Part shown: positions 1 to 64,000 of the stretch, piece by piece
Numbering within the stretch: the stretch's first letter is position 1
Layout: every line of letters starts with the position of its first letter
Source of the DNA: Lachnospiraceae bacterium G41
GTDB taxonomy: Bacteria; Bacillota; Clostridia; Lachnospirales; Lachnospiraceae
Direction: 5' to 3'
Assembly (NCBI GenBank): GCA_900100245.1
Contig: FNEU01000002.1
Coordinates: 1-64,000, forward strand
DNA length: 64,000 nucleotides
Made by a program: the position numbers and the translations under genes
The notes under the pieces: generated by a model
What the model was told of the DNA's origin: nothing
Database searches by the model: none
What the model saw: the letters and a program-made list of their open reading frames with translations, nothing else

Positions 1-242
1 TCAGATTCAGACTTCGTATGTGTATTTGGAAGCATTGGAAAACTCCGCAGAATAGAGCTAAGAATTTGATGAAGCTGGACGTACCAAGATGGGCAGCATA
101 TAAAATCGCCTATTGTGGAGACAGATATGCGAGACTCGCTCACAATGGATGGGTACAAAAGGCTATAAGTACAAAGAGACTAACCTCATTTGGACTAGTC
201 TCAATGTTAGATTACTACACCGAAAGGTGTGTTACTTGTTAA
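1..242 (+). CDS. Group II intron reverse transcriptase/maturase, C-terminal part
   Basis: The reading frame is open from the window edge (codons in frame with position 3) to a TAA at 240-242, about 79 residues. The motif IWKHWKTPQNRAKNL and the following region up to LTSFGLVSMLDYY match the end of LtrA-type maturases, in the DNA-binding/endonuclease-proximal tail. The family works as a multifunctional protein that splices and retrohomes its own intron. The stop lies 8 bases before domain V, the usual arrangement when the protein is encoded in domain IV. A Met codon at 18 is internal and not a start. Confidence 0.85.
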   Translation, partial: RFRLRMCIWKHWKTPQNRAKNLMKLDVPRWAAYKIAYCGDRYARLAHNGWVQKAISTKRLTSFGLVSMLDYYTERCVTC

Positions 243-328
243 GTTGATTGAACCGCCGTGTACCGAACGGTACGCACGGTGGTGTGAGAGGTCGGGAAAA
301 TTTATTTAAATTTTCCCTCCTACTCGAT
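1..328 (+). mobile_element. 3' end of a group II intron (partial, cut by window edge)
   Basis: The segment holds the C-terminus of an intron-encoded maturase, followed by RNA that folds like group II domains V and VI. Domain V is about 250-283: ACCGCCGTG pairs with CACGGTGGT and TACC pairs with GGTA around a GAAC loop. Domain VI is about 292-328: a 10-bp stem of GGGAAAATTT with AAATTTTCCC, then the branch-point-like CTCCTACTCGAT end. The 3' splice boundary is inferred near 328. The 5' part of the intron lies outside the window, so intactness cannot be judged. Confidence 0.85.
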
Positions 329-333
329 TGTTA

Positions 334-364
334 GTGCCTGGCTTGCGAAGCGTGCCTGGCTCTT
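334..364 (+). repeat. 31-bp dispersed repeat, copy 1 of 4
   Basis: Two direct half-repeats GTGCCTGGCT and GTGCCTGGCT flank a TGCGAAGC core. Related copies of identical length and orientation lie at 9796-9826, 13954-13984 and 47565-47595. This copy begins 5 bases after the inferred group II intron end and stops 2 bases before the 3' end of the convergent lipoprotein gene. Confidence 0.75.
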
Positions 365-366
365 GT

Positions 367-2136
367 TTAATCCATTATAACAGGTCTTATGTAGTTTACA
401 TTTCCTTCGTCATCGAAACCGATGTGACACATGAACGAGTTGTACTGCTCGAATGAATAATCATCGGGACCGAATACGAGATAACCTTCATAGTCGTATT
501 CTGCAGCTTTAAGGCAGTCGCCGTTATAATCGTCTGCAGTCCATGAATAAACTATTTCTGTAAACTCATCGAGATCCGTGAGGATGAAGAAATCTTCCGA
601 ATCCCAGTCGGTAACTGACCAGTCGGGATATTCGTAATGAAGATCCTTGGAAATATCCGCGATGAAAGTGTAACCGCTTTCTATAATCGGAGCTTCAGGC
701 CCGTCAACTTCTATCGGTTCATAATAGATTCCTACCAGCTCTTTGTTTTCATCATAAAAGAAACCGGCATACACATACATAGTGGGTTCTATTTCTTCAG
801 TTTCATAATGGTAAAGATTTCCTCTTACGCCAAGGTCTTCATACATCTCGTCCAAAACTATATATTCATCTGAACCTGCGGGAAGGAAGCAGTAATACAT
901 GTTAAGGAAGAAATATGACTGTCTCCAGCCGATATCTTCTTCGGGACAACGATGGCAGTCGGCTATTGTGAAGAATGTACCCTCATCAAAATCGTAACTG
1001 TACTGAATTACCTTTGCGAAGCCTCTGCCTGATTCACTGTCGGGGTATGACTGGAAAGCCCGAAGGCTTTTAGGTGTGTCTTCGTTGGGGTCTTCCTCTA
1101 ATGAAACATCTTTTACGGTTGCTTCAAAAAGAGGAGTTGAAGAGGGTGTTTCATTTTTTGCGATTGAAACGGAAACGTCAATACTTGTGTAATAAAAGTG
1201 GCCTGTTCCTTCGTAGAAATCCAGTCTGAAGGAAATGCTGTCACCGTCATAAGATATGGTGTCGTAGTATTCGGGATAAGACAAAGAATAATCCTCAAAC
1301 ATATCCTCGAAGTTTAACTCGCCAAGACAGTACTCATTTCCGCTATAGTCTATCTGAATGATATTGTAATGTCTTCCGTCATCAGCAGCACTGCCTATTA
1401 AGACATACACATTGTCATTATCCATTCCAAGATAAATAAGTCCCGTATCCGATACAAAATGTGCGACTTCGTTATTATCTTTGGAAGTATCGTAAATATA
1501 TAAATGCTGCAGATAAGGATTTACGGAATAATCGTATACGGAAAAATGTCCTCCGTCGGGTGCAAAGCCTTTTATAGTTCCGGTGCAGATTTCCTCATAC
1601 TGATCGGAAGAAACTTCCTTTCTATATACGATATTATCTAATTGATCTTTTTCTTCGTTATAATGACCGGTAATGCATGCCTGTCCGTATAAATCGGTTT
1701 CGTTTACAAGATAAAAATCATTAAAGCCCGGGTCTTCACTGACTTTGGTTATCTTTGTCGGGTCTTCGGGATCAAAAGTATATAGATTTCCTGCATGGTA
1801 AGCGGTGTCGCTTCTTGCAAATTCGCCCCAGAGCGCTATATTTTCAATAGCGTAAGGATAATATTCACGAAACAGTATCTGACCGTTATATCGTACAGCT
1901 TCGCCTTGCTGAACTACGGGAATTTCTTCTTTAACATCGACCGTAGCCGGAGTAGTAACCGTATCGGGATCGGCAGGCTTATCCGGATTTGTTACGGTAG
2001 TAGTCTGAGTGGGAGTTTTAGGATCCGGATTTGAAAGATCGATATTCGTTTCCGGTTTATTTCCAAGACACCCTGATAAAGTAATTGTCAGCGCTCCCGT
2101 TAAAAGAAGAGCAGACAGTTTTTTAAACTTATTCAT
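367..2136 (-). CDS. Large acidic lipoprotein, function unknown
   Basis: 589 residues. The N-terminus has a Lys-containing start, a hydrophobic segment and a lipobox ending LSGC (Cys about 23), so it is predicted to be exported and lipid-anchored by signal peptidase II. A Pro/Thr/Asp-rich linker (about 25-70) follows, then a Tyr/Asp/Glu-rich globular region with several WD/YD-type strands that could be a beta-propeller; that last point is inference. An AGGAGG ribosome site sits 8-9 bases before the ATG. The YkgJ-like gene lies 32 bases upstream on the same strand, so both may share a transcript. I recognise no named domain. Similar acidic lipoproteins recur at 7261, 60059 and 61303. Confidence 0.75.
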   Translation of the reverse strand: MNKFKKLSALLLTGALTITLSGCLGNKPETNIDLSNPDPKTPTQTTTVTNPDKPADPDTVTTPATVDVKEEIPVVQQGEAVRYNGQILFREYYPYAIENIALWGEFARSDTAYHAGNLYTFDPEDPTKITKVSEDPGFNDFYLVNETDLYGQACITGHYNEEKDQLDNIVYRKEVSSDQYEEICTGTIKGFAPDGGHFSVYDYSVNPYLQHLYIYDTSKDNNEVAHFVSDTGLIYLGMDNDNVYVLIGSAADDGRHYNIIQIDYSGNEYCLGELNFEDMFEDYSLSYPEYYDTISYDGDSISFRLDFYEGTGHFYYTSIDVSVSIAKNETPSSTPLFEATVKDVSLEEDPNEDTPKSLRAFQSYPDSESGRGFAKVIQYSYDFDEGTFFTIADCHRCPEEDIGWRQSYFFLNMYYCFLPAGSDEYIVLDEMYEDLGVRGNLYHYETEEIEPTMYVYAGFFYDENKELVGIYYEPIEVDGPEAPIIESGYTFIADISKDLHYEYPDWSVTDWDSEDFFILTDLDEFTEIVYSWTADDYNGDCLKAAEYDYEGYLVFGPDDYSFEQYNSFMCHIGFDDEGNVNYIRPVIMD

Positions 2137-2168
2137 GTATTTTCCTCCTAAAAGAGTTAATTTGCGAT

Positions 2169-2666
2169 TTATATAATCGGAAAATCCGAACGGTATTTTT
2201 TTATTAAAAAAGGATGTTCGTTCGCATATTCTATTATATCTTTTTTAAGATGTGTATCAACGAATTCTTTTACCGTTGCAAATTCGAGGCGGTTAACGGC
2301 GGGGCAGGTCGGGGTAAGTGCAACAACGATTTCTCCGCCTTTGTTCATTACTCTGAGAGGCCAGATTTTGCAATCCCACGGCTTTTCTTTATCTGATAAA
2401 AGACATCCGTTTACTCCCAAATAAGGGCAGGGTACTTCTTCATCCGCGTCTTTGGTTTTGTAGTTTCCGCTAAGATCATATTTTGCCAGAGTGCAGCCGT
2501 CTTTTATGATAACTGTTAATGCGCTTTCATCCAGCGTGGGATTTTCTTTTATGGCATCTATGTTTTCTTTTGTAAAGACCGGCACCTCCCAGAGAGATAT
2601 CCTCCTAAAAGAGCAGCAGAACCTGCAGGCTGCACAGTCTTCTTTTTTTAAGATTTCACCTAACAT
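2169..2666 (-). CDS. YkgJ family cysteine-cluster protein
   Basis: 165 residues. The N-terminal CAACRFCC (C-x2-C-x2-CC, residues about 12-19), the downstream CPYLG...GCLL and the WDCKIWPLR segment are the pattern of the YkgJ/UPF0153 family. These are predicted Zn/Fe-chelating proteins of unknown biochemical role, probably cytosolic. The start codon overlaps the stop of the upstream DUF2156 gene by one base (TAATG), which indicates translational coupling. The pair is likely expressed from the promoter upstream of 3577. Confidence 0.8.
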   Translation of the reverse strand: MLGEILKKEDCAACRFCCSFRRISLWEVPVFTKENIDAIKENPTLDESALTVIIKDGCTLAKYDLSGNYKTKDADEEVPCPYLGVNGCLLSDKEKPWDCKIWPLRVMNKGGEIVVALTPTCPAVNRLEFATVKEFVDTHLKKDIIEYANEHPFLIKKYRSDFPII

Positions 2667-3577
2667 TATTTTTCCTCAACGATGTATTTTTTGAGCATAT
2701 ATAGCGGCTTATAAGAAGTCTTGGCGCGTCTTAAACCTTCAACACCCAAATCCTCTTCGCGGTTTAAATATTTGTAGCCCTTGCAGACAATGAGTGCAAA
2801 TTCGTTGCAAAGAAGCTGGTAGATTCCGACTATATCTTTTCGGCCTTTTTCAATGACCTCATCCATACACTCGTCGTTTAAGGATACTCCCGCTGCGTAG
2901 CCGACCACGGTTCCTTTTATATAGACAACGATGCCCTTAAATTCCAGTTCGTCGTAATTTGCCAGATAAAACTTAATGGCTTCGTTTTCACGCGCAAGCA
3001 TTTCGTCATAACCTTCAGATAGCCTCTGCGTAATCCATTCCTGCTGGAATTGGTAGATTTCAGTTATATTGTCGTTGGTGATGTTTTCGATTCTTACCTG
3101 TCCTTCGTATGCAGAGTAAAATGCCCGTACTCTGTTTCTTTTAGGAGCGAGAACTCTGCCCGGAAGAACCGAGAGGTTTTCCACAGAGTAAATGTATTCG
3201 TCGTAATCTCTGGATTCCACACATTCAAAAATATCCGGATATTTTTCGCAAAGCAGAAGTTTGAATCTTTCGGTCACCGTAAAAAACGACAGTTTCGCAT
3301 CGTATTCTTTTGCGTCTTCAAAAAGAATATCCACATACTTTATAAAATTGTCTTCAATATTACCGAGCGGAGCAAGATATACTCTTTTACCCGGAGTATC
3401 AAGCCTGCTTCGGTGAATGAATAAAATGTCGTCGACAATTGCATACTCATCGCCGTACTTCATCGAAAGACCGGTGAAAAGGTACATGGAATGCTGGCAC
3501 GAAGACGAGCCGTATTCGCGAAGATATTTGCTGAGTACAGGTTTATCTTTAATTGTAATAGGAACAAAATTTAACAT
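2666..3577 (-). CDS. DUF2156 domain protein (MprF-C/GNAT-like)
   Basis: 303 residues. The C-terminal signature NREEDLGVEGLRRAK followed by SYKPLYMLKKY is typical of DUF2156, the fold of the soluble domain of phosphatidylglycerol lysyltransferase. The protein has no membrane segments, so it is a stand-alone cytosolic member. Acceptor and donor are unknown; aminoacyl or acyl transfer is inferred only from the family. It is translationally coupled to the YkgJ-like gene downstream. The ribosome site is weak (AGGT about 10 bases before ATG). Confidence 0.8.
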   Translation of the reverse strand: MLNFVPITIKDKPVLSKYLREYGSSSCQHSMYLFTGLSMKYGDEYAIVDDILFIHRSRLDTPGKRVYLAPLGNIEDNFIKYVDILFEDAKEYDAKLSFFTVTERFKLLLCEKYPDIFECVESRDYDEYIYSVENLSVLPGRVLAPKRNRVRAFYSAYEGQVRIENITNDNITEIYQFQQEWITQRLSEGYDEMLARENEAIKFYLANYDELEFKGIVVYIKGTVVGYAAGVSLNDECMDEVIEKGRKDIVGIYQLLCNEFALIVCKGYKYLNREEDLGVEGLRRAKTSYKPLYMLKKYIVEEK

Positions 3578-3612
3578 CTGTTGACATACCTATTAAATCA
3601 TGGAATTATCTA

Positions 3613-3618
3613 ATTATA
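3613..3618 (-). promoter_or_regulatory. Extended -10 promoter for the DUF2156-ykgJ pair
   Basis: On the minus strand TGATATAAT is an extended -10 (TGnTATAAT). The hexamer about 18 bases upstream, TATGAC, is a poor -35, which is common with extended -10 promoters. It lies about 36 bases before the start codon. Confidence 0.45.
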
Positions 3619-3712
3619 TCATAAGGAGAATAAATAGTCATAAAGGAAAAAGGAACTAAGAAGTTCAGGTTTTTGGACGATATACTATATATAAAATCTG
3701 TGGAGGTGGGTT

Positions 3713-4192
3713 ATGAACGGAAAGAAAGGCATAAAAGAATTAATTAAGAATTACAAAAGAACATGTATCCTTATCCCAATTCTGTTTATCAGTGTAATTT
3801 TACTGGGATGTACCTGCGGCGGCAAATCCGGTTTGGGTTCGGGAAAAGACAAGTATAATGTAGCCGGCACCTACAAACTGAAATGGTCGATTATGAATAT
3901 GTATAAGGAGGACTACGAGGACTGGCGCAACACCGGTGACGGACTGGAGAGACATAAAACATTTGTATTGGATAACAAAGGATCGGGAACTTTCCAGGAT
4001 TCGGGCGAAAGCAAAGGAACTAAATTAACTTATAAAATCGACAGTGACGGTAAAACCATAAACATTAAAGTTGAATCCCTTTTGTTGGAGAAAGAATTCC
4101 ATGGAACCGTTTCGAACGGAGAACTCAATCTTTTTGACGGACCGGAGAGCGATGATTTTACCGTAGAGTATATGTTTATACGCGAAGATTAA
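3713..4192 (+). CDS. Small lipoprotein, function unknown
   Basis: 159 residues. A basic start, a hydrophobic segment (about 17-33) and LLGC give a lipoprotein signal. The mature part is about 125 residues and beta-rich, with GTYKLKWS and later EFHGTVSNGELNLFDG, resembling small extracytoplasmic lipocalin-like or META-like barrels; I cannot assign a family. GGAGGTGG lies before the ATG. A strong terminator follows directly, so this is a monocistronic gene. Confidence 0.7.
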   Translation: MNGKKGIKELIKNYKRTCILIPILFISVILLGCTCGGKSGLGSGKDKYNVAGTYKLKWSIMNMYKEDYEDWRNTGDGLERHKTFVLDNKGSGTFQDSGESKGTKLTYKIDSDGKTINIKVESLLLEKEFHGTVSNGELNLFDGPESDDFTVEYMFIRED

Positions 4193-4203
4193 TAAAACTC
4201 ATA

Positions 4204-4247
4204 AAAGAAGGGGAACGCATCCCAAAAGTGTTTCCCTTCTTTTTTTA
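4204..4247 (+). terminator. Rho-independent terminator after the small lipoprotein
   Basis: AAGAAGGGGAAC pairs with GTTTCCCTTCTT around a loop, followed by a T run. Confidence 0.85.
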
Positions 4248-4248
4248 A

Positions 4249-4277
4249 TTGACAAAAACATTTTTGTTTTATATTAT
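4249..4277 (+). promoter_or_regulatory. Promoter of the T-box/thrS transcript
   Basis: TTGACA at 4249-4254, a 17-bp spacer and TATTAT at 4272-4277, immediately before the T-box leader. Confidence 0.8.
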
Positions 4278-4290
4278 ATGGTTAATATTT

Positions 4291-4520
4291 AAAGGCTGTG
4301 AAAAAGAGAGTAGTGTCAGAGAAAGTTCACAGAGAGGGCAACATTTGCTGAGAGGTGCCTAACCGGACTGATATGAAGACCACTTTGGAGCCGAACGCTG
4401 AAAGAAGTAAGCGTCTCCGTGCTGTTACGTTAAAGACTCAAAGAGTGAAAAATTAAGGTGGAACCGTGCTTATGGCACCCTTAGTATCCGATGGGATATT
4501 ATGTGGGTGTTTTTTTTTAT
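4291..4520 (+). promoter_or_regulatory. T-box leader of thrS
   Basis: The conserved T-box core AAGGTGGAACCGTGC is at 4455-4469. A terminator follows (CACCC...GGGTG then nine T, about 4476-4520). Stem I upstream contains the specifier region GAAGACCACTTTGGAG; the threonine codon ACC at 4379-4381 (or the adjacent ACT) is the candidate specifier, matching the downstream threonyl-tRNA synthetase. Uncharged tRNA-Thr binding should stabilise the antiterminator and let thrS be transcribed. The specifier position is inferred from sequence, not folded by program. Confidence 0.9.
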
Positions 4521-4605
4521 ATTTTATCCACAAGAACAATCCATGCCGCGCGTATATAATACGGAAGGCATGATTCAAACCATTTACGTTATAAGGAGAA
4601 GAATC

Positions 4606-6363
4606 ATGGTCAATTTTAAAGAAGACGAAAATTTGCATGTACTCAACCACTCATGTGCACATCTTATGGCACAGGCAGTAAAGCATTTGTATCCGAATGC
4701 AAAATTCTGGGTAGGCCCCGTTGTAGACGAGGGTTTCTACTATGATATGGATCTCGGAGATGCAGTGCTTAACGACGAGGATATCGAAAAGATTGAAAAA
4801 GAAATGAAGAAGGTTGCCAAGACCGGCATCAAGATTTACAGAAGAGAAATCACAAAAGCCGAAGCTCTTGAACTGTTTAAGGATGATCCTTACAAAATGG
4901 ACCTTCTTTCAAATATGGAAGACGGCAATATTACCTGCTACGATCAGGGAGATTATACAGATCTCTGCAGGGGACCTCACGTAGACAATGTTAAGCTTTG
5001 CCGTAACTTCAAACTCGTAAAGCACTCAGGTGTTTACTGGAAGGGTGATGCATCAAATCAGGTACTTCAGAGAGTATACGGCGTATGTTTCCCTACACCC
5101 GAAGAACTCGAAGCACATCTTCAGCTGCTTGAAGAAGCAAAAGAAAGAGACCATCGTAAAATCGGCAAGGATATGAATCTTTTCATGTCTGATGATTTGG
5201 TAGGCCGCGGACTTCCCATGTTCCTTCCCAACGGTTATCTTGTATGGCAGGAGCTTGAAAACTACATCAGAACAAAAGAGCAGAAACTTGGTTATCAGCA
5301 TGTATTAACGCCCTGCGTAGGTACTGTTGAACTTTACAAGACATCAGGTCACTGGGATCACTACAAAGAGAATATGTTCCCTCCGATGGAAGTTGAAGGC
5401 GAAAGCTTTGTACTTCGTCCCATGAACTGCCCTCATCATATGAGAATATATGCAAACAGACCTCATTCATACAAAGAGCTTCCCATAAGAATCGCCGAAA
5501 TCGCTCATGACTTCAGATTTGAGTCTTCGGGAACACTTAAGGGTATTGAGAGAGGAAGACATTTCTGTCAGAACGACTCTCATATTTTCGTAACACCCGA
5601 TCAGATTAAAGACGAAGTAAAAGGTGTATGCGATCTTATCTTCTCAACATATGAAGATTTCGGTATTACGGATTACAGATGCGTGCTTTCATTAAGAGAC
5701 CCGGCAGATACCAAGAAGTATCATCCCGATGATGAGATGTGGAACAAAGCTGAACAGGCTCTTCGTGAGACATTAAACGAGATTGGTATCGAATATACTG
5801 AAGAAATCGGTGAAGCAGCATTCTACGGACCGAAGCTTGACGTAAATGTTAAACCTGCTATCGGTAACGAAATCACACTTTCAACATGCCAGCTTGACTT
5901 CTGCTTACCTGCAAAGTTTGAGCTTACGTATATTGATGCGGACAGCGAAAAGAAGACACCCGTTGTTTTACACAGAGCAATCCTTGGTTCAATCGACAGA
6001 TTTATGGCTTACATCCTTGAGGAAACGAAGGGCAACCTCCCTACGTGGCTTGCTCCCGTTCAGGTCAAGATTCTGCCTATAAAGAATGACGATGATGAAC
6101 TTAACGAATATGTAAAGAAACTTAAATATGCTCTTTACGACGCAAATGTAAGAGTTGAATCAGACGATCGAAGCGAGAAATTCGGTTACAAGATGAGAGA
6201 AGCTCAGATTCAGAAGGTTCCTTACATTGCCGTTATCGGTAAGAAGGAAGCCGAGGAAGGAAACGTATCATTCAGACTTCATGGCGAACAGGAGACTGTA
6301 ACGGTTAAATTCGACGAATTTATTGATATGATTAAGGAAGACATAGCAACAAAGAAACATTAA
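4606..6363 (+). CDS. thrS: Threonine-tRNA ligase lacking the TGS domain
   Basis: 585 residues from the ATG with AAGGAGAAG 6 bases upstream. The frame extends back to 4501, but that lies in the T-box terminator. The second additional domain begins at once, with the editing-site HSCAH (H15, H19). The class II core follows (RPMNCPHH motif 1/2 region, LHRAILGSIDR motif 3), then a C-terminal anticodon-binding domain (DDRSEKFGYKMREAQ). Usual bacterial ThrS is about 640 residues with an N-terminal TGS domain; here that domain is absent. The enzyme charges tRNA-Thr in the cytosol. Its T-box gives threonine-responsive control. Confidence 0.95.
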   Translation: MVNFKEDENLHVLNHSCAHLMAQAVKHLYPNAKFWVGPVVDEGFYYDMDLGDAVLNDEDIEKIEKEMKKVAKTGIKIYRREITKAEALELFKDDPYKMDLLSNMEDGNITCYDQGDYTDLCRGPHVDNVKLCRNFKLVKHSGVYWKGDASNQVLQRVYGVCFPTPEELEAHLQLLEEAKERDHRKIGKDMNLFMSDDLVGRGLPMFLPNGYLVWQELENYIRTKEQKLGYQHVLTPCVGTVELYKTSGHWDHYKENMFPPMEVEGESFVLRPMNCPHHMRIYANRPHSYKELPIRIAEIAHDFRFESSGTLKGIERGRHFCQNDSHIFVTPDQIKDEVKGVCDLIFSTYEDFGITDYRCVLSLRDPADTKKYHPDDEMWNKAEQALRETLNEIGIEYTEEIGEAAFYGPKLDVNVKPAIGNEITLSTCQLDFCLPAKFELTYIDADSEKKTPVVLHRAILGSIDRFMAYILEETKGNLPTWLAPVQVKILPIKNDDDELNEYVKKLKYALYDANVRVESDDRSEKFGYKMREAQIQKVPYIAVIGKKEAEEGNVSFRLHGEQETVTVKFDEFIDMIKEDIATKKH

Positions 6364-6384
6364 TGTATTTTAAGAGGGGTTATT

Positions 6385-7155
6385 ATGCAGGAGTTGGAAA
6401 AACAGTTTCATATTCATTGTGTTAACGGCGATATAGGAAGGTACTGTATTCTCGCGGGAGATCCGGGAAGAATCCCTGCAATTGCTGAATTGTTTGATGA
6501 TGCAAAGCAGGTGGCATATAACAGAGAGTTTAATGTTTATACCGGTTATCTCGAGGGAGTAAAGGTTACAGCCTGTTCCACAGGAATAGGCGGACCTTCT
6601 ACATCTATCGCGGTAGAAGAACTACATAACCTTGGTGCCGATACTTTTATAAGAACAGGTACCTGCGGCGGTATTGATCTGGATGTAATGTCCGGAGATA
6701 TTGTCGTTGCTACGGGCGCAATCAGATATGAACATACTTCCGTTGAATATGCTCCGATAGAGTTTCCCGCGGTAGCGGATTTGGATATTACCAATGCACT
6801 TCGTGAGGCTTCTGTCGAAATGGGCAAAAGAACACATGTCGGCGTGGTGCAGTGCAAAGATTCATTCTACGGACAGCATTCTCCCGAGAAAATGCCGGTA
6901 TCATATGAACTTCTGCAAAAGTGGGAAGCATGGAAGAGACTCGGAGTTAAGGCTTCCGAAATGGAATCATCCACTCTTTTTGTGGTATCAAGTGCATTAA
7001 AATGCAGAAGCGGTTCCTGTTTCCATGTAATCTGGAATCAGGAGAGAGAAAAAGCAGGACTTGACCAGACTATGAGCGAGGATACTTCCGCTTCCGTTAA
7101 GATAGCTGTGGAAGCTATGAGAAAGATTATTCTTTCTGATAAAAACACAAAATAA
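6385..7155 (+). CDS. udp: Uridine phosphorylase
   Basis: 256 residues of the PNP/UDP phosphorylase family. [18 protein letters not shown] (phosphate-binding GDPxR), RTGTCGG and [13 protein letters not shown] (Glu/Met ribose-binding site) are the expected motifs. Length is normal (about 253 in E. coli). It cleaves uridine with phosphate to uracil and ribose-1-phosphate, for pyrimidine salvage. It starts 21 bases after thrS with AGAGGGG upstream and is probably transcribed with it, an uncommon pairing. No terminator is visible after it. Confidence 0.9.
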
Positions 7156-7260
7156 CGAAAAAACAAAGACAAACGACAGCCTATTTGGTGGTTTTGTCAC
7201 TATACTTTGCTTTCAGATTGTTATATAATTAACAATGTATAAGAAAGGAGACTAGAATTT

Positions 7261-9741
7261 ATGAGACTTAAAAAGCTTATGTCGGTGTCTTTATGCATGA
7301 CAATGGTACTTTCCCTCGCAGGATGTACATTCAATCCTAAAGATACCATTTCCAATATTTTAAACGGAAAAGGAGACAGCACCAGCAACGCAAACATTGT
7401 TGCTTCGGCAGATAAGGTTAACAAGGATGCTGTATTTAAAGAAGGTAAAACAATTTACTTTGACGGATTTGATTATATAGACGGATTAAAATCTGCCAAC
7501 GGCAAATATTATGCCGCAAGAATTAAATATGGAGATTATGAAGGCGATTATTCCGATGGCCCCGTTTTATATGATGTAGAAGAAATCGAAGAAGATATCG
7601 AAGAAGATATCGAAGAAGAAATTCCTTTGGTTGTCGATGAAAAGGAACCTGTTGATGTGGATTCGGAAGACGTTGATAATGTCGATTTTGAATATGAAGA
7701 CGACTATTACGACGGTGAGTATTATGAAGGCGATTCGAAAATGACATTTACTCTCGCTTCTTTTACGAATGCGGATGATGTCGAGTATCGTTCTTTCGAA
7801 ATTGACGGCGGCGAAGAATACTTCAGCGGCGGTAACTGGGGCATTGACAAAGAAGAGAAACTTTATGCGGTAGTAGCTTCATATGACCCTATGACATACG
7901 ACGAGAGTTATAAAATCAGAAAATATTCTCTCGACGGTACTGTATTAAAAGAAGTCAATGTAGACAGCAATAATGAACAGTCTTTTTATGTCAGATATTT
8001 CTTTGTAGACTCAGAAGGCAATGCATATTTTCTTTCCGAACAGTCCGTAACAGTTTTCGACAAGGAATTAAACAAGAAATATTATTATAAGACCGATATC
8101 AAAGAGGGTTATCTTTCAACAGCGAAATTAAATGATAACGGAGAACTTATATTCTCGGTAGTTTCCTGGGAAAATGATAAATATTCAAGCAAAACCTTCA
8201 AAATGGATGATAAGGGAAATGTAGCAGAAGATACTTCGCTTAATGATATTATTGCACAGAAGAGTTTGGTAGAAGGAAACGGATACGATTTCTATTACTC
8301 AACCAATACCTCGATAATGGGAATAAATGTCGGTGATAAGGCTGCAACCGAAGTTGTTAACTTTTATGATTCCGACATCAACCCGGGCGATTTTTACGGT
8401 ACAATTTATTTCGCTAGTGCCGAAGAGTTTTTAATGACAGTACAGGACGAAAACGGAGCCGGCCTTACATTCTATGAAAAAGTTCCTGCAGAAGAAGTAA
8501 AAGACAAAGAAATCATTACGCTCGGAACAGTATACGGTTCATATTATATCTCTTCGCAGATTATTAATTATAACAAGAACAACGACAACTACAGAATCAA
8601 ACTCGTGGATTATTCTGAGTTGAATTCCGCAGATGACTGGGATGCCGGCAGAAAGAGATTCTATACGGATATTTCAGGTGGTAATGCTCCCGACATTATT
8701 GTTCCCGAAGCATATGATGTAACAAACCTCATCGACAAGGGTGTCTTCACCGACCTTACACCTTTAATGGAAAACAGCGACGGAGTCAAGAAAGAGGATC
8801 TCGTTTATAATGCACGTACGATATTTGCAAAAGACGACAAACTCTACTGCGTATTCCCTTCATTTACAGTAGAGGCAATGCAGATTAAGAAGGAATTTTA
8901 CAAAGAAGGCATGACCCTTGACGATGTTATCGAATGGGAGAAGGCTACAGGCAATAAGGCTCTTTCTGGACAAATGGAAAGAGATGGTGTTATGAGCATG
9001 ATTATGAGTATGAGCATGAACGAATTCCTCGATCCCAAGACAGGAAAATGCTCGTTTGACTCACCTGAATTTGCAAAGCTTCTTGAATATGCCAATACAT
9101 ATCCGGAAAGTCTCCCTGACGATTATTGGGAAAATTACGATTTCGAACAATATATGTATGAATTCAGAAAAAACACCGCGCTTCTTAATTTTGCATATGT
9201 TGATGACTTTTCAAGCTACAACTGGAATGCAAAGTACAGATTCGGAGAGATTCCCGAGCTTATAGGTGTTCCTCTTTCGGGCAATGATACTGCAGTTCTT
9301 AACATTGATACCGTTATCGGTATTTCAAACAAGAGTAAGCACAAAGAGGCTGCATGGGATTTCATCAAGACCTGCTTCGAACATGAATATTATGAAGAAC
9401 TCGGCTGGGGAATTCCTTCTGTAGAAAAAGAATTGGATCTTATGGCAGAAAAGGCAACCGAACCTTACTATTACTTCGACGAAAACGGCGAAAAGGTATA
9501 CGAAGAACAGAAATACTTCCTTATCGACCATGAAGAAGTAATCACTCCTCTTACCAAGGAAGAAGCAGCAAAGCTTAAAGATTTCCTCGTTCATGTTGAG
9601 GGTCTTTATACATGGGATGAAGAATTAAACAACATCATCGATGAAGAAACAGATGGTTATTTCGCCGGACAGAAGAGTGCTGATGAAGTGGCTTCAATCA
9701 TTCAGTCAAGGCTTAAGATTTATATCAACGAAAAGAGATAA
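7261..9741 (+). CDS. Long lipoprotein with C-terminal ABC solute-binding domain
   Basis: 826 residues. A lipobox LAGC (Cys 22) makes it a predicted surface lipoprotein. Residues about 50-420 are beta-strand-rich with an acidic insert (EEIEEDIEEDIEEEIP near 107-122) and repeated blade-like strands that suggest a propeller. The C-terminal half (about 420-826) resembles family 1 extracellular solute-binding proteins: GNAPDIIVPEAYDVTNLIDKG, DLTPLMENS and later HKEAAWDFIKTCF. No permease or ATPase genes are adjacent, so an orphan sensor or binding role is inferred. AAAGGAG precedes the ATG; a terminator follows the stop. Confidence 0.75.
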   Translation: MRLKKLMSVSLCMTMVLSLAGCTFNPKDTISNILNGKGDSTSNANIVASADKVNKDAVFKEGKTIYFDGFDYIDGLKSANGKYYAARIKYGDYEGDYSDGPVLYDVEEIEEDIEEDIEEEIPLVVDEKEPVDVDSEDVDNVDFEYEDDYYDGEYYEGDSKMTFTLASFTNADDVEYRSFEIDGGEEYFSGGNWGIDKEEKLYAVVASYDPMTYDESYKIRKYSLDGTVLKEVNVDSNNEQSFYVRYFFVDSEGNAYFLSEQSVTVFDKELNKKYYYKTDIKEGYLSTAKLNDNGELIFSVVSWENDKYSSKTFKMDDKGNVAEDTSLNDIIAQKSLVEGNGYDFYYSTNTSIMGINVGDKAATEVVNFYDSDINPGDFYGTIYFASAEEFLMTVQDENGAGLTFYEKVPAEEVKDKEIITLGTVYGSYYISSQIINYNKNNDNYRIKLVDYSELNSADDWDAGRKRFYTDISGGNAPDIIVPEAYDVTNLIDKGVFTDLTPLMENSDGVKKEDLVYNARTIFAKDDKLYCVFPSFTVEAMQIKKEFYKEGMTLDDVIEWEKATGNKALSGQMERDGVMSMIMSMSMNEFLDPKTGKCSFDSPEFAKLLEYANTYPESLPDDYWENYDFEQYMYEFRKNTALLNFAYVDDFSSYNWNAKYRFGEIPELIGVPLSGNDTAVLNIDTVIGISNKSKHKEAAWDFIKTCFEHEYYEELGWGIPSVEKELDLMAEKATEPYYYFDENGEKVYEEQKYFLIDHEEVITPLTKEEAAKLKDFLVHVEGLYTWDEELNNIIDEETDGYFAGQKSADEVASIIQSRLKIYINEKR
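7579..7623 (+). repeat. 12-bp tandem repeat inside the long lipoprotein gene
   Basis: Near-identical in-frame units GAAGAAGATATC encode EEDI (two perfect copies at 7588-7611), flanked by variant units. Being a multiple of three, gains or losses would change the length of the acidic segment without frameshift. Confidence 0.8.
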
Positions 9742-9755
9742 ATCATAAAAGAAAC

Positions 9756-9790
9756 GAAACTGTCGCAGGATTTCCTGCGGCAGTTTTTAT
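9756..9790 (+). terminator. Terminator after the long lipoprotein gene
   Basis: ACTGTCGCAGG pairs with CCTGCGGCAGT (one G-U) around ATTT, followed by TTTTATTTT. Confidence 0.85.
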
Positions 9791-9795
9791 TTTCA

Positions 9796-9826
9796 GAGCC
9801 CGGCTCGCGTAGCGTGCCCGGCTCTG
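9796..9826 (+). repeat. 31-bp dispersed repeat, copy 2 of 4
   Basis: GAGCCCGGCT, core CGCGTAGC, GTGCCCGGCTCTG. In this copy the ends CAGAGCC and GGCTCTG are also complementary, so it could fold as a hairpin. It lies just after a terminator. Confidence 0.8.
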
Positions 9827-9840
9827 TTGGTATTAAATCC

Positions 9841-9869
9841 TTGATTATGATACAAAAGAAAAGTAAAAT
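9841..9869 (+). promoter_or_regulatory. Promoter of the DJ-1/PfpI gene
   Basis: TTGATT, 17-bp spacer, TAAAAT; about 50 bases before the start codon. Confidence 0.5.
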
Positions 9870-9919
9870 AATAATGCGGTTTAGTTTGAAAAATAAATGT
9901 TTAAAACGGAGGGATATAT

Positions 9920-10471
9920 ATGAAAACAGCACTTTTTCTTGCAGACGGATTTGAAGAAATCGAAGGCCTTACGGTAGTTGATATTTTAAGAAGAGCCAAG
10001 ATTGTCTGCGATATGATTTCAACGGAAGACGATTTGGAAATAAACGGAAGCCATGGTATTAAGGTTAAGGCCGATTATATGATCTCGGATATTAATTTCG
10101 ATGAGTATGACTGCATGATTTTACCCGGCGGAAAGATCGGTACGCAGAGACTTGAAGCAAATCAGTATCTTTTAAAGAGACTTGATGAATTTATAAATGC
10201 AAACAAACTTGTCTGCGCAATCTGTGCGGCTCCCTCAATCCTTGCTCACAAAGGCTATTTAAACGGTAAGGAAGCAGTTTGTTATCCTACTGTTGAAGGT
10301 GAACTTGCAGGTGCGAATATTCCCGCCAAAGAAGTTGCGCATGACGGAAATATTATTACTTCAAGGGGCATGGGAACATCCATTGCTTTTGCAGGCGAGA
10401 TAGTTAAAACCATTCTCGGCGAAGAGACTGCGGATGAATTACTCAAATCCTTGGTATATAAACAGTTTTAA
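9920..10471 (+). CDS. DJ-1/PfpI family protein
   Basis: 183 residues, the usual length of the DJ-1/YajL/ThiJ group. The conserved Glu is in GFEEIE (about 13), and the nucleophile elbow CAICAAPS puts the reactive Cys at about 102, followed by a conserved SRGMGTS segment. Family members are cytosolic and have been linked to deglycase, glyoxalase or chaperone-like stress roles; which applies here cannot be told. A good ribosome site (GGAGGG) precedes the ATG. It has its own promoter and lies upstream of tig. Confidence 0.85.
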   Translation: MKTALFLADGFEEIEGLTVVDILRRAKIVCDMISTEDDLEINGSHGIKVKADYMISDINFDEYDCMILPGGKIGTQRLEANQYLLKRLDEFINANKLVCAICAAPSILAHKGYLNGKEAVCYPTVEGELAGANIPAKEVAHDGNIITSRGMGTSIAFAGEIVKTILGEETADELLKSLVYKQF

Positions 10472-10482
10472 GCAACTTTTCT

Positions 10483-10511
10483 TTTACAAAAACCTACGGT
10501 TATGTTATAAT
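10483..10511 (+). promoter_or_regulatory. Promoter of tig(-clpP-clpX)
   Basis: TTTACA at 10483-10488, 17-bp spacer, TATAAT at 10506-10511; about 50 bases before the tig ATG. Confidence 0.7.
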
Positions 10512-10562
10512 AATCAATTGACTGTGATATAATCACGCTTTTTGAAAGGAGATTTATTTAAA

Positions 10563-11966
10563 ATGGGCTATAAGGTTGAAAAGCTTGAAGGTAGTATGGC
10601 AAAGCTGATCATTGATGTTTCTGCAGAAGAATTCGATGCTGCTTGCGAAAAAGCATATCAGAAAAATAAAAAGAGAATTTCCGTTCCCGGATTCCGTGCG
10701 GGCAAGGTTCCCAAGGCAATGATTGAAAAAATGTACGGCAAAGAAGTCTTTTATGAGGACGCAGCCAACATTATCATTCCCGATGCTTACGAGAAGACAT
10801 ATGACGAAGCAATTAAGGAACTTGACATCGTTTCCGCTCCCAAGATCGAAGTAGTAGAAATGGAAGCAGGAAAGCCTTTCGTTTTCAGTGCAGAAGTTGC
10901 ATTAAAGCCTGAAATCAAGCTTGGAAAATATAAAGGTGTAGAAATCGACAAGATTGATGTCGAAGTAAGCGAAGACGAAGTTAACGAAGCTATCGAAAAA
11001 GAAAGACAGAACGCTGCTAGAATCGTCAGCGTTGAAAGGGAAGTTAAGAGCGGCGATACAGTAACAATCGACTTTGAAGGTTTTGTTGACGGCGTTGCTT
11101 TTGAAGGCGGAAAGGGTGAGAACTACAACCTTGAAATCGGTTCTCATTCATTCATCGATACTTTCGAAGATCAGATCATCGGCAAGAATATCGATGACGA
11201 ATTTGACGTAAATGTTACTTTCCCCGAGAATTACCAGGCTGCAAACCTTGCAGGAAAGCCTGCTGTATTTAAGGTAAAAATCCATGAAATCAAGGAAAAA
11301 CAGCTTGCAGAGCTTGATGATGATTTTGCAAGTGATGTTTCCAGCTACGATACATTTGCCGAGTACAAGGAATCTGTTAAGAAGAACCTTTCCGACAAGA
11401 AGGCAGATGATGCAAAGAAGGCTAAAGAAGATGCTGCAGTAAATGCAATTATCGAAGATTCCGAGATCGAAATTCCCGAGATGATGCTCGCTACACAGCA
11501 GAGAGAAATGCTCGATGAGTTCGCTCAGAGATTAAGATATCAGGGCATGAGCATCGATCAGTACTTCAAGTACACAGGAATGAATGCCGAGATTATGATG
11601 GAACAGATCAAACCTCAGGCAGAACAGAAGATTAAGACACAGCTTATTCTTGAAGCAGTAGCAAAGGCAGAAAACATCGGAGTTACTGATGATGATGTTG
11701 AAGCAGAAATCAAAAAGATTGCAGACAACTACAAGATGGACGTTGAGAAGGTTAAAGAAACTCTCGGCGCAGGCAACGAAGATGCAATCAAAAAAGATAT
11801 CGCTATGCAGAAGGCTATTGACTTCATAACAGAGAACGCAAAGGAAAAGGCTGCTAAGAAGGCTACAAAGAAGGCTAAAGAAGAGGTAGCTGAAGAAGGC
11901 GAAGAGAAGCCCAAGAAAGCTGCAAAGGCTAAGAAAGAAGCAGCTGAAGAGAAGACAGAAGAATAG
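10563..11966 (+). CDS. tig: Trigger factor
   Basis: 467 residues. It has the ribosome-binding N-domain (VPGFRAGKVPKAMIEKMYG, about 37-56), a central FKBP-type prolyl isomerase domain (SGDTVTIDFEGFVDGVAFEGG) and a helical chaperone C-domain. The last 40 or so residues are a Lys/Glu/Ala-rich tail, making it longer than B. subtilis Tig (about 424). The ATG with AAAGGAG upstream is chosen over an in-frame TTG 21 bases earlier that overlaps that ribosome site. It acts at the ribosome exit tunnel on nascent chains. It is first in the tig-clpP-clpX order. Confidence 0.95.
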   Translation: MGYKVEKLEGSMAKLIIDVSAEEFDAACEKAYQKNKKRISVPGFRAGKVPKAMIEKMYGKEVFYEDAANIIIPDAYEKTYDEAIKELDIVSAPKIEVVEMEAGKPFVFSAEVALKPEIKLGKYKGVEIDKIDVEVSEDEVNEAIEKERQNAARIVSVEREVKSGDTVTIDFEGFVDGVAFEGGKGENYNLEIGSHSFIDTFEDQIIGKNIDDEFDVNVTFPENYQAANLAGKPAVFKVKIHEIKEKQLAELDDDFASDVSSYDTFAEYKESVKKNLSDKKADDAKKAKEDAAVNAIIEDSEIEIPEMMLATQQREMLDEFAQRLRYQGMSIDQYFKYTGMNAEIMMEQIKPQAEQKIKTQLILEAVAKAENIGVTDDDVEAEIKKIADNYKMDVEKVKETLGAGNEDAIKKDIAMQKAIDFITENAKEKAAKKATKKAKEEVAEEGEEKPKKAAKAKKEAAEEKTEE

Positions 11967-11991
11967 TTATTAGTGTTATAAGGAGCATTTT

Positions 11992-12591
11992 ATGAGTCTT
12001 GTACCTTATGTCATTGAACAGACAAGCAGAGGCGAGAGAAGCTATGATATTTATTCACGCCTTTTAAAAGAAAGAATTATTTTCCTCGGAGAGGAAGTAA
12101 ACGAAGTTACTGCATCTTTGGTAGTTGCACAGCTTCTTTTCCTTGAGGCCGAAGATCCCGAAAAGGATATTCAGCTTTATATCAACTCTCCCGGAGGATC
12201 CGTAACCGCAGGCTTTGCTATTTACGATACAATGCAGTACATCAAGTGTGATGTTTCAACTATCTGTATCGGTATGGCAGCTTCTATGGGAGCATTCTTG
12301 CTCTCAGGCGGTACAAAAGGTAAGAGAATGGCTCTTCCCAATGCTGAGATTATGATTCATCAGCCTTTGGGCGGTGCTCAGGGTCAGGCTACCGAAATTG
12401 AGATTGCTGCAAAGCATATCTTAAAGACTAAGGAAAAGCTTAACAAAATTCTTGCAGAAAACTGTAATCAGCCTCTCGACGTTATCGCCAAGGATACCGA
12501 TCGTGATAACTGGATGACTGCAGAAGAAGCAAAGGAATATGGTCTTATTGACCTTGTAATTTCTTCGAGAGAAGAGAGCAAACAGGAGTAA
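11992..12591 (+). CDS. clpP: ATP-dependent Clp protease proteolytic subunit
   Basis: 199 residues, standard length. The catalytic triad is Ser98 (GMAASMG), His123 (IMIHQP) and Asp172 (TDRDNW). It forms the 14-subunit peptidase chamber fed by ClpX. The ribosome site AAGGAG precedes the ATG, 25 bases after tig. clpX follows after one base, so the two are co-expressed. No CtsR site is evident nearby. Confidence 0.97.
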
Positions 12592-12592
12592 T

Positions 12593-13915
12593 ATGGCAAA
12601 TAAAAGAAATGATTCCGACAAAAACGGCAAACAGGTAAAATGTTCTTTTTGCGGACAGACGCAGAGCCAGGTCGGACAGATGATAGCCGGACCGGGCGGA
12701 ATATATATTTGCGACGAATGTATTTCCACATGCAATGATATTCTTAAACTCCAGGCAAAAGAAGGCATGGAAGAGGATTTGTTTGAAGCATCGGATTACG
12801 ATTTTAGTAAAACAAATTTAAACATCAACCTTTTGAAGCCCAAGCAGATTAAAGAGTTTCTTGATGATTATGTGGTAGGACAGGAAGAAGCAAAGATAGT
12901 TCTGTCTGTAGCCGTTTACAATCATTACAAAAGAGTTACCACTCAGGCAGATCTTGACGTGGAACTCCAAAAGAGCAATATACTTATGCTCGGACCTACG
13001 GGCTCCGGTAAAACATATCTTGCACAGACGCTTGCAAAGATCATAAATGTGCCTTTTGCCATTTGTGATGCCACTACACTAACCGAAGCGGGCTATGTAG
13101 GCGAAGACGTTGAAAATATCCTTCTTAAGCTGATTCAGGCTGCGGATTATGATGTTGCAAGAGCAGAGTACGGTATTGTTTATATCGATGAAATCGACAA
13201 GATTACCAAAAAGAGCGAGAATGTATCCATCACCAGAGACGTATCGGGTGAAGGTGTTCAGCAGGCACTTTTAAAAATCATCGAAGGTACGAATGCATCT
13301 GTTCCCCCTCAGGGCGGCAGAAAGCATCCCCAGCAGGAGCTTATTCCCATCGATACAACAAATATTTTGTTTATCTGCGGCGGTGCGTTTGACGGACTCG
13401 AAAATATCATCGAGCAGAGACTTAACAAAAAGTCAATCGGTTTCAATTCTGAAATCGTTAAAAACAATATCCTCGAAAAGAGCAATCTTTTCAAGGAAGT
13501 TGCACCTCAGGACCTCGTAAAATTCGGTCTTATCCCAGAATTTGTTGGCCGTGTGCCTATCAATGTGGCACTTGATGGCCTGGATGAGGAAGCGCTTGTT
13601 AAGATCATAAAAGAGCCGAAAAACTCCATGATTAAGCAGTATACGGCTTTGTTTAAGATTGACGACGTAAATCTTTTCTTTGATGAGGATGCCGTAAAAG
13701 AAATTGCCAAGGAAGCTTACGAACGTAAGACCGGTGCGAGAGGTATCAGATCCATTATGGAAAAGGTTATGACAAGGGTAATGTTCGAAATTCCTTCGGA
13801 CGATACCATTGCAGAGTGCCATATCACCAAGGATTCGATTTTAGGTTTATCCGAACCTGTGGTGATAAGAAAAGGAGAAGCGGTAAACGTTTCGACCGAA
13901 ACCGTAACAGCGTAA
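12593..13915 (+). CDS. clpX: ATP-dependent Clp protease ATP-binding subunit ClpX
   Basis: 440 residues. The N-terminal C4 zinc-binding domain (CSFCGQ...CDECIS) is followed by an AAA+ domain with Walker A GPTGSGKT, Walker B YIDEIDK, the pore loop GYVGED and the ClpP-docking IGF motif (KSIGFNSE). It unfolds tagged proteins for ClpP. Its AGGAG lies at the end of clpP. A terminator follows the stop. In many Firmicutes lon genes follow clpX; here none does. Confidence 0.97.
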
Positions 13916-13921
13916 TAGTAA

Positions 13922-13945
13922 GGGGCAAGAAATTGCCCCTTTTTC
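13922..13945 (+). terminator. Terminator after clpX
   Basis: GGGGCAA GAAA TTGCCCC then five T. Confidence 0.9.
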
Positions 13946-13953
13946 ATTCATCA

Positions 13954-13984
13954 GTGCCCGGCTCCCGAAGGGTGCCAGGCTTTG
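13954..13984 (+). repeat. 31-bp dispersed repeat, copy 3 of 4
   Basis: GTGCCCGGCT, core CCCGAAGG, GTGCCAGGCTTTG. It sits between the clpX terminator and the engB ribosome site, exactly where lon genes lie in many relatives. Confidence 0.75.
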
Positions 13985-14006
13985 TAAAAATCGAAAGGGT
14001 TAAGGC

Positions 14007-14609
14007 ATGAAAATAAAGAGCATAAATCTTGAAACCGTATGCGGTGTAAGCTCAAGACTTCCGAATAATTCACTCCCCGAATTTGCTTTTGCGGGCAAGA
14101 GTAATGTCGGTAAATCTTCGCTTATCAATGCTTTTATGAACAGAAAATCGTATGCCAGAATATCCTCGCAGCCCGGCAAAACCCAGACCATCAACTATTA
14201 CAACATAAATTCCGAATTTTATCTCGTTGACTTACCCGGTTACGGCTATGCGAAGGTCTCGGAATCCGTCAAGGAACAGTGGGGCAAAATGATTGAGCGC
14301 TATCTAAGGAAATCACCCACTCTGAAGGCCGTTTTTCTTCTCGTGGATATAAGACACGAGCCTAGTGCCAACGATGTTCAGATGTACGACTGGATAGTCG
14401 CAAACGGCTTTGATCCGATAGTTATTGCAACAAAGGCGGATAAAATATCAAAGGGTGCCGTAAGTAAACAGGTATCAATCATTAAAAAGAAGCTTGAATG
14501 CGACAAAAACACCGTAATCATACCGTTTTCGGCCGAAGACAAGAGGGGCTTAGAAGAGATTTACGTGAAGGTTGAAGAGTATCTTGAAAGCATCGCAAAA
14601 ACAAATTAA
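14007..14609 (+). CDS. engB: Ribosome biogenesis GTPase EngB (YsxC/YihA)
   Basis: 200 residues, family length. G1 GKSNVGKSS (30-38), G3 DLPGYG (75-80) and G4 TKAD (142-145) are intact. It is needed for assembly of the large ribosomal subunit in B. subtilis. The start has GAAAGGG upstream. Normally it follows lon in the tig-clpX-lon-ysxC order; here it follows clpX directly. No promoter was recognised between the terminator and the gene, so expression may rely on read-through or on the repeat region. Confidence 0.95.
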   Translation: MKIKSINLETVCGVSSRLPNNSLPEFAFAGKSNVGKSSLINAFMNRKSYARISSQPGKTQTINYYNINSEFYLVDLPGYGYAKVSESVKEQWGKMIERYLRKSPTLKAVFLLVDIRHEPSANDVQMYDWIVANGFDPIVIATKADKISKGAVSKQVSIIKKKLECDKNTVIIPFSAEDKRGLEEIYVKVEEYLESIAKTN

Positions 14610-14617
14610 ATTTTTAC

Positions 14618-14646
14618 TTGACTTAGGTGTGGTGTTTGGATATAAT
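14618..14646 (+). promoter_or_regulatory. Promoter of tRNA-Pro
   Basis: TTGACT, 17-bp spacer, TATAAT, 31 bases before the mature tRNA. Confidence 0.75.
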
Positions 14647-14676
14647 AGTCGTTGCGGATTGAAAAATCGCGTCAAT

Positions 14677-14751
14677 CGGGGTGTGGCTCAGTTTGGCTAG
14701 AGCGCTGTCTTAGGGAGGCAGAGGTCGCAAGTTCAAATCTTGTCACTCCGA
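14677..14751 (+). tRNA. tRNA-Pro (anticodon AGG)
   Basis: 75 bases in a complete cloverleaf: acceptor CGGGGTG/CACTCCG, anticodon stem CTGTC/GGCAG with loop TTAGGGA, T stem GCAAG/CTTGT. Anticodon AGG at 34-36 reads CCU. C1-G72, A73 and G37 fit bacterial proline tRNA identity. CCA is not encoded. A T run follows and may end transcription. Confidence 0.95.
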
Positions 14752-14928
14752 TTTTTTTATTACAGTAAATACTGTTTTTTACACATGACTATGTTATAAT
14801 TATCATGTGTATTTTTTTATTTTAACGGCGGTTTTTCGGTTTCAGACAATTTTTTTTAACCGATGGATTGACAGCCGAGGTTTTTTATTTGCTTTTTTCA
14901 GGCAGAAAAATACACTTTCGGAGGATAT
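14752..14928 (+). other. Leader region of the hisH-hisF-ung genes
   Basis: 177 bases between tRNA-Pro and hisH. An imperfect dyad, ACACATGA...TCATGTGT (about 14779-14812), contains TATAAT in its loop and is followed by a T run, so it could be a terminator or an operator around a -10. A second possible stem, TCGGTT...AACCGA, lies downstream. No T-box core or His-rich leader peptide was found. Confidence 0.35.
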
Positions 14929-15537
14929 ATGATAGCTATAATTGATTACGATGCAGGCAATATCAAAAGCGTTGAAAAAGCAGTAATTAAGCTCGGATAT
15001 GACTGCGTGATTACGAGAGACAAAGAAGTGCTTAAAAAGGCCGACAAACTGATTCTTCCGGGCGTTGGTGCATTCGGAGATGCTATGGGTAAGTTAAACG
15101 AATACGGCCTTACCGAAATCATAAAAGAACTTGTAGTGGATGAGAGCAAACCGCTCCTTGGAATCTGCCTCGGACTTCAGCTTTTGTTTGAATCAAGCGA
15201 AGAAAGTCCCGGTGTAGAGGGACTCGGACTTTTGAAGGGAAAAATCTTAAGACTCCCCGAAGGAGACGACAGAAAGATTCCCCACATGGGCTGGAATTCC
15301 CTAGATTTTCCCAAGAAAAGCATACTTTTTAAGAAAATCGTAAAGGGAAGCTACGTTTATTTCGTCCATTCGTATTATCTTAAGGCGCAGGATGAAAAAA
15401 TCGTTGCCGCGACCACAGAATACGGTACGACTATCCACGCAGCAGTGGAGTGGGGAAATATATATGCCACACAGTTCCATCCCGAGAAGAGCTCGGCGGT
15501 TGGACTTAAGATCTTAAAGAATTTCCTGGAGGCTTAA
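14929..15537 (+). CDS. hisH: Imidazole glycerol phosphate synthase, glutaminase subunit HisH
   Basis: 202 residues, family length. The class I amidotransferase triad is Cys80 (LGICLGLQ), His184 and Glu186 (QFHPEKS). It supplies ammonia from glutamine to HisF in histidine synthesis. CGGAGGATAT precedes the ATG. hisF starts on the base after the stop. The rest of the his operon is not in the window apart from hisC at 46502. Confidence 0.96.
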   Translation: MIAIIDYDAGNIKSVEKAVIKLGYDCVITRDKEVLKKADKLILPGVGAFGDAMGKLNEYGLTEIIKELVVDESKPLLGICLGLQLLFESSEESPGVEGLGLLKGKILRLPEGDDRKIPHMGWNSLDFPKKSILFKKIVKGSYVYFVHSYYLKAQDEKIVAATTEYGTTIHAAVEWGNIYATQFHPEKSSAVGLKILKNFLEA

Positions 15538-16299
15538 ATGCATACAAAAAGAATTATTCCGTGTCTCGACGTAAATGCCGGACGTGTTGTAAAAGGTGTA
15601 AATTTTGTCAATCTTATAGATGCCGGAGACCCGGTTGAATGTGCGCTCGCTTATGACAAAGCAGGTGCGGATGAGCTTGTTTTCCTGGACATTACCGCAA
15701 GCTCCGATGCGAGAGATACCGTGGTTGACATGGTAAGAGCGGTTGCGGAAAGCGTTTTTATTCCGTTTACCGTAGGCGGCGGTATCAGAACCGTCGATGA
15801 TTTTAAAAAGATTTTACGAGAAGGCGCCGATAAGGTGGCCGTAAATTCTGCCGCTATCATGAATCCCAATTTAATCGCCGAAGCTGCGGATAAATTCGGT
15901 TCACAGTGCGTTGTTGTAGCCATTGACGCCAAGAGAAGAGCGGACGGAAGCGGCTGGAATATTTATAAAAACGGCGGTCGTGTCGATATGGGCATAGATG
16001 CGCTTGAATGGGCCATAAAAGCCTGTGAACTCGGCGCCGGAGAGATATTGCTTACCAGTATGGACTGCGACGGTACGAAGAACGGCTACGATATCGAATT
16101 AACCAGAACCATCGCCGAAAATGTTTCGATTCCCGTTATCGCTTCGGGCGGTGCCGGTACCATGGAGCATTTTAAGGATGCATTGACAGAAGGAAAAGCC
16201 GATGCAGCACTTGCAGCAAGCCTTTTCCACTTTAAGGAACTTGAAATTCGTGAAGTAAAGAAATTCCTTGCAAACGAAGGAATACCCGTGAGGTTATAA
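15538..16299 (+). CDS. hisF: Imidazole glycerol phosphate synthase, cyclase subunit HisF
   Basis: 253 residues, a (beta/alpha)8 barrel. [14 protein letters not shown] carries catalytic Asp11, and [10 protein letters not shown] the second catalytic Asp (about 130). FTVGGGIRT and IASGGAGT are the phosphate-binding loops. It converts PRFAR and ammonia to IGP and AICAR. Translation is coupled to hisH (no gap); its ribosome site is GGAGG inside the end of hisH. Confidence 0.97.
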
Positions 16300-16302
16300 A
16301 AT

Positions 16303-16980
16303 ATGCCGCCTATCACAGGAGAGTGGGAAAAAGCCCTAAAAGAAGAGTTTGGCAAAGAGTATTATATTAATCTTTACAAAAAACTTCTCGACGAATATAA
16401 GAATCACACGGTTTTCCCGCCCAAACAGGATCTTTTTAACGCATATCATTTTACTCCGCTTGAAAATGTCAAGGTCGTGATACTCGGACAGGACCCCTAT
16501 CATGACGTCGGACAGGCTCACGGACTCTGTTTTTCGGTGCAAAAAGGCATAGAAATACCGCCTTCGCTTAGGAATATTTACGAGGAATTAAACAGGGAAT
16601 TAGGCTGTTACATACCTGATAACGGATATCTTGAAAAATGGGCCAGACAGGGCGTGTTTTTATTAAACGCCGTGCTGACGGTCAGGGCTCATTCACCTCA
16701 GTCACATCAGGGAATAGGCTGGGAAAAATTCACCGATGCGACAATAAAGATTTTAAACGAACAGAACCGGCCGATAGTTTTTATGCTCTGGGGTAAGTCG
16801 GCGATTTCGAAAAAAGAGATTTTAAACAATCCAAACCATCTGATTCTGACGGCTCCGCATCCTTCACCCCTCTCTGCCTACAGAGGATTTTTCGACTGCG
16901 GACACTTCAAAAAAGCCAACGATTTTTTACGGGAAAACGGTCTTTCTCCCATCGACTGGCAGATTGAAAATGTGAATTAG
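16303..16980 (+). CDS. ung: Uracil-DNA glycosylase (family 1)
   Basis: 225 residues. Motif A GQDPYHDVGQAHG gives the catalytic Asp64, and motif B HPSPLSAYRGFFDC gives His186 and the DNA-minor-groove loop. It removes uracil from DNA in base-excision repair. It starts 3 bases after hisF, so it is co-transcribed with histidine genes, a packing effect rather than a known functional link. Confidence 0.96.
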   Translation: MPPITGEWEKALKEEFGKEYYINLYKKLLDEYKNHTVFPPKQDLFNAYHFTPLENVKVVILGQDPYHDVGQAHGLCFSVQKGIEIPPSLRNIYEELNRELGCYIPDNGYLEKWARQGVFLLNAVLTVRAHSPQSHQGIGWEKFTDATIKILNEQNRPIVFMLWGKSAISKKEILNNPNHLILTAPHPSPLSAYRGFFDCGHFKKANDFLRENGLSPIDWQIENVN

Positions 16981-17032
16981 AAAATTTTTGCAAAAAAGTG
17001 TAAAGAAATAGGGCTCAAGTTTAGAATATCGT

Positions 17033-17061
17033 TTGATTTTTGACACTATAAAGTATATAAT
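17033..17061 (+). promoter_or_regulatory. Promoter of the dynamin-like GTPase gene
   Basis: TTGATT, 17-bp spacer, TATAAT; about 56 bases before the start codon. Confidence 0.55.
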
Positions 17062-17117
17062 AAAAAATGGTGTGGATTAATAGATATTCACCCTAACAGA
17101 CATTTGGGGAGGCATTC

Positions 17118-19682
17118 ATGAAAGAATTAATGATAATGTATCATCCTGTGAAGAAGGAGATTCGTTTTCTTGCCAAAGCAAAGGGCGAGTTCGTGGAGAT
17201 TCCTTATGCCATGTGTCCCTGGCTCAATCAGTACGGACCTGACAACGGCGAATTCCTGCTCCAGAATCACGGCAATAAATTCTTTGATGATATTTGGGAA
17301 CAATTTTTAAGAGACAATGTCAATCTGGTTTTCAAGGGAACCAAGGTTGACTATGAAGACTTTGTAAAAAAAGTCAGAGAATACAACAAATCCGTTAACG
17401 AAGACAGATTTAAGGTTACACAGTTCATCGAACTTCCTTCCGTAACGGAGATTTATACCGCTATTGCGGATTTTTGTGATGCAACTCTTGAGACATTTGA
17501 TAACGAACTTCAGAATTCCGACATCAGAAAATCATTTGTTGAAAGAAAGACAGAGTTTGAATCCAAGAAAGCAAGACTTAACAATTCGGACGTTAACCTT
17601 TGCTTGGTAGGTACATATTCTTCCGGTAAGTCGACATTCATCAATGCGTTAATCGGTAAGAGAATTCTTCCCGAGAGTATCAACTCCGAGACGGCCAAGA
17701 TGTTCAGAATCAAGAACGCCAAGGAGCCCGCTGTTTCGTTTGTAATCAAAAAAGGCAGCGATCCCGATACATCGGTTATCGCAAACATTGTCTGGGATGC
17801 AGAGAAGAAGAGATTTGCTTTCCATGCTGACGGCGAATGCGAGATTACTCAGGAGAAGATCAATTCCGAAGTTAACTCCGCAATCATGTTCAGACTTCAG
17901 CAGCATGAACAGTTATACCAGGTACTCAAGAAATTAAACGACATTCCCAATATGGGAACTGACGAGAACGAAGAATATATCGACGGTATCATCGAAGTAA
18001 GCTTCCCGATTCCTTTGGACGAGAACATTAACTTCACCTTCTACGATACACCCGGTACCGATTCGAACTCCAATGAGCATTTGCTCGTACTTCAGAAAGC
18101 ACTTGCTCAGCAGACCAACTCCATCTTAATCGTTTTATACGAGCCGACCAAGATGGAAGGTACAGGTAACTCGATTCTCTACAATTTGATTAATTCAAGC
18201 AACAGAGAAAACGAAGCTACTACCATCGACCTTACGAGATCGCTTCACGTAATCAACCAGGCTGATACAAAGTCACTTACAGATCTTCAGCTTTTGAAGA
18301 AAAAGAAAGTCGAAGTTACTCTTAAGGAAACTGATAAGATTTACAACGAGGAAGCACAGCAGATTGACCTTTCCAAGGAAAGACTCTTCTTCGTATCATC
18401 CAAGGCAGCATACATTGCAAAGGCTATCGGAAACAACGTCGATACAGAAGACGAAAGAAGATGGCTGGCTAACCACAAGAACGAAATCAACAACGATCCC
18501 GTTGACGATCCTTTCAGAGTAGACAACATCCAGGTGGATGTAGATACAGGTATGTACTTCAAGCTTGACAAGCTTGCACGTTCGGATAACGAGACAAAGG
18601 CTCTTATCAAGGATTGCTTCGAAGAACTTAAGAAGTGTAACAATCCCGAGGACTCCAGTCTTTATCCCATCCTTCAGAGAATCTACGTTAACTCCGGTAT
18701 GTATGCGATTGAAAAAGAGATTATTCAGTACGGTCGTAAATATGCACTTGCTGTTAAGGCCAAAGGTCTTTACGACGGTATCAAGAGCGTAGTAGATTTC
18801 ATCCGTGAAGACTACGAAGTAATTGAGAATCAGGCAAGACTGTCCAAGGAAGAAATCGAGAGAAACATCAATACAATGAAGACCAGCATGGTTAAGGATA
18901 TTGATGAAGCTTACGCAGATTATCTTACCAATATGACTACCGAGAACATGGTATTCCAGATTGATGATATCAACCAGTTATACACTGTAATGGGTAACCG
19001 TCAGATTCAGGCAGGCAAGATTGCAGACAAGATGAAATGGATTGCTCTTCGTCCCGAAGTATTCGAAGAGAAGAACAACATCATCAGAAACGAACTTAAC
19101 AGATATCTTCAGGAAATCGATGATAACTACAAGAACAACCGTGGAAGAATTCTTATCCAGCAGATTGACGAACTCAAAGGTATCATCATCAAGAAGATTT
19201 CAGGTTATAAAGGAATCGACGAAGAGATTATCAAGAGAATCACGAACGTTGCCGATACTCAGGTTCCTCCTTCAAGTTTGAAGGCTTTGAAGATGGATGA
19301 GTACATCAACAAGCAGAAGGCAATCTTCATCTTCTCTACCAACGATAAGAAGTCTTACAAGAACGACGTTGAGACAATGTTCGCGAATACAACCAAGGTT
19401 CAGTTCGATTCATACATCGAAGAAATCACCAAGGTTGCAATTGACAAGACAGCAGAACTTGTTCAGGAATTCAAGAACAACATCGATATCATTTCCGCAA
19501 ACCTCGAACTTCTCATCAAGGATGAGGAAAAGGCAAGCGCAGAGCAGGCTAAGGCTAAGGCAGTGCTTGATCTCGTCGAGAAGAAGGATAAAGAGCTTAA
19601 CATGAGAATCTGGGGCGAGGACAAAGAAGACAAGCCCATCGATGTTAACGATACCGACGAGGCGGACGAAGACGAAGAATAA
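17118..19682 (+). CDS. Dynamin-like GTPase
   Basis: 854 residues. After an unassigned N-terminal domain of about 160 residues comes a dynamin-type G domain: P-loop GTYSSGKST (165-173), conserved Thr in NSETAK, DTPGTDSN (about 310) and HVINQADT as a G4-like motif. The rest is a long helical stalk with Lys/Glu-rich heptads, ending in a very acidic tail (DTDEADEDEE). Bacterial dynamin-like proteins remodel or protect membranes, but usually occur as pairs; only one is present here. No transmembrane segment is obvious. The gene has its own promoter and terminator. Confidence 0.85.
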   Translation: MKELMIMYHPVKKEIRFLAKAKGEFVEIPYAMCPWLNQYGPDNGEFLLQNHGNKFFDDIWEQFLRDNVNLVFKGTKVDYEDFVKKVREYNKSVNEDRFKVTQFIELPSVTEIYTAIADFCDATLETFDNELQNSDIRKSFVERKTEFESKKARLNNSDVNLCLVGTYSSGKSTFINALIGKRILPESINSETAKMFRIKNAKEPAVSFVIKKGSDPDTSVIANIVWDAEKKRFAFHADGECEITQEKINSEVNSAIMFRLQQHEQLYQVLKKLNDIPNMGTDENEEYIDGIIEVSFPIPLDENINFTFYDTPGTDSNSNEHLLVLQKALAQQTNSILIVLYEPTKMEGTGNSILYNLINSSNRENEATTIDLTRSLHVINQADTKSLTDLQLLKKKKVEVTLKETDKIYNEEAQQIDLSKERLFFVSSKAAYIAKAIGNNVDTEDERRWLANHKNEINNDPVDDPFRVDNIQVDVDTGMYFKLDKLARSDNETKALIKDCFEELKKCNNPEDSSLYPILQRIYVNSGMYAIEKEIIQYGRKYALAVKAKGLYDGIKSVVDFIREDYEVIENQARLSKEEIERNINTMKTSMVKDIDEAYADYLTNMTTENMVFQIDDINQLYTVMGNRQIQAGKIADKMKWIALRPEVFEEKNNIIRNELNRYLQEIDDNYKNNRGRILIQQIDELKGIIIKKISGYKGIDEEIIKRITNVADTQVPPSSLKALKMDEYINKQKAIFIFSTNDKKSYKNDVETMFANTTKVQFDSYIEEITKVAIDKTAELVQEFKNNIDIISANLELLIKDEEKASAEQAKAKAVLDLVEKKDKELNMRIWGEDKEDKPIDVNDTDEADEDEE

Positions 19683-19698
19683 TAAAAATCAAATATTA

Positions 19699-19728
19699 AG
19701 GGGGCATTACAAAGATGCCCTCTTTTTT
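19699..19728 (+). terminator. Terminator after the dynamin-like gene
   Basis: GGGGGCAT pairs with ATGCCCTC (one wobble) around TACAAAG, followed by seven T. Confidence 0.85.
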
Positions 19729-19748
19729 TATGCTTATAAGGAATTTTT

Positions 19749-20588
19749 ATGTGGATTTGGCTTGTACTTCTTTACGGCCTTTTAAAAGGCGGCAGAGAAA
19801 TCGTAAAGAAGAAATCACTTGAAAAGAATACTGTTTTGGAAGTGCTTATTTTATATACGCTTATATCTTTTATAATAGTGCTTCCCGGAATAAAAGAAGC
19901 GATGCGCGTGGACTGGATATTTTTACTTCCTATCGCCTTTAAATCGCTTATTATATTCATAGCCTGGATTTTATCGTTTAAGGCCATAAAACAGATGCCT
20001 GTAAGTCTTTACGGCGTTATAGACTTATCACGTGTGGTATTTGCCTCGGCACTCGGAATTATCATACTGCAAGAGGAGATGACGCTTACCACTATTATCG
20101 GTTCCGTGCTTGTATGCGTGGGCGTTCTGTTATGCGAGAGAAAGAAAAATTTAAAAGATGAAAAAGTCAGCTTTAAAATTGTTTGCTTCACGATGATTTC
20201 CTGCCTTTTTAACGCAATATCGGGAGTAATGGATAAAATACTTACAAAGCATGTTTCAAGCAATCAGCTTCAGTTCTGGTACATGCTCTTTATGGTGCTT
20301 TATTACATCATCTTCATTATCGTCACGAGAGAGAAAATCAAGTTTAAAAGCGCGATTAAAAACTACTGGATCTGGATACTCGCGATAATGTTTGTAATCG
20401 GTGACAGAGCGCTCTTTATTGCCAACAGTATGCCTGAATCGAGAGTGACCGTTATGACGCTCATAAAACAAAGCTGTTGCCTTGTAACGATACTCGCCGG
20501 CAAGTTTATATTCAAAGAAAAGAACATCACATATAAGCTTGTCTGCGCGCTTATAATCATCACGGGTATATTTATCGCGGTATTATAA
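19749..20588 (+). CDS. EamA/DMT family membrane transporter
   Basis: 279 residues, strongly hydrophobic with about ten predicted membrane helices in two similar halves, the EamA arrangement. The end of each half has the typical pattern (GIIILQEEMTLTTIIGSVLVC and FIFKEKNITYKLVCALIII), with the conserved acidic Glu after the hydrophobic strand. The substrate is unknown. ATAAGGA precedes the ATG. It follows the terminator of the GTPase gene by about 20 bases, so its own promoter is not obvious. Confidence 0.8.
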   Translation: MWIWLVLLYGLLKGGREIVKKKSLEKNTVLEVLILYTLISFIIVLPGIKEAMRVDWIFLLPIAFKSLIIFIAWILSFKAIKQMPVSLYGVIDLSRVVFASALGIIILQEEMTLTTIIGSVLVCVGVLLCERKKNLKDEKVSFKIVCFTMISCLFNAISGVMDKILTKHVSSNQLQFWYMLFMVLYYIIFIIVTREKIKFKSAIKNYWIWILAIMFVIGDRALFIANSMPESRVTVMTLIKQSCCLVTILAGKFIFKEKNITYKLVCALIIITGIFIAVL

Positions 20589-20593
20589 ATTTC

Positions 20594-20623
20594 TTGACGA
20601 AGTATTGCAGAGAAAATTAGAAT
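20594..20623 (+). promoter_or_regulatory. Possible promoter of dtd
   Basis: TTGACG, 18-bp spacer, TAGAAT, 33 bases before the dtd ATG. Confidence 0.5.
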
Positions 20624-20656
20624 AAAAACAGTGAAAAACTTTAGACGAGGTTAAAA

Positions 20657-21103
20657 ATGAGATTTGTTATACAAAGAGTAACACATTCAAGCGTTACCGT
20701 AGATTCCAAAATTGTCGGAGAGATAAACAAGGGCTTTCTGGTACTTATAGGCGTATCAGGAACTGACACAAAGGAGATTGCGGATAAGCTCATAAAAAAG
20801 ATGTTAGGCCTTCGCATCTTTGAAGATGAAAACGGCAAGACAAATCTTTCATTGGAAGATGTAGGCGGCGAACTATTGCTTATTTCACAGTTTACTCTTT
20901 ACGCAGATTGTAAAAAAGGCAACAGACCTTCTTTTACGGACGCAGGCGGACCGGATATGGCCAACGAACTTTATGAATACATCATCGACGAATGTAAGAA
21001 GAGCGGTAAGAAGGTCGAAAAAGGCATCTTTGGCGCCGATATGAAGGTTGAACTTTTAAATGACGGTCCTTTTACCGTAATACTTGACTCCGAAAAACTG
21101 TAA
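20657..21103 (+). CDS. dtd: D-aminoacyl-tRNA deacylase
   Basis: 148 residues, family length. It begins MRFVIQRV and has the two DTD signatures: SQFTLYAD (conserved Ser-Gln-Phe-Thr) and the NDGPFTV C-terminal motif containing the cross-subunit Pro loop region. It hydrolyses D-amino acids or glycine mis-attached to tRNA. GAGG lies before the ATG. Confidence 0.95.
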
Positions 21104-21148
21104 TTGATTAGTAAACTTCATTGAAAGTTAAACTGCGATTTAATATAT

Positions 21149-21685
21149 ATGAATAAACAGGAACTGAGAACCAAATATTTGGATATAAGAAAGAATATTC
21201 CTGACGAAAAAAGAAAAGAAGAGTCCTTTGAGATTTCGAAAAAACTCGAAGAGCTCATAAAAGAGAATTCTTTTTCGGCAGTTTTACTCTATGCGCCGAA
21301 AAAATATGAGGTTGATGTAATAGGCATTTTTGAAGAGATAAATATTCCTGTTTATTTTCCAAGATGCGATAAGGAAGAAATGAACTTCTATGAGGTGGAC
21401 GATTTATCCAAGCTTCATTTAGGAAACTTTAATGTCAGAGAACCCGAAGAAAGCTGTCCTTTGTTTAATCCGAAGGAAAATGAAAAATACTTAATCGCGG
21501 TTCCGGGAATTGCATTTGACGAAAAAGGCTACAGAATAGGATACGGGAAAGGGTATTACGATAAGTATTTATCAAGATTTGAAGCGTATGATTTTTATAA
21601 AGCAGGGGTATGTTTTAAAGAATGCATCGTAAAAGATACGTTTCATGACGACTTTGATATCAGAACGGATACTGTAATATATTAA
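21149..21685 (+). CDS. 5-formyltetrahydrofolate cyclo-ligase
   Basis: 178 residues. The N-terminal KQELRTKYLDIRKNI supplies the ATP-binding basic residues, and the C-terminal VPGIAFDEKGYRIGYGKGYYDKYL is the family signature. It converts 5-formyl-THF to 5,10-methenyl-THF with ATP. Its ribosome site is poor. It lies 45 bases after dtd and probably shares its transcript. Confidence 0.93.
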   Translation: MNKQELRTKYLDIRKNIPDEKRKEESFEISKKLEELIKENSFSAVLLYAPKKYEVDVIGIFEEINIPVYFPRCDKEEMNFYEVDDLSKLHLGNFNVREPEESCPLFNPKENEKYLIAVPGIAFDEKGYRIGYGKGYYDKYLSRFEAYDFYKAGVCFKECIVKDTFHDDFDIRTDTVIY

Positions 21686-21740
21686 ATAAAAAACTATTAC
21701 CTTGGGGGCACAATTTTTTAACTGGAAGAGGGTAATCAAA

Positions 21741-23384
21741 TTGACTGAAAATAACGCGACTCGAACAAACATAATTATTGTATTTTTAAACAACAAAAAG
21801 ACACAGGTTTTATTCCTTTTACTGATTTTTATAATAGGTTTTATAACCTCTTTCGGATACGGAAGTTATCTGGATGAGAAAAGCGAAAAGGAAATTTTAT
21901 ATTCAAATATTTTAGAATATGCAAATCGCATTTCACCCGACATGGCGCTTACAAAGGATTTAAAAGCAAACGGCATAATCCCTATTAGCGAATCCATCGA
22001 AAAGGATCACGGCACGGCTCTTTATTATCCCGTTTCTTTTATTTACTTCATTGAAAAAAACAACACCAGTTTGGGCAGTGCGATATGGCATGCGTATACG
22101 TTTTTCCTTGTATTCTTAGGCATGCTCTGCCTTTATTTTCTTGTAAAAGAAATGTACAAAGACACCCCTGTCGCAATGGCGGCCGTTCTTTTGTTCTGGC
22201 TGACTCCGAGGATGTTTGCGGAGAGTCATTACAACAACAAGGACATGGTTCTTTTATCCACCGTTTTTATGATAATGTATTTCGGATACAGAGTCGCCCA
22301 AAAATGTGAGTGGAGGGATGTAATACTCTTTGCACTTTCCGGCGCCTTTGCAATGAACACGAAAATAGTCGGTGCCTGGCCGTTCGGAGTGATGGGAATT
22401 TATGCGTTTTTTAATCTTTTATTTCATAAAAAATTAAACATAAAAACCTTGATAAAAACCGCTTCCTGCATAGTGTTCTGGATTCTGTTTTTTATACTTC
22501 TGACACCTGCGAGTTTCGACGGAATAATTAAGTTTTTTGCATACCTTTTAACCTTTGCGCTAGATTTTAACCGCTGGAACGATTATGTGCTTTATAACGG
22601 CATAATGCTTTATCACAACGTGACCGGAACGCCGCATAAATATCTTTTACGAATGATAGGAATCACAACTCCGACCGTTCATCTTTTCCTTCTTGCAATC
22701 GGTATCGGATTAACGGCTGCCGGACTTTTTACAAACAGGGATGAAAAAAGAGCACGAAGCATAGAAACAATAGTGTTTGCCCTGTGCGGCGCGGTTCCGC
22801 TTGCATTTGCCGTAATATCAGGCACTAGGGTATACAACGGCTGGAGACATTTTTATTTTGTATATCCTTCCCTTATTTTACTCATGGTTCACGGCCTTAT
22901 CGGAATACACAGGTATTTAAAGAAAAGAAAACTTGCGGCAGTCATTCCGATAGCAACCGGATTTTATCTTTTAAACTGTGCGCTTGGAATCGGTGCGAAT
23001 TACCCCCAGGAGCACTCTTTTTACAATATGCTTGCGGGCAAAAACATTGAGGAAAGGTTTGAACTCGACTACTGGGATCTGTCGATAGAAGAAGCTTTGA
23101 ACACTATTCTCGAGAGAGAGGAAAAAGAGTTCTCCGTCGGATGCTTCAACAATCCGACTCTCTGGGGAATTGAGAGGAATTACGACAGACTGATTAATTT
23201 GGACAAATTAAGAATCACCATAAAAGAGGATTATAAAGAAGCCGATTACGTAATAGTAAATACGACCTACGCGAATATGTATTCAAAAGAAGCCTATAAC
23301 GAACTAAAGAAAGATCACACTCTCATAAAAGAGATAAAATCCTACGGAAACACAATCTGCGAAGTGTATAAAAAAATAGAATAA
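21741..23384 (+). CDS. GT39-like polytopic membrane glycosyltransferase
   Basis: 547 residues from a TTG start with GAGGG upstream; an in-frame TTG 39 bases earlier lacks a ribosome site. After an N-terminal helix, an extracytoplasmic loop (SPDMALTKDLKANG, then HGTALYYPVSF) resembles the acidic loop 1 of the PMT/ArnT superfamily. About ten membrane helices follow. TPRMFAESHYNNKDM is a typical loop with conserved Arg/Glu/His. The C-terminal about 100 residues are soluble and extracytoplasmic. Such enzymes transfer sugars from polyprenyl-phosphate donors; donor and acceptor are unknown. A terminator follows the stop. Confidence 0.75.
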   Translation: MTENNATRTNIIIVFLNNKKTQVLFLLLIFIIGFITSFGYGSYLDEKSEKEILYSNILEYANRISPDMALTKDLKANGIIPISESIEKDHGTALYYPVSFIYFIEKNNTSLGSAIWHAYTFFLVFLGMLCLYFLVKEMYKDTPVAMAAVLLFWLTPRMFAESHYNNKDMVLLSTVFMIMYFGYRVAQKCEWRDVILFALSGAFAMNTKIVGAWPFGVMGIYAFFNLLFHKKLNIKTLIKTASCIVFWILFFILLTPASFDGIIKFFAYLLTFALDFNRWNDYVLYNGIMLYHNVTGTPHKYLLRMIGITTPTVHLFLLAIGIGLTAAGLFTNRDEKRARSIETIVFALCGAVPLAFAVISGTRVYNGWRHFYFVYPSLILLMVHGLIGIHRYLKKRKLAAVIPIATGFYLLNCALGIGANYPQEHSFYNMLAGKNIEERFELDYWDLSIEEALNTILEREEKEFSVGCFNNPTLWGIERNYDRLINLDKLRITIKEDYKEADYVIVNTTYANMYSKEAYNELKKDHTLIKEIKSYGNTICEVYKKIE

Positions 23385-23390
23385 AAAAAC

Positions 23391-23422
23391 GGACCGGAGT
23401 ATATATTTCTCCGGTCTTTTTT
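23391..23422 (+). terminator. Terminator after the GT39-like gene
   Basis: GGACCGGAG pairs with CTCCGGTC(T) around TATATATTT, followed by six T. Confidence 0.9.
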
Positions 23423-23503
23423 ATGATAAAATAGTAAATGGAGAAAACCGTGTAAAAGAACTGAATTTTTGATTGGATTCAAACAGCAGAAATGAGGGGA
23501 AAA

Positions 23504-24658
23504 ATGGAAGAGATTTTAGAACATGTATTAGAAAAAGGATTACCGGAAACACTAGGGTTTGAAGTTGAGAGAAGAGAAAACAGTCTTTATCTTCCTGAGG
23601 TAGATACAATTATCACTCCCGTGGTTGCACAGGTTAACGGAACTAATGTCGGACTTGAATTTCATGTGAATGTAAATGGGTGGGACAAATATCTTTATGA
23701 ATGGTGTACAGGTTTTGGAACAGATGTAATAAGCTCTGCTTCCATGGCATCATATTCTTTTTCGTACGGATTAATGTCCGGGTTAAGAAGACTCTTTACG
23801 GGTTTGGAACCAAAGCCTTTCGAAACCGAATTTGCCGGAAAGCACCATGAGTGGGCAGCATATTGCGGCGACATTGTAAGAATAGGAGATCAGAACGACG
23901 ATTCCGATATTGGGAATAACGACCGTTACTGGGATCTATTAAAATCGGAAATTGTAAAACGCCTGGGAAATCAGAAAATGGTGTATGTAAAAATCTACGC
24001 CGCAAAGTATTATAACGAAGTAGTAGGCGAATGCAGAATAGATGATGTGGATATTCCGGAGCTTGGAAGAATAGTTGCAAAAGTAGCCGAAAAATGGTCT
24101 GACGGAAAACTTATTTCAGACAAACAGTTTATTATTATTGAACAAAATCCCGAAACTTTTATTCAGAGTCCTTATGAAGGAGAAGAAGGAAGAAAGAAAC
24201 TCGAAAATACAGTTGTGGAATATTTAAAATTATTCCGCAAATCAGCAGGTTCAGAAGACTTATATGACCGTCTGGTTGAAGATGCGAAGCAGATTATGGA
24301 CGATCCTGTTCTTGCATCGGAATGTGTTTATTTCCTTCCCGAAATTCTTGCAACGCATGCAGTAATAAGTAAATTTGATAAAAAATACGAAATATCCGAT
24401 AAAGTCACGTTTAATATGGCGGACGGACCTTGCGAAGTATGTGTTTCGCAGCTTCTCGATTATGATATGCTTGATAAATGCATATGCGGAATCATAAATA
24501 AAAAGGTTTTCGGAGATGACACCAACGAGCTTTATTTTGAATTGCTGGGATGCAGTTCAATAACCAAAATGATTGATCAGGTTATGCAAAAAGATCTGCG
24601 TGATATTAAGCCGATAAAGATTTATTACAACATGGGAAAAGATTTTGTTTTACGATAA
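23504..24658 (+). CDS. Uncharacterised protein, DUF6348-like
   Basis: 384 residues from the ATG with GAGGGG 5 bases upstream; an in-frame ATG 12 bases earlier overlaps this site. The order of features resembles DUF6348: a VAQVNGTNVGLEFHVNV strand pair, then an SMASYSFSYGLMSGL helix, then HHEWAAYCGDIVRIG, then a VYVKIYAAKYYNEVVGECRID strand. No signal peptide or catalytic motif is visible. It is acidic and probably cytosolic. It heads a set of small unknown genes (24677, 25003). The family call is from memory of pattern and is tentative. Confidence 0.55.
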   Translation: MEEILEHVLEKGLPETLGFEVERRENSLYLPEVDTIITPVVAQVNGTNVGLEFHVNVNGWDKYLYEWCTGFGTDVISSASMASYSFSYGLMSGLRRLFTGLEPKPFETEFAGKHHEWAAYCGDIVRIGDQNDDSDIGNNDRYWDLLKSEIVKRLGNQKMVYVKIYAAKYYNEVVGECRIDDVDIPELGRIVAKVAEKWSDGKLISDKQFIIIEQNPETFIQSPYEGEEGRKKLENTVVEYLKLFRKSAGSEDLYDRLVEDAKQIMDDPVLASECVYFLPEILATHAVISKFDKKYEISDKVTFNMADGPCEVCVSQLLDYDMLDKCICGIINKKVFGDDTNELYFELLGCSSITKMIDQVMQKDLRDIKPIKIYYNMGKDFVLR

Positions 24659-24676
24659 AGAAGAGAGATATTGCCG

Positions 24677-24979
24677 ATGTCGAAAGATAAAAACTCAAAT
24701 GCGTTATATAAAAAGCATCTGGCGGTAATGATTTTTATAAACATCTGTCCGATATTTCACTGGATGCGAAATAATAAAAGACTGTTAAACTATTATTTTT
24801 ATATAGTCCTTGCTGAATTTGAAAAAGTCAAAAACAAGGATTCCGAAATACTTGATATGCTGTATCAGGATTTGCTGGATTCAAAGAATTCCTTCGATGC
24901 CCTGTATGGAGTGGCGAATTTTATGAACAGCAAAGAATACAGAGAAATAGTGGCAAAGGCGCCCGATAAAAAAGAATAA
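24677..24979 (+). CDS. Small hypothetical protein
   Basis: 100 residues, not recognised. The N-terminal half is hydrophobic-aromatic (AVMIFINICPIFHWMR), and a helical acidic segment (LAEFEKVKNKDSEILDMLYQDLLDS) follows. The ATG is chosen over a TTG 6 bases earlier for its spacing from AAGAGAG. It lies 18 bases after the DUF6348-like gene, probably in the same transcript and perhaps functionally tied to it. Confidence 0.6.
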   Translation: MSKDKNSNALYKKHLAVMIFINICPIFHWMRNNKRLLNYYFYIVLAEFEKVKNKDSEILDMLYQDLLDSKNSFDALYGVANFMNSKEYREIVAKAPDKKE

Positions 24980-25002
24980 ACGATTTATAAGGAGGCAACA
25001 AA

Positions 25003-25215
25003 ATGGCTAAAGAAGTTGACATGAACATTGATTACGAGAAGCTGAGAAAAGCGCTGGTTGCGAGAGAAACCTTAAGAACCGCGATAGTACTGCTTCCTTC
25101 GAATGTATCTACAACAAACAATATTTATTCGGCATCACCGGAACAATTGATAAATTTTGCAAGAAGAGCAGGAATTAATATCGAAAAATTCAGGATTAAG
25201 GATAAGAAAAAATAA
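25003..25215 (+). CDS. Small hypothetical protein, 70 aa
   Basis: 70 residues, charged, not recognised. Helix-rich ends (DYEKLRKALVARETLRTA and PEQLINFARRAGINIEKF) flank a polar SNVSTTNNIYSAS loop. A strong AAGGAGG ribosome site 8 bases before the ATG supports translation. It lies 23 bases after the preceding small gene and 5 before the next. Confidence 0.65.
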   Translation: MAKEVDMNIDYEKLRKALVARETLRTAIVLLPSNVSTTNNIYSASPEQLINFARRAGINIEKFRIKDKKK

Positions 25216-25220
25216 ATCTT

Positions 25221-25826
25221 ATGGCAAATGTAAAACAGATAATTGATATAATTTTAAATCTGATTGTCTTCGCGGATATGGTGTTTTTTACGATCATGTC
25301 TTTTAAAAATGACGAGGGATGGAAATTAAAAAATGGTAAAAGACCGCTTAAATATTTTACGTTCTTAAGTAATGTGCATCTTGCGATTGCTTCCCTCTTA
25401 ATCATCATTTTCCCGAACTCATTTATTGTGTGGATGATTAAATATACCGGAACGGCAGCAGTGACGGTAACGATGATTACCGTGCTTGTTTTCTTAGGCC
25501 CCACCATAGGATATAAAATAGTCCTTACGGGACGCGAACTCTGGATGCATCTAATCAATCCGCTTATCGCGATTGTTACTTTTACGATCCTTGAAAGAAG
25601 AAGCCTTTCATTTGTGTATTCACTCTTTGGCATGCTTCCGGTTATTTTGTACGGAATTCTTTATTACTACAAAGTTCTGGTGGTTAAAAACGAAGAGAAA
25701 AAATGGGACGATTTTTACGGCTATAACAAGGGAGGAAAATGGTATATTTCCATAATCCTTATGTTAGTCGGCACATTTGCCATTTGCATGGCTTATTATT
25801 TTACGGGGAAGATTAATCTTTTATGA
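25221..25826 (+). CDS. Six-helix integral membrane protein, Pr6Pr-like
   Basis: 201 residues with about six membrane helices. RPLKYFTFLSNVHLAI, a central TGTAAVTVTMITVLVFLGP and a GRELWMHLINPLIAIVTF segment with conserved His/Asn resemble the Pr6Pr family of unknown function. The C-terminal helix ends at the stop. Its stop overlaps the start of the methyltransferase gene by 4 bases (ATGA type), which indicates coupling. Confidence 0.6.
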   Translation: MANVKQIIDIILNLIVFADMVFFTIMSFKNDEGWKLKNGKRPLKYFTFLSNVHLAIASLLIIIFPNSFIVWMIKYTGTAAVTVTMITVLVFLGPTIGYKIVLTGRELWMHLINPLIAIVTFTILERRSLSFVYSLFGMLPVILYGILYYYKVLVVKNEEKKWDDFYGYNKGGKWYISIILMLVGTFAICMAYYFTGKINLL

Positions 25827-26449
25827 GCATAAGAACCAATTACGAAAAATGGTATGAAGGCGATGAATATTACTGGGGCCTGGAACCCGGTGATTTTTTA
25901 TTAGACCTTATAAATCTTTGCCCTCCCGCAGAGAATACCAAGGTTCTCGACATAGGTTGCGGCGAAGGAAAAGACGCGGTTTTTATGGCCGAGAAAGGCT
26001 ATGATGTAACTGCTTTTGATTTAACAGAAAACGGCATAAGAAAAACAATTGCTCTTGCTCATAAAAGAGGCGTAAAAGTCAATGCCTATGTTGACGACAT
26101 CAATACCTTCGAAACAGACGAGAAGTTTGATATTATCTTTTCCACAGGAACGGTTCAGTATATTTTCAATGAGAATAAAGAAGCTTTCTTTAAGAAACTT
26201 GAGAAAATTACAAAACCGAACGGAATTGTTTTTATCAATGTATTTGTTGAAAAATCATTTCTTGAATTACCGCCTGACTGGGATAAAGAAGAGAAGATGT
26301 GGAAGTCGGGCGAGCTGTTCACATACTTTTCCGACTGGAAATTTGAGAAGATTGATGAAGTAATTTTCGAGGATAACAGCGGAGGAATAACGCATTATCA
26401 CTGCATGGATACAATTATCTGCAGAGCGAAGCCGGGGAAAACGATCTGA
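25823..26449 (+). CDS. Class I SAM-dependent methyltransferase, TehB-like
   Basis: 208 residues. Motif I VLDIGCGEGKDAVFMAEKG and motif II VTAFDLTENGI define the SAM site; FDIIFSTGTVQYI is motif IV, with FSTGTVQYIF like the TehB/thiopurine-type subgroup. The N-terminal YYWGLEPGDFLLDLI helix is typical of small-molecule methyltransferases. The substrate is unknown. It is translationally coupled to the membrane protein upstream. Confidence 0.8.
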   Translation: MSIRTNYEKWYEGDEYYWGLEPGDFLLDLINLCPPAENTKVLDIGCGEGKDAVFMAEKGYDVTAFDLTENGIRKTIALAHKRGVKVNAYVDDINTFETDEKFDIIFSTGTVQYIFNENKEAFFKKLEKITKPNGIVFINVFVEKSFLELPPDWDKEEKMWKSGELFTYFSDWKFEKIDEVIFEDNSGGITHYHCMDTIICRAKPGKTI

Positions 26450-26462
26450 GGAAAACGTTTCA

Positions 26463-26491
26463 TTGAAAAATCACTCAAAATTTGGTAAAAT
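26463..26491 (+). promoter_or_regulatory. Promoter of the beta-CASP hydrolase gene
   Basis: TTGAAA, 17-bp spacer, TAAAAT, 54 bases before the start codon. Confidence 0.6.
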
Positions 26492-26545
26492 AAACTATGA
26501 TGTGAGGTAGGAATACTTCAGGGTTTTAAGGGGGCAAAATTTCAT

Positions 26546-28150
26546 ATGAGACTTCATTTTATCGGGGCGAATCACGAGGTAACCGGAAGCTGTCACTGCC
26601 TGGAAGCATGCGGCAAATGGATTCTGGTTGACTATGGTATGGAGCAGGGTATTAATGTGTTTGAAAATGCCGAGCTCCCCTGTGCAGAGTGCGATATTGA
26701 TTATGTTTTTCTTACGCACGCGCATATTGACCATACGGGACTTCTGCCTCTTTTATATTCCAAGGGGTTCAAAGGAAAAGTTATTGCTACCGAGGCCACG
26801 AGAGATCTTTGCAGCATAATGCTTCGTGACTGCGCGCATATTCAGATGCAGGAAGCAGAATGGAAGAGCAGAAAGGCTAAAAGAGGCGCAAAGGACTTTG
26901 ACGTAAAACCGCTTTATACAATGGAAGATGCCGAAGGAATCATTCGTAAGATCCTTCCGTTTGCATATAATGCAGAATATGATCTCTGCGAGGGTATATC
27001 CTTCAGATTTACCGATGTAGGACATTTGCTCGGTTCATCAAGTATTGAAATCTGGATTACCGAAATGGGTGTTACCAAGAAAATCGTTTTCTCGGGTGAC
27101 CTCGGAAATATAAACGATCCCATCCTAAAAGATCCGACATACACCGATGAAGCCGATTATGTTGTGATGGAATCCACCTACGGTGACAGGTATCACTCCA
27201 ATGATCAGCCCGATTATGTTAAGGAACTTGCCAATATAATTCAGACCACGTTTGACCGCGGAGGCAATGTCGTAATTCCTTCGTTTGCTGTCGGCAGAAC
27301 GCAGGAAATGCTTTATTTCTTAAGACAGATTAAAGCAGCCAAAATGATAACGGGTCACGATGATTTTAAGGTATTCGTGGATTCACCCTTAGCCGTTGAA
27401 GCAACCGAAGTATTCCAGAAAAACATTTACAACTGTTTCTCAGATGAGGCAATGGAACTGGTAAGACAGGGTATCAACCCTCTGGTATTCCCGGGACTTA
27501 ACTTAACCATTACATCCGACGAATCCAAGGAAATCAACTTTGATTCAGAGCCCAAGGTAATAATCTCCGCATCAGGTATGTGTGAAGCAGGACGTATCAG
27601 ACATCATTTAAAGCACAACCTTTGGAGAGAAGAGTGTACAATCCTCTTCGTAGGTTATCAGGCTAACGGAACATTAGGAAGAATGCTTGTTGACGGCATC
27701 GAAGAAGTTAAGCTCTTTGGAGAGCCGATTGAAGTAAATGCTCATATTGAAGTTTTGGCCGGAATGAGCGGACATGCGGATAAGGGCGGGCTTATTGACT
27801 GGGTAAGTGCCTTTAAGAGAAAACCCAACAAAGTATTTCTTGTTCACGGTGAAGATAGCGTCTGCAATATGTTTGCGGACTGCTTAAGAGATGAATACGG
27901 ATTTGATACATATGCTCCTTACTCCGGAACCATCTACGATCTTTTGGCAGATGAGATTGAATACGAAGCATATCCGAGACCTGTTGTCAAAAAAGACCCT
28001 GCGAAGAGAGTATCCGAGGTATTTGCAAGACTCCTTGCAGCAGGAAACAGACTATTGCAGGTTATCGACAGAAACCAGGGCGGTGCAAACAAAGACCTTG
28101 CCAAATTTGCAGACCAGATCAACTCGCTGTGTGATAAATGGGACAGATAA
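26546..28150 (+). CDS. Metallo-beta-lactamase/beta-CASP RNase-like protein
   Basis: 534 residues. The MBL zinc site is THAHIDHTG (about 57-65) with later GH and SGDLG motifs. The beta-CASP domain (MESTYGDRYH, IPSFAVGRTQEMLYFL) and the C-terminal RNA-specificity motif (MSGHADKGGLIDW) put it with YsxP/CPSF73-like nucleases rather than classical RNase J. About 60 C-terminal residues extend beyond the core. It is predicted to be a cytosolic RNA-processing hydrolase. AAGGGGG lies upstream of the ATG. Confidence 0.88.
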   Translation: MRLHFIGANHEVTGSCHCLEACGKWILVDYGMEQGINVFENAELPCAECDIDYVFLTHAHIDHTGLLPLLYSKGFKGKVIATEATRDLCSIMLRDCAHIQMQEAEWKSRKAKRGAKDFDVKPLYTMEDAEGIIRKILPFAYNAEYDLCEGISFRFTDVGHLLGSSSIEIWITEMGVTKKIVFSGDLGNINDPILKDPTYTDEADYVVMESTYGDRYHSNDQPDYVKELANIIQTTFDRGGNVVIPSFAVGRTQEMLYFLRQIKAAKMITGHDDFKVFVDSPLAVEATEVFQKNIYNCFSDEAMELVRQGINPLVFPGLNLTITSDESKEINFDSEPKVIISASGMCEAGRIRHHLKHNLWREECTILFVGYQANGTLGRMLVDGIEEVKLFGEPIEVNAHIEVLAGMSGHADKGGLIDWVSAFKRKPNKVFLVHGEDSVCNMFADCLRDEYGFDTYAPYSGTIYDLLADEIEYEAYPRPVVKKDPAKRVSEVFARLLAAGNRLLQVIDRNQGGANKDLAKFADQINSLCDKWDR

Positions 28151-28157
28151 AAAAATT

Positions 28158-28190
28158 AAGCCCGACACTTTAAAGTGCCGGGCTTTTTAC
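28158..28190. terminator. Bidirectional terminator between convergent genes
   Basis: AAGCCCGACACTTT pairs with AAAGTGCCGGGCTT, with T runs on both strands (AAAAAA before, TTTTT after), between the beta-CASP gene and the DUF6062 gene. Confidence 0.9.
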
Positions 28191-28193
28191 TGC

Positions 28194-28961
28194 TTATTTC
28201 TTTTGCTGATATACGGGATCGGCAGGATAGCCGCCTTTTAATTTTTGCATGCCTCGCTGGATTGCATCCTTTGAATTCTTCCAGTCGGCATCTTTATTTC
28301 TGTAATCGTATTTTTCAATGAGCCATGAAACATCTTCCTGGAGACGATCCATATTCTTTTGCATTAAAGGGAAGAGCATATTGAAGAATTCTTCCTTCTG
28401 CTTGTCGTTAAGTCTGCTTTCAGCAGCCTCGCATACATCTCCGAAATGTGTGATACAAAAGCCTTTTGAATTTTTTATCTTCTCTACAAATTCGGGATCT
28501 TTTTTATACATTACAAAGAAAGTGTCAAGATATCTTTCGTACATTTCATTAAAGGAATTGCAGATATAACAGGATTCTTCCTTGGCCTTTGCCCATGCAG
28601 CTACAGAGTTTCTAAGCTCAGCGCCCGAAGACTTCGTAAACTTGGCCATAAAAGGTGTCTTGCCGGGCTTGTATGAATCCATTGCATCCTTCATCTGGCG
28701 GCGCATCTCCATATAGTGGGTTTTTAAAATCCATGCATTTCCCAAAGTATTGCCGTAATCAAACATCTTTTTAAAATGCATTTTGCAAAAGCCGGCCTTG
28801 TCTGTTTTTTCTCTCATATCGGCTTCCATATAGGACGAACCGGAGCCTAAAACCAGGTCTAAAAGATCCTGCTCAACGTCTCTTTCAACGTAGCAGAAAG
28901 GGCATTCATCCTTGGCATTTACGGCATCGTTCATAGGTATTGTATATAATTTTTCTTTCAT
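28194..28961 (-). CDS. DUF6062 family protein
   Basis: 255 residues from the ATG with AAGGAGG upstream; the frame stays open for 30 more codons without a ribosome site. Cys/His pairs recur: CPFC (20-23), GFCKMHF, CYICNSF and GFCITHF, with the spacing of a helical zinc- or redox-binding bundle. The family is common in Lachnospiraceae and of unknown function. It has its own promoter, divergent from hom. Confidence 0.75.
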   Translation of the reverse strand: MKEKLYTIPMNDAVNAKDECPFCYVERDVEQDLLDLVLGSGSSYMEADMREKTDKAGFCKMHFKKMFDYGNTLGNAWILKTHYMEMRRQMKDAMDSYKPGKTPFMAKFTKSSGAELRNSVAAWAKAKEESCYICNSFNEMYERYLDTFFVMYKKDPEFVEKIKNSKGFCITHFGDVCEAAESRLNDKQKEEFFNMLFPLMQKNMDRLQEDVSWLIEKYDYRNKDADWKNSKDAIQRGMQKLKGGYPADPVYQQKK

Positions 28962-28990
28962 GGGAAGCCTCCTTGAAATTTCTCCTATAC

Positions 28991-29020
28991 ATTTTATCAA
29001 CGTGAGGGGATGAGTGTCAA
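28991..29020 (-). promoter_or_regulatory. Promoter of the DUF6062 gene
   Basis: On the minus strand TTGACA, 18-bp spacer, TAAAAT, 30 bases upstream of the start codon. Confidence 0.65.
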
Positions 29021-29034
29021 ACATAGTTTTCAAC

Positions 29035-29063
29035 TTGTCAAACACTTGCAAAAATGATATAAT
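29035..29063 (+). promoter_or_regulatory. Promoter of hom
   Basis: TTGTCA, 17-bp spacer, TATAAT (extended TGATATAAT), 42 bases before the start codon. Confidence 0.75.
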
Positions 29064-29104
29064 TTCTGTTGTTTTGGCATTATTTTGTCATAAAGGAGAT
29101 AGTT

Positions 29105-30313
29105 ATGATAAGTGTTGCTGTTATGGGATACGGCACTGTCGGAAGCGGTGTTGTGGAAATAATCGACAAAAACCAAAAAGAAGTTAATGAAAAAGCCGGC
29201 GATGAGGTATCTGTCAAGTACATACTTGATTTAAGGGATTTTCCGGGCGATCCTCATCAGGACAAATTCATAAAAGATTACAAAATTCTCGTAGAAGATC
29301 CCGAGGTGGATATTGTCGTAGAAGCTATGGGCGGAATCGGGACTGCATATAAATTCACCAAGGAAGCGCTCCTTGCGGGTAAGAGTGTGTGTACATCCAA
29401 CAAGGCTGTAGTGGCAGAACACGGTCCCGAGCTTCTTAAAATTGCAAAAGAACATAACTGTACATATATATTCGAAGCCAGTGTTGGCGGCGGTATTCCC
29501 ATCATCAGACCGCTTCACACGAGCTTTACGGCAGAGAAAATCGAAAGCATTACCGGTATCTTAAACGGTACGACGAACTATATGCTTACGAAGATGGATG
29601 AAGAAAACTGCGATTACGACGAAGTGCTCAAGGAAGCACAGGCAAAGGGATATGCAGAGCAGAATCCCGAAGCAGACGTATGCGGATACGACGCATGCAG
29701 AAAGATTGCGATTCTTACATCATTAAGCTCAGGTAAAACGGTTCATTATCAGGATATCCGCACGGAAGGTATCACGAATATCAATCAGGAAGATTTTGAA
29801 TACGCCAAGAAATTGAATTCTTCCATCAAGCTTCTCGGTTTAAGCCGTATGGAAGAAGGAAAGATTATGTGTATCGTTGCTCCTTTCTTAGTTAATGATA
29901 AGCATCCTCTTTCAATGGTTCGCGGCGTGTTTAACGCAATTATGGTAAAAGGAAACATGGTTGGCGATACACTCTTTTATGGTCAGGGAGCAGGCAAACT
30001 TGCTACTGCATCAGCAATTGTGGCAGATATCGTGGACTGTGCGGTTAATAAGGGGAAAACAATCGAATGTCTCTGGAAGGACGAAGATGCAGTTCTTGCA
30101 AAAGACAGTGAAAAATACTTCAGCTATTTCGTTCGTGTAAAGAAAGATTCTTTCGAAGAGATTTCAAAGATTCTTGGAGCAGAGAAAGTTCTTGATTCGG
30201 AAGCAGACGAAATCGGTTTTGTAAGCGCAAAGATTTCCGAAGAAGAATTCTTTAAAATCAAAGACAATTACGAAGCATCGATAATCAATTATATTCGTAT
30301 TTTAGACCTGTAA
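29105..30313 (+). CDS. hom: Homoserine dehydrogenase
   Basis: 402 residues from the ATG with AAGGAG upstream; the frame opens 36 bases earlier without a ribosome site. GYGTVGSGV is the NAD(P) site, TSNKAVVAEHG and EASVGGGIPIIRPL the catalytic region, GILNGTTNYMLTKM the substrate-site signature and YAEQNPEADVCGYDA the conserved acidic cluster. A C-terminal ACT-like segment (FVRVKKDSFEEIS) may bind threonine as feedback inhibitor. It makes homoserine from aspartate semialdehyde, 30 bases before the ApgM-like gene. Confidence 0.95.
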   Translation: MISVAVMGYGTVGSGVVEIIDKNQKEVNEKAGDEVSVKYILDLRDFPGDPHQDKFIKDYKILVEDPEVDIVVEAMGGIGTAYKFTKEALLAGKSVCTSNKAVVAEHGPELLKIAKEHNCTYIFEASVGGGIPIIRPLHTSFTAEKIESITGILNGTTNYMLTKMDEENCDYDEVLKEAQAKGYAEQNPEADVCGYDACRKIAILTSLSSGKTVHYQDIRTEGITNINQEDFEYAKKLNSSIKLLGLSRMEEGKIMCIVAPFLVNDKHPLSMVRGVFNAIMVKGNMVGDTLFYGQGAGKLATASAIVADIVDCAVNKGKTIECLWKDEDAVLAKDSEKYFSYFVRVKKDSFEEISKILGAEKVLDSEADEIGFVSAKISEEEFFKIKDNYEASIINYIRILDL

Positions 30314-30343
30314 GCGGTCTGAAGTTTTTGACAGGTAGTAAAA

Positions 30344-31117
30344 ATGAAGTATGTAGTAATAATATGTGACGGTATGTCGGATGAACCTCTTGAGGAACTC
30401 GGCGGAAAGACTCCTCTTTTTACAGCCAAGACTTCGCATACCGATACACTTGCAAGAGTTTCGGAGTTAGGCATCGTTCATACAATTCCAAAAGGAATGG
30501 ATGCCTCTCCCGACGTTGCAATTCTTTCTGTACTCGGATATAATCCCTCACTTATTGAAAATATATTAAAGGATGAACCAACGGATACATCCTTTGATTT
30601 TTATACGAACACGGGTAAAAAAGGCGCTATTGTTACAGCTGATGAAAAGATAAAAGCTGTAGCAGAAAAAATAAATCTGTCCGTTATAGAGGCAGAGGGT
30701 GCGACAGGAGATTTGTCGACCAATTACGGTGCCAAAAAAGATGCTGCCGTAAAAGCATTATTTGAAGACGATATGGATTTTGTAATGATTCACGTCAAAG
30801 CACCCGGTGTTGCAGGCGAAAACAAGGATCTTGAAAAGAAGATTTCCGCTATTGAAAACCTTGATGCATACATCATAGGACCGCTGGTGGAAGAGATTCA
30901 GGGCAGGGACGTGGAATTCAGACTCCTTATAATGTCCGGCTTCCCCACACCCGTGAGACTCGGAAGTGCTTCAAAAGAAGCCGTTCCGTATCTTTTATAC
31001 GATTCTTCCATAGAAGAGGACGGAGATCCTGTCTTTTATGAGAAAACAGCTCTTGAAAAGGGGTATTTTTACGATGAAGGATACCTTCTTTCCAATCATT
31101 TTTTGGAAGCAGAGTAG
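30344..31117 (+). CDS. Degenerate ApgM-family (phosphoglycerate mutase-like) protein
   Basis: 257 residues. Both ends align with cofactor-independent mutases of the ApgM type (usually about 400): KYVVIICDGMSDEPLEELGG at the start, LSVLGYNP, then EGATGDLSTNYGAKKDAAVKAL and AVPYLLYDS. About 140 residues of the inserted phosphoglycerate-binding region are gone. The catalytic pattern is lost: the nucleophile Ser position is Pro56, the D..H metal pair is Gly155/Glu159, the DH pair is Gly199/Phe200 and the last His is absent; only Asp9 stays. Full-length ApgM-like genes commonly lie between hom and lysC in related genomes, with a homoserine kinase role suggested. This one is probably a non-catalytic or repurposed protein. 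Confidence 0.75.
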   Translation: MKYVVIICDGMSDEPLEELGGKTPLFTAKTSHTDTLARVSELGIVHTIPKGMDASPDVAILSVLGYNPSLIENILKDEPTDTSFDFYTNTGKKGAIVTADEKIKAVAEKINLSVIEAEGATGDLSTNYGAKKDAAVKALFEDDMDFVMIHVKAPGVAGENKDLEKKISAIENLDAYIIGPLVEEIQGRDVEFRLLIMSGFPTPVRLGSASKEAVPYLLYDSSIEEDGDPVFYEKTALEKGYFYDEGYLLSNHFLEAE

Positions 31118-31124
31118 TTTTTTG

Positions 31125-31153
31125 TTGAAAAATCAAATAAATGGAATTAAAAT
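31125..31153 (+). promoter_or_regulatory. Promoter of lysC
   Basis: TTGAAA, 17-bp spacer, TAAAAT, 42 bases before the lysC ATG. No lysine riboswitch is present in the short leader. Confidence 0.65.
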
Positions 31154-31195
31154 AGTGATGTTTTGGGGATAAAATCTTAACTCAAGGAGGAAAAA

Positions 31196-32404
31196 ATGTT
31201 AGTCGTTAAGAAATTTGGCGGTACATCTGTTGCCAACAAAGAGAGAATCTATAACGTAGCTCGTCGTTGCATTGAAGATTACAATGCGGGAAATGATGTA
31301 GTAGTTATTCTTTCGGCAATGGGAAAGATGACCGACGAACTCATTGAAAAAGCAAAAGATATTAATCCCAACCCATCCAGAAGAGAGCTTGATATGCTCC
31401 TTACAGTAGGCGAACAGACAAGCGTTTCGCTGATGGCTATGGCGATGGCAAACCTTGGCGTGCCTGCAATAAGCTTAAATGCTTTCCAGGTATCCATGCA
31501 TACAACTTCCAATTACGGAAATGCCAGACTTAAAAGAATTGATACCGAAAGAATTTCACACGAACTTGAGAGCCGTAAGATTGTAATCATCACAGGTTTC
31601 CAGGGCGTGAATAAATATGACGATTATACAACTCTCGGAAGAGGCGGTTCCGATACAACCGCTGTTGCAATCGCAGCTGCTCTTCGTGCAGACAAGTGCG
31701 AGATTTACACAGACGTTGACGGTGTATACACAGCAGACCCGAGAATTGTTAAGAAAGCAAGAAAGTTAAACGAAATTACATATGACGAAATGCTCGATCT
31801 TGCCACACTCGGTGCAGGCGTATTACACAACCGTTCAGTTGAGATGGCTAAGAAATACGGAGTTACTTTGGTAGTTCGTTCATCCCTTACAAATGAGGAA
31901 GGAACAATCGTTAAGGAGGATGTTAAAGTGGAAAAAATGCTTGTTAGCGGCGTAGCCGTAGATAAAAGTGCTGAAAGAATTTCAATCATTGGTCTTGAAG
32001 ATAAGCCCGGTACCGCATTCAGAGTATTCGATGCTCTTGCAAAGGCTAATGTAAACGTGGATATGATCTTACAGTCTGTAGGTCGTGACAATACAAAGGA
32101 TATTTCATTTACCGTTGACGGAAACTTCGGCGAAGATGCTCTTAAGGTTCTTGAAGAGAATCAGGCAAGACTTAAATATCAGAACATCGAAATGGAAAAG
32201 AATGTTGCAAAGGTATCAATCGTTGGTGCCGGAATGATGTCTAACCCCGGTGTTGCTGCCAAGATGTTTGAATGCCTCTACAACGAGCACATCAACATCA
32301 AGATGATTTCAACATCAGAAATCAGAGTAACGGTTCTTATCGACGTTAACGATGCTGAGAAAGCAGCAAACGCAATTCATGATATCTTCGGACTTGATGA
32401 ATAA
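31196..32404 (+). CDS. lysC: Aspartate kinase
   Basis: 402 residues. VKKFGGTSVA (3-12) is the signature of the kinase domain; GRGGSDTTAVAIAAAL is the ATP/aspartate region. Two ACT domains occupy about 265-402 and carry feedback sites. It phosphorylates aspartate, the first step to lysine, threonine and methionine. The start has AAGGAGG. An internal ribosome site at 31913 would produce a separate ACT-domain subunit, as in B. subtilis LysC. A terminator follows. Confidence 0.96.
   Translation: MLVVKKFGGTSVANKERIYNVARRCIEDYNAGNDVVVILSAMGKMTDELIEKAKDINPNPSRRELDMLLTVGEQTSVSLMAMAMANLGVPAISLNAFQVSMHTTSNYGNARLKRIDTERISHELESRKIVIITGFQGVNKYDDYTTLGRGGSDTTAVAIAAALRADKCEIYTDVDGVYTADPRIVKKARKLNEITYDEMLDLATLGAGVLHNRSVEMAKKYGVTLVVRSSLTNEEGTIVKEDVKVEKMLVSGVAVDKSAERISIIGLEDKPGTAFRVFDALAKANVNVDMILQSVGRDNTKDISFTVDGNFGEDALKVLEENQARLKYQNIEMEKNVAKVSIVGAGMMSNPGVAAKMFECLYNEHINIKMISTSEIRVTVLIDVNDAEKAANAIHDIFGLDE
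31913..31930 (+). promoter_or_regulatory. Internal ribosome site and start of a lysC beta subunit
   Basis: AAGGAGG at 31913-31919 stands 8 bases before an in-frame GTG (31928, codon 245); an in-frame ATG follows at codon 248. Translation from here gives about 158 residues with both ACT domains. B. subtilis aspartokinase II makes its beta subunit from an internal start near codon 246. Confidence 0.75.
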
Positions 32405-32424
32405 TTAGTATTCATAATAAATAA

Positions 32425-32466
32425 AACTGCCCGACAATTAAGTTTGCCGGGCAGTTATTTTTTTTT
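32425..32466. terminator. Bidirectional terminator after lysC
   Basis: AACTGCCCG pairs with CGGGCAGTT, followed by a long T run on the plus strand; the minus strand has TTTTATTTATT and would end the ribbon-helix-helix gene. Confidence 0.9.
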
Positions 32467-32471
32467 AAAGC

Positions 32472-32663
32472 TTATTTCTGATCAGTACCTTTTCTCTTTT
32501 TAACTGCTTCTGAAAGGAGGTATTCTATCTGACCGTTTATAGATCTGAAATCGTCCTCGGCCCATTTGGCAAGGTCGCTGTGCAAAGAAGGAGAAAGGCG
32601 AAGCAGAATCTGCTTTTTTTCCAAAGCGGAATTATCTGTATTTTTTTTATCTGTATTTCCCAT
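32472..32663 (-). CDS. Ribbon-helix-helix (Arc-like) DNA-binding protein
   Basis: 63 residues from the ATG with AAAGGTG upstream; a GTG three codons earlier overlaps that site. The KKQILLRLSPSLHSDLAKWAEDDFRSINGQIEYLLSEAV segment is a beta strand followed by two helices, the Arc/MetJ RHH fold that binds DNA as a dimer through the strand. It is encoded 37 bases downstream of the SPFH gene, probably in the same transcript, and is the likely reader of the repeats at 33773-33810. Confidence 0.8.
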   Translation of the reverse strand: MGNTDKKNTDNSALEKKQILLRLSPSLHSDLAKWAEDDFRSINGQIEYLLSEAVKKRKGTDQK

Positions 32664-32700
32664 AATTTTCACCTTTTCCTAAACTAAGGGTTAACGTTTA

Positions 32701-33693
32701 TTAGTAGATCGAACCGCTGTTAACGATAGGCTGAGCTTCCTTGTTGCCGCAAAGTACAACCATGAGGTTACTTACCATCTGAGCTTTTCTTTCGTCGTCA
32801 AGGTTAACAATCTGGTTTTCTGAGAGCTGGTCAATTGCCATTTCTACCATGCTGACTGCACCTTCAACGATTTTCTTTCTTGCTGCGATGATAGCAACTG
32901 CCTGCTGTCTCTGAAGCATTGCTGCAGCGATTTCTTCAGAATATGAAAGATGAGTGATACGTACTTCGATTACTTCGATACCTGCGTCAGCAACACGTGT
33001 CTGAAGTTCTTCTTTCATTCTGTCTGCAATTTCCTGAGATGATCCGCGAAGGGTTTTCTCATCGATTCCGTCATTGTCATCCATATCATCGTAAGGATAA
33101 AGTCTTGCAATATTTCTGATAGTGGAGTCGCACTGAATCGAAAGGAAGTTGTTGTAGTTTTCAACTGCGAATACGGCTCTTGTGGGATCTACGACTTTCC
33201 AGATAACAACTGCACCGATGATGATGGGGTTACCGAGAATATCGTTAACTTTCTGTTTCTGGTTGTCGAGAGTTCTAACCTTCATTGATACTGTCTTTGA
33301 ACCTACGGTAATTCTCTGGCCGTTGGGCTGTGTCACGGTTGTAAGTCCGGGGTTGAATGCGCTTGCAAAAGGATTTACAAGGAAGAAACCGGATTTTTTG
33401 ATGGTTCCGTGATATTTACCGAAGAGGGTAAGTACCATTGCTTCGTTGGGTTTTACCGTTTTAAGTCCGCCGAAGAGTATGCAGGAGATGATAAAGAAGA
33501 TTACGCAGATGAGTATAAGTGCAATTCCCAAAATCGTAAGGTAGCTTCCTGCAGCGGCAAGTCCGCATCCTACAAAGAAGAACAAAACTTCGAGGCCGAT
33601 GGCTATTATGTTTAAGAAGAGCATTAATATTCCGGATGCCGGACGAAGTTCTCTCTCCTGAATTGTGTAAGCATTTTTGTTGAGTTTATCCAT
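32701..33693 (-). CDS. SPFH/Band 7 domain membrane protein
   Basis: 330 residues. Two membrane helices (about 22-50 and 52-75) form an N-terminal anchor. The SPFH domain begins at VKPNEAMVLTLFGKYHGT and contains RITHLSYSEEIAAAMLQRQQAVAIIAARKKIVEGAV, the flotillin/stomatin coiled end. Such proteins form oligomeric rings or microdomains at the membrane. TGGAGGAA precedes the ATG. A 240-bp upstream region with promoter and repeats suggests controlled expression. Confidence 0.88.
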   Translation of the reverse strand: MDKLNKNAYTIQERELRPASGILMLFLNIIAIGLEVLFFFVGCGLAAAGSYLTILGIALILICVIFFIISCILFGGLKTVKPNEAMVLTLFGKYHGTIKKSGFFLVNPFASAFNPGLTTVTQPNGQRITVGSKTVSMKVRTLDNQKQKVNDILGNPIIIGAVVIWKVVDPTRAVFAVENYNNFLSIQCDSTIRNIARLYPYDDMDDNDGIDEKTLRGSSQEIADRMKEELQTRVADAGIEVIEVRITHLSYSEEIAAAMLQRQQAVAIIAARKKIVEGAVSMVEMAIDQLSENQIVNLDDERKAQMVSNLMVVLCGNKEAQPIVNSGSIY

Positions 33694-33772
33694 AACTGTT
33701 CCTCCAAAATAATTTAACCTTTCGCAACCTTATGGTGCGAAAATCAAAATGTATCGCTGACTAAGATATATG

Positions 33773-33834
33773 TTTGATATTTCTTGATATCATTTTGATA
33801 TCATCAAGATAACATGCCGTTAAATTTTTGTCAA
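33773..33834 (-). promoter_or_regulatory. Promoter and candidate operator of the SPFH-RHH operon
   Basis: On the minus strand TTGACA (33829-33834), 17-bp spacer and TATCTT (33806-33811) form a promoter. Directly downstream, TTGATAT/ATATCAA-type units repeat across 33773-33810 in both orientations (TTTGATATT, TTGATATCA, TGATATCATCAA). Tandem short half-sites over the start point are how ribbon-helix-helix repressors usually bind. Confidence 0.6.
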
Positions 33835-33948
33835 TATATTTTTTAAAAATGTTTTTCGCATTCTTTTTTTAGTACCTTTTAACCTTGATATATTCTTTAA
33901 AATTATATAATCTTTATTAGGATGATTAATCATAAAAGAGATAGAAGT

Positions 33949-35544
33949 ATGTATATAAAAGAAATCATAAAAAAAACAATCAAGAAAATATTAGTTTCGA
34001 CAGCACCTTTAATGCTTGCATTTTTAATGCTTCCTTTAAATGCTTTGGCAGCAATAAAAGTGCCTGTAGATACTTCCATAGAGCCAAACAAAGATGCGGG
34101 TACCGATCTTTATGAGAGCAAGTGCTATTATCACAATGCACTTCCACTTAAAATATCAATTTCTTCGGGACAGGATTCGTCCGTACTTCATGATGAAAAA
34201 TATTCGACGAGCATTAAGCTTGATGAGGGAACATTAATAACCGTTTCAAGCGAAACGAAAATGCATAGTCTGTATATAATCTGGGACTGCATGGTTCCCG
34301 AGTGGACTTTAAAAATTGGTGATAATTCTTACACTTACGGAAAGAACAATTTCCTTCACGAATACATTGAACTTCCCGAGGAAACAAACGAACTTACAAT
34401 AGTAATCCCCAACGCCGGAGATCAGACTCCGATTAAGGGTCTTAATAAAATGAGAATGTCCGATATCATTGCTTTCGACAGTGCGGATGTTCCCGTCTGG
34501 GTTCAGAAATGGGAGCCTGTATGTGAAGAAGCAGATATCCTTGCTTTCTCCACGCATTCCGATGACGAGCAGATTTTCTTGGGAGGCATTACTCCGATAT
34601 ATCAGGCGGAAAAGAACATGCGAGTTCAGTTTGCGTTTTTTACCACGCACTGGAATACATACGAGCCCATCAGAGAACATGAAAAGTTAAACGGTTTGTG
34701 GCTTGCGGGAGCAAAGTATTACCCGATAATGGGTATCTTCGAGGATGCTTATTCCACGACTTATGAAGGCGCGGCTCAGTCTATAAACGAAGACGAGGCG
34801 GCTTTGTTTGAAACTCAGATTATAAGAAGAGTTCATCCTCAGGTTGTTGTCACGCAGGATTATTTAAAGGGCGAGTACGGTCACGGCCAGCATATATTTA
34901 TGGCCACCAATACTATTAAGGCAGTGGATAATGCGGCTGACGAAAATTACGATCCCGACAGCATTTCAAAGTACGGCACATGGACTGTTCCCAAATTCTA
35001 TGTTCATTTAAATTCGGACGACCCCACGTTGCTTGATATGAGAGCACCCTTAGAGAGCTTTGGCGGCAAGAGAGCAATTGATGTTGCAAGACAGGCGTAC
35101 CTCTGCCATCAGACACAGCAGTGGTGTGATTTTTCCGTAGATGATTACGGTCCTTACTCTGCAGCTAAATGGGGACTTTATAAATCAAATGTCGGTCCCG
35201 ACGTTGCAAAGAACGACCTTATGGAAAATCTTGTTTCCTATGACGAACAGGAAAGAATAAGACTCGAAGAAGAGGAAGCACTTCGTCTCGAAGAAGAAAA
35301 GAAAAAGGCCGAAGAAGAGGAGAAGGCTCGTCTTGAAAAAGAAGCCCTCGAAAAAGAAGAGGCCAAAAAAGAAACTGACAGCAAAGACAAAGAAAAGACC
35401 AAGGATGAGGCTTCGCTATCCGGAACCGAAATCTTTGTTATCGTTGCGATAGTTGTAATTGTTTTAATGGCAGGCGGATTCGCGGCGTATTTCATAGTAA
35501 GCAATAATCAAAAGAAAAAGAGACGCAGGAAGAGAAGACGTTAA
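33949..35544 (+). CDS. Exported PIG-L family deacetylase with C-terminal membrane anchor
   Basis: 531 residues from the second ATG (signal peptide MYIKEIIKKTIKKILVST...ALAA); an in-frame ATG 27 bases earlier has no room for a ribosome site. The PIG-L/LmbE motif THSDDEQ (about 202-208) supplies the zinc ligands, with a later GHGQH His pair. These enzymes remove acetyl groups from N-acetyl sugars. The C-terminus has an Arg/Glu/Lys-rich coiled coil, one membrane helix and a KKKRRRKRRR tail, so the enzyme is anchored outside the membrane. The gene is coupled to the next one (4-base gap). A possible promoter is TTGATA...TATAAT (33885-33911, spacer short). Confidence 0.8.
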   Translation: MYIKEIIKKTIKKILVSTAPLMLAFLMLPLNALAAIKVPVDTSIEPNKDAGTDLYESKCYYHNALPLKISISSGQDSSVLHDEKYSTSIKLDEGTLITVSSETKMHSLYIIWDCMVPEWTLKIGDNSYTYGKNNFLHEYIELPEETNELTIVIPNAGDQTPIKGLNKMRMSDIIAFDSADVPVWVQKWEPVCEEADILAFSTHSDDEQIFLGGITPIYQAEKNMRVQFAFFTTHWNTYEPIREHEKLNGLWLAGAKYYPIMGIFEDAYSTTYEGAAQSINEDEAALFETQIIRRVHPQVVVTQDYLKGEYGHGQHIFMATNTIKAVDNAADENYDPDSISKYGTWTVPKFYVHLNSDDPTLLDMRAPLESFGGKRAIDVARQAYLCHQTQQWCDFSVDDYGPYSAAKWGLYKSNVGPDVAKNDLMENLVSYDEQERIRLEEEEALRLEEEKKKAEEEEKARLEKEALEKEEAKKETDSKDKEKTKDEASLSGTEIFVIVAIVVIVLMAGGFAAYFIVSNNQKKKRRRKRRR

Positions 35545-35548
35545 GATC

Positions 35549-36937
35549 ATGAAAAAAAATTTTAAATTATTACTGACAACAATGGCTTTCTTCGTTTTGG
35601 CATTTATGTCTTTTAGGATCAGTGCCAAAGCCGATGGCGAAGCGATAAATATTTATACTGTGGATGATTTACTGGCCGTATCTGAGAATACCAATGCGGA
35701 TTATATTTTAATGAACGATATCGATATGGCGGGCATCGAATGGACTCCGATAGATTTTACGGGTAACTTCGACGGCAACAACCATGCGATTTTAAATCTG
35801 TCGGTCAAATCCACATCAACTGAAATTCGTACGACATACGACGGAAACTACAAGACTTACGACACATGTTTCGCAGGTCTTTTCGGCGTACTTGAAAACG
35901 CAACCATTAAGAATCTAACATTAAAGGGAATAAATGTAACCGTAAACAAAGAAGAGCCCTGCTTCATCGGCTCGATAGCAGGTTTTTCTGAGAAAAGCAG
36001 CATCGAAAACTGCAGCATTGACGGAACATTAAGACTTGATGTATCCGCCAAGATGTTCGGTGTCGGCGGAATCGTCGGATACGGCGGAGACGGTTCGATT
36101 ACATCCACCAATGCTGATGTGACTTTGATCTGTATCGACCACGACAAGGAAAACCGTGACGAGCAGTTTATGGGCGGCGGATATTCCGCAGGATATCTTG
36201 ATGTCGACAAATGCTTTATTAAAATAGACGGTTATGATTCCGACCACGGTTATGTTCATGACGGCGGACTGGTTGGAATGTACATTCTTTATCCTCTCGG
36301 AAACAATTACGCAGGATATATTAACAATACCAGAGTCGAAGGTATGATTACCTTCTTCGAAGACAATACCGACAGAAGAGCATACTGTAAGGACTTCATA
36401 GGCGAAGTTATGAACTGGACTTACGAGTATGTCGGCAATTCGTCTGATTTTACGCGCAATGAGATAAAAGATTACTCTAAAGATTTGCTTCCTCATTACT
36501 GCGAAGGCGGAAACTTTTCCAAAGAGGTAATTGAAAGCACCTGCGACGAATTCGGATATACGGTATATAAATGCAATGACTGCAACGAGTATTCCTACAA
36601 AGCCGATTACACATTAAAGAATCATAAGCTCGGCGAGTTAAGCGTAATTGAAGAAGCCACAACCGAAAAAGAAGGCCTTTCAAAGGGCGTTTGTTCAGAT
36701 TGCGGAGCAGAAGTTTACGTCATTACTCCTGTAGTTGAAGAAATAATAGAAGAGCCTGAAGAAATCGTTGAACCGGACATTGTTTCAGAACCTGAAACCG
36801 TGCCTGAAACAAAGCCCGTAAAAGAGGAAGAAGGCGACACTTTACTTAAGGTATTTCTTATAGGCGGACTTGTTATCTGCATCGGCCTTGTGGCAGCCAT
36901 CGCGGTGGTTTTGTTTAGAGGGCGCAAAAAGAGATAG
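35549..36937 (+). CDS. Exported repeat-rich surface protein with C-terminal anchor
   Basis: 462 residues. A signal peptide ends near KADGE. About 35-260 contain GLUG-like beta-helix turns (FDGNNHAILNLSV, FAGLFGVLENATIKNLTLKG, FIGSIAGFSEKSSIENCS, GVGGIVGYGGDGSI, DGGLVGMY). Then comes a Cys-rich piece with C-x2-C pairs (KCNDCNEY, VCSDCGAE), an acidic Pro/Glu stalk, one membrane helix and RGRKKR. The anchor layout is the same as in the PIG-L protein upstream, suggesting the two act together at the cell surface. The ligand is unknown. Confidence 0.75.
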   Translation: MKKNFKLLLTTMAFFVLAFMSFRISAKADGEAINIYTVDDLLAVSENTNADYILMNDIDMAGIEWTPIDFTGNFDGNNHAILNLSVKSTSTEIRTTYDGNYKTYDTCFAGLFGVLENATIKNLTLKGINVTVNKEEPCFIGSIAGFSEKSSIENCSIDGTLRLDVSAKMFGVGGIVGYGGDGSITSTNADVTLICIDHDKENRDEQFMGGGYSAGYLDVDKCFIKIDGYDSDHGYVHDGGLVGMYILYPLGNNYAGYINNTRVEGMITFFEDNTDRRAYCKDFIGEVMNWTYEYVGNSSDFTRNEIKDYSKDLLPHYCEGGNFSKEVIESTCDEFGYTVYKCNDCNEYSYKADYTLKNHKLGELSVIEEATTEKEGLSKGVCSDCGAEVYVITPVVEEIIEEPEEIVEPDIVSEPETVPETKPVKEEEGDTLLKVFLIGGLVICIGLVAAIAVVLFRGRKKR

Positions 36938-36941
36938 TCTA

Positions 36942-36971
36942 TTTACACAAATGCCCGTTTTATGCTATAAT
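36942..36971 (+). promoter_or_regulatory. Promoter of the sugar-dehydratase-groESL unit
   Basis: TTTACA, 18-bp spacer, TATAAT, about 54 bases before the start codon at 37026. Confidence 0.7.
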
Positions 36972-37025
36972 ATATGTCTGTTGCGGACTGATTCAGAACA
37001 GTAAAATCCGAAAGGAACAAGAAGA

Positions 37026-38024
37026 ATGTTAAACGACAAAGTTATCCTTCTTACCGGCGGAACGGGTTCGTTTGGTAAGGCCTTTACAAAGTATGTTTTA
37101 AACAATTACGATCCTAAGAAAATTATCATTTATTCACGTGACGAATTTAAACAGTTCATCATGCAGAATGATTTCAAAAAGGAATTTCCCGACAAGTTTT
37201 CAAAACTCAGATTTTTCATAGGTGATGTCAGAGATAAAGACAGATTAAAACGCGCGATGGAGGGCGTTGATTTTGTTATTCATGCGGCAGCTTTAAAGCA
37301 GGTTCCCGCATGCGAATACAACCCTCAGGAAGCTATTAAGACAAATATTCACGGTGCACAGAATGTAATTGATGCCGCACTTGATTCGGGCGTTAAAAAA
37401 GTAGTTGCTCTTTCAACAGACAAAGCAGTTAATCCTGTTAACTTATACGGCGGTACAAAACTTGTATCGGACAAGCTTTTCATCGCTGCCAATTCATACG
37501 TAGGCGAAAAGGACCTTTGCTTCTCAATCGTTCGTTACGGAAACGTAGCAGGAAGCCGCGGTTCGGTTATTCCTTTCTTTAGAGATTTAATCGACAAAGG
37601 TGCAACAGAACTTCCCATCACAGATTTCAGAATGACAAGATTTTGGATTTCACTCGAAGAGGGTGTTGAACTTGTTATAAAAGCATTAAACGAATCAAAG
37701 GGCGGCGAAACATTTATTTCAAAGATTCCTTCTTTTAAGATTACAGATCTTGCTGAGGCAATGCTTCCCGGATGTTCCAAAAAGGAAATCGGTATCAGGG
37801 AAGGAGAGAAGCTCCACGAGATAATGATTACCACGGAGGATTCTTTTACGACATATGAATTCGACAAGCATTTCATCGTATATCCTCAGATGATTTTCGC
37901 AAAGAAAATGCTTCCTTCAAACGAAGGCAAAAAGGTTGAAGAAGGATTTTCATATTCATCGGGCAACAATACCTGGTGGCTTACCGTTGAGGAAATCAGA
38001 GAGAGATTAAATACGTTAAAATAA
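37026..38024 (+). CDS. UDP-GlcNAc 4,6-dehydratase-type sugar-nucleotide enzyme (PseB/CapE-like)
   Basis: 332 residues. The Rossmann motif TGGTGSFG (10-17), GDVRDKDRL, AAALKQVPACE and the YGGTK catalytic Tyr-Lys fit the inverting dehydratases that start pseudaminic acid or FucNAc synthesis. PseB acts on UDP-GlcNAc; CapE gives a related product. No other genes of such a pathway are adjacent. It ends 27 bases before groES and shares its promoter. Confidence 0.88.
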   Translation: MLNDKVILLTGGTGSFGKAFTKYVLNNYDPKKIIIYSRDEFKQFIMQNDFKKEFPDKFSKLRFFIGDVRDKDRLKRAMEGVDFVIHAAALKQVPACEYNPQEAIKTNIHGAQNVIDAALDSGVKKVVALSTDKAVNPVNLYGGTKLVSDKLFIAANSYVGEKDLCFSIVRYGNVAGSRGSVIPFFRDLIDKGATELPITDFRMTRFWISLEEGVELVIKALNESKGGETFISKIPSFKITDLAEAMLPGCSKKEIGIREGEKLHEIMITTEDSFTTYEFDKHFIVYPQMIFAKKMLPSNEGKKVEEGFSYSSGNNTWWLTVEEIRERLNTLK

Positions 38025-38051
38025 AGCTAAAATTTTAAGGAGGATACAATT

Positions 38052-38336
38052 ATGAAGTTAGTTCCATTAGGCGACAGAGTTGTATTGAAGCAGTTAATCG
38101 CAGAAGAGACCACAAAGTCAGGCATCGTGATCCCCGGTCAGAACAAAGAGAAACCCCAGCAGGCTGAGGTTATTGCAGTAGGCCCCGGAATCCTTGCAGA
38201 CGGCAAAGAAGTAAAAATGGAAGTTAAGGTTGGCGATCAGGTAATCTACTCCAAATACTCGGGAACCGAAGTTAAGATCGATGACGAAGAAGTTATCATC
38301 GTAAAACAGTCGGATATTCTTGCTATTGTAGAATAA
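38052..38336 (+). CDS. groES: Co-chaperonin GroES
   Basis: 94 residues, family length. LVPLGDRVVLKQL at the start and the mobile loop EETTKSGIVIPG are typical, as is the ending SDILAIVE. It caps GroEL. AAGGAGG precedes the ATG. No CIRCE inverted repeat (TTAGCACTC/GAGTGCTAA) is found in the 27-base gap or upstream of the dehydratase gene. Confidence 0.97.
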   Translation: MKLVPLGDRVVLKQLIAEETTKSGIVIPGQNKEKPQQAEVIAVGPGILADGKEVKMEVKVGDQVIYSKYSGTEVKIDDEEVIIVKQSDILAIVE

Positions 38337-38365
38337 TTATTTTTTTAAATATTCAGGAGGTTTAG

Positions 38366-39994
<1,629 letters not shown>

Positions 39995-40025
39995 AAAGTC
40001 GAAAACTCGACAGAGAGGTGATTTC

Positions 40026-40757
40026 ATGAAAAAATTTTTATGCTTACTCGCAAGCGCTATGATGGTTCTTTCACTGGCAGCTTGCACATCTGGAAAAGGG
40101 GAACTTGTTATGGCAACAAACGCCGAATTCCCTCCTTATGAGTATCATGAAGGAGACAGCATTATAGGAATTGACGTTGAAATTTGTCAGGCTATTGCGG
40201 ATGAGATGGGCAGAAAACTCGTAATCGAAGACATGGCTTTCGATTCGGTTATCACTTCGGTTTACACAGGAAAAGCAGACATAGGTGCAGCAGCGCTTAC
40301 AATCACTGAGGACAGACTTAAAAATATAAACTTCTCTACACCTTATGCAACAGCAGCTCAGGTTATTATCGTTCCTGAAGATTCCGATATTGCATCGCCC
40401 GATGATTTAACGGGTAAGACTGTAGGTGTTCAGCTTGGTACAACCGGCGATATTTATGCAGACGATATCGAAGATGCAACAGTAGAACGTTATAACAAGG
40501 GTTATGAAGCTGTACAGGCTTTGCTTCAGGGCAAAATTGATGCGGTTATGATTGACAATGAACCTGCTAAGGTTTATGTATCACAGAATCCTTCACTTAA
40601 GATTGTTGACGAAGCATTTACTTACGAAGAGTATGCTATAGCAATCGCAAAGGATAACGAAGCACTTCTTAACGAAGTTAACGCCGCTATCAAGAAACTT
40701 AAAGAGTCCGGCAGACTTGATGAGATTGTAAATAAATACATCTCTGCCGACAACTAG
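40026..40757 (+). CDS. Amino-acid ABC transporter substrate-binding lipoprotein
   Basis: 243 residues from the ATG with GAGAGGTG upstream; the frame continues upstream into groEL but without a start signal. The lipobox LAAC anchors it. MATNAEFPPYEYHEG, GIDVEICQAIADEMG, ADIGAAALTITEDR and NFSTPYATAAQVI are those of the family 3 (GlnH/ArtJ) polar amino-acid binding proteins. The exact amino acid cannot be told. Confidence 0.92.
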   Translation: MKKFLCLLASAMMVLSLAACTSGKGELVMATNAEFPPYEYHEGDSIIGIDVEICQAIADEMGRKLVIEDMAFDSVITSVYTGKADIGAAALTITEDRLKNINFSTPYATAAQVIIVPEDSDIASPDDLTGKTVGVQLGTTGDIYADDIEDATVERYNKGYEAVQALLQGKIDAVMIDNEPAKVYVSQNPSLKIVDEAFTYEEYAIAIAKDNEALLNEVNAAIKKLKESGRLDEIVNKYISADN

Positions 40758-40765
40758 AGGTCCGT

Positions 40766-41464
40766 ATGAATTTATTGATTAAGTTTTCAGAAGATTTTAA
40801 GCAAAACTTTATCGATGCTAACAGATGGAAATACATCTTAAACGGTTTGGGAGTTACTCTGAGAGTAACTCTCTTTGCCGTTTTAATCGGTATCGCCATC
40901 GGCTTTATTGTTGCGATTATAAGATCGACTTATGAGAAGACAGGAAAACTTAAAATCCTCAACTTTTTTGCAAATATTTATCTGACGGTAATCAGAGGAA
41001 CACCCGTTGTAGTTCAGCTTTTGATTATCTATTTTGTAATATTCGGTTCGGTCAGAATCGACAAGGTTCTGGTTGCGGTTATCGCCTTTGGTATTAACTC
41101 GGGTGCGTATGTAGCCGAGATAGTGCGTGGCGGTATCATGTCAATAGATCCGGGTCAGATGGAAGCAGGAAGATCCTTAGGCTTTAATTATATTCAGACC
41201 ATGTGGCATATCATTATTCCGCAGGCTTTTAAGAATGTTCTTCCCGCACTCGGAAATGAATTCATAGTACTCCTAAAAGAGACTTCAGTTGCAGGTTATA
41301 TCGCACTCGAAGATTTAACAAAAGGCGGAGACATCATAAGAAGTCAGACATATTCGCCTTTTATGCCGCTGTTAACTGTTGCAGCAATTTATCTGGCAAT
41401 AGTAATGCTCTTGTCATTCCTTCTTAAGCAGTTAGAGAGGAGGTTGAGAAACAGTGAGCGATAA
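40766..41464 (+). CDS. Amino-acid ABC transporter permease
   Basis: 232 residues. About five membrane helices, the family motif [12 protein letters not shown] and the EAA-like loop [23 protein letters not shown] that docks on the ATPase. It belongs to the HisM/GlnP-type permeases. The gene begins 9 bases after the binding-protein gene and overlaps the ATPase gene by 11 bases. Confidence 0.93.
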
Positions 41465-42203
41465 TAACGAAAAAAAGCTCCTTATAAGTGTGGATAATCT
41501 TACAAAGCATTTTGAAGATTTGCATGCACTTAACGGAGTATCAATAGATATTTACAAGGGTGATGTTGTATTTGTGGTAGGACCTTCAGGCTCCGGCAAA
41601 TCCACTTTCCTTCGCTGTCTTAACAGACTCGAGGAACCCACGGGAGGTACAATCCTTTTCGAGGGAATAGATATCACTGATAAAAAAACAGACATTAACA
41701 AACATCGTCAGAAAATGGGAATGGTATTCCAGCAGTTTAATCTCTTCCCTCATATGACGGTACTTAAAAACCTTACATTAGGACCGATGAAACTTCAGGG
41801 CAAATCAAAGGCAGAGGCCGAAGAGGAAGCCATGAAACTCTTAGAGCGCGTAGGACTTGCAGACAGAGCAAAAGCGTATCCCAATCAGCTCTCAGGCGGC
41901 CAGAAGCAGCGTATCGCAATCGTTCGTGCGCTTTGCATGAAGCCCGACGTAATGCTTTTCGATGAGCCCACCTCAGCACTCGATCCCGAGATGGTTGGTG
42001 AAGTTCTCGAAGTAATGCGTGAACTTGCCAAAGAAAACATGACCATGGTAGTCGTTACCCACGAAATCGCATTCGCCAAAGAAATCGCAAACCGCGTTAT
42101 CTTTATGGCAGACGGCCTCATCGAAGAAGAAGGCCCTGCAGCCGAGTTCTTCGACAACCCCAAGTCCGAGAGACTTAAACAGTTTTTGGCAAAGGTACTG
42201 TAA
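41454..42203 (+). CDS. Amino-acid ABC transporter ATP-binding protein
   Basis: 249 residues from a GTG with AGAGGAGG upstream inside the permease gene. Walker A GPSGSGKS (43-50), ABC signature LSGGQKQR, Walker [14 protein letters not shown] and the switch His (VVTHE) are intact. It is the GlnQ/ArtP type that powers polar amino-acid uptake with the preceding two proteins. Confidence 0.95.
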
Positions 42204-42412
42204 AAAGCGGGCAGCGTAATGCTGCGAGGGGAAGCGTCAACCGCACGATACACCGCGGGCACGCTCTCGCTAAGATGTCGCACGTAGCGACCACTAAACT
42301 CGCATGCGCACAAGTGCTTTGCTCGTTAAGTGGCGACGGCGCCATATTACCCGCTTGTGCATCATACGGTTGCCGCTCCCAGCCAAACCATTTGATGCCC
42401 GCTTATTAAGAA
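42204..42412. repeat. GC-rich, self-complementary intergenic element
   Basis: About 210 bases with clearly higher GC than their surroundings. The ends AAGCGGGCA...TGCCCGCTT are inverted. Further in, GCGTCAACCGCACGATACAC is imperfectly complementary to GTGCATCATACGGTTGCCGC. The centre has hairpin GTCGC-ACGTA-GCGAC, and CCACTAAACTCGC is partly complementary to GCTCGTTAAGTGG. It looks like a nested, MITE-like or structured-RNA element. No protein-coding sense was seen, although an open frame runs through it into purL. Confidence 0.65.
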
Positions 42413-42450
42413 TTTATTACAAAAATTTATATATTTTACGGAGGAAAAAG

Positions 42451-45400
42451 ATGAGTACAGTAAGACGAATCTATGTAGAAAAAAAGCCTGATTATGCGGT
42501 TAAGGCAAAGGAACTCTTTAATGATATAAAGGGTTATCTCGGAATTAACAGTGTGACGGGAGTAAGATATCTTATACGTTATGACGTAGAAAATATCTCG
42601 GACGAAATATTTGAAAAGGCTTGCAAGACTGTATTCTCGGAGCCTCCCGTAGATAATTACTATCTTGAAAAATTTGATACTAATCCTTCGGATAAGATTT
42701 TCAGCGTAGAGTACCTTCCCGGTCAGTACGATCAGAGAGCGGACTCTGCTGTTCAGTGCGTTCAGTTCTTAAACGCAGAAGAGAATCCCACAATTCAGAC
42801 AGCAATTACATATGTGCTTGAAGGCAGTGTAAGTGATGATGAGTTTGAAAAGATTAAAGCTTACTGCATCAACCCCGTTGATTCGAGAGAAGCAGGTATT
42901 GAAAAGCCCGAGACATTACAGAGCGTATTTGCGACACCCGCAGATGTTTCGATTTTTGAAAACTTCACCACAATGCCCGAGGATGAATTTAAGAAACTTT
43001 ATGATTCACTCGGACTTGCAATGACATATAAGGATTTTGCTTTTATCAGAGAGTATTTTGCAAATGACGAAAAGAGAAATCCGACATTTACTGAAATTAA
43101 AGTACTTGATACATACTGGTCAGACCACTGCCGTCATACCACATTCTCCACAGAACTTGAGAATGTTAAGTTCCTTGCGGGCGACTATGCAGGCGTTCTT
43201 GAAGATACATACAACGAATATCTTTCCACCAGAAAAGATGTATACGGTGACAACTCCAAGAAGTATGTTTGCCTTATGGACCTTGCTTTGATGGCAATGA
43301 AGAAACTTAAAAAAGACGGCAAGCTCGAAGATATGGAAAAATCCGATGAGATTAACGCTTGCTCAATCGTTGTTCCCATCGATGTTGAATACGAAGACGG
43401 TAAGGTTGTAAACGAAGAGTGGCTTATCAACTTTAAGAATGAGACACATAACCATCCTACAGAAATCGAACCCTTCGGTGGTGCTGCTACATGTCTTGGC
43501 GGTGCAATCCGTGACCCGTTGTCAGGAAGAACATACGTATATCAGGCAATGAGAGTTACCGGTGCCGCAGATCCTACAGTTTCCGTTAATGAGACTCTTA
43601 AGGGTAAACTTTCACAGAAGAAGCTTGTCCGCGGTGCTGCAGCAGGTTATTCATCATACGGTAACCAGATTGGTCTTGCAACCGGTCTCGTAAAAGAAAT
43701 TTACCATCCCAACTATGTTGCAAAGAGAATGGAAATCGGTGCAGTTATGGGTGCTGCTCCGAGACGCGCCGTAATTCGTGAGACTTCGGATCCCGGCGAT
43801 GTTATCGTTCTTTTAGGAGGAAGAACAGGTAGAGATGGTTGTGGCGGTGCAACAGGTTCTTCAAAGGTACATACCGTTCAGTCAATAGAGACCTGCGGTG
43901 CAGAAGTACAGAAGGGTAATCCTCCCACAGAAAGAAAGATTCAGAGACTCTTCAGAAGAGAAGAAGTTTCAGCACTTATAAAGAAATGTAATGACTTTGG
44001 TGCAGGCGGTGTTTCCGTAGCTATCGGTGAACTTGCAGACGGCTTAAGAGTTAACCTTGACCTTGTACCCAAGAAATACGAAGGTCTTGACGGAACAGAA
44101 CTTTCCATCTCCGAATCACAGGAAAGAATGGCAGTAGTTCTCGATCCCAAGGATCTTGACCAGTTCCTTAAATATGCTGAGGAAGAAAACCTTGAAGCAA
44201 TCAAGGTTGCGGATGTTACCGAAGATCCCAGACTTGTACTTGTCTGGAGAGGCAAAGAAATCGTTAATATCAAGAGAGAATTCCTTAACACAAACGGTGC
44301 TCATCAGGCTACAAATGTAGAAGTTGAATCACCGAGCAAAGCAGACAATTATTTTGACAAGGCTGCCAACAAAAAGGTTGAAGAAGCTCTTGCCAACAAT
44401 GATATTAAGACCGCGGTTATCGAAAGTGTTGCAGACCTTAACACCTGTTCACAGAAGGGCCTCGTAGAAATGTTTGACTCATCCATCGGTGCAGGTACGG
44501 TCCTCATGCCTTACGGCGGTGCTAACCAGCTCACAGAGATTCAGACAATGGTTGCAAAGGCTCCCGTTATGAAGGGCAAATCCGATGCGGTTACCATGAT
44601 GAGCTACGGCTTCGATCCTTATCTTTCTTCATGGTCTCCTTACCACGGTGCAATTTACGCAGTAACAGAATCTATGAGTAAGATTTGTGCAGCAGGCGGT
44701 GATGTAAATAAGATCAGATTTACATTCCAGGAATACTTTAGAAGAATGTCTGAAGTTCCTTCAAGATGGAGCCAGCCTTTCGCAGCACTCCTCGGAGCAT
44801 TTAAAGCACAGATGGCATTCGGGCTTCCTTCAATCGGCGGTAAGGACTCAATGTCCGGAACATTCCAGGATATCGATGTTCCGCCCACACTCGTTTCCTT
44901 CGCAGTTGACGTTGCAAAGAACGACGAAGTCATTACTCCCGAGTTTAAGAAAGCGGGCAACTCGCTTGTAATATTCAGAATACCCAAGGATGAAAATTCA
45001 ATCCCTGTATTCGACAAGACACTTGCACTTTACGATGAAGTTTCAAAGCTCATAAAAGATAAGAAAATCGTTTCTGCATATGTTACAGATGCTTACGGCA
45101 TCGTTCCCGCAGCCGCTAAGATGGCCTTCGGTAACGGTCTCGGAGTTAAGATTGACGTAGCAGATGTTAAGTCACTTTTCTCAAATGAGATGGGCAGCAT
45201 CCTTTGCGAAATGACTGAAGCAATTAACGATGAATTCGCTACAACAATCGGTAATGTAACAGACAAAGACATCGAAATCAATTCGGTTAAGGTCAGCCTT
45301 GACGATGTTTTAGCATCATACAAGAAGCCTCTTGAAAAGGTATTCCATTCAAGAGTTACAGAAGATTATACAAAGCTTGACAGACCTTCATACAAAGCAG

Positions 45401-46230
45401 AGAGCGTTTATATCTGCAAGAATAAGGTTGCTAAGCCTCACGTATTTATTCCCGTATTCCCCGGTACAAACTGCGAATACGATTCAACTAGAGCATTTGA
45501 GAGAGCAGGCGCTACCGTAACAACAAAGATATTCAGAAACCTTAATTCAGCAATGATTAAGGAAAGTGTGGATGAATACGTAAAAGAGATTAAGAACGCA
45601 CAGATCATCATGTTCCCCGGCGGATTCTCCGCAGGTGACGAACCCGACGGTTCTGCCAAGTTCTTCGCTACAGCTTTCCAGAATGAAGCAATCAAAGAAG
45701 CTGTAACAGATTTACTTGATAACAGAGACGGTCTTGCACTCGGTATCTGTAACGGTTTCCAGGCACTTATCAAACTCGGTCTTGTTCCTAACGGAAAGAT
45801 TACAGGCCAGGATGAAAATTCCGCTACACTTACATTCAATACAATCAACCGTCACATCTCCAAGATGGCTTATACAAAGGTTGTATCCAACAAGTCTCCT
45901 TGGCTTCAGTTAGCTGAGCTTGACGGAGTTTACACATCACCCGCATCACACGGTGAAGGAAGATTTGTAGCACCTAAAGACTTAATCGAGAAACTCTTTG
46001 CAAACGGCCAGGTTGCTACAAGATACTGTGACAATGACGGTAACGTATCCATGGATGAAGAATACAATATCAACGGTTCATTTGAAGCAATCGAAGGTAT
46101 CACTTCACCCGACGGCAGAGTACTCGGCAAGATGGCTCATGCAGAGCGTCGTGATAACGGTGTTGCAATCAACATTTACGGTGAGCAGGATCTTAAGATC
46201 TTCGAATCGGGTGTTAAGTACTTTAAGTAA
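42451..46230 (+). CDS. purL: Phosphoribosylformylglycinamidine synthase (PurL, long form)
   Basis: 1259 residues from the ATG with CGGAGGAAAA upstream; the frame extends 147 bases further into the repeat element, which is rejected. It has an N-terminal PurS-like domain, two AIRS-type halves (ETHNHPTEIEPFGGAATCLGG, GAGGVSVAIGELADG, GGKDSMSG) and a C-terminal glutaminase: VFPGTNCEYDS, GICNGFQ (Cys) and SHGEGRF (His/Glu region). It makes FGAM from FGAR, ATP and glutamine in purine synthesis. This is the fused form, like that of E. coli, rather than the separate PurS/Q/L of Bacillus. Confidence 0.95.
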   Translation: MSTVRRIYVEKKPDYAVKAKELFNDIKGYLGINSVTGVRYLIRYDVENISDEIFEKACKTVFSEPPVDNYYLEKFDTNPSDKIFSVEYLPGQYDQRADSAVQCVQFLNAEENPTIQTAITYVLEGSVSDDEFEKIKAYCINPVDSREAGIEKPETLQSVFATPADVSIFENFTTMPEDEFKKLYDSLGLAMTYKDFAFIREYFANDEKRNPTFTEIKVLDTYWSDHCRHTTFSTELENVKFLAGDYAGVLEDTYNEYLSTRKDVYGDNSKKYVCLMDLALMAMKKLKKDGKLEDMEKSDEINACSIVVPIDVEYEDGKVVNEEWLINFKNETHNHPTEIEPFGGAATCLGGAIRDPLSGRTYVYQAMRVTGAADPTVSVNETLKGKLSQKKLVRGAAAGYSSYGNQIGLATGLVKEIYHPNYVAKRMEIGAVMGAAPRRAVIRETSDPGDVIVLLGGRTGRDGCGGATGSSKVHTVQSIETCGAEVQKGNPPTERKIQRLFRREEVSALIKKCNDFGAGGVSVAIGELADGLRVNLDLVPKKYEGLDGTELSISESQERMAVVLDPKDLDQFLKYAEEENLEAIKVADVTEDPRLVLVWRGKEIVNIKREFLNTNGAHQATNVEVESPSKADNYFDKAANKKVEEALANNDIKTAVIESVADLNTCSQKGLVEMFDSSIGAGTVLMPYGGANQLTEIQTMVAKAPVMKGKSDAVTMMSYGFDPYLSSWSPYHGAIYAVTESMSKICAAGGDVNKIRFTFQEYFRRMSEVPSRWSQPFAALLGAFKAQMAFGLPSIGGKDSMSGTFQDIDVPPTLVSFAVDVAKNDEVITPEFKKAGNSLVIFRIPKDENSIPVFDKTLALYDEVSKLIKDKKIVSAYVTDAYGIVPAAAKMAFGNGLGVKIDVADVKSLFSNEMGSILCEMTEAINDEFATTIGNVTDKDIEINSVKVSLDDVLASYKKPLEKVFHSRVTEDYTKLDRPSYKAESVYICKNKVAKPHVFIPVFPGTNCEYDSTRAFERAGATVTTKIFRNLNSAMIKESVDEYVKEIKNAQIIMFPGGFSAGDEPDGSAKFFATAFQNEAIKEAVTDLLDNRDGLALGICNGFQALIKLGLVPNGKITGQDENSATLTFNTINRHISKMAYTKVVSNKSPWLQLAELDGVYTSPASHGEGRFVAPKDLIEKLFANGQVATRYCDNDGNVSMDEEYNINGSFEAIEGITSPDGRVLGKMAHAERRDNGVAINIYGEQDLKIFESGVKYFK

Positions 46231-46265
46231 TTAAACGTGTGTCTTTTAAAAGAACGGAGATTTTT

Positions 46266-46490
46266 ATGAAGAAAAATTTCAAATACTTTTTAATAAGTCT
46301 GCTTGTAAGCGCAAGCTTTATAATGCCTGTTACAGGCTGCAGCTGCAGCAATCCCGCAGAAGATGCCGCTGATACAATTGAAGGTATGGCTTCGCAGGAA
46401 GAAAAGGCGCAGGATGCACTTGATGCGTTTAATGCCGATGCTGATGCTAAGGGTGCCGAAGCAGACGCAATATTTGAAATGGTTGAATAA
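46266..46490 (+). CDS. Very small lipoprotein, 74 aa
   Basis: 74 residues. MKKNFKYFLISLLVSASF and a VTGC lipobox, then a mature part of about 50 residues that is Ala/Asp/Glu-rich and helical (QDALDAFNADADAKGAEADA). AACGGAG precedes the ATG. It sits 35 bases after purL and 11 before hisC, an odd setting for an envelope protein. No family was recognised. Confidence 0.7.
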   Translation: MKKNFKYFLISLLVSASFIMPVTGCSCSNPAEDAADTIEGMASQEEKAQDALDAFNADADAKGAEADAIFEMVE

Positions 46491-46501
46491 CGGAGAAACA
46501 A

Positions 46502-47560
46502 ATGAACTGGAGAGAATACGTAAGAAACGTTACCCCGTATATTCCGGGAGAACAGCCCAAGATTGAAAATCTTATCAAACTTAATACAAACGAAAATCCT
46601 TATCCTCCTTCGGGCGTTGTAAAGGATGAGTTAAAAAAACTGGCAGAGGATTATGACTGCTTAAGAAGATATCCAAAGCCCAACTGTGATGCTCTTGAGG
46701 AAGCATTAAGCGAATACATGGGACTTCCCAGAGAGCAGATATTCACGGGTGTAGGATCTGATGATGTAATCTGCACATTGTTTTTGACATTTTTCCATTC
46801 AAAATTACCCGTACTTTTTGCGGATATCACTTATTCCTTTTATGAGGTATGGGCTGAGTTTGCGGGATTTCCCAAGGAACTTATTCCCGTAAAAGAAGAT
46901 CTTTCAATCGACATTAACGATTACAGAAAAGAGAACGGCGGAATAGTAATCGCCAATCCCAACGCACCGACAGGTAAGGCTCTGCCTTTAAGTCAGATTG
47001 AAGAAGTGCTTAAATTCAACAGGGATTCGATTGTTATAGTTGATGAAGCATATGTTGATTTCGGCGCAGAATCGGCTGTATCTCTGATAAACAAGTACGA
47101 TAATTTAATCGTAACTCAGACCTATTCCAAATCAAGAAATCTTGCAGGTCTTCGTATAGGTATGGCATTTGCATCCGCAGAGCTTATTGCAAAGGTTAAA
47201 GCAATTAAGTTTTCAATTAACTCCTATACAATGAATGAGCCTTCATTAAGACTTGCATCTGCGGTTTTAAAGGATGAAAAATATTTCAGAGAATGCTGCG
47301 ACAAGGTTATTAAAACAAGAGAGTGGAGTGTAGAAGAGTTTAAAAAATTAGGTTTTTCATTCCCTGAAAGCAGCGCAAACTTTGTATTTGTTACACACCC
47401 TAAGGTTAACGCAAACGATATCTACAAAGCTTTAAGAGAAAAAGGAATACTGGTTCGTCATTTCAGTATTCCCAGAATAGACAATTATCTTCGTATTTCA
47501 ATCGGAACAGACGAAGAAATGAAGGCTTTGTTTGAAGCACTAAAAGAGATAGTAAAATAA
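46502..47560 (+). CDS. hisC: Histidinol-phosphate aminotransferase
   Basis: 352 residues, PLP fold type I. LNTNENPYPPS, NPNAPTGKALP, DEAYVDFG and TYSKSRNLAGLRIG (PLP Lys about 209) fit HisC. It converts imidazole acetol phosphate with glutamate to histidinol phosphate. It is far from hisH-hisF in this window. GGAGAAAC precedes the ATG. A 31-bp repeat follows 4 bases after the stop. Confidence 0.9.
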   Translation: MNWREYVRNVTPYIPGEQPKIENLIKLNTNENPYPPSGVVKDELKKLAEDYDCLRRYPKPNCDALEEALSEYMGLPREQIFTGVGSDDVICTLFLTFFHSKLPVLFADITYSFYEVWAEFAGFPKELIPVKEDLSIDINDYRKENGGIVIANPNAPTGKALPLSQIEEVLKFNRDSIVIVDEAYVDFGAESAVSLINKYDNLIVTQTYSKSRNLAGLRIGMAFASAELIAKVKAIKFSINSYTMNEPSLRLASAVLKDEKYFRECCDKVIKTREWSVEEFKKLGFSFPESSANFVFVTHPKVNANDIYKALREKGILVRHFSIPRIDNYLRISIGTDEEMKALFEALKEIVK

Positions 47561-47564
47561 AGCG

Positions 47565-47595
47565 GTGCCCGGCTCGCAAAGCGTTCCCGGCTCCG
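47565..47595 (+). repeat. 31-bp dispersed repeat, copy 4 of 4
   Basis: GTGCCCGGCT, core CGCAAAGC, GTTCCCGGCTCCG. It lies between hisC and the small exporter gene. Confidence 0.8.
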
Positions 47596-47632
47596 AAAAT
47601 AACGAAAGGATTTCGCATCACGCGAGCTAATT

Positions 47633-48151
47633 ATGACAGCACTTAGAGACGCACTCGTACAAACATTACTTGACCATCATATCGCACCCGTTTGGATCTG
47701 CTTTATAGTCAGCATGATTCCTCTTATAGAACTTCGTGGCGGTCTTATTGTTTCAAGTATACTTAACGTTCCGCTTTGGAAAGCAATCGCTTTTTGTATC
47801 GGCGGAAACATTATTCCCATCCCCTTTATTCTTCTTTTTATCAAAAGAGTTTTAAAGTTGATGAAGAAAATGCATTTTCTTAAAATCGACAAATTCGCCG
47901 AATGGCTTGAAAACAGAGCAAACAAGAAGAGCGATGCGCTTAAGAAAGGCGAGTTCTTGGGACTCATGCTTTTCGTTGGAATACCTCTTCCCGGAACCGG
48001 TGCATGGATGGGTTCCCTCATGGCTGCACTCTTTGACGTAAAGCTTTGGAAGGCAGTAGTGGCAGAGCTTTGCGGACTTATTCTTGCAACGATTATTATG
48101 TCGCTTCTTTCATACGGCGCACTTGGATCGATATTCCATTTTTTAGGATAG
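47633..48151 (+). CDS. Small multidrug export-type membrane protein (COG2426)
   Basis: 172 residues with about four membrane helices. The family motif IPLIELRGGLIVSS followed by NIIPIPFILLFIKRVL, and the later GIPLPGTGAWMGSLMAA, match COG2426. Function and substrate are not proven for the family. The nearest purine-rich site is weak. It ends one base before the methyltransferase start. Confidence 0.8.
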   Translation: MTALRDALVQTLLDHHIAPVWICFIVSMIPLIELRGGLIVSSILNVPLWKAIAFCIGGNIIPIPFILLFIKRVLKLMKKMHFLKIDKFAEWLENRANKKSDALKKGEFLGLMLFVGIPLPGTGAWMGSLMAALFDVKLWKAVVAELCGLILATIIMSLLSYGALGSIFHFLG

Positions 48152-48152
48152 T

Positions 48153-48947
48153 ATGAACGCATATACAGAATTTTCAAAAATATATGACGAATTAATGGAA
48201 GATGTTCCCTACGATGACTGGTTTGAATTCGTCAAAAAAACACTTTACGATACCGGAATAAACGGCGGTATCATCTGTGAATTAGGCTCCGGAACGGGCA
48301 ATTTTACGATGAAATTCGCCGAGGTCGGATTTGACATGATCGGAATTGACAATTCCATAGAAATGTTAAATGTTGCTCTTGGCAAGAAGAATTCGCACGT
48401 GGCAAAGCTTAACAATCCTTTTGACAAGGTGTCCGATATATTGTACTTAAATCAGGACATGAGAGAGTTTGAACTCTACGGAACCGTAGCCGCAATCGTG
48501 AGTGTATTTGACTCAATCAATTATGTGTTAACGGACGAAGACATTATTCAGACCTTTTCGCTTGTAAACAATTATCTTGACCCTGCCGGACTTTTTATAT
48601 TTGATTTTAATACAGTGTACAAGTATAAAAACGTTGTCAGCGATTCAACGATAGCCGAAAGCGGCGAGGACGCATCTTTTATATGGTCTAACTGCTTCGA
48701 CGAAGAGAGCAATATCAACGAATACGAAATGACCTTCTTCGTACCCGTAGAAATCGAGGGCGAAGAGAATTTATACAGAAGATTTGACGAATATCATTAC
48801 CAGAGAGGCTATACTCTCGATGAGATAAAAACGTTTTTAAAAGAAGCGGGCTTAATCTTCGTCGACGCATTCGACGCCGAAGGATTTACCCCCGTAAAAG
48901 AAACGTCCGAGAGAATATTCGTCGTTGCAAAAGAATCGGGAAAGTAA
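48153..48947 (+). CDS. Class I SAM-dependent methyltransferase
   Basis: 264 residues. Motif I CELGSGTGNFTMKFAE and the acidic loop GIDNSIEML define the SAM site; VSVFDSINYV is motif IV. The C-terminal YHYQRGYTLDEIKTFLKEAGL cap is typical of the group that precedes hslO in many Clostridia. The substrate is unknown. It lies 9 bases before hslO, so co-expression is expected. Confidence 0.85.
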   Translation: MNAYTEFSKIYDELMEDVPYDDWFEFVKKTLYDTGINGGIICELGSGTGNFTMKFAEVGFDMIGIDNSIEMLNVALGKKNSHVAKLNNPFDKVSDILYLNQDMREFELYGTVAAIVSVFDSINYVLTDEDIIQTFSLVNNYLDPAGLFIFDFNTVYKYKNVVSDSTIAESGEDASFIWSNCFDEESNINEYEMTFFVPVEIEGEENLYRRFDEYHYQRGYTLDEIKTFLKEAGLIFVDAFDAEGFTPVKETSERIFVVAKESGK

Positions 48948-48956
48948 GGAAATATA

Positions 48957-49832
48957 ATGGATATAATCGTAAGAGCCACCGCAGCCGATGCGCAGATACG
49001 AGTTTTCACTGCATATACAAAAGACATGGTAGAAGAAGCCAGGAAAAGACACAACACTTCACCTGTTTGTACCGCAGCACTCGGAAGACTGATGACGGCG
49101 GCATCGATGATGGGCTCAATGTTAAAAAGCGATAAAGATATACTGACACTTAAAATCGAATCGGACGGACCGATTGAAGGCATTACGGTAACGGCTGATT
49201 CCAAAGGATTTGTCAAAGGTTATGTCGGAAATCCGAATGTGATTTTACCTGCGAATAAAGTCGGAAAACTGGATGTTGCAGGTGCAGTCGGTGTAGGTTT
49301 CCTTGACGTTATAAAAGACCTTGGTCTTAAAGAGCCTTATGCAGGCCAGACTGAACTTCAGACAGGAGAAATCGCCGAAGATTTGACTTTTTATTTTGCA
49401 AGCTCCGAGCAGATTCCTTCGAGCGTGGGACTGGGTGTCCTCATGAACAGGGATAATACCGTAAAACAGGCAGGCGGATTTATACTTCAGTTAATGCCCG
49501 GTGTGTCTGAAGAGACGATAGAAAAAGTTGAAAAGAATCTTTCAAATATTTCTTCGGTTACGACTCTTTTAGACGAAGGAAAGGGACCTAAGGAAATACT
49601 TGAGATTTTATGCGAAGGCCTGGAACCTAAAATCATTGATATAATTCCTGTCGGATTTAAGTGTAACTGTTCCAAAGACAGAGTATCAAAGGCACTTATA
49701 AGTGTCGGCAAAGAAGAACTTTCTAAAATAGTCGAAGAGGAAGATTCAATCAATCTTCACTGTGACTTCTGCAATACCGATTACAAGTTCACAAAGGATG
49801 AACTCGTGGAATTGCTTAAGTACGCAAAATAG
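48957..49832 (+). CDS. hslO: Redox-regulated chaperone Hsp33
   Basis: 291 residues. The N-terminal Hsp33 fold (MDIIVRATAADAQIRVFTA, SMLKSDKDILTLKIESDGP) is followed by a C-terminal zinc switch: CNCSKDR and CDFCNTDY give four Cys in the CxC...CxxC pattern. It becomes an active holdase upon oxidation. AAGGAAATATA precedes the ATG. Confidence 0.95.
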   Translation: MDIIVRATAADAQIRVFTAYTKDMVEEARKRHNTSPVCTAALGRLMTAASMMGSMLKSDKDILTLKIESDGPIEGITVTADSKGFVKGYVGNPNVILPANKVGKLDVAGAVGVGFLDVIKDLGLKEPYAGQTELQTGEIAEDLTFYFASSEQIPSSVGLGVLMNRDNTVKQAGGFILQLMPGVSEETIEKVEKNLSNISSVTTLLDEGKGPKEILEILCEGLEPKIIDIIPVGFKCNCSKDRVSKALISVGKEELSKIVEEEDSINLHCDFCNTDYKFTKDELVELLKYAK

Positions 49833-49893
49833 AAACGGTTTAAGACTGTAATGTATTGTTTTGGGGAAATTGAATATTAAAGAGGTTATGAAA

Positions 49894-51042
49894 ATGACAC
49901 AAGCAGAAACAGCCTTAAAACTTCATGAAGAGTGGCAGGGCAAACTCGAAACCAAAAGCAAAGTAGAAGTAAAAACAAAGGAAGCACTTGCACTTGCATA
50001 CACTCCCGGTGTAGCAGAACCCTGCAAGGTAATTGCAAAGGATAAGGAAGAAGCCTACAGATATACGGGCAAAGCCAATACCGTAGCTGTTATTTCCGAC
50101 GGTTCCGCAGTTTTGGGACTTGGTAATATCGGTGCGAGCGCAGGCATTCCCGTTATGGAAGGAAAGGCAGTGCTTTTCAAAGAGTTCGGCGGTGTAAATG
50201 CCGTTCCTCTTTGCATAGATACACAGGATACCGAAGAGATAATCAAAACGGTTACTTATCTTGCTCCTAACTTCGGCGGTATTAATCTCGAGGATATTTC
50301 TGCTCCGAGATGTTTTGAGATAGAAGAGAGACTTAAAGCAACGCTTGATATACCTGTTTTCCATGACGATCAGCATGGTACAGCTATCGTAGTGCTTGCA
50401 GGACTTATCAATGCCCTTAAGGTAACAGGCAAGGATAAAGAAAGCTGCAAAGTGGTTGTAAACGGCGCAGGAAGCGCAGGTGTTGCAATCACCAAACTTC
50501 TTTTAAGATATGGATTTAAAAACGTAACAATGTGTGATAAATTGGGTATCATCTCCAAGGATTATCCTAACCTTAACTGGATGCAGGAGAAGATGGCTGA
50601 AGTTACAAACCTTGAAGGAGCAAACGGTACTCTCGCAGATGCTTTAAAGGGTGCGGATGTTTTCGTAGGCGTCAGTGCTCCGAACATTGTCACCGCAGAG
50701 ATGGTTTCCTCAATGAACAAGGATGCAATCATTTTTGCAATGGCAAATCCCGTTCCCGAAATAATGCCCGATGTGGCAAAGGCTGCGGGAGCAAAGGTAG
50801 TTGGCACCGGAAGATCCGATTTTCCCAATCAGGTTAACAATGTTATTGCTTTCCCGGGTATTTTTAAGGGTGCGCTTGAAGGCAGGGCAAAACAGATAAC
50901 AGAGGAAATGAAACTTGCTGCTGCAACAGCTATTGCAAGTCTTATACCCGAGGATGAATTAAACGAAGACAATATTATCGTTCCGCCTTTCCATCCTACA
51001 GTTGCAAGTGTGGTATGTGAGGCAGTAAAGAACAATATTTAA
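49894..51042 (+). CDS. NAD(P)-dependent malic enzyme
   Basis: 382 residues from the ATG 8 bases after AGAGG; alternatives at 49861 and 49888 are too close to or ahead of that site. [47 protein letters not shown] and FHDDQHGTA (metal/malate site), then [14 protein letters not shown] (NAD(P) site). It is the short bacterial form without a phosphotransacetylase domain. It converts malate to pyruvate and CO2. Confidence 0.94.
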
Positions 51043-51055
51043 TGCAGGGGATTAT

Positions 51056-51571
51056 ATGAATTACAATTCCGACACATTATACAAATTGATGATTTTGTAT
51101 ATGTTAAAATCGGCGGCAGAACCTTTGACTTTAATACAGATATCAACGTTTTTCGTCGAAAAGGAATACACGGATTTTCTGAAGATTCAGGGGCATGTAA
51201 AAGCTCTCGAAGACCAGAATTTCCTGGCCGTCAAAGAAAACCACAACAAAACACTTATCTCCATTACCGAAGAGGGAATGGAGTCTCTTCAGTATTTTTT
51301 AGGAGATATAAGTTCCGAGATTAAATGCGACATTCAGGAGTATCTGAAGGTTAATTCCACGGAGCTTAGAAGAGAAGCATCCATCGTATCGGATTATTAC
51401 AAGAATCAGTACGGCGAGTACGAAGCGATTCTCTGGGCAAAAGACAGGGATACCGAGCTTTGTACGATTAAGATGACTGTTCCGAGCGAAAAAATGGCTG
51501 CCGCAATCTGCGATAACTGGCAGGAAAAAAATCAGGAGATTTATCAGTTCTTAACTGAGAATCTTTTCTAA
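51056..51571 (+). CDS. DUF4364 family protein, winged-helix-like
   Basis: 171 residues. The N-terminus (YKLMILYMLKSAAEPLTLIQISTFF) and the following strand-turn (LISITEEGMESLQYF) look like a winged-helix domain, and the rest matches DUF4364, a family frequent in Clostridia. A transcriptional role is inferred. GGGGATT lies before the ATG, 13 bases after the malic-enzyme gene. Confidence 0.75.
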   Translation: MNYNSDTLYKLMILYMLKSAAEPLTLIQISTFFVEKEYTDFLKIQGHVKALEDQNFLAVKENHNKTLISITEEGMESLQYFLGDISSEIKCDIQEYLKVNSTELRREASIVSDYYKNQYGEYEAILWAKDRDTELCTIKMTVPSEKMAAAICDNWQEKNQEIYQFLTENLF

Positions 51572-51596
51572 AATAAATTATGGACGGGGAATAAAA

Positions 51597-52925
51597 ATGG
51601 CCGACAGGAGAAGAAAAAGAAGAAAGAAAAAATCCAATTCCATATACAAGGTTGTAGCCGTAGCGGTCGGAGTCTGCATGGTTGCGTTAATTGGACTTAT
51701 TGCTGCTTATTTTATAAGCAATATTGATTTCAATTTTAACGTCAAGACACCCGGTACGATTGCCGAAGTAAAAGTACTTCCGACATACGAATCTGCAGTT
51801 ACACCTACAGAATGGGCGGAACTTGAAAAGAATGTGCCTGTGGAGATAAGCCAAAATCTTCAGATAATGATGGTCGGCGATATGCTAATGCATTTGAATG
51901 TTACGCAGTCCGGATTTAAGGATGACGGTACAAAAAATTACGACCATCTGTTTGAGAGAATTTTACCCGATATTCAGGCGGCTGATATAAGAATCGTCAA
52001 CGAAGAGATAGTATTTGCCGGCGAAGATATGGGCTTTTCAGGTTATCCTATGTTTAATACAGCAGAGGAAGTAGGCGATGCAGAAGCCAAGGCAGGCTTT
52101 AACGTAATTCTTCATGCTACCAACCATACAATGGATAAATGGAAACAGGGTCTAATGAACACCATCAATTTCTGGAAGAAATATCCGGATATTATGGTTC
52201 TCGGCGTAAATGAAACCAAAGAGCAGCAGGACGAAATTACCGTTTTTGAAAAGAACGGAATGAAGATTGCGCTTCTTAACTATACATACGGACTTAACGG
52301 AATGCCTCAGCCCGACGATATGCCTTTTGCGGTTAATTTAATTGATGCCGATTTAATGGACAGGAATATCAAAAAGGCACATGAAGTGGCAGATTTCGTA
52401 GTCGTATTAATCCACTGGGGCAACGAGTATCAGACGTTTGCATCAAACGATCAGAAATATTGGTGCAACTGGTTTCTTGAAAGAGACGTAGATTTGATAA
52501 TCGGTGCACATCCTCATGTTATTCAGCCCATCGAATGGTATACAGACCCTAACGACGGTGATGAAATGCTTGTTTACTATTCGCTCGGCAATTACGTTAC
52601 AGGTACCAGAGCAGTCAGAAACGGTGTATACGAACAGGCTGTAGGAGGTATGGCAAAGGTTGAACTTACTAAGAACGCCCAGGGTGAAGTCGTTATTTCA
52701 AGATACGGCGTGGAACCTTTGGTTGCCAACATCGGCAAGGGCGGATACCAGAGTATTTACACATGTCCTTTAAGTGAATATACTGAAGAGGAAAGGAAGA
52801 ACACCATTCTTGCTTCAAACGATCCCACTTTTACGATAGAAAACTGCGAAAATCTCTGTGAAAAAGTGTGGGGAGATTTGTATAACAAAGGCGAGAGGGA
52901 AACCTGGATAACAAAAGAGTATTAG
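51597..52925 (+). CDS. CapA family protein
   Basis: 442 residues. A basic start (RRRKRRKKKSN) and one membrane helix (about 20-42) form an anchor. The extracytoplasmic CapA domain contains MMVGDMLMHLNVT, NEEIVFAG, HATNHTMDKW, HWGNEY and IGAHPHVIQPIEWY, the metallophosphoesterase-like core. Family members take part in poly-gamma-glutamate or capsule export; here no other cap genes are adjacent. GGGGAAT precedes the ATG. Confidence 0.88.
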   Translation: MADRRRKRRKKKSNSIYKVVAVAVGVCMVALIGLIAAYFISNIDFNFNVKTPGTIAEVKVLPTYESAVTPTEWAELEKNVPVEISQNLQIMMVGDMLMHLNVTQSGFKDDGTKNYDHLFERILPDIQAADIRIVNEEIVFAGEDMGFSGYPMFNTAEEVGDAEAKAGFNVILHATNHTMDKWKQGLMNTINFWKKYPDIMVLGVNETKEQQDEITVFEKNGMKIALLNYTYGLNGMPQPDDMPFAVNLIDADLMDRNIKKAHEVADFVVVLIHWGNEYQTFASNDQKYWCNWFLERDVDLIIGAHPHVIQPIEWYTDPNDGDEMLVYYSLGNYVTGTRAVRNGVYEQAVGGMAKVELTKNAQGEVVISRYGVEPLVANIGKGGYQSIYTCPLSEYTEEERKNTILASNDPTFTIENCENLCEKVWGDLYNKGERETWITKEY

Positions 52926-52937
52926 GAGGGTAAAAAA

Positions 52938-53504
52938 ATGAGTGGTGAGAAAAAATCATCAAGGTCACCGTATTTACTGATTTCCGCAATAGTTTTTATT
53001 GCACTCGGAATTGCAGTAATCTGGTTCAGAGCTCCCATTGCAGGTATGGTAAACAATATCTTCAAATGGGTTGCGGCAGGAATTCTCGGCGTATTTGCGA
53101 TAGTTAATATTATCGCATTTGCCAAGAATACCAAAGAGAAGATAAAAGAGCTTATTATCGGCGCACTCGCTTTAATTGCAGCGATAATTCTTCTTATCTC
53201 GGATGTTGCTTTTAAGATTGAAAACCTTTTGCTTATCGTAGTAGGCGTAATGTTTGGTTTATACTTAATCGTTGAAGGTTTTTACAAACTTAAAGCCGCA
53301 TTTGCAAGCAAAAAGAAATCAACCAAGGCCTGGTTTGTTCCTTTGATTCTCGGCCTTTTAAGCATAGTATTCGGTGTAGGACTTATTTATCTTGCAATTC
53401 TTGCAAAGATTAGCACGGTTGTATTCGTGGTTATCTTCGGTGCGATTTTGATTTACGCCGGAATTCAGAATATCGTAAATATGTTTTTTAATACAAATGA
53501 TTAA
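52938..53504 (+). CDS. DUF308/HdeD-like membrane protein
   Basis: 188 residues with six membrane helices in three repeated pairs, the DUF308 pattern. GGAGGG precedes the ATG 12 bases after the CapA gene, so the two are co-transcribed. Function unknown; HdeD of E. coli is linked to acid resistance. No terminator was seen before the thiamine leader. Confidence 0.75.
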   Translation: MSGEKKSSRSPYLLISAIVFIALGIAVIWFRAPIAGMVNNIFKWVAAGILGVFAIVNIIAFAKNTKEKIKELIIGALALIAAIILLISDVAFKIENLLLIVVGVMFGLYLIVEGFYKLKAAFASKKKSTKAWFVPLILGLLSIVFGVGLIYLAILAKISTVVFVVIFGAILIYAGIQNIVNMFFNTND

Positions 53505-53512
53505 AATATCAC

Positions 53513-53541
53513 TTGAAAAATAAATGAAACAGTGATAAATT
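53513..53541 (+). promoter_or_regulatory. Promoter of the thiamine operon
   Basis: TTGAAA, 17-bp spacer, TAAATT, just before the TPP riboswitch. Confidence 0.6.
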
Positions 53542-53550
53542 AACTGATGA

Positions 53551-53637
53551 CAACAGGGGAGCTTGTGAAGGCAGGCTGAGAACGAGAGATACAGCTCGGA
53601 CCCATAACCTGATTTGGATAATGCCAACGTAGGGATA
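53551..53637 (+). promoter_or_regulatory. TPP riboswitch (THI element)
   Basis: AGGGGAGC, GGCTGAGA, GACCC, AACCTGATTTGGATAATGCC and the closing AGGGATA form the conserved thiamine-pyrophosphate aptamer. A terminator follows at 53663, so ligand binding should stop transcription of the thiM operon. Confidence 0.95.
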
Positions 53638-53662
53638 GAGATTGCTTGAATGTGTTTATTAT

Positions 53663-53702
53663 AAGCAGATGTATCAAGAAGTTGGTATATCTGCTTTTTT
53701 AA
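53663..53702 (+). terminator. Expression-platform terminator of the TPP riboswitch
   Basis: AAGCAGATGTA pairs with TATATCTGCTT around a loop, then a T run, 58 bases before thiM. Confidence 0.85.
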
Positions 53703-53759
53703 TTCCGGCATTTAAAAGCAGATAGACCCAGACAAAAAAATTACAAAGGAGCTTTTATT

Positions 53760-54581
53760 ATGTTAGGAAACTGTTTGGAAAATGTACGTAAAAATGTACC
53801 TCTGGTACACAATATCACCAATTATGTGACGGTAAACGACGTTGCGAATGTACTGCTTGCATGCGGCGGAAGCCCGATTATGTCGGATGAGCCTTTAGAT
53901 GTGGAGGATATTACTTCCATCTGCGGAGGTTTAAACATCAATATCGGAACGCTTAATCAAAGCAGCATTAAAGGAATGTTTCTTGCCGGCAAAAAGGCAA
54001 ACGAACTTAATCACCCGGTGCTTTTGGATCCCGTAGGCGCAGGCGCTTCAAAACTTAGAACTGATACGGCCGTTAATCTGATAAAAGAAATAAAATTTAC
54101 GGTTATAAGAGGAAATATTTCCGAGATAAAAACTCTGGCTTTGGGAAGCGGAACAACCAAGGGTGTTGACGCGGATGTAGCCGATGCGGTAACAGAGGAA
54201 AATCTCGATTCGGCCGTAAAATTCGTAAAAGAATTTGCAAAAAAGAGCGGTACAATCGTTGCAATTACGGGTGCCATCGATCTTGTAAGCGATGCAGATA
54301 AGTGCTACGTAATAAGAAACGGACGCCCCGAAATGGGTAAGATAACAGGAACAGGATGTCAGCTTTCAGGCCTTATGACGGCTTACTTAGTTGCCAATCC
54401 CGACAATCTTTTGGAGGCGGCAGCAGCATCTGTCTGTGTGATGGGACTCGCAGGAGAAACAGGATGGAAGAACATGAAGAGTGAAGACGGTAATTCTACA
54501 TACAGAAACCGCATTATCGATGCAATTTACAATATGGATGCTGACACTCTAAATAAGGGGGCCAAATATGAAGTGCGATAA
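53760..54581 (+). CDS. thiM: Hydroxyethylthiazole kinase
   Basis: 273 residues, a ribokinase-like fold. PLVHNITNYVTVNDVANVLLACGGSPIM is the opening signature and GTGCQLSGLMTAYL the catalytic anion hole. It phosphorylates salvaged thiazole. AAAGGAG precedes the ATG. It overlaps thiE by 14 bases. Controlled by the TPP riboswitch. Confidence 0.96.
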   Translation: MLGNCLENVRKNVPLVHNITNYVTVNDVANVLLACGGSPIMSDEPLDVEDITSICGGLNINIGTLNQSSIKGMFLAGKKANELNHPVLLDPVGAGASKLRTDTAVNLIKEIKFTVIRGNISEIKTLALGSGTTKGVDADVADAVTEENLDSAVKFVKEFAKKSGTIVAITGAIDLVSDADKCYVIRNGRPEMGKITGTGCQLSGLMTAYLVANPDNLLEAAAASVCVMGLAGETGWKNMKSEDGNSTYRNRIIDAIYNMDADTLNKGAKYEVR

Positions 54582-55206
54582 AAATGATTTACTTTTATAC
54601 GCTGTAACAGACCGCCACTGGCTTGACAAAAGGAGCCTTAAAGAGGTTGTAAAAGAAAGCCTCGACGGAGGAGTTACTTTCGTACAGCTTCGTGAAAAAA
54701 CACTTGAGGACGACAAGTTCTTGGAGGAAGCGAAAGAACTAAAACAACTCTGCAAAGAATACGATGTGCCTTTTGTAATCAATGACAATGTGGATATTGC
54801 AATTGCCATGGATGCGGACGGAGTTCATGTAGGCCAGAGCGATATGGAAGCCGGAAATGTAAGAGAGAAGCTAGGCCCCGATAAAATCATAGGTGTATCC
54901 GCTCAGACCGTTGAACAGGCGGTTTTAGCCGAACAAAGAGGCGCGGATTATCTGGGTGTCGGAGCGGTATTTCCCACAGGCTCAAAAGACGATGCGGTTG
55001 AGGTATCGCATGAAACACTTAAAGCTATCTGCGAAGCGGTTTCGATTCCGGTTATTGCCATAGGCGGAATAAGTGTAAATAACGTTAGTGAACTTGCGGG
55101 AAGCGGTATAGTCGGAATCGCAGTTATCAGTGCGATTTATGCGGCTGAAGATATTAAAAAAGCCGCAGAGGATTTAAAGGCCGAAACCGCACGTGTTGTA
55201 GGTTAA
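54568..55206 (+). CDS. thiE: Thiamine-phosphate synthase
   Basis: 212 residues, a TIM barrel. VTFVQLREK, FVINDNVDIAIAMDADGVHVGQSD and GADYLGVGAVFPTGSK are the substrate and pyrophosphate-binding motifs. It joins HMP-PP and thiazole phosphate. The start with AAGGGGG overlaps thiM. No thiC, thiG or thiS is present nearby, so the operon is of salvage type. Confidence 0.96.
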   Translation: MKCDKNDLLLYAVTDRHWLDKRSLKEVVKESLDGGVTFVQLREKTLEDDKFLEEAKELKQLCKEYDVPFVINDNVDIAIAMDADGVHVGQSDMEAGNVREKLGPDKIIGVSAQTVEQAVLAEQRGADYLGVGAVFPTGSKDDAVEVSHETLKAICEAVSIPVIAIGGISVNNVSELAGSGIVGIAVISAIYAAEDIKKAAEDLKAETARVVG

Positions 55207-55242
55207 GAGTATTTATTTGACCGGATATTTTAGGAGTACGGA

Positions 55243-55902
55243 ATGATTAAAGGAGCCATCTTTGACGTAGACGGAGTATTGCTTGATTCCATGGGAATCT
55301 GGGACGACCTTGGCGCAAGGTATTTGCGAAGCCTTGACAAAATCCCCGAAGAAGGATTAAATAAAATTCTTTTTTCGATGAGCATGGAACAGGGCGCTGA
55401 GTATTTAAATGAGCATTACGGATTAAATAAAAGTGTAAAAGAAACAGTCGAGGGAATAGGCATGATGCTCGAAGATTATTACTTTTATGAGGTCCTTTTA
55501 AAACCGGGCGCAAAAGAAGTTTTGGAATTTTTAAAATCAAAAAATATAAAGATGGCTGCTGCGACATCAAGTCCGAGAACGCATATAGAAAAAGCACTTT
55601 CAAGGAACGGACTGCTTGGGTATATAGAAATAATATATACAACATCCGAAGTCGGCGTAAGCAAACATTCCCCAGATATTTACAATCTCGCGGCGGATTT
55701 TCTTAAAACGAAAAGAGAAGAAACGCTTGTTTTCGAAGATTCTCTTTATGCCCTAAATACGGCCAAAGAAGCGGGGTTTGTTACCGTCGGAGTCTTTGAC
55801 GAAAAAGGAGAGAGCAATCAGGCGGAACTTGAAAATCAGGCTGATTTATATTTAAAAAAACTTGATGATTTTATCGTTATGTCAGAGAAAATATTAAATT
55901 AA
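55243..55902 (+). CDS. HAD hydrolase in the thiamine operon
   Basis: 219 residues of the beta-phosphoglucomutase/phosphatase subgroup. Motif I DVDGVLLDS, motif II AAATSSPRTH, motif III with the conserved Lys (VSKHSPD) and motif IV FEDSLYALNTAKEAG are complete. The substrate is unknown. Its place between thiE and thiD under the same riboswitch suggests a role in thiamine or HMP phosphate handling. TAGGAGT precedes the ATG. Confidence 0.85.
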   Translation: MIKGAIFDVDGVLLDSMGIWDDLGARYLRSLDKIPEEGLNKILFSMSMEQGAEYLNEHYGLNKSVKETVEGIGMMLEDYYFYEVLLKPGAKEVLEFLKSKNIKMAAATSSPRTHIEKALSRNGLLGYIEIIYTTSEVGVSKHSPDIYNLAADFLKTKREETLVFEDSLYALNTAKEAGFVTVGVFDEKGESNQAELENQADLYLKKLDDFIVMSEKILN

Positions 55903-55928
55903 AAAATATGTATTAAACGTACATAATA

Positions 55929-55961
55929 AGCGGCACACCGGGGGCACCACCTTGCGCCGCT
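55929..55961 (+). other. Hairpin between the HAD gene and thiD
   Basis: AGCGGC pairs with GCCGCT around a GC-rich loop in a 96-base gap. No long T run follows, so it is a weak terminator or processing site at most. Confidence 0.35.
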
Positions 55962-55998
55962 ATAAAAAATTAATGCTAAAAGAAAGAAGGTAAAGAGT

Positions 55999-56781
55999 AT
56001 GAACACAGCATTAACAATCGCCGGAAGCGATTCCAGCGGAGGCGCCGGTATACAGGCAGATATCAAGACAATGACGGCTAACGGCGTATATGCCATGTCG
56101 GCCATCACTGCTTTAACTGCACAGAATACTACCGGCGTTACAGGAATAATGGAGGTGACGCCGGATTTTTTATCCCTCCAGCTTGAAGCGATATTCACGG
56201 ATATTTATCCCGATGCAGTCAAAACCGGAATGGTTTCTTCCGGCGAACTTATCAAAACAATTTCGGCGACACTTAAAAAGTACAATGCCAGAAACATCGT
56301 TGTCGATCCCGTTATGGTAGCAACAAGCGGAGCCAAATTAATTAGCGACGAAGCCATTGAAATCCTAAAGGCAGAACTGCTTCCTCTGGCAACCGTTATC
56401 ACGCCCAATATTCCCGAGGCCGAAGTTTTATCAGGGATGACGATTAAAAACGAAGAAGACATGATTAAAGCAGCCAAGGCAATATATGAAAAGTTTAACT
56501 GCAATGTGCTTTTAAAAGGCGGTCATCAGATAAATGATGCAAACGATCTTTTATACCGGGACGGCGGATACGTTTGGTTTAAGGGTAAAAGAATCGACAA
56601 TCCGAATACACACGGCACGGGCTGCACACTTTCGTCTGCGATTGCCTCCAATCTGGCAAAGGGTGAAAACCTTGACGATGCGGTAAAACATGCAAAGGAA
56701 TATATTTCCGGTGCACTTGCTGCAATGCTTGATTTGGGCAAAGGCAGTGGTCCTCTGGCTCACTGCTACACATTATTATGA
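55999..56781 (+). CDS. thiD: Hydroxymethylpyrimidine/phosphomethylpyrimidine kinase
   Basis: 260 residues. TIAGSDSSGGAGIQADIKTM and the C-terminal NTHGTGCTLSSAIASNL (anion hole with catalytic Cys/Asp region) identify ThiD. It phosphorylates HMP twice. AAGGTAAAGAG is the ribosome site. It supplies the HMP-PP used by ThiE. Confidence 0.96.
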   Translation: MNTALTIAGSDSSGGAGIQADIKTMTANGVYAMSAITALTAQNTTGVTGIMEVTPDFLSLQLEAIFTDIYPDAVKTGMVSSGELIKTISATLKKYNARNIVVDPVMVATSGAKLISDEAIEILKAELLPLATVITPNIPEAEVLSGMTIKNEEDMIKAAKAIYEKFNCNVLLKGGHQINDANDLLYRDGGYVWFKGKRIDNPNTHGTGCTLSSAIASNLAKGENLDDAVKHAKEYISGALAAMLDLGKGSGPLAHCYTLL

Positions 56782-56801
56782 CTTAAAGCGAGGAAAAATA
56801 A

Positions 56802-57452
56802 ATGAAATTATCTGAAATACTTTTATCTAATGTCAGACCTTTTTGGGATGAGGCATCAGATAAGGATTTTGTAGTTCAAATGGCAAAAGGATTACTTAAT
56901 TTGGAATGCTTTAAAAATTATATGATTCAGGATTATCTGTATTTGTTTGATTATATAGAAATCCTGAAAGATATCAAAGCCATTTCAAATAATGATGTGT
57001 CGAATTTTCTTGATGCGACAATAAAAGTAGTAGAAGAAGAGTTGAAACTGGTACATATTCCGAACATGGAGAAGCTGGGAATAAATGTTGATATGATAAA
57101 AAAATCCGACCAGAACGAAGTTTTCAGTGAATATGTATCTTACATGAAATCATGTGTCAGAGAATCAGGAATGACGGCCGGATTAATTGCTCTTTTACAG
57201 TGCTCATGGTGCTACGCATATATTGCAGGAAAAGTATCGGAAAAATACGCCGATGAAATATCCGTTTCATCATACAGGGAATGGTTTGAAGCATATACGG
57301 GAAAGGCTTACAATGATGCAAATCAGGCATGGATTGACATTGCTGACAAAGAATGCATGAATATTGATAAGACCGAAATTGAGAAAATGGTTGAAATATT
57401 CAAAGAATGTGCCGGATATGAGAATAAAATCTGGGACGAAATGATAAAATAA
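56802..57452 (+). CDS. tenA: Thiaminase II (TenA family)
   Basis: 216 residues, all-helical. FWDEASDKDFVVQMAKG, the LIQDYLYL-like helix (YMIQDYLYLFDY), the active-site Cys in LLQCSWCYAYIA and the C-terminal YENKIWDEM with conserved Glu fit TenA. It hydrolyses aminopyrimidine or thiamine remnants to HMP, feeding ThiD. CGAGGAAA precedes the ATG. Last gene of the operon. Confidence 0.88.
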   Translation: MKLSEILLSNVRPFWDEASDKDFVVQMAKGLLNLECFKNYMIQDYLYLFDYIEILKDIKAISNNDVSNFLDATIKVVEEELKLVHIPNMEKLGINVDMIKKSDQNEVFSEYVSYMKSCVRESGMTAGLIALLQCSWCYAYIAGKVSEKYADEISVSSYREWFEAYTGKAYNDANQAWIDIADKECMNIDKTEIEKMVEIFKECAGYENKIWDEMIK

Positions 57453-57472
57453 TTATCCCATATGCATTAATC

Positions 57473-57502
57473 GGGAGCCGGCGGCATAAGCGGGCGGCTC
57501 CC
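57473..57502 (+). other. Hairpin after tenA
   Basis: GGGAGCCG pairs with CGGCTCCC around a GC-rich loop, with no T run. It may be a terminator of the thiamine operon. Its loop-flanking bases loosely resemble the 31-bp dispersed repeat, but not enough to count as a copy. Confidence 0.4.
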
Positions 57503-57512
57503 AAGTTTATTC

Positions 57513-57541
57513 TTGACAATATTGATTCCTTACGATAAAAT
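57513..57541 (+). promoter_or_regulatory. Promoter of tRNA-Arg
   Basis: TTGACA, 17-bp spacer, TAAAAT, 20 bases before the mature tRNA. Confidence 0.8.
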
Positions 57542-57560
57542 ATCATTTGCGTTTAAAAAT

Positions 57561-57634
57561 GTGCATTTAGCTCAGCTGGATAGAGCGTTTGGCTACGGAC
57601 CAAAAGGTCGGGGGTTCGAATCCTCTAATGCACG
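57561..57634 (+). tRNA. tRNA-Arg (anticodon ACG)
   Basis: 74 bases. Acceptor GTGCATT/AATGCAC, anticodon stem TTTGG/CCAAA with loop CTACGGA, giving ACG (normally edited to ICG by TadA). Discriminator G. CCA not encoded. Confidence 0.95.
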
Positions 57635-57686
57635 GTAAAAAAAGGAGTAGTGCCAGAAGGCACTGCTCTTTTTTTTACCGTGCATT
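57627..57686 (+). terminator. Palindromic terminator that includes the tRNA-Arg 3' end
   Basis: Two arms of 28 bases pair with only two G-U positions around an AGAA loop. The left arm begins with AATGCAC of the tRNA acceptor stem; the right arm ends with its complement GTGCATT. The inner part (GGAGTAGTGCC/GGCACTGCTC plus eight T) is a standard terminator. Confidence 0.85.
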
Positions 57687-57698
57687 CCAACTAAAAGT

Positions 57699-57733
57699 AA
57701 AAGAGTGATGCCAGGGGAGCATCACTCTTTTTT
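57699..57733. terminator. Second hairpin between tRNA-Arg and the vWA gene
   Basis: AAAAGAGTGATGC pairs with GCATCACTCTTTT around CAGGGGA, with T runs on both strands. It may serve the convergent vWA gene as well. Confidence 0.8.
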
Positions 57734-57783
57734 GAAAGGGGAACGATAGTCGTTCAATATATAATCACAGTCGAAGCAGGAGA

Positions 57784-59478
57784 TTAAAGGTTTACTTTGT
57801 CGACGAGAGTGGCGAATTCTCGACGATATTCGTCTTTCAGGGGAATTGTGTTAAGTTCTTCGACTATGTGATTTAAACTGCCGTCAGCGACGAATTCGCT
57901 GTTTCTTGCAACCATTGCAAATTCTGCTACTGCTGCGGAGAAGATGAAATCTTCCGAAGGCTTGTCTGTGTAGTATTTTGAACCGATTTCGTATTCAAGG
58001 AGCTTGGATTCATCTTCATCGGGCTCTTTGTAGCGAACGGAAAGTGTAAGCCAGTCGTTTGATTTTAATGCTTCTTCCGTAAGGTTGCTTGTTTGGTATT
58101 TAAGATCTTTGCCTTCGGTTGAGTTTTCTTCTGTTGTGGGAACGATTTCGTAAAGGACTGTTACACTATGACCTGCACCGATTTCGCCCGCATCCTTTGT
58201 ATCATCGTTAAAATCTTCGTTGTTAAGAGCACGGTTTTCATATCCGATAAGTCTGTATTCGGAAACGTACTTGGGGTTAAATTCCACCTGAAGCTTAACG
58301 TCTTTGGCTACAGTGAGCATATTTGCACCGAGTTCTGTTACGAGGACTTTCTTTGCTTCGTGCAATGTATCTATATATGCGTAGTTTCCGTTGCCGTCAT
58401 CTGCGAGAGTTTCCATCCTGGTGTCCGAATAATTGTACATACCGAATCCCAATACGGAGAGATAAATACCTTTTTGAGCTTTTTCCTGAATCTGCTTGGA
58501 AAGGTCACTTGCACTTGATTTTCCAACATTGAAATCACCGTCGGAAGCAATGATGACTCTGTTGTTTCCGCCTTTGATAAAATATGCTTCCGCAATTCTG
58601 TAGGCTTCGTCGATACCGCCGGTACCGTTTGTAGCACCGCCTGCTTGAAGTGATTCGAGTGATTGTAAGATTTTATCTTTTTTATCACCGCTTACACCTT
58701 TTAGTACAACGTCTACTCCGCTTGCGTAAGTTACAATTGAAACAGTGTCTTTTTCTGTTAAGTTGTCAACGAGGAGAGAGAAAGACTGCTTTACTAAAGG
58801 AAGCTTGTTCTCATCGCTCATCGAACCCGAAACATCTATTAGGAATACAATATTTGAATCGGGCGTTTCGCTAAAATCAATTGCTTCGGTCTGAAGTCCG
58901 AGGTGCAAAAGCTTATGCTCGCTGTTCCAGGGACAGGTTGAGATTTCAGCGTTAACGCCGAACGGATCGTTTCCTTCGGGACCGTTGTAATTGTATGTAA
59001 AATAGTTAATCATTTCCTCTGCTCTTATTGCTCCTTCGGGAATTTGAGAGAGAGGATATCCGCTGTTAATTAATCTTCTTAAATTTGAATATGATGCTGT
59101 GTCGACATCTGCGGCGAAAGTGGATAAAGGAGAAGTTGTAACATCCTTAAAAACATTTTCTCTTATGCTGTCATATTCTTCGGTATTCCAGTCAATTCCT
59201 TCGTCTATCGGAAAATCAAAGTATTCTCCATCTAAAGCAAATCCGACAGAGTTTTCGGCTTCGGTTGCTGTATAGGCATAGGCAGAATTAGCAGTCGTGA
59301 CTCTGTCGTAGTATTCAGGTTCTGTTGCGGGCTCGTAATAAACATCGGTAGCAGTTGTGGTTGCAACATCCGGTGATACAGTGTAATCCGCTGTAGTGGT
59401 CATACCCCTGCCGCATGCAGTCAAAGATAAAATAGTGGTTGAAGCTATAAGGCTTCTTAAAACAGTTTTTCTTTTCAT
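57784..59478 (-). CDS. vWA-domain lipoprotein, YfbK-like
   Basis: 564 residues. Lipobox LTAC (Cys 22), a Thr-rich linker, then a YfbK N-terminal domain (STFAADVDTASYSNLRRLI and IRAEEMINYFTY). The von Willebrand A domain has a complete MIDAS, DVSGSMS (about 214-220), with later TNGTGG and ASDGDFNVG. A C-terminal YfbK domain follows (LTVAKDVKLQVEFNPK). It is exported and lipid-anchored. The role is unknown; vWA domains bind ligands through metal. GGAGG precedes the ATG. Confidence 0.88.
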   Translation of the reverse strand: MKRKTVLRSLIASTTILSLTACGRGMTTTADYTVSPDVATTTATDVYYEPATEPEYYDRVTTANSAYAYTATEAENSVGFALDGEYFDFPIDEGIDWNTEEYDSIRENVFKDVTTSPLSTFAADVDTASYSNLRRLINSGYPLSQIPEGAIRAEEMINYFTYNYNGPEGNDPFGVNAEISTCPWNSEHKLLHLGLQTEAIDFSETPDSNIVFLIDVSGSMSDENKLPLVKQSFSLLVDNLTEKDTVSIVTYASGVDVVLKGVSGDKKDKILQSLESLQAGGATNGTGGIDEAYRIAEAYFIKGGNNRVIIASDGDFNVGKSSASDLSKQIQEKAQKGIYLSVLGFGMYNYSDTRMETLADDGNGNYAYIDTLHEAKKVLVTELGANMLTVAKDVKLQVEFNPKYVSEYRLIGYENRALNNEDFNDDTKDAGEIGAGHSVTVLYEIVPTTEENSTEGKDLKYQTSNLTEEALKSNDWLTLSVRYKEPDEDESKLLEYEIGSKYYTDKPSEDFIFSAAVAEFAMVARNSEFVADGSLNHIVEELNTIPLKDEYRREFATLVDKVNL

Positions 59479-59612
59479 AATTAATCCTCCGTTTTTTTGC
59501 TACACTAAATTTGTTTTTCAGATTTTTTTATGTCTTTTTCAGTTCTTACAACTCATATACGGATTTACCATTTAAGATTTATGGGGAATTTAAAAAAAAT
59601 TTTTTTAGGGTA

Positions 59613-59641
59613 TTGAGATAAAACGGATTTTGTCTGATAAT
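59613..59641 (+). promoter_or_regulatory. Promoter of the Cys-rich small protein gene
   Basis: TTGAGA, 17-bp spacer, GATAAT, 25 bases before the start codon. Confidence 0.5.
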
Positions 59642-59665
59642 TAGAGAAGAAAAAGGTGAAAAAAC

Positions 59666-59905
59666 ATGGAAAACTCATATAAATTTTTTAAGAATACGTC
59701 ATGTGAATACTATCCATGCCATAAGGGAATTGATGAAATGAACTGTCTTTTCTGCTATTGTCCGTTATACAGACTAAAAGATTGTCCGGGAAACCCCGAA
59801 TTTAAGCAAAAAGGGGATAAAACCATCAAGGTCTGCACGAACTGCACATTCCCTCACCAAGCAGAGAATTATTCGAAAATTCAGGATATTTTAAAGAATA
59901 TGTAG
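59666..59905 (+). CDS. Cysteine-rich small domain protein
   Basis: 79 residues. FKNTSCEYYPCHKGIDEMNC, then FCYCPLY, DCPGNP and KVCTNCTFPH supply nine Cys with His, the pattern of the PF04071-type small Cys-rich domain. Such proteins often lie near cobalamin or metal genes; not here. AAAGGTG precedes the ATG. Function unknown; metal binding is likely. Confidence 0.8.
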   Translation: MENSYKFFKNTSCEYYPCHKGIDEMNCLFCYCPLYRLKDCPGNPEFKQKGDKTIKVCTNCTFPHQAENYSKIQDILKNM

Positions 59906-59931
59906 AAGGGTTTAAAATACCCTCACTTATC

Positions 59932-59960
59932 TTGTGCCTTTGCCCCTAAAATGATATAAT
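59932..59960 (+). promoter_or_regulatory. Promoter of the paired lipoprotein genes
   Basis: TTGTGC, 17-bp spacer, TATAAT with extended TG; about 99 bases before the ATG at 60059, so the leader is long. Confidence 0.65.
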
Positions 59961-60058
59961 TTATGGGTTAAGGGCATTTTTGTTTTTCTCATAAAAAAAG
60001 CCAAATTACGAAGATAAATTATTTGAATATAAATCATGTGTAAGAGGGAGAATTCATT

Positions 60059-61252
60059 ATGATTTTGGGGAACTCAAAAAAGGGAATTAAAGACTTCGCG
60101 CTTAAAGGCATTGCAGCATTGTCGGCATCTGCACTTTTGCTTGCCACAGGATGTTCTTTAACCGGTTCGGACTTTGCCGCAGTCGATAAAGACATCAAAA
60201 CCGATTATCATGCACGTATAGTTTATACAGACAATACGGATAATACTAATGTGACCGAACCGATTAACAATATTGATGAAGGCACTCTGACATCAGATAC
60301 AGATAACGGAACTGTTACCACGGATAACGGCAACAATAATACGGATAACGTCAACACAGATACCGAAGAAAAGGTTATTAATCCTGGTGGATTTTTATAC
60401 GTTGACAGCTGCGGCTTTGAAGTAATTAATCCTGACTCTTTCGCAAACAGAGCACAGGGGTTTTATAAAATAGTTTCAGACGACAGCACGGATGAATATA
60501 TTGAGTTCTACAATGTAAATGACAATCTTTACGCTTTCTATTCGGGCAAAGGATATGGTGCAATGGAACTCTTCACGGATGATTACGAAGGATTTTCTTC
60601 CACAACCGCCAACAGCATGAGAGTAGAGATTCTTTCTTTTACATCATTAAAAAATGACGGATGTTATATTTCAAACGGTAATCCTGCAATATTGGATATG
60701 ACATTCACCGAAGAAGGTATAGAGTTTACGAATTATGATACCTCGTCTGGTGATTTGTTATTCGCTCCCGCAGAAGTAAAACTTGAAAAAGTTAAAGGCG
60801 ATATGGGCTATATTGACGGATTTGCATATATGGATGACGAATATTCAGCCGAACTTTTATGCGAAGATCTTGATATCGAAACAAAGGCTATTCCTGCAGA
60901 GATAATCGGAAGCTGGATTCTTTTAGGAGATGTTGAGAACGGAATCGTTTTTGAATTTACCGAAGACGGATATGTTCAGGCATATCTTAAAAACTATCAG
61001 ACGGAGGTAACCTTCTTAAGAGGTACATATACCGCAGGCAAAGAAAAGATTAACGGCGGAACGAATATCTATATGAACATCGTTTATATAGGTATGGGAC
61101 AGGGATATCCTTTTAACCTTTGCTATAAGATGGACGGAGACAGTCTTATTCTTGTGCCCGGCAATGCAGATTACGGCACGGACGTTGCATGGGACGGTGC
61201 AGTGTTTATCCCTTATGAAATGAGCAATATCCCAAGACAGTATTTGAATTGA
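60059..61252 (+). CDS. Lipoprotein A of a tandem paralogous pair
   Basis: 397 residues. Lipobox ATGC, an Asn/Thr/Asp low-complexity linker (about 55-110), then a repeated-strand domain (AQGFYKIVSDDS, YIEFYNVNDNLYAFYSGKGYGAMELF, IEFTNYDTSSGDLLF) and a C-terminal GSWILLGDVENGIVFEFTEDGYVQAYLKN module that looks like a lipocalin-type barrel. It aligns over most of its length with the next gene. AGAGGGAG precedes the ATG. No named family recognised. Confidence 0.75.
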   Translation: MILGNSKKGIKDFALKGIAALSASALLLATGCSLTGSDFAAVDKDIKTDYHARIVYTDNTDNTNVTEPINNIDEGTLTSDTDNGTVTTDNGNNNTDNVNTDTEEKVINPGGFLYVDSCGFEVINPDSFANRAQGFYKIVSDDSTDEYIEFYNVNDNLYAFYSGKGYGAMELFTDDYEGFSSTTANSMRVEILSFTSLKNDGCYISNGNPAILDMTFTEEGIEFTNYDTSSGDLLFAPAEVKLEKVKGDMGYIDGFAYMDDEYSAELLCEDLDIETKAIPAEIIGSWILLGDVENGIVFEFTEDGYVQAYLKNYQTEVTFLRGTYTAGKEKINGGTNIYMNIVYIGMGQGYPFNLCYKMDGDSLILVPGNADYGTDVAWDGAVFIPYEMSNIPRQYLN

Positions 61253-61302
61253 GTATCTCAAACTAATATAAGTTGATTTTTCTATGTAAAGGGGGAGGAA
61301 AA

Positions 61303-62703
61303 ATGAATCTGAAAAAGTCAAAAAACTATTTGCTTGAAAACACAAGAAAAGCCTTGGCATTTGTTTCGGTATTTTCGATTCTTTTTGCAAGCGGATGTAC
61401 ATTTGGAGTTCCTTCGGGAAACGATGTTCCAAAAGATGATTATTCAAATTCTCATGCAAGAATAATTGTGGATAACGCTAATTCAAATATTGATAACATC
61501 GATATTACCAAACCGGAAGGCACTGGAGAAATCGATAATGAAAATGATCCGTCTCAAAATGCCAAAATAGAAAATGATTTGGGCGGTTTTATAATTCCTA
61601 CTCCCGGCTCTTTTGCAGACAGGGTGCAGGGACTTTATAAAGTTGAGGGTGAAAAAGATACCTATGTTGAATTTTATGATATAGGCGATAACATATACGG
61701 ATATTATTCCGGAAAGCAACACGGATGCATCGAGCTTTTCGCACTTGATGAAGAAGGCTTTATATCCACGACCTCTGATTCCATAGAGGTTCAGATGGTG
61801 ACATTTACAGAGGAGAACAATCATTCATATCTTTCAGAAGGAATTCCCGCAATTGTCGAAATGAGTATAAAGGACGACGGAATTGAATTCTCAAATTACG
61901 ATACGGAATCCGGAGAGATGCTTTTTAAGGACAACACAAAGCTTACGAAGATTGAGGGCGAACTCGGACATCTCGATGGTTTTTCTTATGCGGATAAGGA
62001 GGAAAGTGCAGAAACCATTTGTAACGCATATCATATCAATTTGACCCAAAATCCCGAAGAAATCGTCGGAAGCTGGATACTGCTCGGTGATATAGTAGGA
62101 GCTATGATGATTGAATTTACCGAAGAAGGTTATGCCCAGGTTTATTTGAAAAACACCAACAGGCCGGTTTTCCTGATGAGAGGCACTTATGCTACCGGAA
62201 AAGATAAAGTCAACGGCGGTACAAATATATATTTAAGTCTTCACTATACGGCCGATGATTCGTATATGCAGAATAATTTCTGCTATGTTCCGAAAGATGA
62301 TTCGCTCAGTATGTGTGTCGGAAATACTGATTACGGAATGGATTTTTCCTGGGAAGATGCATTGTTCATTCCTTACGATATGAGCAGTATGCCAAGACAG
62401 GAGCACACAAAAACTTCTACCGAAAAACCTTATGCGGATTTAAAAGGTCTTTATATTTCCGAAGACGAATATATGGTTCTTCTTTCGGGAGACGGATTCT
62501 ACAGGGTATACGATTCGATAGATCTTGAGAATGCAACGTTATTGTCCGAAGGATCTTTTGAATCAGACCCCGGCGGTTACATCCTTTATGACGAGGACGA
62601 TGACGAAGAGTATGGGTTTATAGCATTTATGGAACAGGGCATTTTTGATTTAACGTTTTATGATACTAACGAAACAAAAGAATTTTTCTTGTTAATTAAT
62701 TAG
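61303..62703 (+). CDS. Lipoprotein B of a tandem paralogous pair
   Basis: 466 residues from the ATG with GGGGGAGG upstream; an in-frame TTG 30 bases earlier lies before that site. Lipobox ASGC. It shares with the previous protein the HARI segment, RVQGLYKVEG, YVEFYDIGDNIYGYYSGKQHG, IEFSNYDTESGEMLF, GSWILLGDI and a PRQ near the end of the shared part. It then has about 75 extra residues (ADLKGLYISEDEYMVLLSGDGFYRVYDS), which look like another strand module. The two genes arose by duplication and have since diverged. Confidence 0.75.
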   Translation: MNLKKSKNYLLENTRKALAFVSVFSILFASGCTFGVPSGNDVPKDDYSNSHARIIVDNANSNIDNIDITKPEGTGEIDNENDPSQNAKIENDLGGFIIPTPGSFADRVQGLYKVEGEKDTYVEFYDIGDNIYGYYSGKQHGCIELFALDEEGFISTTSDSIEVQMVTFTEENNHSYLSEGIPAIVEMSIKDDGIEFSNYDTESGEMLFKDNTKLTKIEGELGHLDGFSYADKEESAETICNAYHINLTQNPEEIVGSWILLGDIVGAMMIEFTEEGYAQVYLKNTNRPVFLMRGTYATGKDKVNGGTNIYLSLHYTADDSYMQNNFCYVPKDDSLSMCVGNTDYGMDFSWEDALFIPYDMSSMPRQEHTKTSTEKPYADLKGLYISEDEYMVLLSGDGFYRVYDSIDLENATLLSEGSFESDPGGYILYDEDDDEEYGFIAFMEQGIFDLTFYDTNETKEFFLLIN

Positions 62704-62711
62704 GTGACTTC

Positions 62712-63881
62712 ATGGAATCAACATTAAGAAGAACGTGGTCTGAGATTAATCTTGACTCGTTAAAATTCAACTACAACATTATACGTAAAAAAATCGGTGA
62801 AAACGTAAAATTCCTTGGCGTCGTAAAGGCAGATGCCTACGGACACGGCAGTATCAATGTGGCCAAAACGCTCGAAGAAATCGGCGCAGATTATCTGGCT
62901 GTCAGTAGTATCGACGAGGCTATGGAGCTTAGAGTAAACGGTATCAAAATGCCGATTCTTATCTTAGGCCATACACCGAGAGAACAGGTTGAAAGACTGA
63001 TTGATCTTAATATCACTCAGGCGGTAACCTGCAGAGCCAAAGCCGTTGAATATTCCGAAGAAGCGGTTAAGCTTGGCAAGACCTTAAAGATTCATATCAA
63101 AGTCGATACAGGAATGTCGAGACTCGGATATCTTTGCGAAGGCAATTATTTCGAAAACGGCATAAAAGGAATCTGCGAAGCATTAAATATGCAGGGACTT
63201 TATGCCGAAGGAATCTTCACACATTTTGCAGTATCCGATGAGCCCGGAGAAGAAGCATATGAATATACCATGCATCAGTTTAAGCTTTTCACTGATGTAT
63301 GCTCGGAAGTCGAAAGAAGAGCGGGCAGACGTTTCGAGATTAAGCACTGTGCCAATACAGGCGCCGTTGCAAGATACCCCGAGACATATCTTGATATGGT
63401 TCGCCCCGGACTTCTTTTATACGGTTACGGTGAATTTGCCAAAGAGATGGGTCTTAAGCCCGTGATGACTTTAAAGACCACGGTTTCCACGATTAAGATT
63501 TATCCCGAAGGAACTAAGATAAGCTACGGCGGTATTTTCACAACTGATAAAACCACCCGAATCGGAGTTCTTCCCTACGGATATGCAGATGGTTTCTTCA
63601 GATGCCTTTCAAATAAGTGCAAACTTTATACCGTTGACGGACCTGCGTGCGTCAGAGGAAAAATATGCATGGATATGTGTATGCTTGACATCACGGACAT
63701 GATGAATGTTGAGGTCGGAAGCGAAGTCGAAATTTTCGGCGAGAAAAATCCTATCGAGGATCTCTGTGAAATCGCAAACACAATTCCTTACGAATTAACC
63801 TGCGCTGTAAGCAAGAGAGTTCCCAGAAAATATATCAAGGACGGAGAAGTCTTCGAGCAGGAACTGATGCTCAGAATATAG
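62712..63881 (+). CDS. alr: Alanine racemase
   Basis: 389 residues. The PLP Lys is in VVKADAYGHG (Lys39) and the second catalytic Tyr in SYGGIF (about 272). VDTGMSRLGY and GKICMDMCMLDIT are conserved. It makes D-alanine for the cell wall. TAGGTGAC precedes the ATG, 8 bases after the lipoprotein B stop, so it may be transcribed with the lipoprotein pair. Confidence 0.96.
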   Translation: MESTLRRTWSEINLDSLKFNYNIIRKKIGENVKFLGVVKADAYGHGSINVAKTLEEIGADYLAVSSIDEAMELRVNGIKMPILILGHTPREQVERLIDLNITQAVTCRAKAVEYSEEAVKLGKTLKIHIKVDTGMSRLGYLCEGNYFENGIKGICEALNMQGLYAEGIFTHFAVSDEPGEEAYEYTMHQFKLFTDVCSEVERRAGRRFEIKHCANTGAVARYPETYLDMVRPGLLLYGYGEFAKEMGLKPVMTLKTTVSTIKIYPEGTKISYGGIFTTDKTTRIGVLPYGYADGFFRCLSNKCKLYTVDGPACVRGKICMDMCMLDITDMMNVEVGSEVEIFGEKNPIEDLCEIANTIPYELTCAVSKRVPRKYIKDGEVFEQELMLRI

Positions 63882-63909
63882 ATTTTTCTCATAAAAGAAA
63901 GGAACTAAA

Positions 63910-64000
63910 ATGTTTAGAATAAACGAAAACACCAGAATAGGCGAACTTCTTCGTGCGTGTCCCGAGGCAGCAGGAATCTTACAGGAGATGGGTATGCATT
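63910..64000 (+). CDS. DUF1858 domain protein, 5' end only
   Basis: 30 codons up to the window edge. INENTRIGELLRACPEAAGILQEMGMH matches the start of the DUF1858 domain, a small redox-disulfide domain that normally continues with a CxxC after GMH. AAAGGAAC precedes the ATG, 28 bases after alr. Confidence 0.8.
   Translation, partial: MFRINENTRIGELLRACPEAAGILQEMGMH

Follow-up and report, generated by a model that had tools for sequence, protein, structure and literature searches.

What does a shortened relative of a phosphoglycerate mutase do between two genes of the aspartate pathway? The window, i.e. the whole stretch of 64,000 nucleotides of Lachnospiraceae bacterium G41 that was analysed (positions 1 to 64,000 of contig FNEU01000002.1), raises this question at positions 30344–31117. 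A first-pass annotation had described an intact frame there between hom and lysC, an arrangement borne out by the ATG-to-TAG frame and by the PF00742 domain encoded upstream and the PF00696 domain downstream. The features of the locus are as follows.

29035–29063, forward strand: promoter-like site upstream of hom, 11 of 12; a consensus match only
29105–30313, forward strand: hom, homoserine dehydrogenase, 402 amino acids from ATG; PF00742 (3e-62), PF03447 and NF004976
30344–31117, forward strand: short gene, ApgM-derived as judged by profile matches and orthologues in 11 other genomes of the genus; 257 codons encoding 257 amino acids, ATG to TAG
30344–30553, forward strand: codons 1–70, N-terminal metalloenzyme-core part; in alignments Asp9 is present and Pro56 replaces the nucleophile Ser
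30554–30595, forward strand: codons 71–84, short variable linker replacing ~158 residues of full-length ApgM
30596–31114, forward strand: codons 85–257, C-terminal core part; the D/H, DH and last His ligands are replaced (Gly155, Glu159, Gly199, Phe200, Ala209)
31125–31153, forward strand: promoter-like site between the short gene and lysC, 10 of 12; a consensus match only
31196–32404, forward strand: lysC, aspartate kinase with ACT domains; PF00696 (1.2e-56), preceded by an AAGGAGG ribosome-binding site

The gap between hom and the short gene is 30 bp and that between the short gene and lysC is 78 bp. An alternative TTG start at 29069 would lengthen Hom by 12 amino acids. Promoter-like sites number 14, against 8.2 expected by chance. 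No riboswitch or T-box was detected at the hom–short gene–lysC operon at the gathering threshold. Elsewhere the window contains a T-box leader (4289–4485, forward strand, 110.9 bits) and two tRNA genes (14677–14751 and 57561–57634, forward strand).

The window protein matches the metalloenzyme superfamily PF01676 with 91.2 bits (E value 1e-25), above the gathering cut-off of 24.3. It aligns with TIGR00306 (E value 5.8e-63) in two stretches, model positions 1–68 and 233–401, the 164 model positions between them being absent. It scores below both NCBIfam cut-offs, with 213.2 bits for TIGR00306 (cut-off 320) and 203.8 bits for TIGR02535 (cut-off 446.3). Three other short forms are also under the cut-offs, with 179–242 and 156–231 bits, respectively. 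Three full-length ApgM proteins of the genus exceed both, scoring 491–499 bits on TIGR02535, in line with the earlier description of full-length homologues as proposed homoserine kinases. The matches of the window protein are far beyond chance and point to descent from ApgM, the proposed homoserine kinase (TIGR00306/TIGR02535). The stretch replaced by the linker corresponds to most of the phosphotransferase/lid domain PF10143. Pfam finds only positions 1–33 of the 170 of this domain in the window protein and nothing past the first 32–37 positions in four short forms, and the domain is whole in L082, the one full-length protein of the genus scanned with Pfam. Full-length ApgM of the genus comprises 400–402 residues, which makes the window protein smaller by ~144, close to the ~140 missing residues estimated at first pass. 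Mean identity among the short forms is lowest in segments 101–120 (0.47) and 61–80 (0.51). A search for repeats inside the gene yielded two short pairs and nothing more.

The AlphaFold model of the short protein is poor (mean pLDDT 52.9), six near-identical sequences having been usable. By both sequence and fold, archaeal-type ApgM (PDB accession numbers 2zkt, 3kd8 and 3idd) is the best match; 2zkt ranks first with a phmmer E value of 2.4e-23 and a Foldseek value of 3.1e-7, the latter obtained on the poor model and in agreement with the sequence result. TIGR02535/ThrB2, represented by Bacteroides thetaiotaomicron BT2402, shares the fold and the hom neighbourhood and is linked by direct descent. 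Unlike this family, the four short forms scoring 156–231 bits lack most of PF10143 and most metal ligands.

Seven residues were scored in the numbering of the full-length protein of genome G206: Asp9, Ser56, Asp299, His303, Asp343, His344 and His353. We take these to be the two-metal ligands and the nucleophile, as in the iPGM/ApgM family. All seven are invariant in 7/7 full-length proteins of the genus and in 44/44 rows from the family (41 distinct loci), the latter being the best-scoring ApgM matches and not a random draw; together these make 51 rows, 48 of them distinct. According to PMC9765024, BT2402 conserves the zinc sites seen in a crystal structure, its D12 corresponding to D9; unlike in archaeal-type ApgM, these sites are not kept in the short protein. 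The window protein retains one of the seven residues, Asp9, the others being Pro56, Gly155/Glu159, Gly199/Phe200 and, for the last His, Ala209. The claim that the catalytic pattern is replaced throughout is thus accurate for the window protein, in which Asp9 alone is left, but does not extend to the short forms generally. The same is true of the exchange of the nucleophile, since Ser56 is present in 7 of 11 short forms and the Ser-to-Pro change is found in the window genome alone. Asp9 is kept in 8/11 and is Glu in 3/11, the denominator being 11 where the alignment took only the C-terminal piece of G227; the separate N-terminal piece of G227 has Glu9. The first metal-site Asp (Asp299) is present in 3/12 and, within the DH pair, Asp343 in 6/12 and His344 in 1/12. 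All 12 lack His303, His353 and the insert, including the arginine that the insert carries. The short forms retain between one (window genome, G219 and G211) and four (G223) of these residues, in differing sets, and no new conserved ligand set emerges among them. Lys131, His150, Arg193, Asp220 and Ser221 are invariant across 23 aligned short and full proteins. The short-form lineage has lost catalytic residues that its relatives retain, as is expected of a pseudoenzyme.

The window's genus is represented by 31 genomes, of which 12 contain the short form, eight a full-length ApgM and 11 no ApgM that could be found; some of the last are incomplete, and G214 lacks hom too. The full-length group consists of seven genomes above the cut-off and G208, in which the gene lies in two overlapping frames (L085, 4607–5826, reverse strand, genome 70% complete) that reflect either a sequencing error or recent decay. 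Eleven short genes are complete, uninterrupted frames of 255–259 amino acids from ATG to stop, a length that is constant down to 55% identity among the short forms. The twelfth, in G227, is interrupted where two contigs end, and its N-terminal piece does not continue as expected. Relatives were checked for the same form: five metagenome-assembled genomes (MAGs) at 90–91% identity, counted within the 12, all carry the short gene and none a full-length one. An assembly error is excluded by the presence of the same short form on the contigs of these five. In 200 genomes of the family (199 genera), the short form occurs in the window genome only, among the matches listed (to ~40 bits), and among those listed from 397 family genomes it is again found in the window genome alone. 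Viral contigs contain no relative of the short gene. As far as seen, the short form is confined to one genus.

A Hom tree of 30 genomes places the 12 short-form genomes in one clade (98/93), with the full-length genomes G206 and then G216 as the nearest relatives. The ApgM tree, built on columns common to the short and full forms only, likewise groups the 12 short proteins (100/99) and joins them to the full-length proteins of G206 and G216 (100/100 for the 14). The single clade on both trees indicates one truncation event, which was passed on together with the operon. Two groups without ApgM are placed elsewhere in the Hom tree and are therefore not the end point of the short-form lineage.

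The dN/dS ratio (Nei–Gojobori) among the six closest short genes is 0.071–0.150 in 14 of 15 pairs. The remaining pair, G205–G210, yields 0.217 with a wide interval of 0.070–0.521, and the upper bootstrap bound is below 1 in every one of the 15. The corresponding values in the same group are 0.010–0.087 for Hom (10 pairs; G222, a partial frame, left out) and 0.005–0.032 for LysC (10 pairs; G215, where the contig ends, left out). Three close pairs of full-length ApgM give 0.030–0.048, so the short gene is ~3 times looser. More distant pairs, whose synonymous sites are saturated or nearly so, were not relied on. At 0.25 neutral changes per site, ~8 stops per gene would be expected, and the 11 complete frames contain none. 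The short gene is under purifying selection, looser than that on full-length ApgM. A pseudogene is excluded by dN/dS and the absence of stops; decay of homologues was looked for specifically, and 11/11 complete frames are open.

Conservation is unevenly distributed. Full-length proteins are ≥98% conserved in 90 of the columns common to both forms; the short forms keep 37 of these, and the other 53 are relaxed. Of the relaxed columns, 23 lie around the lost ligands (52–60, 152–161 and 199–209), 19 at 94–130 and 11 elsewhere. Segments 1–40 and 181–200 of the short forms show 80–84% mean pairwise identity. Twenty-seven positions are invariant in the short forms and below 60% in full-length proteins, and 24 of them are the same in G206 and G216, the exceptions that do not match both sisters being 4, 140 and 175. 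Any new surface may therefore predate the truncation. The lineage surface that is invariant in the short forms and shared with G206 and G216 comprises His32, Thr35, Arg38, Lys50, Tyr176, Gln186-Gly-Arg188, Asp244 and His252.

In 10/12 genomes the short gene has hom on one side and lysC on the other, and the remaining two loci are cut by contig ends: the G215 contig stops before lysC, and the G227 gene is divided between a contig that carries hom and another that carries lysC. Gaps across the short loci are 20–40 bp before the gene (11 loci) and 76–104 bp after it (10 loci). Together with the trees, the 11 open frames and the dN/dS values, these flanks agree with the first-pass view of an ApgM-derived pseudoenzyme kept in frame and in place. 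Full-length ApgM of the genus has both flanks in 6/8; in G213 hom is present and the contig stops 102 bp past the gene. In G216, hom adjoins the full-length gene on one side; on the other, the 567 bp that remain of the contig hold a repeat array (L084, 1–567) and no lysC. Across the wider family, full-length ApgM has hom beside it in 39/44 loci (36/41 distinct) and lysC in 29/44 (27/41 distinct), counts that refer to best-scoring matches, not a random draw, with some loci cut short. In genus members without ApgM, hom and lysC are direct neighbours in 8/8 genomes whose hom region was read (of 11).

Relatives were also checked for a separate thrB, and classical ThrB (TIGR00191, cut-off 168.25) passes in 0/31 genomes of the genus. 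The best TIGR00191 match is 48–83 bits in 30 genomes and is lacking in G227; in the two genomes in which it was read, the window genome and G220, it is a frame of 433–445 amino acids judged to be IspE. A ThrB in disguise is thereby rejected, the GHMP match of the window genome being a 445-residue frame judged to be IspE with a long C-terminal extension (L198:634–1971, forward strand, genome G000 C21). Corresponding frames of 437–453 amino acids occur in 11/12 short-form genomes and in G206 and G216, and those of most other genus members measure 285–323 amino acids. The APH-type homoserine kinase (thrB_alt) is above its cut-off in 0/31 genomes, and the 314-residue APH-type match of the window genome reaches ≤45 bits on homoserine kinase models with cut-offs of 256–271. 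ThrC is above its cut-off in 28/31 genomes; its neighbours reach contig ends in G222 and G227, and the region was not found in G212. Loss of threonine synthesis in the short-form genomes was rejected on these grounds.

A fair candidate for the homoserine kinase of the window genome is a stand-alone shikimate-kinase-like protein of 167 amino acids encoded outside the window (L199:396–896, reverse strand; genome G000 C13 3592–4095). Its best NCBIfam match is NF040667 with 164.5 bits (cut-off 197), and shikimate kinase models score ≤94. The Desulfovibrio homoserine kinase of this type, DvMF_0971, rescued an E. coli thrB mutant, according to PMC5764234. NF040667/DvMF_0971 acts at the pathway step proposed for full-length ApgM; it has an unrelated P-loop shikimate-kinase fold and, without being kin to ApgM, is a candidate for taking over the lost activity. 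In the genus, the shikimate-kinase-like protein occurs in 6/12 short-form, 1/8 full-length and 4/11 ApgM-less genomes, single matches in frames of 412–473 amino acids being counted as AroE–AroK fusions, of which some only were read. At E ≤ 1e-40, it is present in 296/382 listed Lachnospiraceae genomes. Among the 397 family genomes, it is found in 76–83% of the 205 with ApgM and 66–73% of the 192 without, in a comparison by hand that left 15 genomes without a kinase match unlisted and counted G193 (ApgM match 9e-4) as without. Displacement of ApgM by this protein is therefore unsupported at the family level, where no complementary occurrence is seen. G120 and G209, both listed as 100% complete, possess Hom and ThrC, and ThrB, thrB_alt and ApgM do not pass. 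Their only shikimate kinase match lies in a frame of 437–446 amino acids taken as an AroE–AroK fusion, and their homoserine kinase is likely to fall outside the families tested.

The single origin, the loss of insert and ligands, the intact frames, the purifying selection and the constant place between hom and lysC are best read, at about an even chance, as those of a selected pseudoenzyme that is a partner or regulator at the homoserine branch, homoserine being phosphorylated by another kinase. The alkaline-phosphatase-like core of a TIGR02535-type ApgM shed the phosphotransferase/lid insert a single time, in the ancestor shared by the dozen genomes, and its metal site then drifted apart among the descendants. 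The short protein would no longer transfer phosphate, would act via its folded surface, and would tune flux at the branch while another kinase phosphorylates homoserine. Its most likely partner would be homoserine dehydrogenase, followed by LysC or a bound small ligand; Hom is placed first because its linkage in the family is more constant than that of lysC. A core that is kept under selection with its chemistry gone, between the genes of the first and third steps, is most simply explained as a partner. A regulatory or scaffolding role is plausible, and gene order is what supports a putative partnership with Hom or LysC. The direct hom–lysC junction in all eight ApgM-less genomes read argues against Hom and LysC requiring a partner of this kind as a rule.

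The same eight genomes favour another reading, possible but less probable, in which the selected pseudoenzyme has a new job outside the aspartate pathway and its place reflects history and co-expression. This would account equally well for selection and for the loss of catalysis. Since hom and apgM are linked in much of the family, the position of the short gene says nothing about its present role. Against it, the place is kept in every short-form genome whose contig permits a check, a constancy qualified by the ribosome-binding site and promoter-like site that lysC has of its own.

It is more doubtful that ApgM/ThrB2 was already a dedicated homoserine dehydrogenase subunit before catalysis was lost, the short protein being a naturally isolated regulatory half. 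If true, full-length ThrB2 would have this non-catalytic role as well, which would account for the dependence of threonine synthesis on BT2402 and for its failure to replace E. coli ThrB. According to PMC7311316, BT2402 is needed for threonine, yet an E. coli thrB mutant was not rescued by it, and the homoserine kinase function of ThrB2 is treated as unproven.

Slow decay of a remnant, the enzyme having become dispensable once another kinase took over, is unlikely. The looser constraint relative to full-length ApgM and LysC, the heterogeneous loss of ligands, the genus members in which no ApgM was found and the N-terminal piece of G227 at its contig end would suit a gene on its way out, but dN/dS well below 1, the lack of stops and the constant length speak against it. 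We hold it equally improbable that the short protein is still an enzyme with a smaller rebuilt site, of one metal or none, that acts on a small ligand, either phosphorylated or of amino-acid type, for instance homoserine. None of the short-form genomes encodes a homoserine kinase above the TIGR00306, TIGR00938 or TIGR00191 cut-offs, which makes a residual or novel function at that step conceivable, and the five residues invariant in the 23 aligned proteins are in keeping with it. However, the one to four residues retained form differing sets with no new ligand set, and the loops surrounding the ligands are among the relaxed parts. That the DNA and not the protein matters, the frame merely maintaining translation or spacing of hom and lysC, would fit the short intergenic gaps but is very improbable, since selection acts on amino acids and the ApgM-less genomes read join the two genes directly.

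A rumen bacterium and its close relatives keep intact, between two genes of amino-acid biosynthesis, a shortened enzyme relative without active site or lid, which suggests a present function as partner or regulator rather than as enzyme. YejM/PbgA, a Gram-negative membrane protein, is a pseudoenzyme of the alkaline-phosphatase fold with a regulatory role. It resembles the short protein as a dead hydrolase fold put to regulation and offers a precedent for a possible working mode; it differs in having no gene-context or sequence link, and the Foldseek match to its periplasmic domain is weak (2.2e-3, on the poor model). No report of a dead ApgM was found in the literature searched, in which subscription journals are little covered, and a selected dead ApgM, if true, would constitute a new pseudoenzyme lineage. 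Within one genus, the same hom and lysC are accompanied by a full-length ApgM, a catalytically dead one or none, which provides a natural experiment on catalysis versus other roles. A gap at the homoserine kinase step is already recognised: according to PMC9026213, ThrB is missing from 328 of 2533 human gut genomes predicted to be threonine prototrophs, and neither ThrB nor the proposed ThrB2 is present in 50 genomes, mostly of Clostridia. G120 and G209 are singled out here, with threonine synthase present and no tested homoserine kinase family passing.

A small protein is encoded directly upstream of hom in 4/8 ApgM-less genomes read (L156, L159, L162 and L163; G120, G209, G228 and G202), and in G120 it consists of HTH and ACT domains as identified with Pfam. 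Short-form genomes carry at this place a divergent DUF6062 gene, not the small protein. Seven positions of Hom change with the short form, five of which are identical in both full-length sisters, G206 and G216. At Hom residue 193 (window 29105–30313), which adjoins a conserved GYDACRK motif, at least 88% of other genus members have Glu, and all short-form genomes covering it and both full-length sisters have Cys.
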